Shown here: one piece after another, positions 1 to 26,102 of the stretch
Layout of the letters: the number at the start of each line of letters is the position of its first letter
Numbering within the stretch: the first letter of the stretch is position 1
DNA from: a virus
Virus record (IMG/VR): IMGVR_UViG_3300006224_000035
Span: 1-26,102 of that record
Strand: one strand, 5' to 3'
Length of the DNA: 26,102 bases
Position numbers and translations under genes: made by a program
Notes under the pieces: generated by a model
Seen by the model: the letters and a program-made list of their open reading frames with translations, nothing else
Database searches by the model: none
Told to the model about the DNA's origin: nothing

Positions 1-555
1 CAGACCAGCCGGATGCTGTTCAAGGCGAATGGCGACATCCAGCTTGGCGTCGATTCGTTCTTCACGTTCGATGAACACGCCTCGGCTCCTGCTACTCCTG
101 CTTCTGGAAAGGTTGCGCTGTACGCTAAGTCTGACGGCCATCTGTACCAGAAAGACGACGCTGGCACCGAGACTGACCTCACATCCGGCACTACTCCAAC
201 TCGCTCTTTCGGTGCTTCATGGGGCAGTTCCTCCGCGCTAGTAGCTGCGGACTGCGCCGACGTGATCGTTCACGTACCGCAGGCGGGCACCATCACTGGA
301 GTCTACGTCTACACGCAGGGGGGCAATGGCTCCTGCGTCATCGACATCTGGAAGGATACCTACGCCAACTTCCCGCCTACTGTGGCGGATACGATCACCG
401 CGTCAGCGAAGCCTACGATATCAGCGGCGGCCAAGTATTCGGATACGACTCTGACCGGATGGACGACCTCGCTCAGTGCAGGAAATGTCCTCAAGTTCCA
501 TGTCGATTCGACTTCCACCTTCACCAACATCAACGTCGTTGTAACGTACCAATAG
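1..555 (+). CDS. Tail or receptor-binding protein, C-terminal part (5' end cut)
   Basis: The reading frame is open from base 1 (Gln-Thr-Ser-Arg before the first Met at 13), so the gene very likely begins outside the window. About 184 residues are visible. The segment APATPASGKVALYAKSDGHL, followed by YQKDDAGTETDLT, is a linker commonly seen in phage tail-fibre and appendage proteins just before a C-terminal domain. The remaining ~110 residues are rich in Thr, Ser, Val and Gly and look like a beta-sandwich head, which would fit receptor or glycan binding. It is the first of a run of rightward structural genes. The domain type is inferred from composition and the linker; no catalytic motif is visible. 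Confidence 0.6.
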   Translation, partial: QTSRMLFKANGDIQLGVDSFFTFDEHASAPATPASGKVALYAKSDGHLYQKDDAGTETDLTSGTTPTRSFGASWGSSSALVAADCADVIVHVPQAGTITGVYVYTQGGNGSCVIDIWKDTYANFPPTVADTITASAKPTISAAAKYSDTTLTGWTTSLSAGNVLKFHVDSTSTFTNINVVVTYQ

Positions 556-560
556 TAACT

Positions 561-1430
561 ATGGCAACTTCTTCATGGACCACTGCTGCCATTCAGGATA
601 CGGATGCCAACTTCCGTATCTGGGGCAAAGAACTTTCAGACAAGCTGCAAGCGATGTCCTCGACTCCCGGCCTTGTAAAGACGGGTGACACAGGGCAGAT
701 CGACTGGACGACGGTAACGCGCGCTGCCGTCAACTCCGATGCTGGTTATGAGGTTTACTACCTAAACGACAGCTTGCATGGCACTGGTCCGATCTACTTC
801 AAGATTTACTACGGTGCTGGTTCCAACGTAGCTTTCTTTCGGATACGGGTGGAAGTAGGTACGGGTAGCAACGGTAGTGGCACAATTACTGGCACGATTG
901 CCTCCGTGCGAACCATTACCGCATCCAACGCGGGAAGCGCAACTACCTACGCATCGTATCTGTGCGTGAACACGGGCTTCGTTGGTCTCTTGTGGAAGAC
1001 CGCCGCCAACTTTCAATGCGGTTTCACTATCTGCCGATCCTGCGACTCTGACGGCACCCCGAACATCAAGGCGGCGCACGTCGTCTGGTCAAGTTCGACA
1101 ACCCCCTGCATACACCAGACCCTTCGTTTCGAGTCTGTTGCAGCCGCCCAGACAGCCGATAGCAACGGCTACGTATCTGTCGTTCCTGGTTACGCCTCTA
1201 GCAGTGCTGTCGGGGCGGACTATCAGGTGTACTTGTGTTGGATGAACGCGCCAGATGTGCGACCGATATTCGGACTTGCGTGCGTCATCAATGCAGACTA
1301 CCCACTGGGAACAACTTTTTCGTGCGCATTGGTTGGGACAACTGCTCGCACCTATCTTGCCGCAGGAACCTGCTTGAGGTCTCCCGCTAATGGGTCTTCC
1401 TCTTACGGACTCGCCATGCTGTACGAGTAA
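561..1430 (+). CDS. Hypothetical virion-associated protein, possibly tail appendage
   Basis: This is a 289-residue product. I place the start at ATG 561, five bases after the preceding stop; the frame is open further upstream, but that part overlaps the previous gene and reads as a shadow of it. The N-terminus (MATSSWTTAAIQDTDANFRI, then WGKELSDKLQAMSS) looks like a small helical attachment segment with a conserved-looking Trp-Gly-Lys-Glu. The rest is rich in Gly, Ser, Thr and Ala with many aromatic residues, as in beta-structured phage surface proteins. Several Cys residues (in YLCVNTGF, FTICRSCDSDG and LACVIN) are unusual for a secreted structural protein. Its position between a truncated tail protein and the tail-tube genes suggests a virion role. 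No family is recognised with confidence. Confidence 0.6.
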   Translation: MATSSWTTAAIQDTDANFRIWGKELSDKLQAMSSTPGLVKTGDTGQIDWTTVTRAAVNSDAGYEVYYLNDSLHGTGPIYFKIYYGAGSNVAFFRIRVEVGTGSNGSGTITGTIASVRTITASNAGSATTYASYLCVNTGFVGLLWKTAANFQCGFTICRSCDSDGTPNIKAAHVVWSSSTTPCIHQTLRFESVAAAQTADSNGYVSVVPGYASSSAVGADYQVYLCWMNAPDVRPIFGLACVINADYPLGTTFSCALVGTTARTYLAAGTCLRSPANGSSSYGLAMLYE

Positions 1431-1435
1431 CGAAA

Positions 1436-1624
1436 ATGGCAGCAATCAGAACTCCAGCAGTAATTGACTTTGACGGTCCCGGCTATCCACGGAGCCAGAG
1501 CTACGTCACTGCTCCGGGTACTCCGGCCACCTCTCCGGGAGTTAACCCAATCGTCACCCCTAGACCGGATCAACTGACAAACGCAACCGGCGGCGGAACG
1601 TCCGCATACCCCGTAGGAGGCTGA
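1436..1624 (+). CDS. Small Pro/Thr/Gly-rich hypothetical protein
   Basis: This is a 62-residue product starting at ATG 1436, five bases after the preceding stop and ending one base before the next start codon at 1626. It has low complexity, with repeated Pro, Thr, Gly and Ser (TAPGTPATSPG, NATGGGTSAYPVGG), and it looks unstructured. The end of this gene contains the AGGAGG site used by the next gene. Phage virion operons often carry such short linker or decoration proteins, but nothing here identifies a role. The good packing between neighbours is the main reason to call it a gene. Confidence 0.5.
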   Translation: MAAIRTPAVIDFDGPGYPRSQSYVTAPGTPATSPGVNPIVTPRPDQLTNATGGGTSAYPVGG

Positions 1625-1625
1625 C

Positions 1626-1895
1626 GTGAGCGCAACCAAACGCGAGATTCAGCAGTACCTCTACGGTCTTGCCTCCACCTACGAGCGCCTCTCGGCCGAG
1701 CGCAGTTTCCTGATGAACGACGTGCAGACCCGTCTCGCGGCAGTCAACGCCGAGCGGCAGGAGATAGTGGCAGAAGCACAGGCGCAGCTTGACCGTCTTA
1801 ACGTCCTGCGATTGGCTGATGGCGAGGCCGCTCTTACTCTCCAACAGGTTCGGGACATCGTAAATCGAGTGGGCCAACGTGGTCCTAGAGGCTGA
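1626..1895 (+). CDS. Small coiled-coil protein in structural operon
   Basis: This is an 89-residue product with a GTG start. The choice is supported by a perfect AGGAGG at 1615-1620, five bases upstream. Residues ~5-75 are charged and alternate hydrophobic residues in a heptad-like way (ATKREIQQYLYGLASTYERL, then AEAQAQLDRLNVLRLADGEA), predicting one long helix or coiled coil. The last residues (VGQRGPRG) are basic and flexible. It sits directly before the tail-tube adaptor gene, so a structural or assembly role is plausible. No family is recognised. Confidence 0.65.
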   Translation: MSATKREIQQYLYGLASTYERLSAERSFLMNDVQTRLAAVNAERQEIVAEAQAQLDRLNVLRLADGEAALTLQQVRDIVNRVGQRGPRG

Positions 1896-1897
1896 CA

Positions 1898-2581
1898 ATG
1901 ACCTATCTTGAACTCATCAATAAGGTGCTGCGCGGACTCCGCGAGCGAACCGTGTCCGACCTCGCCGCCGACTACACGCTGCTCGTCGGGCAGTTCGTGA
2001 ATGAGGCGAAGGATGAAGTTGAGCGGGCTTGGAAATGGAAAGCCCTCCGTACCAATATCACCTTCAACACGGTGTCTGGTACGCAGGACTACAACCTCGG
2101 GACAGGTGGGGTAGGCTCGGGCGGCACCACTACGCAGAAGTCCTCGCTCGTCTATAATGACCGCAAGGAGCCTCAGTTGTTCATCACCACGAACAACTAC
2201 GAGAGCCGCCTTGTGGAAGTACCGCGAGAGCGCCACGTAGAACGCATCGCTTACGACCTCGACAGCAACTCAACACCCGCCCTGTTCTCTACGAAGCGGT
2301 CAAGCACCGGCATCACGGTGTCCATCTACCCGAAGCCGGATGGGGTGTACGCCCTACAGGGCACGTTCTATATCCCGCAGGACGAACTCTCGGTCTACTC
2401 GACCACGATCAGTTGTCCTCCGGAGCCGGTCTGGAAGCTGGCCCTTGCCTACGCGGCTTCTGAGCGCGGCGGCGGTATGGGCGAGCAGGCTCCTGTCCTG
2501 ATGGGGAAGGCCAATCAAGCCCTGTGGGCGGCTATTACGGAAGAAGCCGAAGATAGCGAACTGACGTTCTACGAGGAATAG
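1898..2581 (+). CDS. Tail tubular protein A-like / head-tail adaptor protein
   Basis: This is a 227-residue product. The N-terminus (MTYLELINKVLRGLRERTVS, then DLAADYTLLVGQFVNEAKDEVERAWKWKALR) is typical of the podoviral neck protein related to T7 gp11 in role: an N-terminal helical bundle beginning T-x-L-E-L-[IV]-N, then a Trp-containing helix leading into beta structure (TFNTVSGTQDYNLG). The length fits T7 gp11 (about 200 residues). Such proteins form the ring that joins the portal to the nozzle. The following gene encodes a nozzle-like protein, the expected partner. A Shine-Dalgarno-like AGAGG precedes the ATG. The family call rests on pattern memory and gene order, not on a search. Confidence 0.7.
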   Translation: MTYLELINKVLRGLRERTVSDLAADYTLLVGQFVNEAKDEVERAWKWKALRTNITFNTVSGTQDYNLGTGGVGSGGTTTQKSSLVYNDRKEPQLFITTNNYESRLVEVPRERHVERIAYDLDSNSTPALFSTKRSSTGITVSIYPKPDGVYALQGTFYIPQDELSVYSTTISCPPEPVWKLALAYAASERGGGMGEQAPVLMGKANQALWAAITEEAEDSELTFYEE

Positions 2582-2582
2582 C

Positions 2583-4124
2583 ATGGCGCTCCAGCCTGTA
2601 ACCTTCCCCTCCCCCGGCTTCCTTGGCATCAACAAGGCCAAGCAAGACGTTCCGCTGGGCCCTGAGTGGGCTACGGAAGCCCGCAACTGCGTCGTGGACT
2701 CCGCAGGGCGGCTGGCTGCCCGTAAGGGCTGGACGAAGCTGACGACGGCCGCGATGACGGGCACTCCTACCGTAGTAGCCCTACATGAATACTTGCAAAA
2801 CGACGGCACTTCGCTTATAATCGCCGCTACAGCTACGAAGTTGTGGCACTCGGCCGATAGCGGAGCGACGTGGGTTGACAAGACGGGGGCTATTACAACC
2901 CCGACTACCGGCAATTGGCAGTTCGTCAACTTCAACGGCAATGTCTACGGTGCCAATGTCGGGCACGCGATGGTCGTCAAGACGACGACTGGTAACTTCG
3001 CGGCCCTGACGGCAGCTACAGGCACCATCCCCGCGAACCCGGTGTGCGTGTGGGCCGCGTTCGGCCGCCTGTGGACCATCAGTTCGGATTACCAGACCCT
3101 CAAGTGGTCGGCCCTGCTGGACGCTACGAAGTGGGCTACAGCGGACGGTGGCGGGACGCAGGATCTAGGCTACCTGTGGACTAAGGGTACGGATCAGGGC
3201 ATCGCTATCGGAGCCTTCGGCTCTACCCTGTGCGTGTTCGGCAAGCGCCACATCTTCCTGTTCACGGACGGCGCTGGCTCAGATCGTGGTCTCGACCCTA
3301 GTACCATGTACGTAGGGGACACCATCGAAGGTGTTGGCATCCTCGGCCGCGACACGGTGCAGTCTATTGGCGAGGGCGACCTGATGTTCCTCAGCCAGAA
3401 CGGCCTGCGGTCCATGTCCCGCGTCATTCAAGAGAAACAGACTCCGTTCAACGACATTTCCGGCAACAACCGGGACTACGTGAACTCGACCTTGAACGTC
3501 TCCACAGTGGATGCGTACAAGATGCGATCTTGCTTCTCAGCCAAGAATGGCTTTTACTTGCTGACCTCCCCCGACTCCAGCCTTGTCCTGTGCGCGGATA
3601 CCCGTTCTCCTCTACAGGATGGCACGTACCGCATGTTCAACTGGAGCGGGTTCCTGCCGACCTCGCTCGCGGTCAAGAGCGACCAGACTGTGCTGCTCGG
3701 CTTCGCAGGCGGCATCATCGGCTACTACAACGGCTATCTGGACAACACTAGCACGTACCGCTACGCGTACCGTTCGGGGTTCCTCGACATCGCAGAAGCA
3801 AATGCCTTGTGGAAGTCTCTCAAGACGCTCAAGGTCATGGCGTTCAGCCCGGGCGGCTACACGATTGTAGTCAAGTGGTGGTTCGATTTCAACCGCAGCC
3901 CGTTCTCGGCAACGATTGCAATGGATGCGGACGGCGATAGCCAGTACAACCTTGACGAGTACGAAGCCGCAGAGTACGGCGGAGCCTTGTCGCAGCGCAT
4001 CGAACGCGTGCCGCTGATGGGATCCGGCCAGTTCTTCCAGTTCGGCATCGAAGTCACAATCAACGGCTCCGCGTTCGCGCTACAGAGCCTCACGGCTTAC
4101 TACGAAGGGACCAGACTAGCATGA
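2583..4124 (+). CDS. Tail nozzle (tail tubular protein B-like) / stabilisation protein
   Basis: This is a 513-residue product. The opening (PSPGFLGINKAKQDVPLGPE, then WATEARNCVVDSAGRLAARKGWTKL) matches the common start of podoviral nozzle or stabilisation proteins: a Pro-Gly loop, a hydrophobic Asn-containing segment, then a 'GRLxxRKGW' turn into a beta-propeller. Later repeats of blade-like sequence (RLWTISSDYQTLKWSALLDA, then the IFLFTDGAG and LMFLSQNGLRSMS segments) support a propeller fold. The protein would form the distal tail tube to which fibres attach and through which DNA passes. It is shorter than T7 gp12 (about 790 residues). It lies between the adaptor gene and the fibre gene, and its TGA overlaps the next ATG (ATGA). 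The start is preceded by GAGGAA. Confidence 0.7.
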   Translation: MALQPVTFPSPGFLGINKAKQDVPLGPEWATEARNCVVDSAGRLAARKGWTKLTTAAMTGTPTVVALHEYLQNDGTSLIIAATATKLWHSADSGATWVDKTGAITTPTTGNWQFVNFNGNVYGANVGHAMVVKTTTGNFAALTAATGTIPANPVCVWAAFGRLWTISSDYQTLKWSALLDATKWATADGGGTQDLGYLWTKGTDQGIAIGAFGSTLCVFGKRHIFLFTDGAGSDRGLDPSTMYVGDTIEGVGILGRDTVQSIGEGDLMFLSQNGLRSMSRVIQEKQTPFNDISGNNRDYVNSTLNVSTVDAYKMRSCFSAKNGFYLLTSPDSSLVLCADTRSPLQDGTYRMFNWSGFLPTSLAVKSDQTVLLGFAGGIIGYYNGYLDNTSTYRYAYRSGFLDIAEANALWKSLKTLKVMAFSPGGYTIVVKWWFDFNRSPFSATIAMDADGDSQYNLDEYEAAEYGGALSQRIERVPLMGSGQFFQFGIEVTINGSAFALQSLTAYYEGTRLA

Positions 4125-4999
4125 GCGACTACACCAAAACTACGGACTTTCTCGCGAAGGACGCATTGGCGGCCGGTGATCCTGACAAGCTGGTTCTCGG
4201 CGCAGAGTTGGACGTGGAGTTCAATGCTATCGCGGCGGCCCTAGCGACTAAGACGGACGGCAACGGCGCGGTCACTACGGGCGACAAGGGGGACATTACA
4301 GTGTCCGCTGCGGGCCTTACGTGGACCATTGACGCAGGCGTAGTCACGCTCGCCAAGCTAGCGGATCTAACCTACGGCACCTACGGCTCGTTTATCGGTC
4401 GCTATACAGCCTCTACCGGAGTACCGCAGGAGAGCTATTTCGGCAACTCCCTGCGTTTCAGCGGAGACACGCTAGTATCCTACAACCACTTGATGACGTA
4501 TGACGACTACCTCCAGACTACGGTAGTCAGTACCGTCACTGCGACAGCCCTGACTACGCATGATTTCGCTGGAGGCACTGCCGAGGGCATGACTACCTCC
4601 GGGGATGTCCTCAAGTTCAGTGCTAAAGTCCGTGCTATCTGCGCCACAGGTTCACCGGAAACGATGACGCTTACGGTCGGAACAGGCGCTTCTGGCACTA
4701 CTGTAGTGGCAACGGCAGCAGTTCCGGTAGCCACGGGCACCACGGTTGAGATAGCCGTCGAGGTTGAGATTGTCCGCACGGGTGCCACGACTGGCGAAAT
4801 GGTCGCTACGATGACGGTCAGTGACTACCACGCAACGGTCCCGCAGGCTGTGACCCGTACCGTTCATCACGGCACAGTGTCTATCACTTGGGCCAGCGCG
4901 CACAAGATCATCCTCAAGGCGCAACCGTCCACGTCCAGCGCGAGCCTCTCGGCAGTGCATCGGTTCTCGGAAAGCAACACGTTCTCTGGCGTGTACTAA
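4121..4999 (+). CDS. Tail fibre protein with podoviral attachment N-terminus
   Basis: This is a 292-residue product. The N-terminal 50 residues (FLAKDALAAGDPDKLVLGAE, then LDVEFNAIAAALATKTDG) carry the 'FxxKDxLxxGDPxKxxxGxExDxEFxAI' signature seen in many podoviral fibres, where it anchors the fibre to the virion. A middle beta-rich region follows, then ~130 residues with repeated 'TLTVGTGASGTTV' and 'VEIAVEVEIVRTG' beta strands that resemble a jelly-roll head. It probably binds the host surface. Its start overlaps the nozzle gene stop by four bases, consistent with coupled expression. There is no intramolecular chaperone or hydrolase motif. Confidence 0.7.
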   Translation: MSDYTKTTDFLAKDALAAGDPDKLVLGAELDVEFNAIAAALATKTDGNGAVTTGDKGDITVSAAGLTWTIDAGVVTLAKLADLTYGTYGSFIGRYTASTGVPQESYFGNSLRFSGDTLVSYNHLMTYDDYLQTTVVSTVTATALTTHDFAGGTAEGMTTSGDVLKFSAKVRAICATGSPETMTLTVGTGASGTTVVATAAVPVATGTTVEIAVEVEIVRTGATTGEMVATMTVSDYHATVPQAVTRTVHHGTVSITWASAHKIILKAQPSTSSASLSAVHRFSESNTFSGVY

Positions 5000-5000
5000 C

Positions 5001-5294
5001 ATGGCTGCCAAGCGCAAAGCGCCTAACAGGATGACAATGGAGCTAGACGATATACTAGAGCGCGTCACACGCGCCGAGGAGCAAGCGAAGGCTGCTACTG
5101 AACTGCTGACGGTTCGGCACTCGGAGACCGTCGATTACATGAGGTCGGTAGACTCCAGACTAGGTACGCTGGAGCAAGCTCTAGCCAAGTACACCGGGTT
5201 CTGGGGAGCCATCATGCTGATTTCCTCGGCAGTAGTTACGTGCGTCATGCTCGCCAAAGAGTTCCTGTTCAAGAAGTTCGGGATGGAAGGATAA
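5001..5294 (+). CDS. Small coiled-coil membrane protein (possible lysis or ejection accessory)
   Basis: This is a 97-residue product. Residues ~10-62 form a charged, heptad-patterned helix (ILERVTRAEEQAKAATELL and so on). One strongly hydrophobic span follows at ~67-90 (GFWGAIMLISSAVVTCVMLA), then a basic end (KEFLFKKFGMEG). This XhlA-like layout, a coiled coil followed by one C-terminal membrane span, is found among phage lysis accessory proteins but also in other small membrane proteins. The gene starts one base after the fibre gene stop, and its stop overlaps the next ATG (TAATG). A second, better holin candidate lies at 12966-13385, so calling this one a holin would be speculative. Confidence 0.65.
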   Translation: MAAKRKAPNRMTMELDDILERVTRAEEQAKAATELLTVRHSETVDYMRSVDSRLGTLEQALAKYTGFWGAIMLISSAVVTCVMLAKEFLFKKFGMEG

Positions 5295-6175
5295 TGGCCC
5301 TATCCAGCACACTCGCCGCCATGCTCGGATCCATCAAAGACAAGATGGACCCTAGCAGCGGATTCAGCACAGCAAAACTCCAGCCGCAAGACATGATGAC
5401 GGCGGGGGCGGCTCCTGCACCGCAGGGCGCGACCCCGTTCGCTCCACTCATGGCGCAGATGCCGCAGAGCGGCTTTGCTCGGCCCGAGGCCCAGCAGTGG
5501 ATGCAGCAGGCCCTCAGTAGTCCCTACATGCAAGGGTGGGGGAATGGTACTGGCGGCGCTTCTCCCGCCGCCCCGGGCTCCCCGGGCATCGCTCCGGGCG
5601 CTCCTTCGCCGACCGCTCCGGGCACAGCCGGACAAGTGTTCGGCCAGCTACAGGGACTCGTCAATCAGGCGAAACCTTCTGCGGGCGACAAGAGCAAGGA
5701 AGCCATCACGAACTTTGCTTCCATCGTGGGACCAGCGGCCCTGTCCGGTATGGGCGGCGCAGCCGGTGCCCTTGGCGGCGCTCTCGGTGGCGCATCAGCC
5801 CTCGGTCCTATTGGCGCTATGGTCGGTATGGGCCTTAATGTCATCAGCAAGATGTCTAGCTCCAGCAACGGCTGGCGCAACACAGGGCTTGACGAAGCCT
5901 ACATGAAGAAGATGGCTGCGCAGGCTGGCTGGAAGCGTACAGGAGGCAAGGGTGGCCTACGCTTCACGAAGAATGGTCAGGTAGTAAAGGGCATCGGTGC
6001 CGAGCAGCAGATGTTCGAAGATACCGTGAACTTGATCCGCTCGACCGGCCAGCTTCCTCCAAAGGTGAAGTCGCACGCAGGCACGCAGGCGTATCAGGCG
6101 CTCATCCAGTCCGGCATCTTCGGCCCGGAGATTACGCAGCAAGCAGTTGACAAGTACGGGACGGGCGGATGGTGA
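5294..6175 (+). CDS. Hypothetical virion protein with Gly/Ala-rich hydrophobic core
   Basis: This is a 293-residue product. I choose ATG 5294, which overlaps the previous stop (TAATG); the frame is open upstream, but that part shadows the membrane-protein gene. Residues ~20-125 are a Pro/Ala/Gly/Met-rich, probably unfolded segment with 'PGSPGIAPGAPSPTAPG'. Residues ~140-190 form a Gly/Ala-rich hydrophobic stretch (AALSGMGGAAGALGGALGGA) with GxxxG-type packing. The C-terminal ~100 residues are basic and folded-looking. A glycine-zipper membrane segment in a protein of the late operon fits an ejected or membrane-active virion component. No family is recognised. The last bases overlap the next gene. 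Confidence 0.6.
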   Translation: MALSSTLAAMLGSIKDKMDPSSGFSTAKLQPQDMMTAGAAPAPQGATPFAPLMAQMPQSGFARPEAQQWMQQALSSPYMQGWGNGTGGASPAAPGSPGIAPGAPSPTAPGTAGQVFGQLQGLVNQAKPSAGDKSKEAITNFASIVGPAALSGMGGAAGALGGALGGASALGPIGAMVGMGLNVISKMSSSSNGWRNTGLDEAYMKKMAAQAGWKRTGGKGGLRFTKNGQVVKGIGAEQQMFEDTVNLIRSTGQLPPKVKSHAGTQAYQALIQSGIFGPEITQQAVDKYGTGGW

Positions 6176-6396
6176 GCAACGTCTATAACGACTTCTATGA
6201 GTACATCGCGGCCAAAGGCGCAACGCTGGGGATTCCGCCCAGCCCCTTCGGCCCCTTCGGTTCCTTCAAGAAAAAGAGTGGACCGGCCGCGTCCGGCTCG
6301 TCCCGCGCAGGGCGCGTGGGCGGATTGGGGAACGGTGGCGGCAAGATGATGGTGGCGCTCCAGCAAGGGCGCGGCTTCCTCAACCAGAACAGGTAA
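6169..6396 (+). CDS. Small basic Gly/Ser-rich hypothetical protein
   Basis: This is a 75-residue product. The ATG at 6169 overlaps the preceding TGA; a GTG at 6172, giving a GTGA overlap, is an equally good start. An N-terminal helix (NVYNDFYEYIAAKGATLGIP) leads into 'PSPFGPFGSFKKK' and then a basic Gly-rich tail. The phrase 'YNDFYEYIAAKG' looks like an ordered peptide that might dock on a larger virion protein. It sits among proposed internal virion proteins, but the sequence itself gives no function. Confidence 0.55.
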   Translation: MVSNVYNDFYEYIAAKGATLGIPPSPFGPFGSFKKKSGPAASGSSRAGRVGGLGNGGGKMMVALQQGRGFLNQNR

Positions 6397-6402
6397 ACGC
6401 AC

Positions 6403-7407
6403 ATGGCTTGGGCAGACATTTTCAAGGGCGTCGGTGGCGCACTGAACACGGGCGCGAAAGCCCTCGGTGGCTGGGGCAACGTACTCCAGCTTGGCACGAG
6501 CCTGTACGGAGCGAACCGTCAGCAGCAGCAGGGCCAGCAGGCAGCCCAGCAGGCTGTGCAAGCGGCTACGCCCATCGGGTACGGCACAGGGTCTATGTAC
6601 GGTCAGACGACCGTGGACCCCCGCACTCGCCAGATGCAGTTCCAGTTTGGGCAGAATCCCTTTGCCCAACTCATGAACGTGGGCGGCCTCCAGTCCTTCT
6701 CCAACGCGTTCTCGGCCCCGGGCGCTGCCTACGGTGGCGCGGCCCCTGAGATTGCGCAGGCCGCACAGGGCATGTTCGGCCCGGGCTTGGAGCAGGAGGC
6801 GGCAGGCCGTCTCGGCATCCTTCGCCAGTTGGCCCAGCCCGAGGAACAGAGGGCATCGAACCAGCTAACAGACCGGCTGTTTGCCTCTGGCCGCTTGGGC
6901 GGCACGGGTGGAGCGGTCGAGCAGGAAGCTATGGCCCGGGCCCAGTCGGCAGCGGACCTCCAGCGCCAGCTTGCTTCGCAGGACTGGGCCTCTACCCGAG
7001 CCCAGAACCGCTTTCAGTCTGCGCTACAGGCAGTCGGTGCCGGTCAGGCAGGCGCGGCCCAGCAGTTCAACATGGGACAGGGCGCTATGGGCGGGCTGTC
7101 AGATATGTTCAAGATGCTCTTGCAGCAGGGCAATGTTGGTCTCGGCGCAGCTTCGGCCACGCCGTCCGACATCGCTGCGTTGCAGGCGGGAGCCAAAACG
7201 GCCCCGGGTGCGTTCGATGCAGGCGCAGCATGGTTGCAGAACTCCGGAGCCTTCGGTAAGATCGGAGACTGGATCGGCGGCAAGATGGGTATGCCTACTG
7301 CACAGCCCACGGCGACCGGCCAGTACGGCCCGATGGCCGGTGGTTACGCGGGAGGCACCTTCGCTCCCCAGCAGTACCAGTACAATACGCCCGTGAGGCC
7401 CTACTAA
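6403..7407 (+). CDS. Internal virion (ejection) protein candidate, Gln/Ala/Gly-rich
   Basis: This is a 334-residue product. The N-terminus (ADIFKGVGGALNTGAKALGG) is an amphipathic Gly-containing helix, followed by a Gln-rich stretch (ANRQQQQGQQAAQQAVQAAT). Long Ala/Gln-rich helices cover ~110-230, including RLGGTGGAVEQEAMARAQSA, a phrase of a type frequent in podoviral ejection proteins. The composition and the position as the first of three consecutive large helical genes before lysozyme resemble the T7 gp14-15-16 set, of which this would be the small gp14-like member. Its stop overlaps the next ATG (TAATG). The role is inferred from order and composition. Confidence 0.6.
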   Translation: MAWADIFKGVGGALNTGAKALGGWGNVLQLGTSLYGANRQQQQGQQAAQQAVQAATPIGYGTGSMYGQTTVDPRTRQMQFQFGQNPFAQLMNVGGLQSFSNAFSAPGAAYGGAAPEIAQAAQGMFGPGLEQEAAGRLGILRQLAQPEEQRASNQLTDRLFASGRLGGTGGAVEQEAMARAQSAADLQRQLASQDWASTRAQNRFQSALQAVGAGQAGAAQQFNMGQGAMGGLSDMFKMLLQQGNVGLGAASATPSDIAALQAGAKTAPGAFDAGAAWLQNSGAFGKIGDWIGGKMGMPTAQPTATGQYGPMAGGYAGGTFAPQQYQYNTPVRPY

Positions 7408-8699
7408 TGGCTGACCAGAACAGTCCCTTCGGCGCTCTGCTCACTCCCGACGTGCTTGCCGCCCAGAGGCGGGCGCAGTTCGAACAGGAGTACGAGGGCC
7501 AGAATCCGTGGGTGAAGTTGGCGGCTGATGCTGGCTTCAACATGCGGGAAATGGACCGTGCCCGTGGAATCGGCCTTACCCCCGAGGATATCAAGGCGCG
7601 TCGTAACGACGAAATCATGACGGCCGCACAGTCCAAGCACGCTGAGTTGGTCAAGAGCGGCAAGGTGACTGCCGATGAGGCGCAGGCCAGCGTACTTGAG
7701 GATGCCATCAAGCAGTTCGCTGCGAACGGGGAATGGGAGCAGGCTCTCTCCCTCACTCAGCCTCTCAACACCTTGAAGGAACAGGCGGCCAATCGCCGCA
7801 AGTTGCTAGCCGATGCGTCGTACAGCGAGTCGCGTCCCGAGGCGAAGCAGTTGGATCAGGAACTCGCGGGTCTCAGGGCGGATCAAGCGTTCGCTGGCAA
7901 GGTCGAGCAGTTGCGGATCGCGGAAATGAACGCGCAGACCGCCCGGGATAAGCTGGACGTGATGCTTCAGATCGCGGAAATGCGGGCCCAGCACGCACAG
8001 GAAATGGCCGACGCGAAGACCCGCAAGGAAACCCCGGCTCTATTCAAGTTGCGGACAGCAACCAACACAGCCGTAATGGCGGCTGCGGACGCTGGAGAAT
8101 TGATGGCGGACCTCCGTGAGCAGATCAAGGCTAGCCCGGGTGCCCTGTCTGACACTGGCGAGTTCGCTACTAAGATGGCGTCCTTCGGCGCGTCCGCCAA
8201 GACGGCTCTCCAGAAATCCAACTGGAACCCGGACGAACTCAGGGGTGGAGGTTCAGCTAGCGAGTGGATCAGGCTGAACGTCAGCAACGCTCGGCAGAAG
8301 GCTCTCGTCATCAACCTCGCCTATGCGTTCGCTCGTGCCAACGACCCGGGCGGCCGATTGTCGAATCAGGACTTGGAAGCGGCCATGAAGGTTGTCTCCG
8401 GTTCTGGTGGTCCCCTTGCTCGGCTCCAGACCCTTGACGATGCGTTCACGGGGTTGGCTCGTGCGACCGAGGGCAAGATCGGCGCGTTGCAGGACGGGGG
8501 TGCAGTCCTCGGTCCAAACACTATCCGCCGGTTCCAAAAGTCCATGTCTCGCTACTCGTCTCTCACGAGGGCGGATGTTGAAGCGGCCAAGAAGCCTGCT
8601 GCCGCTGTTGCGGCCCCGGCAGGGGCCACGGGTGCGCCGCCGCCCGATATGTCCTTCGATGAATGGAAAGCGTGGAAGGCAGCACAGGGGAACAAGTGA
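7407..8699 (+). CDS. Internal virion (ejection) protein candidate, alpha-helical
   Basis: This is a 430-residue, highly charged and helix-rich product. Residues ~160-215 form a coiled coil (KVEQLRIAEMNAQTARDKLD, continuing VMLQIAEMRAQHAQEMADAKTRKE). The N-terminus 'DQNSPFGALLTPDVLAAQRR' and the Pro/Ala-rich segment near ~400 followed by 'PPPDMSFDEWKAWKAAQG' resemble ends of phage DNA-ejection proteins. No signal peptide or membrane span is visible. It is the second of three large helical proteins directly before the lysis genes and overlaps both neighbours (TAATG upstream, TGATG downstream), so the three were probably made in fixed ratio. The function is inferred. Confidence 0.6.
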   Translation: MADQNSPFGALLTPDVLAAQRRAQFEQEYEGQNPWVKLAADAGFNMREMDRARGIGLTPEDIKARRNDEIMTAAQSKHAELVKSGKVTADEAQASVLEDAIKQFAANGEWEQALSLTQPLNTLKEQAANRRKLLADASYSESRPEAKQLDQELAGLRADQAFAGKVEQLRIAEMNAQTARDKLDVMLQIAEMRAQHAQEMADAKTRKETPALFKLRTATNTAVMAAADAGELMADLREQIKASPGALSDTGEFATKMASFGASAKTALQKSNWNPDELRGGGSASEWIRLNVSNARQKALVINLAYAFARANDPGGRLSNQDLEAAMKVVSGSGGPLARLQTLDDAFTGLARATEGKIGALQDGGAVLGPNTIRRFQKSMSRYSSLTRADVEAAKKPAAAVAAPAGATGAPPPDMSFDEWKAWKAAQGNK

Positions 8700-10717
8700 T
8701 GTCTGACGACAAGGACTATCAAGATTACCTTGAGTATCAGGCATACATCAAGGCTCAGAAGCGTCCGACTGCCCCGACCCGGGTAGACCGGATGCCCCAG
8801 ATGGGGGCGGTAAGTGCCGAACAGGCCCGGGTAGGTTTGGCTGGTGTGCCGTCTCCTATCTTCGGTGTGGCGCAGAAAGCCACCGGGCTAGGGGAAGGTA
8901 TGAGGGTACTGCCCGAGGGCGCTACAGCGGCCGTCACGGGCGCTGGCAGGGCCGTCCAAGAGGCTATACAGGGCAAGCCCGAGGAAGCCCTGACGCCCGA
9001 CGAGAGGGCCATCAAGGGTGGCGTGAGTACGGCTGTCGAACTGGCGCTGCCCATCAAGGGAGCCTCGCTCGCTAAGGTAGGCAAGGTCGCCAAGACAATG
9101 CTAGCCTCTGGCACCGCAGGAGCCTTCGGCGCGGCATCGCACTTCGACCCGGACGTGGAGAAGGCTTGGGAGTCGAACCTCGGCCTAGCAGTCGGTACGG
9201 GGCTGGGCATCATCTTGGGCCCGCTCGCCATGCTACCGGCTGGCGTCAAGAACTGGGCCACGGAGATTCTGCGCTCCCCGCCCACTCCTACCACGGCGAA
9301 GCTCATGCGTGAGTTGCGCCAAAGCAACATCTGGAAGTCTGCCGAGAAGCGACTGACCCTCGGCCAGTCTACCGGCGACGTGCGGATCGAACAGCAGGAA
9401 GCCCGCGTGCAAGCGCGACGGGCCAACAGCGTCTACAACCAGCAAGTCGAAACGGCAGAGCGCAACTTCAACAAGGTGCTTGCTAAGGTGGGCGGCCCGA
9501 CCGAGCGTGCCCCAGCCGACTTGGCTGTGGAACTCCGCGAGGCTCTGAACAAGGACCGAATCGCCCGTGCCAATTTGCGGAACAGCAAGTATGGTGGGGC
9601 GATAGACGAAGCCGAAGCCATCGCGAAGCAGGATCCTGCCGACGCTATGGGCGTCAAGACAGACAACTTCGCTACTACCCTGCGGGACTACAAGGTGTCT
9701 CGTGAGCAGTGGCAAGTGCTGGCAGACTCGGCTCCCCCGAAGTATCGGCGGGCGGTCGAGGAAGCACTCGGGATGCTGGAGAAGAACGACGGCCGGATGC
9801 AGCTTGGGGATATGATGAAGGTCCATCAGGCTCTCAACACGATGCGTCGTGGTCTGACGCGTGCCGAGAAAAGCGGCTCGACCCTATCAGGACCGGCGGC
9901 GGACATGAACCGCATGGCCCGTGACCTACAGGACTCGCTCCAGCGCGACATGACTTACATGGATGACGTGGTGACGAAGGCGAAGGAAGCGTTCGTGAAC
10001 CAGCCCGTGCCCGAAGGCGTGCGGGGGTTCGACCTCCCGGGCGTCCAGTATCAGGCAGCGTGGGACAAGTTCCGAGCAGCCCGGGCGGACTTCGCGGAGT
10101 CCATTCGTAAGGAAAAGTTCATAGAGGCACAGGTCATCGAAAAGCAGTTCGGGTTCCAGCCCGACAAGCCGGACGAAGCGTTCCGTGTGCTGCTCACGGC
10201 CCCGAAGCAGGACCAGATCCGGATGATCGACACCCTGAGCAAGCACTTCCCTGACACCCTCCGCGACATCAAGGCGTGGAAGTTGCAGGACGCTATGGAG
10301 CGGGCCTTTCGCCAGCAGGCGGCGGGCACTCAGCACGTCTTGAAAGCGGACGCCATGATTAAGGAAATCGCGCTTGGCGAGAACGAAGTCGCTGGCCGGA
10401 TGATGTGGTCCCCAGAGGAAATGCAGGACATCAAATCCGGTATCGCCTACATGCGCTTGATCCAGTCTAGGTCTGCGCTCAAAGACGCGGGCATTGAGCC
10501 GCAGCGCCTCTTTATGGCGGGTATCTCGCAGTCGGCACCGTTCTTGGCTGGGGCAGCCTACAAGTTGAAGGCAAACCCCAAGCTGGAGAAGTGGTTTTTC
10601 ACGGCGAAGGGTCGTGAAATGCTGAAGGCACTGGCGACGGCTAACCCTAACACGCCTGCGTTCGCGGCAGCACTGGGGTATGCGTCGTCCTTGACAGCGG
10701 ACGAACTGGCCGAGTAG
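8699..10717 (+). CDS. Large internal virion (ejection) protein candidate
   Basis: This is a 672-residue product, the largest in the window. I take ATG 8699, which overlaps the previous stop (TGATG) and follows AGGGGA. The N-terminus (KDYQDYLEYQAYIKAQ) and the start of the previous protein's tail share the 'DYxxYLxYxAYxxAQ' style of ejection-protein termini. Residues ~110-200 contain Gly/Ala-rich hydrophobic segments (AVGTGLGIILGPLAMLPAG) able to cross a membrane. The phrase 'LTLGQSTGDVRIEQQEARVQ' near ~225 is frequent in phage ejection and polyvalent proteins. Long helices fill the rest. No lytic transglycosylase motif (as in T7 gp16) was seen. It would be the gp15/gp16 counterpart that helps DNA across the cell envelope. 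Confidence 0.6.
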   Translation: MSDDKDYQDYLEYQAYIKAQKRPTAPTRVDRMPQMGAVSAEQARVGLAGVPSPIFGVAQKATGLGEGMRVLPEGATAAVTGAGRAVQEAIQGKPEEALTPDERAIKGGVSTAVELALPIKGASLAKVGKVAKTMLASGTAGAFGAASHFDPDVEKAWESNLGLAVGTGLGIILGPLAMLPAGVKNWATEILRSPPTPTTAKLMRELRQSNIWKSAEKRLTLGQSTGDVRIEQQEARVQARRANSVYNQQVETAERNFNKVLAKVGGPTERAPADLAVELREALNKDRIARANLRNSKYGGAIDEAEAIAKQDPADAMGVKTDNFATTLRDYKVSREQWQVLADSAPPKYRRAVEEALGMLEKNDGRMQLGDMMKVHQALNTMRRGLTRAEKSGSTLSGPAADMNRMARDLQDSLQRDMTYMDDVVTKAKEAFVNQPVPEGVRGFDLPGVQYQAAWDKFRAARADFAESIRKEKFIEAQVIEKQFGFQPDKPDEAFRVLLTAPKQDQIRMIDTLSKHFPDTLRDIKAWKLQDAMERAFRQQAAGTQHVLKADAMIKEIALGENEVAGRMMWSPEEMQDIKSGIAYMRLIQSRSALKDAGIEPQRLFMAGISQSAPFLAGAAYKLKANPKLEKWFFTAKGREMLKALATANPNTPAFAAALGYASSLTADELAE

Positions 10718-10746
10718 ACTTCACCTATCGTTCGCGGAGGGCACCA

Positions 10747-11208
10747 ATGGATCTAGCACGAGTACGGGCACTCCTGTCTCACCATGAGGGCAGGGTCAGG
10801 CACGTCTACAAGGACTCTCTTGGCTTCGACACCATCGGTGTTGGGCACCTTGTAGACAAGAGCAAGGGTGGTGGGCTTCCCGAGTCCATCATCGACGCTC
10901 TCCTGAATCACGACATGGGCGAGGCGTGGCACGCCTTGCAAGCAGCGCAGCCGTGGGTCGTGCGTCTTGACGACGTGAGGCAGGCTGTTCTGCTGGACAT
11001 GGCTTTCAATCTGGGACCAGAGCCGTTCGACCACGACGGCATCAAAGACTGGCCCATGTTCATTAAGCAAGTAGAGACTGGACGGTACGCCGAGGCGGCT
11101 GCGAATATGCGCTCGACGCTGTGGGCCAAGCAAGTTGGCAAGCGGGCAGAGCGACTGGCTTCGATGATGGAGTCAGGCAAGTGGCCCTCGGACGTGCCCA
11201 ATGTCTAA
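10747..11208 (+). CDS. Endolysin, T4-type lysozyme (glycoside hydrolase family 24)
   Basis: This is a 153-residue product of usual length for the family. The N-terminal catalytic region has Glu14 in 'SHHEGRVRHVYKD', Asp23 at the end of that phrase and Thr29 in 'GFDTIGVGH', matching the Glu11-Asp20-Thr26 triad of T4 lysozyme. The enzyme hydrolyses the N-acetylmuramic acid to N-acetylglucosamine bond of peptidoglycan. There is no signal peptide or signal-anchor, so it should need a holin to reach the wall; the only good holin candidate is the isolated gene at 12966-13385. GGAGG lies seven to eight bases before the ATG. The last 8 bases overlap the metallopeptidase gene. Confidence 0.95.
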   Translation: MDLARVRALLSHHEGRVRHVYKDSLGFDTIGVGHLVDKSKGGGLPESIIDALLNHDMGEAWHALQAAQPWVVRLDDVRQAVLLDMAFNLGPEPFDHDGIKDWPMFIKQVETGRYAEAAANMRSTLWAKQVGKRAERLASMMESGKWPSDVPNV

Positions 11209-11722
11209 GAGCCCAGCTTACGATCCGCAGCGGCAAGAAGTCTACCGGATGGAGAAGAAGGGCCTGTTCGGTCTGAACAGGACTCGTCTTACCCGGGCAG
11301 AGCATCGTCACCTGCTGTCCCTCGGGTGCGCCAAGTTCGGCATCAAGCCCCCTCGCTTGCTGTACAAGCCCGGGAAAGCGTGGGCCGGGTTATACGTGAG
11401 TGCCCCGGTGCCTAGTATAACGATGTCCACGACGTATGTAGGCGGGCTCTCCGCCATGACGTTGCTTCATGAACTAGCGCACCACATCGTCTACTGCTGC
11501 GACCTCACAGACAGGCTTGCCCCGCATGGCCCGGAGTTCGTGGGCGTGTATGGCGACCTGATGGAGTGCATGGGGTTCATCCCGTTCGGCTCGTGGGAAC
11601 TTCTCACGGAGCAGTTTCGTATCGCCCGCTTTGATACCGGCCTCATGACTCCAGCACAAGTCATGGACGCCATAAAAAAGAGGGCAGCCGAAGCTGCCCC
11701 AAAGTCTCCCCCCAAAAGCTAG
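11201..11722 (+). CDS. Zinc metallopeptidase-like protein (HExxH) next to endolysin
   Basis: This is a 173-residue product. A gluzincin/SprT-like core is seen: His90-Glu91-Leu-Ala-His94 in 'LLHELAHHIVY', with a likely third ligand at His109 in 'APHGPEF'. This resembles small phage and actinobacterial putative metallohydrolases with 'HELAHH...HGPEF'. There is no signal peptide and no known substrate-binding domain. It overlaps the lysozyme gene by 8 bases, so the two should be co-translated late. Possible roles are cutting peptide cross-links of the wall or processing a protein, but neither is shown. The Lys/Pro/Ala-rich tail is encoded over an intrinsic terminator that serves the opposite strand. 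Confidence 0.75.
   Translation: MSKSPAYDPQRQEVYRMEKKGLFGLNRTRLTRAEHRHLLSLGCAKFGIKPPRLLYKPGKAWAGLYVSAPVPSITMSTTYVGGLSAMTLLHELAHHIVYCCDLTDRLAPHGPEFVGVYGDLMECMGFIPFGSWELLTEQFRIARFDTGLMTPAQVMDAIKKRAAEAAPKSPPKS
11674..11699 (-). terminator. Intrinsic terminator of the leftward operon, inside the metallopeptidase gene
   Basis: Read leftward, a perfect 7-bp stem GGGCAGC/GCTGCCC closes a UUCG loop (the stem arms lie at 11693-11699 and 11682-11688). It is followed by TC and six T residues (11674-11679). UUCG-capped stems with a T run are classic rho-independent terminators. Read rightward, the hairpin is preceded by A residues and followed by CAAAGTC, so it should not stop rightward transcription. 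It lies 25-50 bases past the last leftward stop codon (11724-11726), within the coding sequence of the convergent metallopeptidase. Confidence 0.85.
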
Positions 11723-11723
11723 A

Positions 11724-12101
11724 CTAGTCCTCTGCTGGTTCACCAGCCGTCTTGTAATCCGCAGTGTAGCGGTGCGCTACGACGATGCGTGCCGGGTACT
11801 TGTCAACAGGCAGCCTCGGGTACACAATCGTCTCGTCCTGCCACACGTACTTGCTGCGGTACTTGAGGCCAAGAGCCTGCTTGACGTGATCCCATAGGGT
11901 TGCCGGGTACGACGCCAGCAGCCGAGGCTCGGTGTTCTCGCCCAACAGCCTCAGATGAGTGCTGAGAGCCATTGCTTGCCGGTGAGCAAGGTACTCTATG
12001 CTTGTGTCTACCGCGCCTATGATGTCCCGCTCCATCAGGAGCCCCACCGTGTAGCGGTGGACCGTCAACCGGACTTCCTCAGTCTTGTACGCAGTATCCA
12101 T
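11724..12101 (-). CDS. Hypothetical protein, last gene of leftward operon
   Basis: This is a 125-residue product. ATG at 12101 overlaps the stop of the exonuclease gene (TGATG) and follows GGAGGCAAG, which fixes the start. The protein is soluble-looking, with mixed helix and strand (EEVRLTVHRYTVGLLMERD, then the AVDTSIEYLAHRQAMALST helix). The second half has 'YPATLWDHVKQALGLKYRSK', which could be a DNA-contacting basic helix, and the acidic end is GEPAED. No family is recognised. It ends one base from the convergent metallopeptidase stop. Confidence 0.7.
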   Translation of the reverse strand: MDTAYKTEEVRLTVHRYTVGLLMERDIIGAVDTSIEYLAHRQAMALSTHLRLLGENTEPRLLASYPATLWDHVKQALGLKYRSKYVWQDETIVYPRLPVDKYPARIVVAHRYTADYKTAGEPAED

Positions 12102-12862
12102 CACTTGCCTCCGATGAGAGTCATCACGTTCTTGTTGCCCTTGACCACGCTGTAGCGACCCCGCAGCCACGTCCCGCAGCCCTGACACTGGAACCGCTGA
12201 TAAGCCTGCGTCTTAGTCCTCACCAGCCCTCGGGCTTGGAGCTTATGCGAACCGCACGTCGGACACGACGGCTTCCCGCCATCCCCGTCAAACAGGGGAG
12301 TGTTGGGATGCGTGTCGATCCACGGCAGCAGAGCGTAGTACAGTTCCTCAAGGGTCTGGATGTCGCCCATGTTGTACTCGCGCATCTCGGACCACGCTTT
12401 GCGCTTGCCGTTCATGCAGTCGATCCACAACTCGTGGCCGCGATTGCTAACCTTGCGGGTCAGCTTGAGTTCCTTCGCAAGATGGTCCATCTTGTTTGAG
12501 GCGAACCGAAAGCGCCGCTTGGCTACCTTGAGCAAGTCGATGCTGTGATACGGAGCAGGCGGAGCGAGACGGTACTTGACGAACTCCCGATTGAGAGTAG
12601 GCAAATCGAACCGTTCCCCGTTATAGGTCAGCACCGCATCCGCCTCATCCAGCAGGACGTGCATAGCCTTGATGGTAGCCTTGTGCCCGTGGTGGAACTC
12701 GGAGCGGAACAGGGGCTTACCCTTCGATCCCAGCCAGCGTGCTGAGAAGCACATGACCCGGCCGGTGTCGATAATCTGGTTGATGCCGATGTTCTGCTTG
12801 AACAGCCCCCACGCGTGGGCTGTGATCGGCGCAGTCTCAATGTCAAGAGCAAGTGTTTTCAC
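12101..12862 (-). CDS. DEDD-type 3'-5' exonuclease (RNase H fold) with C-terminal zinc ribbon
   Basis: This is a 253-residue product from GTG 12862. The DEDDy motifs are present: Exo I Asp7-x-Glu9 in 'LALDIETAP', Exo II around Asn81/Asp86 in 'LTYNGERFDLPTLN', and Exo III Tyr163-x3-Asp167 in 'REYNMGDIQTLEELY'. Residues ~200-229 form a Cys4 zinc ribbon (Cys200-x2-Cys203 and Cys226-x2-Cys229), which would bind nucleic acid. The family is close to predicted phage PolB-like exonucleases. It would degrade or process DNA or RNA ends during replication or repair. The frame stays open upstream, but the first 35 codons shadow a tiny membrane ORF. The start codon overlaps that ORF's stop (GTGA). Confidence 0.85.
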   Translation of the reverse strand: MKTLALDIETAPITAHAWGLFKQNIGINQIIDTGRVMCFSARWLGSKGKPLFRSEFHHGHKATIKAMHVLLDEADAVLTYNGERFDLPTLNREFVKYRLAPPAPYHSIDLLKVAKRRFRFASNKMDHLAKELKLTRKVSNRGHELWIDCMNGKRKAWSEMREYNMGDIQTLEELYYALLPWIDTHPNTPLFDGDGGKPSCPTCGSHKLQARGLVRTKTQAYQRFQCQGCGTWLRGRYSVVKGNKNVMTLIGGK

Positions 12863-12951
12863 TGCACAGCGCCCGTGACTGCGAAGATCAAGGTGGCGGC
12901 GGCCCATGCCGTCAGCACCATCACGGCTAGGATTGTTAACGTAAACTTCAT
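12859..12951 (-). CDS. Candidate 30-residue membrane peptide
   Basis: This small frame starts at ATG 12951 and ends in a TGA that overlaps the exonuclease GTG start (GTGA), the same coupling used at many junctions here. The peptide begins MKFTLTILAVMVLTAWAAAT and continues LIFAVTGAVQ, almost wholly one membrane span. Against it, no Shine-Dalgarno site precedes the ATG, and the gene lies head-to-head with the rightward holin gene 14 bases away. If it is not a gene, this stretch is the leader between the leftward and rightward starts. The function is unknown. Confidence 0.4.
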   Translation of the reverse strand: MKFTLTILAVMVLTAWAAATLIFAVTGAVQ

Positions 12952-12965
12952 GATGGGAGACATAC

Positions 12966-13385
12966 ATGGCCCTCGCGATTATTGAGAAGATCCTCGGTGG
13001 CGTAGCAGCCCCCGTGGTGGACTATTTCAAGGTGCGTGCTGAGAACGCGTCCCGTGAACGCCTGCGGAAGATCGAACTGGACGATGCTATTCATCGCAGG
13101 AAGGTCAGCCTCGTTACCGAGGGACTGCACGCCGACATGAACTGGGAAGTCGAGCTAGCCAAACAGGCTGCCTCGTCGTGGAAGGATGAGTACACTCTCA
13201 TCGTCGTATCCATCCCAGCCATTCTAGCGTTTGTCCGCACGTCGTTCCTCGATGGTCCCGCAATCGTCTCGGCAGGGTTTGCTGCGCTGGGCAATACGCC
13301 CCTGTGGTATCAGACAGTGCTCATAAGCCTGTTCCTCGCCACGGTCGGCATCCGCTGGTGGAGACGGTCGCTCTCCGACACGTAA
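12966..13385 (+). CDS. Holin-like membrane protein, rightward gene inside leftward operon
   Basis: This is a 139-residue product. A charged N-terminal half (ERLRKIELDDAIHRRKV) is followed by two hydrophobic spans at ~76-92 (YTLIVVSIPAILAFV) and ~113-130 (LWYQTVLISLFLATVGI) and a basic end (RWWRRSLSDT). The layout, with 'SSWKDE' before the first span and 'GFAALGNTPLWYQ' before the second, resembles the phage proteins annotated as 3TM-type (GTA-like) holins. GGGAGA lies seven bases before ATG 12966. All adjoining genes face the other way. It is the most likely partner of the lysozyme at 10747 and would permeabilise the inner membrane. Its 3' 162 bases overlap a leftward frame, and a rightward terminator follows at 13725. 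Confidence 0.75.
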   Translation: MALAIIEKILGGVAAPVVDYFKVRAENASRERLRKIELDDAIHRRKVSLVTEGLHADMNWEVELAKQAASSWKDEYTLIVVSIPAILAFVRTSFLDGPAIVSAGFAALGNTPLWYQTVLISLFLATVGIRWWRRSLSDT

Positions 13386-13505
13386 GGCCGGATGGCGCTT
13401 CACGTACTGGCACTTCTTCTCGTGCCGTAGCAGGGCCCGCACGAAGGCGTCCGTCCATCCTCGGCGGGCCACTGCCTCAGCGCGTAGGATGTCCCTATCG
13501 CTCAC
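13224..13505 (-). CDS. Small hypothetical protein, convergently overlapping the holin gene
   Basis: This is a 93-residue product from GTG 13505, which overlaps the preceding stop by 11 bases. The first ~45 residues (SDRDILRAEAVARRGWTDAF, then VRALLRHEKK) have the 'RGWTxAxxRxLL' pattern seen in small phage proteins that often sit among accessory genes. The remainder is basic, low in hydrophobic order and encoded opposite the holin's membrane spans, so it may be a read-on tail after loss of an earlier stop. Function is unknown. The N-terminal half is the better-supported part. Confidence 0.5.
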   Translation of the reverse strand: MSDRDILRAEAVARRGWTDAFVRALLRHEKKCQYVKRHPALRVGERPSPPADADRGEEQAYEHCLIPQGRIAQRSKPCRDDCGTIEERRADKR

Positions 13506-13710
13506 TGGCCTGTGCCACGTCGGCGCGGTTGTAGACCTCTGCGGCCTCCTGCCGTGCCCTCTCCGTGCGCTCGGCCGCTTCCTGCTGCCCAAGCTGGACG
13601 CCCTGTATAGCCACGGTAAGGGACTGGATCTTGTCCATCAACTGCGCCTTCTGGGCCCACGCCTCAGTCAACTGCCTCTGGAGGCCCTCAACAGTATCCT
13701 TAGCACTCAC
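13495..13710 (-). CDS. Small coiled-coil protein
   Basis: This is a 71-residue product from GTG 13710, overlapping the upstream TGA as GTGA. A strong GGAGGAG lies a few bases before it. Nearly the whole protein is one predicted coiled coil (VEGLQRQLTEAWAQKAQLMD, continuing KIQSLTVAIQGVQLGQQEAAERTERARQEAAE). It resembles small phage coiled-coil proteins of unknown role. The rightward terminator at 13725 lies just upstream, on the opposite strand. Confidence 0.7.
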   Translation of the reverse strand: MSAKDTVEGLQRQLTEAWAQKAQLMDKIQSLTVAIQGVQLGQQEAAERTERARQEAAEVYNRADVAQASER

Positions 13711-13979
13711 TTCTTCTCCTCCTGCGGCCCCTTATAGGGGCCGTTTTCGTTTGTGACACCCTTCAACGCCTCTCGGTTCAGAATCGCTGACGCGAGAGAC
13801 AAGAAATACTGCGAGCAATTGCTCGACACTGACACAATAGGATGCTCGTCTTTGATCCGGAGGACGAACGCCAGCGTGTCGATCCTGTCCATGTTGGACA
13901 TCATCCAACGTATTTGCATTTCGGGAGTCAGCCGCGCAATCGTGTTGCCCAGCGGAGTCACCTTGTTGTCATCGGCCAA
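13707..13979 (-). CDS. Hypothetical protein, 90 residues
   Basis: ATG 13979 overlaps the preceding gene by 11 bases. The product is soluble (TIARLTPEMQIRWMMSNMDR) with a hydrophobic middle ('SQYFLSLASAILNREAL') and a polar, basic-acidic tail (GPYKGPQEEKK). The tail codons coincide with a rightward terminator hairpin on the other strand, which explains the 'NGPYKGP' phrase. No family is recognised. Its arrangement in a chain of overlapping small genes argues that it is translated. Confidence 0.6.
   Translation of the reverse strand: MADDNKVTPLGNTIARLTPEMQIRWMMSNMDRIDTLAFVLRIKDEHPIVSVSSNCSQYFLSLASAILNREALKGVTNENGPYKGPQEEKK
13725..13747 (+). terminator. Rightward intrinsic terminator downstream of the holin gene
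   Basis: The stem is CGGCCCC/GGGGCCG (13725-13731 and 13737-13743) with loop TTATA, followed by TTTT-C-G-TTT. The T-rich side faces right, so it should end rightward transcription. Read leftward, no T run follows; instead the AGGAGG of the next leftward gene follows. It lies about 340 bases past the holin stop and within the 3' end of a leftward gene. It is the only good rightward terminator seen between the structural genes and the right end of the window. Confidence 0.75.
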
Positions 13980-14130
13980 GTGCTGTCTCCAGTAGGTTAC
14001 GGGCTTCCTCGACCTGTTCCTCTAGGTGCCCCGCCACTACGTAGTCAGGATCCGTGTCCTCCATAGCGGCTAACTCGGACCAGCACCCCAACAGGGCCTC
14101 TAGGATCAGTTCCAGTTCGTCGTCACTCAT
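13969..14130 (-). CDS. Small acidic helical protein
   Basis: This is a 53-residue product. I choose ATG 14130 because it overlaps the upstream stop as ATGA; the frame is open further upstream but only as a shadow of the preceding membrane-protein gene. The peptide (SDDELELILEALLGCWSELA, then AMEDTDPDYVVAGHLEEQVEEARNLLE) is strongly acidic and helical, suggesting two amphipathic helices. Small acidic phage proteins can bind host proteins as inhibitors, but nothing specific supports that here. Confidence 0.6.
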   Translation of the reverse strand: MSDDELELILEALLGCWSELAAMEDTDPDYVVAGHLEEQVEEARNLLETALGR

Positions 14131-14402
14131 CGCAGCACCGTCCACACCAGCAGCCGCAGGGCCTCGCTGAACAGAAATAGAACAAGCATCCACATGAACG
14201 TGAAGCCTACGCGCCATAGCCACTTGATGACACGGTTCTTAGCCATAGTGTCAGCTTGCTTGCGCCGCCACTCAAGGCGGCAGACCATCCGCTGCTGTCT
14301 CATCGTCTCCACTTCATCAGCATAGCAAGGGTACTTCCCTTTGTCAATGATTGTCTGTAGAGAAGGCCGTAGGACGCAGACACCGAACGGGTTAATCGCC
14401 AT
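14127..14402 (-). CDS. Small membrane protein, 91 residues
   Basis: ATG 14402 overlaps the preceding gene by 11 bases. The N-terminal part is soluble with two Cys and a 'YADEVETMRQQRM' helix. A basic region (RRKQADTMAKNRVIKWLWRV) leads into one membrane span at ~65-88 (FTFMWMLVLFLFSEALRLLV). The positive residues before the span predict a cytoplasmic N-terminus. The stop overlaps the next start as ATGA. Function is unknown. Confidence 0.65.
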   Translation of the reverse strand: MAINPFGVCVLRPSLQTIIDKGKYPCYADEVETMRQQRMVCRLEWRRKQADTMAKNRVIKWLWRVGFTFMWMLVLFLFSEALRLLVWTVLR

Positions 14403-14664
14403 CGTTGACTCGCTGCACTAGGCGCGTGATGACATCCACAAGAGCGTCGATCCTGTCCTCCAGCTTGACATTCGTGCGCTGGAGTGCCCTCATATTGAAG
14501 TCGTAATCCTTCGCTCTGAGGCTGTCTGTGTCCTGCTTTACAAGTACATCGTTGTACTTCACCATCCACTTTTTCGCGTCCTCAGTAGCCTCGCGGGCCT
14601 TCTGGGTCACGGCCTCAAGTTGTTCGTTCAGCCGGTTAATTTCTTCCTGTTCGGCACTGTTCAT
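14392..14664 (-). CDS. Coiled-coil protein, 90 residues
   Basis: ATG 14664 overlaps the upstream stop as ATGA and is preferred to the TTG two codons earlier. The protein is charged and helical through most of its length (QEEINRLNEQLEAVTQKARE, continuing ATEDAKKWMVKYNDVLVK). It ends in a second helix (LEDRIDALVDVITRLVQRVN). A dimeric coiled coil is likely. No family or function is recognised. It lies between a nucleotide-metabolism-like gene and a membrane-protein gene. Confidence 0.65.
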   Translation of the reverse strand: MNSAEQEEINRLNEQLEAVTQKAREATEDAKKWMVKYNDVLVKQDTDSLRAKDYDFNMRALQRTNVKLEDRIDALVDVITRLVQRVNDGD

Positions 14665-14987
14665 GGACAATGGTCCTCGCCTAGAGAGTCAATGAAGTCC
14701 TGCTCTAGCTCCTTTTGGAGTAGGGCTAGAGCCCTCCACGCCACCTTAGCACTGTGGCGCATCCCGTCCTTGTCGAACGTGCCCCGCTCAATGAAGTGCC
14801 TGATGAGGGCGTCCGACTCATCGGTGGACTTGGAGCGGTCCCAGTGCAGGCGCTCCCCGGGATGGTGCTGGTCATTGCCAGCCTTGCTGACCCGCGCAAC
14901 CTCGGCCAGTGCATCGGGAAAGTAGTCCATGACCCCGGTAGCAATGGGATAATTCTTGCGATCTTTCGCATCCGTGGGCAAACTCAT
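14661..14987 (-). CDS. DUF5664 / dATP-dGTP diphosphohydrolase N-terminal-like protein
   Basis: This is a 108-residue product from ATG 14987 (ATGA overlap with the upstream stop). The sequence 'YPIATGVMDYFPDALAEVAR', then 'VSKAGNDQHHPGERLHWDRSKS' with Asp/Glu-rich and His-containing helices, and 'RHSAKVAWRALALLQKELE', matches a phage family whose members are often labelled DUF5664 or dATP/dGTP diphosphohydrolase N-terminal domain. Those resemble MazG-like all-helical nucleotide pyrophosphohydrolases. If active, it would alter the purine dNTP pool during replication. I rely on memory of the family, and the enzyme activity of this short form is not shown by the sequence. Confidence 0.65.
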   Translation of the reverse strand: MSLPTDAKDRKNYPIATGVMDYFPDALAEVARVSKAGNDQHHPGERLHWDRSKSTDESDALIRHFIERGTFDKDGMRHSAKVAWRALALLQKELEQDFIDSLGEDHCP

Positions 14988-15328
14988 CGGCGGCCCCACT
15001 TGCTGAGTAGCTGCGTAACTATCTGGTTCGCAATCTCGTTGGCTACTGTGTCAGCCATGACATAGCTTGTTGGCCGCTCGCTGATGTCCACGGTGAACTT
15101 ATACAGGTGTCCATTCAGCTTGAAGGCAATGTGTACCATGTCCCGAATGTTAATCGGGCTGTACTCGCTCTCCCAGCGTATTACCTGTAGCTCGTGGTTG
15201 ATCCCGAAGGTGTCCACCACCCCGTTAACAACCTCCTTCTTGGCCTTCTCGCGAAGTTCACCGTATAGACGTGCGGCGTCCGCGTCAGGGTGCTGAGAGG
15301 GCTGGTTGACATCGACGTTAATACGCAT
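14984..15328 (-). CDS. Hypothetical protein, 114 residues
   Basis: ATG 15328 overlaps the preceding gene by 11 bases. The N-terminal half is helical and polar (ADAARLYGELREKAKKEVVN). The second half alternates strands (VHIAFKLNGHLYKFTVDISE) and ends with a helix (VMADTVANEIANQIVTQLLS). It looks like a compact alpha/beta protein. No catalytic motif or family is recognised. It lies beside the diphosphohydrolase-like gene with ATGA coupling. Confidence 0.65.
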   Translation of the reverse strand: MRINVDVNQPSQHPDADAARLYGELREKAKKEVVNGVVDTFGINHELQVIRWESEYSPINIRDMVHIAFKLNGHLYKFTVDISERPTSYVMADTVANEIANQIVTQLLSKWGRR

Positions 15329-15545
15329 GGTGAAGGCTCTTGATCTTGTTGAACACGCGGCGCAGGACGTAGCTGCGGACCACTGAAATGATCGTGAAGA
15401 TGATTCCGACGTGGAACGCTTGGGCCCCGGTGATGTTGAATCCGAATAACGGGAAGATCAGCATGTTGGCTGTCCAGTTAATCGCAAAGCCGATGGCGAC
15501 GTTGGCCCACGACTCAATCCACGACCCTAGCCGCGTTTGGCTCAT
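15318..15545 (-). CDS. DUF7220-like membrane protein
   Basis: This is a 75-residue product. ATG 15545 overlaps the upstream stop (TGATG); the open frame upstream is a shadow. The sequence 'SQTRLGSWIESWANVAIGFA', then 'INWTANMLIFPLFGFNITGAQAF' and 'FTIISVVRSYVLRRVFNKIK', matches the phage family I know as DUF7220: two membrane spans (~12-32 and ~40-58) around a conserved PLFGF loop, with a basic 'SYxLRRxFN' end. The function of the family is unknown. It may affect the envelope in infected cells. Confidence 0.8.
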   Translation of the reverse strand: MSQTRLGSWIESWANVAIGFAINWTANMLIFPLFGFNITGAQAFHVGIIFTIISVVRSYVLRRVFNKIKSLHHAY

Positions 15546-15751
15546 CAGTGCAGGCCCTTGCCGAGCGTGGCCTGCTGGCCGGTAACTGCCGAAGGCGTCT
15601 TGGCAATCTCCTGCTGGAGCCGCGCCAGTGCCCTGCGGGCCATCCACTGACTGCTGACGATGCGACCGGCATAGAACGAGCCTGCCACAAACTGCCAGAT
15701 GAAGCCCAGCACCACGAACGGGTACGAGGCAATGATAATCACATAGCGCAT
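15545..15751 (-). CDS. Small membrane protein with a single N-terminal span
   Basis: This is a 68-residue product. The start at ATG 15751 is fixed by GGAGGACACCTAATG, identical over 15 bases to the site before the 27-residue peptide at 22836-22919. Residues 3-30 are a membrane span (YVIIIASYPFVVLGFIWQFV), followed by a basic helix (WMARRALARLQQEIAK) and a polar tail. It lies between the glycosyltransferase and the DUF7220-like gene. Function is unknown. Confidence 0.7.
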   Translation of the reverse strand: MRYVIIIASYPFVVLGFIWQFVAGSFYAGRIVSSQWMARRALARLQQEIAKTPSAVTGQQATLGKGLH

Positions 15752-15763
15752 TAGGTGTCCTCC
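15751..15763 (-). promoter_or_regulatory. Ribosome-binding site shared with a second membrane-peptide gene
   Basis: GGAGGACACCTA lies immediately before ATG 15751, and the same 12 bases plus ATG recur before ATG 22919 (22920-22931). Both precede short genes that start with Met-x-Tyr-Val and a membrane span. A match of this length outside coding constraint is unlikely to be accidental, so either the site is strongly selected or the two starts share ancestry. Confidence 0.6.
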
Positions 15764-16674
15764 TATATGGAACTGTTGTACCACGGTTGGTGCGGTGCCC
15801 AGTTGACTAGCCGCTCCATGATGGGGGCATGATACTTGATCCATTCCCCGTTGTCAATCTCTGCTGGATCCCACTGGCACCACGCCAAATGCTCGGCCAG
15901 CTTTTCGCGCAGAGAGAAGTACACCCTGCGCTCACCCTCCAGCCCTCCATCAATAGGCACGCTGATAGGGTACAGCATGGAGCCCTTGTTGAACAAGCGC
16001 ACGTCCTGCACCCCGTACATGAGGGCGTCCAATAGGCCGTTGCTGTTCATGGCAACCACAATGGCCGCGCCATCGAAATCGTCATAGATAGGCCGGTCGC
16101 AGCTAACCCGGGCTCCGATGTTGGGGTAGCGGTCTAGCCCGTTGCGTGCTTGCACCGGATGCGGACGGAAACGTACCTCGCGGCCTGTCTCGTGGAACCT
16201 GTCAGTCAGCCTCTTGAGCCAGTCCCCGTAATCCTCCACAGCATCCACGATGGCGGCATCCCCGTACACTTGGCCGAGGATCAGCACGTAGCCGCTCTTG
16301 GGGTTCAGGTGTACACGAGGCGGCTTGATGATGCTGTCCCAGCCCTTCTCCCGCAGGCGGGCCCCACCGTCCGTCACGAACGGATGTTCTCCCCAGCCGT
16401 TCAACCCCTGCCAGCCCGTCACTAGAGTCTGCTTGCGGGGATGGAACAGCCCGTGATCCATGACGCACACGATCACGTTGGGATGCGTGGCGCGAATCTC
16501 TTTGGCCCACCCGTTGCCCCAGCAGAACACGATGGCTTCTGGCGGGCATCGGTCGAACGTCTCCCGCACACGGTAGCCTGCTGCTCGTAGCTGGTTCGCG
16601 ATAGGCGTCATAGCCTTGACCTGATGAGGCACGGGCCGTGTGACGCACGCAATCTGCGGGAACTTCTCAGCCAT
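15763..16674 (-). CDS. GT-B-like glycosyltransferase, candidate DNA or surface sugar modifier
   Basis: This is a 303-residue product from ATG 16674 (TAATG overlap). An N-terminal Rossmann-like half (KAMTPIANQLRAAGYRVRET) contains 'VMDHGLFHPRKQ' (~71-81) and 'QGLNGWGEHPF' (~89-99). The C-terminal half has a strand and turn 'YVLILGQVYGD' (~129-139), 'RFRPHPVQ' (~168-175) and 'MNSNGLLDALMYGV' (~209-222). The RPHP and N-S-N-x-L-x-D-A-L motifs are typical of capsule-like GT-B enzymes and of the phage proteins that carry a Gly-Leu-Asn-Gly-Trp-Gly-type phrase. In phages, such enzymes may add sugar to modified bases, but no base-modifying partner is visible in the window. The donor and acceptor are unknown. 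Confidence 0.65.
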   Translation of the reverse strand: MAEKFPQIACVTRPVPHQVKAMTPIANQLRAAGYRVRETFDRCPPEAIVFCWGNGWAKEIRATHPNVIVCVMDHGLFHPRKQTLVTGWQGLNGWGEHPFVTDGGARLREKGWDSIIKPPRVHLNPKSGYVLILGQVYGDAAIVDAVEDYGDWLKRLTDRFHETGREVRFRPHPVQARNGLDRYPNIGARVSCDRPIYDDFDGAAIVVAMNSNGLLDALMYGVQDVRLFNKGSMLYPISVPIDGGLEGERRVYFSLREKLAEHLAWCQWDPAEIDNGEWIKYHAPIMERLVNWAPHQPWYNSSI

Positions 16675-16967
16675 TACGCACCTTCTCCACCTTCCGCCAG
16701 TCGATCTGCTGCCCCCTGAGACACGCGGTAACGGCTCGTCTCAAGAGCCAGCTTGGCTTCGGCCGTGCGGGCGTTGCGTCGGTACTTGCCTTTGCGGGGC
16801 ATGTCTCGGATGGCTCGCTCAATGGGGGAGAGCCGATAGGTGAATCCAACGCGTTTGATGTTTCCATCCTTGTCCTCTCCGGTGCCTGTCGAGCAGTGCA
16901 GCACGATGCGGCGCTTGACGCGGCGCTTCATGTCGGCACAGATGGCTTTCCATTCGTCGCGTGTCAT
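16674..16967 (-). CDS. Small basic hypothetical protein, 97 residues
   Basis: ATG 16967 is preceded by GGAGGAACTACC and overlaps the stop of the previous small gene. The frame runs open a further 64 codons upstream only as a shadow. The sequence is strongly basic (DMKRRVKRRIVLHCST, AIRDMPRKGKYRRNARTAEA) with an Arg/Lys-rich middle and a Gly-rich acidic end. The basic helices could bind nucleic acid. No family is recognised. Confidence 0.65.
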   Translation of the reverse strand: MTRDEWKAICADMKRRVKRRIVLHCSTGTGEDKDGNIKRVGFTYRLSPIERAIRDMPRKGKYRRNARTAEAKLALETSRYRVSQGAADRLAEGGEGA

Positions 16968-17116
16968 GGTAGTTCCTCCACTGTCCAGCCTTTCTGCTGA
17001 CAGTATGCACGAATCTGCGCCAATGTCCAGCCCTTCATGTACTTGATGATGGGGGCTACAGCCTCTCCGCGCACGATGCCCGCAACGAAGTGCGGAGCTA
17101 TGATACGCAGCATCAT
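16964..17116 (-). CDS. Small protein, 50 residues, common phage type
   Basis: This short gene starts at ATG 17116 (tandem ATGATG), overlapping the endonuclease stop (ATGA), and ends overlapping the next ATG (ATGA). The sequence 'RIIAPHFVAGIVRGEAVAP' followed by 'IIKYMKGWTLAQIRAYCQQK' and a GW ending follows a pattern I know from many phage genomes ('IIAPHFxAG...APIxxYMxGW...xxYCxxKGW'). The last ~20 residues look like a small helix-turn-helix, which might contact DNA. Its role is unknown. The coupling at both ends is good evidence that it is translated. Confidence 0.75.
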   Translation of the reverse strand: MMLRIIAPHFVAGIVRGEAVAPIIKYMKGWTLAQIRAYCQQKGWTVEELP

Positions 17117-17553
17117 GCCCACCAGTCCTTCGGCAAGTCGGTGCCGATGTGGAAGTCAATGCCGTGTTTCTTGCACCAGTCCGAGTACCGCTGCGATTTC
17201 GTCTTGCTGATCCAGTTGTCCCGCTGGAACACCATCTTGTATTCCTCTAGCGGGTACTCCCGTCGCATAGCAAGAGCGATCTTGCGATCCCGGGCTGTGA
17301 ACTTGCCCTTCGACTCTACCACAATATCCTTCGCCAGCAAGATGAAGTCGGGGGTGTAGGACACGCGCCGGACGATGTGCTGGTTCCCGCACCCGGTACA
17401 GGTGTGGTTCGTAACAGGCAGCGTAAGCTTGAACTTGCGCGACTCGTACTGGAACGGTATGCGGTTCGTCATGAGGAACGACCGAATGGACCGTTCGAAC
17501 CCGCTGCGGTACTCCGCTGGTTTCTGAGCGTGCTTCTTACGCGGCTTTGCCAT
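17113..17553 (-). CDS. T7 endonuclease I-type Holliday junction resolvase
   Basis: This is a 146-residue product, close to the 149 of T7 gp3. The PD-(D/E)xK nuclease residues align: Glu20 in 'YRSGFERS', Asp69 in 'SYTPDFIL', and Glu80-x-Lys82 in 'VVESKG', matching Glu20, Asp55, Glu65 and Lys67 of T7 gp3. It would resolve four-way junctions and branched DNA during replication and packaging, and help degrade host DNA. Compared with T7 it has an insert at ~50-64 with 'CTGCGNQH' (Cys52, Cys55, His59), a possible zinc knuckle. It overlaps the HNH gene by 17 bases and ends in an ATGA overlap. Confidence 0.92.
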   Translation of the reverse strand: MAKPRKKHAQKPAEYRSGFERSIRSFLMTNRIPFQYESRKFKLTLPVTNHTCTGCGNQHIVRRVSYTPDFILLAKDIVVESKGKFTARDRKIALAMRREYPLEEYKMVFQRDNWISKTKSQRYSDWCKKHGIDFHIGTDLPKDWWA

Positions 17554-17869
17554 TGCGCAACCCCGTCCAGTGTTTCGTTGCGGTCCAATGGTCCGGGTTC
17601 ACACAGAGTGTGTTCCCGCACACATTAACCAGCGTGTTGTCCCCCAGATGGCCGTACTTATCTTCCCACAGGATGCGGTGTACCGGCTCGCGCTTGCCGC
17701 TAGGCCCCACAGCAACCCCGTACTGGTAGAAGCCCCACTCGTCGGTGCGGATGTTTCCTTTCCACACGCGGCATCCTACCTTGCCTTTCGACGTGTCAGG
17801 CCGGATCTTGTCCTTGAGGCGGCCCAGCATCCGGTAGTGCTTGAGCCTAGCCTTAATCCGTGGAGTCAT
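17537..17869 (-). CDS. HNH (His-Me finger) endonuclease with zinc-binding loop
   Basis: This is a 110-residue product. The C-terminal half has the homing-type nuclease pattern: 'VHRILWEDKYG' with His64 as likely general base, then 'VNVCGNTLCVNPDHW' with Cys84, Cys89, Asn91 and His94 as zinc and metal ligands. Cys33 in 'VGCRVWKG' could be another ligand. Such free-standing HNH enzymes cut DNA at a site near their own gene and spread among phages. The gene sits between the resolvase (17-base overlap) and a membrane-protein gene. No intron or intein boundary is visible. Confidence 0.85.
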   Translation of the reverse strand: MTPRIKARLKHYRMLGRLKDKIRPDTSKGKVGCRVWKGNIRTDEWGFYQYGVAVGPSGKREPVHRILWEDKYGHLGDNTLVNVCGNTLCVNPDHWTATKHWTGLRNGKAA

Positions 17870-18062
17870 TGCTGTCCTCCGTGACTAGCTCTACGATGAA
17901 AGCTATCGTAACCAACAGGTTGCCTATAGCACCGACGCCGAGCAGTCCTTGTGTCAAGCCTACGTTGTCGATGACCCACGCCAGTCCTGCAATGAACCCG
18001 AAGGTTACGGACAGGGCCATCAAGCCTAGACCTACGCCAAAGATGATGTCTTGGATCTTCAT
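17853..18062 (-). CDS. Small two-span membrane protein
   Basis: This is a 69-residue product from ATG 18062, overlapping the exonuclease stop as ATGA (an ATG five codons earlier lies inside that gene). Two hydrophobic helices are clear: residues ~5-30 (IIFGVGLGLMALSVTFGFIA) and ~38-62 (LTQGLLGVGAIGNLLVTIAF). The C-terminus is acidic (ELVTEDSNDSTD). It resembles small phage membrane proteins made early, whose roles are mostly unknown. A superinfection or membrane-remodelling role is only a guess. Confidence 0.7.
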   Translation of the reverse strand: MKIQDIIFGVGLGLMALSVTFGFIAGLAWVIDNVGLTQGLLGVGAIGNLLVTIAFIVELVTEDSNDSTD

Positions 18063-18934
18063 TCGGGGGCCCTCCATATATCGCCGCGATAGCGGCTCAT
18101 GTGTAGCAACTGGCCCGTCTCAAGAGCCACGCTCTCCGCTGTGCGCCCTGCGTAGGGACATCCCTTTCGGGACAGCGACTCTTTGAACTCAGCTAGCACC
18201 CACTCGTACATGACCTTCTCTGTCATGTCCTCGGTCACTAGCTGCTCGGCCTTCTTCTCACCGGACCGATAGCATCCTACCACATTGTCGGTAGCATCGC
18301 CAGTAATCATTTGCCGGTAGAAGTTCACAAGAGCCTGCTTCTCGGTCAGCAACTCGTAGGAGTTCCGCCGGTAGTTGAACAGCAGCCCCGGCACCGTGCG
18401 CAAGTCCTTGTCCTGCGACACGATCATTACCCGTGAGGGATCGTAGTCCAGCGACGCAGCAATACACGCAACCTCGTCGTCGGCTTCGTGCCCGTCCACC
18501 TTCGTAGCCTTCCAGCGGCTCATCAGGTAGCGTCGTATCGCTCCGTAGTGGACCGGCTTCTCAAGAGCCAGCCGGTTGCCCTTGTAGGGCTTGATCTTAG
18601 CTATCTCATCCCGGTGATTGCCCTTGCCGGTGATGAAGCACTCTACGCTGTCGAAGATGTAGCCGTCGCCGTCCAGCTTGTTTTCGATGCGGAGGATTTG
18701 CCGCTTCACCAGTGCGAGAGCGTTCTCCACTGGCTCGGGTTCGGCTCGGGCAACGACGGCTTCCATCTTCCAGCCGTCAGGGAGCATGGCTTCCGTGGCG
18801 TCCATGTCCTCCCGTGACGTGCTGATCCCCTCTACGTACTCGTCCCCATTCGACGCAGCCCAATCGTAGAAAGTCTTTTGCGCGGCGAAGCCGCACCCGT
18901 AGACCATGCTATCGGCGTCGAACAGGATTCTCAT
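18059..18934 (-). CDS. 5'-3' exonuclease / flap endonuclease (T7 gp6-like role)
   Basis: This is a 291-residue product, similar in size to T7 gp6 (about 300). The FEN-family acidic centres are visible: Asp6-x-Asp8 in 'ILFDADSMVYG', Lys115/Lys118 in 'IKPYKGNR' (nucleic-acid arch), Glu150/Asp152/Asp153 in 'DGHEADDEVA', Asp175/Asp177 in 'VSQDKDLRTVPG', and Asp213/Asp216 in 'ITGDATDNVVG'. It would remove RNA primers and resect or degrade DNA 5' ends, and so supply recombination ends. Neighbouring polymerase, resolvase and SSB-like genes fit. The C-terminal ~60 residues are less conserved. The start overlaps the following-strand gene by four bases (ATGA). Confidence 0.92.
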   Translation of the reverse strand: MRILFDADSMVYGCGFAAQKTFYDWAASNGDEYVEGISTSREDMDATEAMLPDGWKMEAVVARAEPEPVENALALVKRQILRIENKLDGDGYIFDSVECFITGKGNHRDEIAKIKPYKGNRLALEKPVHYGAIRRYLMSRWKATKVDGHEADDEVACIAASLDYDPSRVMIVSQDKDLRTVPGLLFNYRRNSYELLTEKQALVNFYRQMITGDATDNVVGCYRSGEKKAEQLVTEDMTEKVMYEWVLAEFKESLSRKGCPYAGRTAESVALETGQLLHMSRYRGDIWRAPE

Positions 18935-19128
18935 GTGACGACCGGAACTATGGCTACCTTGATTGCCTTGTAGGGCTTCCTGTCATCAGGGCGAAAGTCG
19001 TCATTGAAGCTCTTAGCCAAACGACGCGCCTCCTTGACACTCGTCTCAAGGACTCGCCAATCGTTGTCCCAATGATTGCCGCTCTTGTCTACGATGGCAT
19101 AGAACTGATTTTTCGGGTTAGGTCTCAT
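18931..19128 (-). CDS. Small hypothetical protein, 65 residues
   Basis: Both ends overlap neighbours as ATGA. The product is basic and polar (FYAIVDKSGNHWDNDWRVLE, then TSVKEARRLAKSFNDDFRPD) and ends in hydrophobic strands (KVAIVPVVT). It looks like a small alpha/beta domain. No family is recognised. The tight coupling between the DUF551 gene and the flap nuclease supports translation. Confidence 0.7.
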   Translation of the reverse strand: MRPNPKNQFYAIVDKSGNHWDNDWRVLETSVKEARRLAKSFNDDFRPDDRKPYKAIKVAIVPVVT

Positions 19129-19643
19129 TTCCCTCCCTCCGGATATAGGCTTCCCGCGCCGTCCCCGTGTAATTGCTGCGGTGCAGCAGCCGAGTTGTCA
19201 GCGGCTTCTTCGCAGCACACTGGGCAGCACTGCGGAGCGCCACACACCACGACATGATTGATGATTTTGGCTTCTGGGTGACGCTCGCAGTATCCGGGGC
19301 GCACGGCGGGCGAGTTGTCCGTGACTCCCGGTATTGGCATCCAGTGTGTGACGCTTTTGGTTAACGCACGCGGGAGCAGACCCTTGAACATGGGGGCGAG
19401 GTCAGCAAGGTCTGGAATGTAAGCGCAGCGTGCCGAGTACCACTTGTATCCGCCGGGATGGGCGAACGTGATTGGCATATTCGCCCCCATTGCGTGATTG
19501 TCCTGTTCCAAGATGAAGTGTCCGACGATTGGATAGTCCTCCCTCCACGACCCGCGCAGCAGCACGGCGGTCGTCATGAATTTCATATAGGGGATGCCGA
19601 TGCCCGACTCTGGCAGTCGCTCGGTTACGGGTATCCAGTTCAT
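19125..19643 (-). CDS. DUF551-domain protein with Cys-rich C-terminus
   Basis: This is a 172-residue product. The N-terminus 'MNWIPVTERLPESG' and the later phrase 'SVTHWMPIPG' are the two ends of the DUF551 domain that occurs in many phage and prophage proteins. The domain is usually ~60 residues, and here an insert with 'AHPGGYKWYSAR' makes it ~105. The tail (~118-150) has 'YCERHPEAKIINHVVVCGAP' and 'CCPVCCEEA', which could bind a metal. The function of DUF551 is unknown. The gene ends and begins with ATGA overlaps. Confidence 0.8.
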   Translation of the reverse strand: MNWIPVTERLPESGIGIPYMKFMTTAVLLRGSWREDYPIVGHFILEQDNHAMGANMPITFAHPGGYKWYSARCAYIPDLADLAPMFKGLLPRALTKSVTHWMPIPGVTDNSPAVRPGYCERHPEAKIINHVVVCGAPQCCPVCCEEAADNSAAAPQQLHGDGAGSLYPEGGK

Positions 19644-19906
19644 TTAACAGCCTCCGGTTGATCCGCTGCGAGGAAGGCGTCGATGGCAGCTATTTCGTCA
19701 TCGCAATTACAGGTGCAGGTAGCGGTTAGACCTAACTGATATGCCGCCCACGCATCGCAACTACCATAATGGGCATCAACAGCGGCCCGTCTAATTCGAT
19801 TCTTTGCTTTGAGCAGCAACTCCCGCGTCTCGGCCAGTTCGCGGCGCAGCAGGTTGTTCTCGGCGCAAAGTCGATCCTCGATGGTCAATCGGTGGGCTAG
19901 ATTCAT
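19640..19906 (-). CDS. Small coiled-coil / Cys-containing protein
   Basis: This is an 88-residue product. Residues ~8-42 form a coiled coil (IEDRLCAENNLLRRELAETR, continuing ELLLKAKNRIRR). The second half carries 'TATCTCNCDDEIAAIDAFLA' with three close Cys residues. Both ends overlap neighbours as ATGA. A zinc-binding or protein-bridging role is possible, but nothing is diagnostic. No family is recognised. Confidence 0.65.
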   Translation of the reverse strand: MNLAHRLTIEDRLCAENNLLRRELAETRELLLKAKNRIRRAAVDAHYGSCDAWAAYQLGLTATCTCNCDDEIAAIDAFLAADQPEAVK

Positions 19907-20052
19907 GGCTTGCGCACCTTAGCGCCACCGTGCCAGCCGTCCGGGCGGGACCGGGCAAAGCGGTCCTCCTGCTCCTTGCTATAACGGGGGTTTCCTTTGA
20001 CCCACCGTGATGCGGGATTCTTCTGCTTGCCGTCTTTTGTCTTGCCGCCCAT
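19903..20052 (-). CDS. Small basic hypothetical protein, 49 residues
   Basis: ATG 20052 is preceded by a good GGGAGGAAC and gives a 49-residue basic product (GGKTKDGKQKNPASRWVKGN, then PRYSKEQEDRFARSRPDGWHGGAK). The positive charge suggests binding to nucleic acid or an acidic partner. Its 5' 74 bases overlap another candidate frame at 19979-20218; the strong ribosome site favours this one. The stop overlaps the next ATG. Confidence 0.65.
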   Translation of the reverse strand: MGGKTKDGKQKNPASRWVKGNPRYSKEQEDRFARSRPDGWHGGAKVRKP

Positions 20053-20218
20053 TGTGTTCCTCCCGTGGCATGGTAGCGTGTAGCTCGTTGATACGACGCA
20101 TTGTAGCCCAAATTCCGGCGTTGAGCAACACCCGCATAAACTCATCAGCCCATACTTGGGCGATAAAAAGAGGGGCCGGTGTTTCCACCGGCTCCCCCGG
20201 GACGATGATCCGTCCCAT
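19979..20218 (-). CDS. Candidate small protein overlapping a terminator
   Basis: This frame codes for 79 residues from ATG 20218, eight bases after the preceding stop, with GGGGG upstream. The first ~50 residues (GRIIVPGEPVETPAPLFIAQ, then VWADEFMRVLLNAGIWATMR) look like a real protein with a helix, while the last ~25 (KRRQAEESRITVGQ) are the shadow of the gene at 19903-20052. Its early codons form the stem of an intrinsic terminator (20165-20197). Either the terminator attenuates inside a real gene, or the frame is a by-product of the terminator region. Confidence 0.45.
   Translation of the reverse strand: MGRIIVPGEPVETPAPLFIAQVWADEFMRVLLNAGIWATMRRINELHATMPREEHNGRQDKRRQAEESRITVGQRKPPL
20165..20197 (-). 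terminator. Leftward intrinsic terminator inside the operon
   Basis: Read leftward, GGGGAGCCGGTG and CACCGGCCCC pair as a ~10-bp stem with one mismatch, closed by a GAAA loop. It is followed by TC and five T (20165-20169). The 3' layout (CCC-TC-T run-AT) is the same as that of the terminator at 11674-11699. It lies 30-60 bases after the stop of the 62-residue gene (20227), downstream of the SSB-like gene, so distal genes would be expressed less than the replication core unless antitermination occurs. Confidence 0.75.
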
Positions 20219-20226
20219 CCCCCGGC

Positions 20227-20415
20227 CTACTTGCGCTTCTTGCGCTTGTACTTGCCCTGCGCTGTCGCAGCCACGCGATTCGCTGCGCGGAAGCCAGCGA
20301 TGTACGCGTCCTCGACCGTCAACCGGCCGTGCAACTGCCCGAAGGTGAAACCCTTGCGGTCAGTGTAGGCCCACGCCCTATCGAAAACAGAAGGGCTCTT
20401 TGCTTTCGTCGCCAT
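20227..20415 (-). CDS. Small basic hypothetical protein, 62 residues
   Basis: ATG 20415 overlaps the SSB-like gene stop (TGATG). The product is basic and ends in KYKRKKRK. The middle (ADRKGF-type turn 'YTDRKGFTFGQLHGRLTVED', then 'AYIAGFRAANRVAATAQG') resembles a short helical domain seen in phage accessory proteins. A nucleic-acid-binding role fits the Lys/Arg tail and the location after an SSB-like gene, but this is inference. It is the last gene before the internal terminator. Confidence 0.65.
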   Translation of the reverse strand: MATKAKSPSVFDRAWAYTDRKGFTFGQLHGRLTVEDAYIAGFRAANRVAATAQGKYKRKKRK

Positions 20416-21032
20416 CAGTCGTCCTCCCCTTCAAACTCGGAATCGTCATCGTCATCCGCCTCGACCACCGGCTGCTTAACGGCCTTCTTCTTGGCCTTCG
20501 GCTGCGGTGCAGGCTCGTCCTCGCCCTGCGCGTCGGCATACGCACGCTCGGTCGCACGCGTCACCGCTCCACCCGTGCTGATGTCCTCCAGATAGAGCGC
20601 AGTGTATGCGTCCACCAGAGCTTCCACAGCCGCCAACTTCGCGCTCGTCTTGACAGGCAGGACCACTGCCGTATTCGCCAGCGCGATCTGCACGAACAGC
20701 AGGGCGTCCTTACGCGCCGACTGGTAGTGGATCGACGCCTCACGCTCGGCGTTGTTCCCCCCTCGGCCGCCCGAGTAGTTGGCACCGGACGCAGCAGCCG
20801 GGGCCTTCGCGGGCTCAACCCGCGTCGGCGGGCCCTTGACGCTGGCGCTCTTGCCGTCGTGGTTCAACTCAGCTTCGAATTCGATGAAGTTGCCCGGTTC
20901 CACGATACCGGCACCCCGGTTCTCGTCCATCCGGTAATAGACTGGATCGTTCTCCAGCCGGAAACTCCACAGAATCTTGCGACCCAGATTCTTGTCGTAG
21001 AGCTTAAAGACCTGACCTGTGACCTTGCTCAT
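20415..21032 (-). CDS. Single-stranded DNA-binding-like protein with acidic tail
   Basis: This is a 205-residue product from ATG 21032; the gene overlaps the polymerase end by 29 bases. The N-terminal ~70 residues (SKVTGQVFKLYDKNLGRKIL, then WSFRLENDPVYYRMDENRGAG and FIEFEAELNHDGKSASVKG) are beta-rich with aromatic and basic residues, as in an OB fold. A linker rich in Pro/Ala/Gly follows, then a helical part 'REASIHYQSARKDALLFVQI', and an acidic end 'EADDDDDSEFEGEDD' after a Lys-rich patch. Acidic C-termini are the hallmark of SSB and T7 gp2.5, where they bind replication partners. Unlike gp2.5 it lacks a terminal Phe. Its place next to the polymerase fits. Confidence 0.75.
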   Translation of the reverse strand: MSKVTGQVFKLYDKNLGRKILWSFRLENDPVYYRMDENRGAGIVEPGNFIEFEAELNHDGKSASVKGPPTRVEPAKAPAAASGANYSGGRGGNNAEREASIHYQSARKDALLFVQIALANTAVVLPVKTSAKLAAVEALVDAYTALYLEDISTGGAVTRATERAYADAQGEDEPAPQPKAKKKAVKQPVVEADDDDDSEFEGEDD

Positions 21033-22836
21033 AGCTGTGACTTTCCTCCGTTCCTTCGCCCCAATGGGTGCCAGTCGTGATCCCCACACCCAGCGGGACG
21101 AACATGGTGTGGTTGTAAACCTTCTCCAGATAGGAGTACGTATCGTCTAGGAAGCATGATATAGCAATCCGCTTGTACCTGTCAACATCTTTTTCTGCAA
21201 CATCGGCCACAACCGAGTCATGCACCGTGTTGAGAATGTGGGCGTCCACCGCAAAGCGAGTGCGCCAGAACGTGTACACCAGAGAAATCGGGATGATGTC
21301 AGCCGTGGCGAAGGACTGAACAGGCAGGTTCCTGACCTTGTTGGATCCTTCGATGTACCCACTAGGCGAAATCTTCAAGTCCCAATAGGCTATCATCCCA
21401 CTTGGCAGGCGCAATTGGCCTGTCCGCAGTACCTCCGCTACCCACTTCTCCTGCGTAGCGGTCATTTCAGCGTACCGCGTCTTGAACGCCTGATAATAGG
21501 CAACCTCTCTCGGGGTGCCACTCTTGCCCTCGGAGAATAGCGGCTTGAACGTGTGCCGCTTGGCGGCCGTCCGGATAGCCTTCGTCACTTCCTCGGGCCC
21601 GATCTGCTTCAAGATGGTGGCTGTGTACGTGTGAGGATCGTGGTCAGGGTTCAGGATGTCGGCCAACACTTGCTTGTCGTGGCCCAAGTCCCCGGCTACC
21701 CGGAACTCCAGCCCGGAGCCGTCAACCTCGACCATGACTCCCTTGCCACGAAACAACTTCTTGAACTCCCGGGCCATGTTCTGAAACTGCACGCCACGGG
21801 TCTTGCCGTCCTTGAACTTGAGCCGCCTCGCAGTGGACGCAAGACGGTGCGTTTTCGTGCGGCACTGATTCAGGTTGCCCACGAACGTACCGCCATGCTC
21901 GGCGCACACTCCAGCGAAGAACTCTAGGCTCTTGGAGAGCGCAGCAGACACCTTTGCGTACTTGGCTTGCAACTTGACGAACTCTCGTTGCTCGTCAGTC
22001 TTGGCCTTGAGGCTAGCAAGCACGTCCTTGTTGGTAGAGCGACGGCCTGTTTTCGTCCGGATAGGATTGCCCCTCCGGTCAGTGGCCTCATCGAACTTTA
22101 GTACGTCGTACAGGAACTCTGCCAGTTGAATAGGCGACTTGATGTTGCGCCCACCCGACATGGCAACAAGTTGGCTCTCCACTTCGGCCAACTCCTGCCT
22201 AGCCTTGACGACCTCCGCCTCGACCCGCTCAGGATCCAGCGTCATGCCCCTGCGCTCTATGTGCGCCAGCACCGGGGTCAGGATGCAGCGAGTGAACATG
22301 GCCGGAAGCAACCCATTGTCCTGCATGTAGCGAAGCTGCCGCATGAACAACTGGCCTGTCGTGTCCACGTCGCGCAGTACGCGTCGCTCCAGCAAGTGCT
22401 GTGGCATCTGCGACGGGCACACCCCGCCTTGCATGAGGGCGTCGATTACGCGTTCCTTGCCCAGCAGGCCCCAGCGTTTGCACACGCTGTCTAGGTCAAG
22501 AGGAACTCTCTGGTTGCCATAGATCACGTACTCCGCAATCATGGTATCCCATACCAGATACTCCGTGATGTCCACCCCGGAGCGTATCAGCCAGCCGAGT
22601 TCAAACTTGGCATTGTGGGCTACGAGGATGCCTTTCTTCGGCATCACACGACGCAGCTTCGACACGTCGATCAGACCAGCCGGATGTCCCTCCCGCTTGA
22701 GTGCGCCCACCACCAGATGATTCTCTGGCACGCGGGAATCCCCGAACTCAAGATTCGTCGTCTCGAAATCCAAGACGAAGAACGGCTCGCTAAAGTACGC
22801 GGCCGGGTTCGGGTCTTTGAGGTAGTACGGGAGCAT
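21004..22836 (-). CDS. DNA polymerase, family A, with 3'-5' exonuclease domain
   Basis: This is a 610-residue product, compact compared with T7 gp5 (704). The exonuclease domain (~1-180) shows Asp23/Glu25 in 'VLDFETTN', Glu79 in 'AHNAKFELGWL' where most enzymes have Asp, and Asp156 in 'RRVLRDVDTTG', with Arg152 at the usual Tyr position. Polymerase motif A is Asp372 in 'VEVDGSGLEFRVAGD'. Motif B (O-helix) is Arg422-x3-Lys426-x3-Phe430 in 'RTAAKRHTFKPLF', with Phe434/Ser435 instead of Tyr-Gly. Motif C is His539-Asp540 in 'NTVHDSVV', with Ser instead of the common Glu. It would copy the phage genome with the helicase and primase upstream. ATG 22836 overlaps the stop of a 27-residue gene (TGATG). 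Confidence 0.95.
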   Translation of the reverse strand: MLPYYLKDPNPAAYFSEPFFVLDFETTNLEFGDSRVPENHLVVGALKREGHPAGLIDVSKLRRVMPKKGILVAHNAKFELGWLIRSGVDITEYLVWDTMIAEYVIYGNQRVPLDLDSVCKRWGLLGKERVIDALMQGGVCPSQMPQHLLERRVLRDVDTTGQLFMRQLRYMQDNGLLPAMFTRCILTPVLAHIERRGMTLDPERVEAEVVKARQELAEVESQLVAMSGGRNIKSPIQLAEFLYDVLKFDEATDRRGNPIRTKTGRRSTNKDVLASLKAKTDEQREFVKLQAKYAKVSAALSKSLEFFAGVCAEHGGTFVGNLNQCRTKTHRLASTARRLKFKDGKTRGVQFQNMAREFKKLFRGKGVMVEVDGSGLEFRVAGDLGHDKQVLADILNPDHDPHTYTATILKQIGPEEVTKAIRTAAKRHTFKPLFSEGKSGTPREVAYYQAFKTRYAEMTATQEKWVAEVLRTGQLRLPSGMIAYWDLKISPSGYIEGSNKVRNLPVQSFATADIIPISLVYTFWRTRFAVDAHILNTVHDSVVADVAEKDVDRYKRIAISCFLDDTYSYLEKVYNHTMFVPLGVGITTGTHWGEGTEESHSYEQGHRSGL

Positions 22837-22919
22837 CAGTCGTTAAAGAGAGAAAAGAGCAATCCGCCAATCACATAGCCTGCCACGAAGCAAACCAGAA
22901 ACAGGAGTACGTATTCCAT
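22836..22919 (-). CDS. 27-residue membrane peptide between helicase and polymerase
   Basis: ATG 22919 follows GGAGGACACCTA and overlaps the upstream TAA (TAATG). The TGA overlaps the polymerase start (TGATG). The peptide starts MEYVLLFLVCFVAGYVIGG and continues LLFSLFND, essentially a single membrane span with a small-residue groove (AGYVIGG). A strong ribosome site and perfect junctions on both sides make it a convincing gene despite its size. It has no recognised function; membrane-active regulation of a host system, or tethering of replication, are possible roles. Confidence 0.7.
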   Translation of the reverse strand: MEYVLLFLVCFVAGYVIGGLLFSLFND

Positions 22920-23209
22920 TAGGTGTCCTCCAGTTCGTCGGTGTAGCCGTCCACCAGTTCCTCGGAAGTGGGTTCGTCGTCCAGTGAGTCCAGAGAGCAG
23001 GGCCGCCCCTCGGATGTCACGTAATACTTCGCCCCGTGTTCACGAAGCAGCCTGATGGTGTCGATCAGGTTGACGATGATGTAGCTCGGCACCTTGCAGG
23101 AGAAGGCTCCCCAATTCTTGTGCTGTAGCACGAGATTCTGCAAGCCGTCAACGTCGTCCTCGGACACGACGCCATCAAGCACCTGTTTGAAAGATAGATT
23201 TTCAGTCAT
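22919..23209 (-). CDS. Small acidic protein, 96 residues
   Basis: ATG 23209 overlaps the helicase stop by 8 bases. The N-terminal two thirds form a compact helical region (NLSFKQVLDGVVSEDDVDGL, then VPSYIIVNLIDTIRLLREHG). The C-terminal ~25 residues are strongly acidic (EPTSEELVDGYTDELEDT). Its final codons double as the ribosome site of the next gene. No family is recognised. An acidic helical protein between helicase and polymerase could be a partner of a DNA-binding protein, but this is inference. Confidence 0.7.
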   Translation of the reverse strand: MTENLSFKQVLDGVVSEDDVDGLQNLVLQHKNWGAFSCKVPSYIIVNLIDTIRLLREHGAKYYVTSEGRPCSLDSLDDEPTSEELVDGYTDELEDT

Positions 23210-24398
23210 GTGATTTTACCTTTGAGCTAGGCTCGTTGATGGCTACCGTGAAGTAGCCGTGTTTACCGGACGCCTTGTTCTTACAGACCGAGATAATCCT
23301 CTGGCCTGCGGAGCGCAGTGTATCATTAACGCCCATCCCAAGCAACACGTCGGCCGCGCCCGGAATTCCCGTGTTGCTGCTGTCGATGTCGCCATCGTCC
23401 AGCACTGCCTTGTTGCGAGCCGAGTCACCGGCCTGCGTCGTGCTAATAGTCACGATGTTGTTCCGCTTGCCGATGGCGCGGATCCCCTGTGCGTTGTGGT
23501 CAAGACCCTGCGTATAGTTATCGGCCTTGCCGATGCGGAGGTTCCGCAACTGGTCAACGATAAGGATGCTAGGCTTGTGTTGCCGTACCATCCCTTCCAA
23601 TTCCTTGAGAGAGCCCGGGGATGCCTCGCGCAGTATGAGGTTGCCAAGCCCCCTCTTGAGCGCAGCCCGCACGGCACTGTCTGTATCCTCGCGGATACGG
23701 TCTGCGGTGCAGTTGAGGCAGTTCGTCATCGCACGCACGGCCAAGTCCCGCACGTCATCCTCGTTGATGACGTACAGCACCCGATGGCCGCGCATGGCGG
23801 CAGACACGCCTATAGACAGGGCAAGTGCTGTCTTGCCAGCCTCGGGCCTCGCGAACAGCACGACGTTGTGCCCGGGTAAGAGACCCCCTCCTAGATAGTC
23901 GCTCAGGGCGCGAGGGGAAATCCGAATACGGCTGCTGTTGTCCAGCCGTGACGTGACCACATTGGCCCAGTCCATCGCCTCGGTGTCCGTATCCACCGGC
24001 ACTGCGAGGGCCCGCCACTCGTCAATGAGCGTGTCTACCTCATCCTTCGGGGAACGGCTCGCCAGTGCATGAGCCAGCTTGTCCTGCACGCGTTGGCGTG
24101 CGACAAGACGCAGCATTTCCTGCACGTTGGCAGCGGACACCGCTTCTTCCTGCAACCGCTTGATTAGACCCTCTACCTGTTCGCGGTGCTTCGGGTTTGC
24201 GATGTCCTCGCACGCGTACCGCGTAACGATCAGCGGATCGGCATAGGCTACCGTGCGATCCAATTCATAAAACTGGCTGATGCCCTGCCACACTGCCACG
24301 AGTTCATCGGGCAGTACCTCGGCTTCGCCACTCGCGGCAATCGCCTCATAGGCACCCCGGCTCTTGAGAGCCGCAGCCAGCAAACCGAACGGGCTCAA
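23202..24398 (-). CDS. Replicative DNA helicase, DnaB / T7 gp4 helicase-like (RecA fold)
   Basis: This is a 398-residue product starting at TTG 24398, which overlaps the primase TGA as TTGA. The N-terminal ~140 residues are helical, as in DnaB N-domains. The C-terminal RecA core has Walker A Ala183-x4-Gly-Lys189-Thr190 in 'FARPEAGKTAL', an acidic motif 'VINEDDVRDL' (~210), Walker B Asp282 in 'ILIVDQLRNL', and the sensor Gln322 in 'STTQAGDSA'. 'GIPGAADVLLGMG' (~344) also matches SF4 helicases. It would unwind the fork as a ring and pair with the separate primase encoded just upstream. In T7 both activities are one protein (gp4), so here they are split. Confidence 0.9.
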   Translation of the reverse strand: MSPFGLLAAALKSRGAYEAIAASGEAEVLPDELVAVWQGISQFYELDRTVAYADPLIVTRYACEDIANPKHREQVEGLIKRLQEEAVSAANVQEMLRLVARQRVQDKLAHALASRSPKDEVDTLIDEWRALAVPVDTDTEAMDWANVVTSRLDNSSRIRISPRALSDYLGGGLLPGHNVVLFARPEAGKTALALSIGVSAAMRGHRVLYVINEDDVRDLAVRAMTNCLNCTADRIREDTDSAVRAALKRGLGNLILREASPGSLKELEGMVRQHKPSILIVDQLRNLRIGKADNYTQGLDHNAQGIRAIGKRNNIVTISTTQAGDSARNKAVLDDGDIDSSNTGIPGAADVLLGMGVNDTLRSAGQRIISVCKNKASGKHGYFTVAINEPSSKVKSHD

Positions 24399-25234
24399 AT
24401 GCGGCCCCGAACGAGCGTAGCAAACTGCTCTTGTTCATTCATGTTCTTGAAGTCCTTTGGCATGTACAGTACATGGACAGGGCGCGTAGTGTAGCACGAT
24501 AGGCGCTGTTTGACAATGCCCGCGTCTCGCTCCGCTCCCGGGTCCAGTGCGACAATGAAACCGCTTGTGGGACTGTAGGTTATGTCGGCGCGCACGTCGT
24601 CGTGCAGGAATGTGCCGAGCAAGGCTACAGCCCTGCGACCCCACGAATTCAAAGCTGCGGCTGATAGGCAGTCCTCTACGATCCATGTCCCATGATCGGA
24701 GTTGGACCCGAAATAGTTGTATAGGCTGGCTGGGGTTTCCTTGTGCGAGCGCACTACCTTGCGCCCGGGACCATCGCGGCGGGTCTGCACTCCAATGCGC
24801 TGCCCGTTGCGATTGTGCAATAGCCACACTGTTTCGTCCGGCCAGTCCGCATTAGCGTACAAGCCGATTTGATAGGCTGGCCGCTTGAACTCTCCGAGAC
24901 ATGCTTGATCGTACTTGCCCTGCCAGTATGCCGACAGGTCGCGGCGCAGTGCGCCGGTCCACGGCTTCGGGATCGGCACCTTGCGGATGTCATCCACAGT
25001 GGACACGTAATCGCCAAGAGCAAGACGGCCTCTCTTGCCGCACGTCGCACGATGGCAAACGTACAGAGCGTAGTGATTAAGACGCGTGATGTAGAACGCC
25101 TCGTCTTTGCTACGGCCGCCTCCGCAGAACGGACAGGACACGCGTGCGGTGTCCCCGTCCGGTAGCTCCGATGCCGCTAGGCGGATGGCAGCACGGGCTT
25201 GTGTGATCTTCGGGTTCTTCATGTTGTGCATCAT
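24395..25234 (-). CDS. DNA primase, zinc finger plus TOPRIM
   Basis: This is a 279-residue product, the first gene after the leftward promoter. The N-terminal zinc finger has Cys34-x2-Cys37 in 'VSCPFCGGG' and Cys60-x4-Cys65 in 'YVCHRATCGKRG'. The TOPRIM core shows Glu187 in 'TWIVEDCLSAAALN' and 'VALLGTFLHD', then Asp231 in 'FIVALDPGAERDA', where the DxD pair is reduced to Asp-Pro-Gly. It would make short RNA primers at the fork and work with the helicase encoded next. GGAG lies several bases before the tandem ATGATG, so either ATG could be used. It is shorter than DnaG and matches the primase half of T7 gp4. Confidence 0.9.
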   Translation of the reverse strand: MMHNMKNPKITQARAAIRLAASELPDGDTARVSCPFCGGGRSKDEAFYITRLNHYALYVCHRATCGKRGRLALGDYVSTVDDIRKVPIPKPWTGALRRDLSAYWQGKYDQACLGEFKRPAYQIGLYANADWPDETVWLLHNRNGQRIGVQTRRDGPGRKVVRSHKETPASLYNYFGSNSDHGTWIVEDCLSAAALNSWGRRAVALLGTFLHDDVRADITYSPTSGFIVALDPGAERDAGIVKQRLSCYTTRPVHVLYMPKDFKNMNEQEQFATLVRGRI

Positions 25235-25300
25235 ACCAGTTCTCCGTAGATACGTCTACTACTTCAACCCCTTGTGCCCCCCCACGTCGCTCCGCTCCAC

Positions 25301-25319
25301 GCCCCCCAACAAGGGGGGC
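25301..25319 (-). promoter_or_regulatory. GC-rich hairpin at the very 5' end of the early transcript
   Basis: Read leftward, GCCCCCC and GGGGGGC form a perfect 7-bp stem with loop TTGTT. Given the -10 box at 25331-25336, transcription should start near 25323, so the hairpin begins within about five bases of the RNA 5' end. No T run follows (GTGGAGC), so it is not a leftward terminator. 5'-terminal hairpins can protect mRNA from 5'-end-dependent decay. The leader up to the start at 25234 is about 90 bases and also holds G runs of seven (25277-25283) and four (25268-25271) on the RNA strand. Confidence 0.6.
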
Positions 25320-25330
25320 TTCTGAACGTC

Positions 25331-25358
25331 ATTATACACACTCAAAAAAACGTGTCAA
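25331..25358 (-). promoter_or_regulatory. Consensus sigma70 promoter of the leftward replication operon
   Basis: Read leftward, the -35 box TTGACA (25353-25358) and the -10 box TATAAT (25331-25336) are both perfect, separated by 16 bp that include a run of seven T. A weaker overlapping pair upstream, TTGTCA at 25414-25419 with a TAGAAA-like -10, might add to it. It drives the primase, helicase and polymerase genes with host RNA polymerase, without needing a phage polymerase. It is bracketed by a leftward terminator (25424-25454) upstream. Confidence 0.9.
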
Positions 25359-25385
25359 TAGGCAGAACCACAAAAGAGTGCAAAC

Positions 25386-25408
25386 CCCTGTTTCTACAGG
25401 GAATTTTT
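25386..25408. repeat. Short inverted repeat (operator or weak rightward terminator)
   Basis: CCCTG (25386-25390) and CAGGG (25397-25401) pair across TTTCTA, and on the rightward strand AA and five T follow. The 5-bp stem is weak for a terminator. It lies about 30 bases upstream of the -35 box of the strong leftward promoter, where an operator or activator site would also fit. No second copy was noticed elsewhere in the window. Confidence 0.35.
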
Positions 25409-25423
25409 AGCAGTTGACAAATG

Positions 25424-25454
25424 AAAAAACGGGGGCTGTTACAGTCCAGCCCCC
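25424..25454 (-). terminator. Strong leftward intrinsic terminator upstream of the early promoter
   Basis: Read leftward, GGGGGCTG and CAGCCCCC form a perfect 8-bp stem (25447-25454 and 25431-25438) with an 8-base loop, followed by G and six T (25424-25429). It lies 27 bases after the stop of the tiny gene at 25482-25541 and should end the leftward unit that enters from the right edge, insulating the replication promoter at 25331. Confidence 0.88.
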
Positions 25455-25481
25455 TAACTTCACCCACACACACGAGTCAAC

Positions 25482-25541
25482 CTAATCAATGCGCGGAGTT
25501 AGCAGCCAAAGTACAAGCAAGACGAAGGCTGCCCAAATCAT
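25482..25541 (-). CDS. Candidate 19-residue membrane peptide
   Basis: ATG 25541 overlaps the stop of the preceding 50-residue gene as ATGA. The whole product is MIWAAFVLLVLWLLTPRID: one hydrophobic span with a short polar end. It is the last frame before the terminator at 25424. The coupling and the purely hydrophobic composition favour translation, but the size makes chance possible. Confidence 0.45.
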   Translation of the reverse strand: MIWAAFVLLVLWLLTPRID

Positions 25542-25690
25542 CGCTGCCCAGTCCAGTCTTTGACGGTCTCGGATGCGTAGGTTGCCACGCACAGCACGAG
25601 AAAGGCTCCAACTAGGACCGCAGTGGCAGGGGCTATCAGCACTGCCTGCCATAGCGTCCAGTTATGCCGCGTCGGATGGGAGCCAATCAC
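25538..25690 (-). CDS. Small single-span membrane protein, 50 residues
   Basis: GTG 25690 overlaps the preceding TAG by one base (TAGTG). The N-terminus is polar (IGSHPTRHNWTLWQAV), followed by a membrane span at ~17-38 (LIAPATAVLVGAFLVLCVAT) and a charged end (SETVKDWTGQR). It belongs to the same unit as the 98-residue protein upstream and the 19-residue peptide downstream. No family is recognised. Confidence 0.55.
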   Translation of the reverse strand: MIGSHPTRHNWTLWQAVLIAPATAVLVGAFLVLCVATYASETVKDWTGQR

Positions 25691-25986
25691 TACAGCACCC
25701 CCGGATAGGTAGTGAAGTAGATGCCGGGGGGGATGCCCTGTCGTCGCTCCACGTCGCCAGTGTACTCGGGGATGCGCGTGTCTCGCGGTCCTCGTGGCAC
25801 TCCGGCATCGGATAGCGCCATTAGGATGCTATCAGAGTAGCGTCGGCGTGTAGTCGCAGGGCTCCCTCCCACCATTGACAGGACATCCCGCAGGAATGTT
25901 GCCTCCGCTGCGCTCAAGTCAAGACGCAGCGTGAAGGATTCCGGAACTACCCGAGCAGGAATGTTCGATTTCGTTGCAATAGCCAT
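25690..25986 (-). CDS. Small hypothetical phage protein, 98 residues
   Basis: ATG 25986 is preceded by AGGAGGACAATAC, a strong site. The first half, 'FTLRLDLSAAEATFLRDVLS', then 'MVGGSPATTRRRYSDSILMALSDAG', follows a pattern I know from many phage and prophage small proteins: a beta strand, a helix with 'LxxVLxxVGG', a short Ser/Arg turn and a second helix. The second half is polar and basic with 'IPPGIYFTTYPG'. The function of the group is unknown. It might be a small regulator or anti-host factor, but there is no direct support. Confidence 0.65.
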   Translation of the reverse strand: MAIATKSNIPARVVPESFTLRLDLSAAEATFLRDVLSMVGGSPATTRRRYSDSILMALSDAGVPRGPRDTRIPEYTGDVERRQGIPPGIYFTTYPGVL

Positions 25987-25998
25987 TGTATTGTCCTC

Positions 25999-26102
25999 CT
26001 ATTTCTTTGACCAGTAGATGCAGAATCCGAGCCACGATATCCAGCCCCACTTTGAGCGGAAGCACCATTCAGGGACTAGGTTGCGGACTAGCCTGCACTT
26101 GG
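25999..26102 (-). CDS. C-terminal fragment of a small protein (5' end cut)
   Basis: A leftward frame is open from the right edge to a TAG at 25999-26001, giving at least 33 residues ending in 'WISWLGFCIYWSKK'. Trp, Arg and aromatic residues are abundant (VRNLVPEWCFRSKWGW), suggesting a membrane-associated end. The start lies beyond the window. The TAG forms part of the AGGAGG used by the next gene, the usual arrangement here, which supports a real gene end. Confidence 0.45.
   Translation of the reverse strand, partial: KCRLVRNLVPEWCFRSKWGWISWLGFCIYWSKK

Follow-up and report, generated by a model that had tools for sequence, protein, structure and literature searches.

How does a phage express its holin when the gene is parted from the rest of the lysis module by early genes on the opposite strand? 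This question is raised by a linear virus contig of 26.1 kb from IMG/VR (hereafter the window, to which all positions refer unless another contig is named), in which rightward late genes fill the left part and leftward replication genes, encoding a polymerase, a DnaB helicase, a primase, an exonuclease and an endonuclease VII, lie on the right. An earlier note on this DNA had placed the ends of the lysozyme and metallopeptidase genes at or before 11722 and two leftward genes plus a small peptide candidate ahead of the holin, and these coordinates hold. Related genes of one strand are here split by genes of the other, as in a noncontiguous operon, and the split is kept in a sister phage.

The lysozyme (endolysin) gene (10747–11208, + strand) encodes a protein matching PF00959 (Phage_lysozyme; E = 4e-10) with 57% identity to the sister-phage lysozyme. 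Its stop is overlapped by the start of an ORF (11201–11722, +) for a SprT-like metallopeptidase. This protein has the HExxH motif (HELAHH) and 44% identity to its sister-phage counterpart (L108:4653-5228), and its match to PF10263 was sub-threshold (E = 1e-4; 22.2 bits, below the cut-off of 25.6). No relatives were found when it was used as a single query against the viral contigs. On the opposite strand follows EXO (12101–12862, −), a DNA polymerase exonuclease subunit (PHROG 403, 4e-86; RNase_H_2). Its start was placed at the GTG at 12862 rather than at the mechanically called ATG at 12967, because homologues begin at the GTG residue, and this GTG is 103 bp from the holin ATG at 12966. EXO overlaps, through TGATG, the last gene of the leftward unit, g11724 (11724–12101, −; 125 aa), which had no Pfam match and no relative among the viral contigs searched. 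A possible membrane peptide of 31–34 aa with one transmembrane segment (score 1.71) lies at 12859–12963 (−), with its TGA overlapping the EXO GTG; it lacks a good Shine-Dalgarno site and was not found in relatives. The candidate holin gene (12966–13385, +; 139 aa) is preceded by a ribosome-binding site (12951–12965, +; GGGAG, 6 nt before the ATG). Beyond it are a small leftward ORF of 71 aa (13495–13710, −), absent in the sister phage and of unsure coding status, and the early gene g13707 (13707–13979, −), whose 87 aa homologue (L108 6396-6659) also comes after the holin in the sister phage.

A simple insertion of SprT together with EXO was considered as the origin of the gap and dropped: lysozyme, an HExxH protein and holin are contiguous in the relatives L122 and G014, and in L014 the holin is followed by SprT. 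Given these orders, SprT-like genes count as part of the late strand, and the leftward genes alone are the foreign element.

Among isolates, the closest relatives of the window DNA polymerase are those of Zobellviridae Vibrio phages (41%; Vibrio phage 1.015.O) and VpV262 (38%). The PolA-type polymerase and the replication genes of the window have relatives in this family, and a Zobellviridae-like podophage dependent on the host RNA polymerase is the best explanation of the contig. Phages of this family reportedly carry their genes in two clusters, one per strand, and lack an RNA polymerase (PMC9960094; PMC6775973 for SIO1 and VpV262), so transcription of both strands is expected to fall to the host polymerase. 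A Pfam search for a phage RNA polymerase in 12 related contigs gave no match, but the controls were unmatched too, so this search carries no weight. A podophage RNA polymerase used as a tblastn query against the relatives also gave no match; the window itself is a 26 kb fragment.

Intrinsic terminators were scored as a hairpin plus T tail on both strands from 10.0 to 15.5 kb. Exactly two reached d ≥ 0, where shuffled sequence gives 0.1. One is leftward-only (11682–11699, −), of modest score (d 13.7), and lies inside the 3′ coding end of SprT, where the DNA also encodes KKRAAEAA; the other is rightward-only (13725–13743, +; d 28.8) and lies inside the 3′ coding end of g13707. Neither has a T run on its other side. 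The both-strand scan bore out the proposal that the hairpin at 11.68 kb has its T run on the leftward side only, and likewise the placing of the first strong rightward terminator after the holin, with none on that strand between SprT and holin. The rightward strand has no intrinsic terminator of this score ahead of its distal gene, again as in a noncontiguous operon, and no leftward terminator with d ≥ 0 was found between 14319 and 11.69 kb. Both sites recur in the sister phage (G013), with a leftward-only terminator at 5567-5584 (d 47) at the homologous SprT 3′ site, likewise encoding KKRAAEAA, and a rightward-only one at 6836-6853 (d 24.5) inside the 3′ end of the g13707 homologue. Each terminator is located beyond the gene of the other strand, and this crossed arrangement means that the two predicted transcription units overlap by ~2.06 kb.

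The anatomy suggests early and late transcription through one another's genes at this locus, and we lean, with some reserve, towards two interlocked convergent transcription units. The late rightward RNA would include lysozyme and SprT, continue past the leftward-only terminator at 11.69 kb, cross g11724 and EXO in antisense as 1.24 kb of untranslated RNA, and carry the holin, translated from its own Shine-Dalgarno site, before stopping at 13.73 kb. The early leftward RNA, for which the nearest consensus promoter is at 14319, would pass the rightward-only terminator, cross the holin in antisense, express EXO and g11724 and stop at 11.69 kb. We infer the existence of both transcripts, the supply of holin by the late RNA and any mutual silencing from this layout. 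By analogy with noncontiguous operons (PMC7154746, PMC11087260), such silencing could plausibly come about through colliding polymerases or through RNase III. Because leftward early promoters must cross the holin to reach EXO, the holin may be as much an antisense target as EXO, a reciprocal half that was absent from the earlier note. A further step, which we put forward as speculative and unlikely, is a reciprocal switch in which the early RNA would hold back the holin by antisense while making EXO or other cargo, and the late RNA would silence the cargo and free the holin. If such a switch operates, lysis timing would follow from how much early relative to late transcription passes the 2 kb overlap between the one-way terminators. 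Separately, Rho could stop an untranslated antisense RNA of 1.24 kb; the rut-like bias of C over G in the antisense gap is weak (C 30.2%, G 28.3%) and compatible with Rho.

The sister phage, represented by three near-identical contigs from three samples (L108–L110, record G013), has 63% identity to the window phage in DNA polymerase and 64% in holin, and the two form a clade with a support of 98/100 in the polymerase tree. Its gene order is lysozyme, SprT, a leftward gene, holin and the g13707 homologue. The leftward gene is metallophosphoesterase-like (PF00149, sub-threshold) and stands in place of EXO and g11724; EXO was not found in the 19.9 kb sister-phage contig. Nearly all of the other relatives examined have a holin whose preceding gene shares its strand; the few ORFs called there on the opposite strand (for example 63 aa in L120 and 45–78 aa in L122 and L126) are short, and they either lie elsewhere or coincide in part with longer rightward ORFs. 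EXO belongs to the early unit, past the holin, in G014, G015, L006 and G003, as does the phosphoesterase in L143 and L144. Since the sister phage keeps the split and endolysin and holin stay side by side in the other relatives, the split is read as derived and persistent and not as an assembly error. It probably has a single origin that predates the divergence of the window phage from G013, and the slot from the left terminator to the holin has probably exchanged its cargo since. In the EXO tree the window protein groups with those of L014 and L015, apart from those of G014, G015, L006 and G003, which shows an apparent acquisition of the window EXO from another lineage.

The differing slot content and the apparent acquisition of EXO also fit a neutral rearrangement, in which an early-gene cassette was inserted between SprT and holin and kept by chance, with read-through having no regulatory effect on EXO, g11724 or lysis timing. 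We regard this as a serious possibility, if somewhat on the doubtful side, and it is compatible with the proposed transcript layout. It further agrees with the contiguous relatives G001 and G015, where the early unit is also ended by leftward-only terminators, so that overlapping 3′ ends may be usual in this family, and late transcription running on into the early strand may be one of its traits. If late read-through is such a trait, it could explain how the separated holin kept its expression. Chance retention fits less well with the conservation of the layout and of both one-way terminators over ~36% protein divergence.

Promoters were scanned with an E. coli sigma-70 weight matrix, whose rules may differ from those of the host. 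Four sites on the window's early strand score ≥14.9 (25331, 21156, 15829 and 14319), where shuffles give 0.025, and no strong sigma-70-like rightward site was found in the same 14 kb (11.7–26.1 kb). The nearest early promoter feeding EXO (14319–14347, −) reads TTGACA-17-TATGCT with a TG. Four strong leftward sites against none rightward indicate that early transcription is probably sigma-70 driven and leftward. The G013 early strand showed no comparable excess of strong sigma-70-like sites, so the promoter argument holds for the window only.

The same scan bears on the reading in which the holin forms a separate unit, served by a promoter of its own that is concealed in the 5′ coding end of EXO or of the metallophosphoesterase and used by a modified host polymerase or as a weak sigma-70 site; the split would then be neutral for timing. 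The earlier note had named a rightward promoter just before 12966, combined with a lack of read-through RNA, as a finding that would count against a common late transcript, and no strong sigma-70-like promoter was present there in the window or in the sister phage. The best rightward scores upstream of the holin were ordinary, at the genome average in both phages (66th and 67th percentile), a shared promoter motif ahead of both holins was sought and not found, and just 17 bp separate the divergent start codons of metallophosphoesterase and holin in the sister phage. Against these points stand the good Shine-Dalgarno site that the holin has of its own in both phages, a perfect TATAAT, without a good −35, 38 nt before the sister-phage holin, and the suggestion, made by analogy with phiEco32, that altered sigma factors may serve family members without an RNA polymerase (PMC9960094). 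Together with the lack of strong rightward sites across the early region, this evidence leaves a holin promoter of this kind rather unlikely in our judgement. A phage sigma factor or activator could read a motif other than that of E. coli sigma-70. A candidate lysis promoter (10691–10720, +; TTGACA-18-TAGACT) is present just before the lysozyme and is not conserved in the sister phage.

The case for the product of the 12966 gene as a holin is one of synteny. The protein belongs to PHROG 2524 (4e-22) and is a small membrane protein with predicted transmembrane segments at ~77–95 and 111–129 plus a hydrophobic N-terminus. Its family is linked to endolysin genes, being found directly behind lysozyme in L113, L114 and L006, behind GH108 in L115, L125 and L127 and behind M15/VanY peptidases in L117, L119 and L124, and a homologue follows lysozyme or endolysin in Pseudomonas phage IME180 and Vibrio phage K396. 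Varied endolysins adjoin the family in at least 10 lineages, and this conservation beside exchangeable endolysins, as expected of a holin, supports the assignment made in the earlier note. That note had also called it the only good holin candidate; other transmembrane ORFs do occur in the window (5001–5294, +; 17853–18077, −), but synteny with endolysins is seen for the 12966 product only. The alternative, another late membrane protein that is not a holin, appears improbable. It would account for the lack of a Pfam or NCBIfam holin match, alone or across 13 relatives, for a Foldseek search with no informative fold match from a modest, low-confidence structure model, and for a distant homologue in Vibrio phage 1.015.O that sits on the early strand, which calls for caution. 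The endolysin synteny and transmembrane segments argue for a holin, as does a homologue in Marinomonas phage YY annotated DUF3154, the family in which the ICP1 holin TeaA has been placed (PMC7182436); PF11351 (GTA_holin_3TM) gave no match to the candidate or even to this annotated homologue. An assembly chimera joining unrelated pieces, conceivable for a metagenomic contig, was rejected and has a negligible chance of being correct, with the same order in three sister-phage contigs from three samples, tight start/stop overlaps at the junctions and an even base composition.

Noncontiguous operons are already known in bacteria and phages (PMC7154746, PMC11087260), and the idea of a late transcript that crosses early genes in antisense is not new in kind. 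In the menE-menC-MW1733-ytkD operon of S. aureus (Saenz-Lahoya 2019, reviewed in PMC7154746), as here, operon genes are parted by an opposite-strand gene, and overlapping sense and antisense mRNAs are predicted for the window; the present case differs in that a phage lysis module is involved, both strands would be reciprocally interrupted and the arrangement is known from sequence. Phage 80alpha has noncontiguous operons (ith-1/tha-1 and three others; PMC11087260) with an antisense gene inside a phage operon and a switch between life-cycle stages, which is also predicted here. However, 80alpha is temperate and switches between lysogeny and lysis, whereas the switch here would be between early and late expression, with replication or cargo genes in antisense and the holin as the gene set apart. 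In 80alpha antisense transcription had a minor effect and most of the action came from the encoded protein (PMC11087260), which warns against assuming strong silencing here. As in the excludon of Listeria (PMC7154746), long overlapping transcripts are expected to exclude each other, but the overlap here would come from convergent reading past one-way terminators and not from a long 5′ UTR. The PA11-like Zobellviridae phages IME180 and T2S2 resemble the window in a late strand that ends with endolysin and the same holin family and in a converging early strand. They have no RNA polymerase gene, as may be the case for the window phage too, but in them endolysin and holin are direct neighbours, uninterrupted by any early gene. 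No published lysis module split by antisense genes was found in a literature search of partial coverage.

If the transcripts match the anatomy, gene order and two one-way terminators alone would wire holin expression to the balance of early and late transcription, a simple lysis-timing scheme for virulent phages that rely solely on the host RNA polymerase. The slot between terminator and holin looks like a swap site for early cargo, holding the exonuclease in the window and the phosphoesterase in the sister phage, and with transcripts as predicted any cargo placed there would automatically come under antisense RNA late in infection.

In the sister phage (G013), the place of the leftward gene between SprT and the holin candidate is taken by a metallophosphoesterase, whose family is found in many further phage contigs directly behind a lysozyme gene and co-oriented with it (mapped at L155, L156, L159 and about 30 other loci). 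Because of this repeated adjacency, the metallophosphoesterase may be lysis-linked instead of random cargo. Vibrio phage K396 (L221) carries three leftward genes (610-1388, -) within its rightward late genes, immediately upstream of an endolysin and a holin-family gene, and may be a second example of a lysis region that contains antisense genes.

Within the genome collection, the holin family of the candidate at 12966-13385 (+) had a sole match, on a contig (L139; QCWB01000003) of an archaeal MAG labelled Nitrososphaera, which is probably a misbinned phage. The homologue in Vibrio phage 1.015.O (L225; 7275-7637, -) lies on the early/replication strand, a placement that differs from the other homologues examined. 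In Ackermannviridae phage phiEa2809 (L223), the holin-family domain is contained in a 204 aa protein with no annotated function (2423-3037), adjoining the DNA polymerase gene.

By E. coli sigma-70 rules, which may not be those of the host, the window contains four near-consensus promoters (25331, 21156, 15829, 14319), all leftward and far exceeding the count expected by chance; these sigma-70-type promoters are probably read early by the host. A putative hydrophobic peptide of 31-34 aa (12859-12963, -), its TGA overlapping the GTG start of the exonuclease gene, lacks a good SD and no relatives were seen. At the left end, two long rightward ORFs in different frames (13-555 and 219-1430) overlap by 337 bp; each matches sequence in L010, and the pair could represent either overlapping genes or a frameshift.

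Follow-up and report, generated by a model that had tools for sequence, protein, structure and literature searches.

A predicted 27-residue membrane peptide encoded between a helicase-linked gene and the DNA polymerase gene of a phage

Small genes in the interval between helicase and DNA polymerase are known from phage T7, where genes 4.2, 4.3, 4.5 and 4.7 are located between the primase-helicase gene 4 and the polymerase gene 5. According to their annotation, genes 4.3 and 4.5 are nonessential, and gp4.5 has a host-directed job, the inhibition of the Lon protease (PMC11323111). In the Zobellviridae (Vibrio phage VpV262 and relatives) the genes are arranged in the order primase, helicase, small gene(s), polymerase. 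Membrane proteins connected with phage replication have been described for phi29, namely p1 and p16.7, the latter interacting with the terminal protein and single-stranded DNA (PMC4974454). Coupling of overlapping gene pairs by termination-reinitiation at TGATG and TAATG joints has been tested in E. coli and H. volcanii, and is established in E. coli for overlaps of 1 and 4 nt (PMC6728339, PMC10666635). When the internal ribosome site was removed, reinitiation in E. coli fell by 60-90% for three gene pairs and was lost altogether for one (PMC6728339).

We analyzed a virus record of 26,102 bases, referred to here as the window. Its plus-strand arm shows matches to tail, amidase and endolysin families, and its minus-strand arm carries replication and nuclease genes, among them the genes listed in Table 1; no Rfam family and no tRNA were found in the window. 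Among named phages, those with the most similar polymerases (38-41% identity) are Vibrio breoganii phages, VpV262 (Zobellviridae) and Stenotrophomonas phage StenR_269. Polymerase and helicase are 38% and 28% identical to those of VpV262, which makes the replication module Zobellviridae-like, an assignment that covers the module and not the whole virus. The polymerase start at 22836 is right, since the conserved N-terminus LPxFLxxxDPxxYxS begins at the second codon. Joints between genes on this strand show an overlap in 21/23 cases and an overlap of exactly 1 or 4 nt in 15/23; the tight fit of the peptide gene is therefore ordinary in the operon. Besides the polymerase (21004-22836), the minus strand encodes a second exonuclease-domain protein (12101-12967), matching PHROG 403 (DNA polymerase exonuclease subunit) with an E value of 4e-86.

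Table 1. Features of the window discussed in the text.
Feature	Position	Strand	Remarks
Primase-like protein	24395..25234	-	short match to PHROG 47
DnaB-like replicative helicase	23202..24398	-	PHROG 19, E 1e-36
96-aa small protein gene, upstream of peptide	22919..23209	-	stop overlaps peptide start (TAATG); protein without family match
Ribosome site and start block GGAGGACACCTAATG	22917..22931	-	15 nt identical to start of gene 15545-15751
27-aa single-span membrane peptide ORF MEYVLLFLVCFVAGYVIGGLLFSLFND	22836..22919	-	ATG start, 27 codons, TGA stop
Family-A DNA polymerase, 610 aa, downstream of peptide	21004..22836	-	Pfam PF00476, E 5e-33; PHROG 17
68-aa membrane-protein gene	15545..15751	-	15-nt start block and blocks of 11 and 10 nt common with peptide gene

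The initial annotation had described a 27-residue membrane peptide ORF with a GGAGG site between the helicase-linked gene and the polymerase, and ORF, site and hydrophobicity were confirmed. The ribosome site reads CTGGAGGACACCTAATG, with GGAGG located 7 nt 5' of the ATG. Overlaps with both neighbours had been described as well and are present; their size, given as one to three bases, had to be corrected, as the TAATG joint with the 96-aa gene and the TGATG joint with the polymerase gene each overlap by exactly one base. The peptide contains one GxxxG motif (GYVIG), and its best 19-residue Kyte-Doolittle mean is 2.66. With a length below about 65 aa, one hydrophobic span and a ribosome site, the ORF fits the phage single-span membrane micropeptides, which are a kind and not a homologous family. 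Comparison of the peptide with PHROG and Pfam returned no family above the cut-off, and weak Pfam matches, such as the one to FtsX (E 0.026), most likely reflect composition only. A tblastn search of 50,697 phage records yielded a single chance-level match (E 3), and an exact DNA pattern spanning the peptide start had no match in viral contigs.

Relatives were obtained by alignment-led searches of viral contigs, with polymerases up to 53% identical to that of the window; single-sequence searches that started from the helicase or the 96-aa protein confirmed none, and phage records yielded no relative of the replication region at the nucleotide level. Where the polymerase is 46-53% identical, the relatives keep the upstream 96-aa gene next to the polymerase gene and lack the peptide. 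Homologs of the 96-aa protein in L011, L012, L013 and L015 are 40-47% identical over the aligned part and always lie between helicase and polymerase, and a further homolog occupies the same place after the helicase in L250. In three of these contigs the homolog overlaps the polymerase gene directly, with nothing in between (L011, TAATG; L012, ATGAGTAA; L015, ATGA). In L250 the same TAATG joint opens into a different, unrelated 59-aa ORF with a CxxC pair, which is bridged to the polymerase by a 21-aa hydrophilic ORF (L250:2886-2951) with ATGA and GTGA overlaps; this small ORF looks like a pure translational relay. L013 has extra sequence of ambiguous coding in the interval. The peptide was not found beside the polymerase in any of the five, and no second carrier was found among the relatives. 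Because the relatives differ here by a direct joint, by the 59-aa and 21-aa ORFs or by the extra sequence of L013, the helicase-polymerase interval is a variable slot, and the peptide would most simply be a gain in the lineage of the window. A small protein encoded elsewhere in the window (16964-17116, minus strand; RIIAPHFVAGIVRGEAVAPIIKYM...) has an apparent relative directly before the polymerase in L137 (about 590-735), and the small gene in the pre-polymerase slot of that contig appears to be another such case.

The window contains one further copy of the 15-nt start block GGAGGACACCTAATG, located where the 68-aa membrane-protein gene begins, 7 kb from the peptide gene. The regions with common blocks are 15545-15763 and 22836-22931 on the minus strand. 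Among random pieces of this strand, 0.6-1.4% show a comparable cluster of three blocks (here 15, 11 and 10 nt); the argument was made post hoc. The match suggests a duplication or recombination between the two genes, and hints that the peptide gene may derive from the 68-aa membrane gene of the same phage.

No Shine-Dalgarno site precedes the polymerase start (CTCTTTAACGACTGATG). A hairpin hiding this start was not found; around the peptide-polymerase joint the RNA folds less than its shuffled versions do (z +2.5). Neither a promoter nor a terminator was detected at this joint on the minus strand. Since the polymerase has no ribosome site and the joint is weakly folded, polymerase initiation most likely draws on ribosomes that have just finished the peptide. 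Stop-start overlaps of the 1- or 4-nt type are present at both joints of the peptide ORF, and coupling of polymerase translation to that of the peptide is plausible from the sequence. In the relatives an overlap of this kind leads straight from the upstream gene into the polymerase gene, and therefore the peptide ORF would pass the coupling on rather than being its origin.

We consider it reasonably probable that the ORF is genuine and translated: a lineage-specific accessory gene in a variable slot, which encodes a single-span micropeptide residing in the inner membrane and relays ribosomes to the polymerase. Ribosomes would enter the peptide ORF through its GGAGG site as well as by reinitiating at TAATG; those finishing at TGATG would reinitiate on the polymerase, so that the ORF would act as a translational relay replacing the direct joint of the relatives. 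The peptide would be inserted into the inner membrane, where it would most likely have a dispensable, host-directed job and not one in replication. Points against this explanation are the uninformative codon usage, the absence of a close relative with the peptide, the often weak reinitiation where an internal ribosome site is missing, and the post hoc nature of the block match.

Two other readings concern the ORF itself. It could be an untranslated spacer that is open and hydrophobic by accident: chance alone gives an open frame this long in 38-43% of cases, and codon usage does not separate the ORF from non-coding sequence, being uninformative at 27 codons. The GGAGG at ideal spacing and the exact one-base joints at both ends speak against an accident, however, and so does the span, since a comparable hydrophobicity was reached by 0/200,000 random sequences of window composition and by 0.35% of those with the composition of the ORF itself. 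We regard a spacer as very improbable, and the ORF is probably a real gene. It could, on the other hand, be kept only to supply the polymerase start with ribosomes at a fixed rate, with a jobless peptide and incidental hydrophobicity. The polymerase start without a ribosome site agrees with this, and the 21-aa hydrophilic ORF of L250 shows that tiny ORFs of any composition can occupy the slot; but the hydrophobicity of the peptide is far above composition-matched chance and the relatives join the polymerase to the upstream gene without any relay, so that we think it unlikely that delivery of ribosomes is the whole function.

A role at the replisome was also weighed. The initial annotation had raised the anchoring of replication at the membrane, and had named beforehand non-conservation in relatives that keep the junction as the refuting observation. 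This is what was found: the nearest relatives retain both neighbours without the peptide, L250 having an unrelated ORF in its place, and the conservation with replication genes across relatives that marks the anchor kind is not seen for the peptide. An anchoring peptide would bind the coupled polymerase or the replisome and hold it at the membrane, as has been proposed for p1 and p16.7 of phi29 (PMC4974454). The position of the peptide gene, adjoining and overlapping the polymerase gene, is in line with this, although overlaps are the rule in the operon. Further evidence in favour comes from a count of single-span ORFs of at most 65 aa directly before the polymerase versus other genes, made with the window excluded and with gene calls from a simple home-made scoring scheme instead of a standard gene finder. 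Such ORFs were found at 8/98 related junctions versus 31/921 other genes (p 0.027, nominal like the other p values of this count, as the cut-offs had been relaxed once the second set was known). The difference comes from the first set, of 59 junctions (6/59 versus 18/553, p 0.02), and was not reproduced by the second set alone (2/39 versus 13/368, p 0.43), so that no enrichment is claimed. The eight pre-polymerase ORFs are dissimilar in sequence and show no clear homology. Common ancestry of the recurrent micropeptides was rejected, as alignment scores were only marginal and GxxxG was not enriched (8/29, p 0.10). We find no support for a role in replication or in anchoring the polymerase, and give an anchor very little credence. 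Nor does it seem credible to more than a slight degree that the pre-polymerase micropeptides (L018, L019, L025, L059, L061, L093, L152, L178 and the window) represent a recurrent, repeatedly replaced device by which a span of any sequence brings the replisome, or the synthesis of the polymerase, to the membrane. The 31 single-span micro-ORFs away from the polymerase are spread over the replication regions of related phages, and 11 of them have tight joints on both sides. The anatomy of the window, with another sequence, is found in L178 (3424-3498), where a 24-aa membrane span lies directly before the polymerase with TAGTG and TAATG joints.

Under the preferred reading of an accessory membrane micropeptide, the ORF adds one more unannotated phage micropeptide and marks the helicase-polymerase interval of these phages as a variable accessory slot, as in T7. 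The peptide gene appears to be one among many small accessory genes that can replace each other outside the replication machine, and it leaves the picture of phage replication unchanged. A 27-codon ORF before a polymerase without its own ribosome site is a clean test case for coupling.

Compared with the coupled pairs tested so far, the joints are of the same type; the difference is that no ribosome site is present inside the upstream ORF here, and that coupling is predicted from the sequence. The likeness to phi29 ends with the size of the peptide: with a span of 27 residues, hardly any of it would protrude from the membrane to bind DNA or polymerase. The Zobellviridae have polymerases that are 37-41% identical to that of the window and the same gene order, but their small gene before the polymerase encodes an unrelated soluble protein of 55-94 aa and not a 27-aa membrane peptide. 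T7 gene 4.2 (L248 1489-1827) overlaps the end of the helicase gene and has a strongly hydrophobic start (Kyte-Doolittle 2.33), and T7 may thus also have a membrane protein in this interval. The small T7 genes show no sequence relation and are longer, promoters lie inside the T7 interval, and gene 5 does not overlap its neighbour. With these differences, the nearest parallel to the interval of the window is T7.
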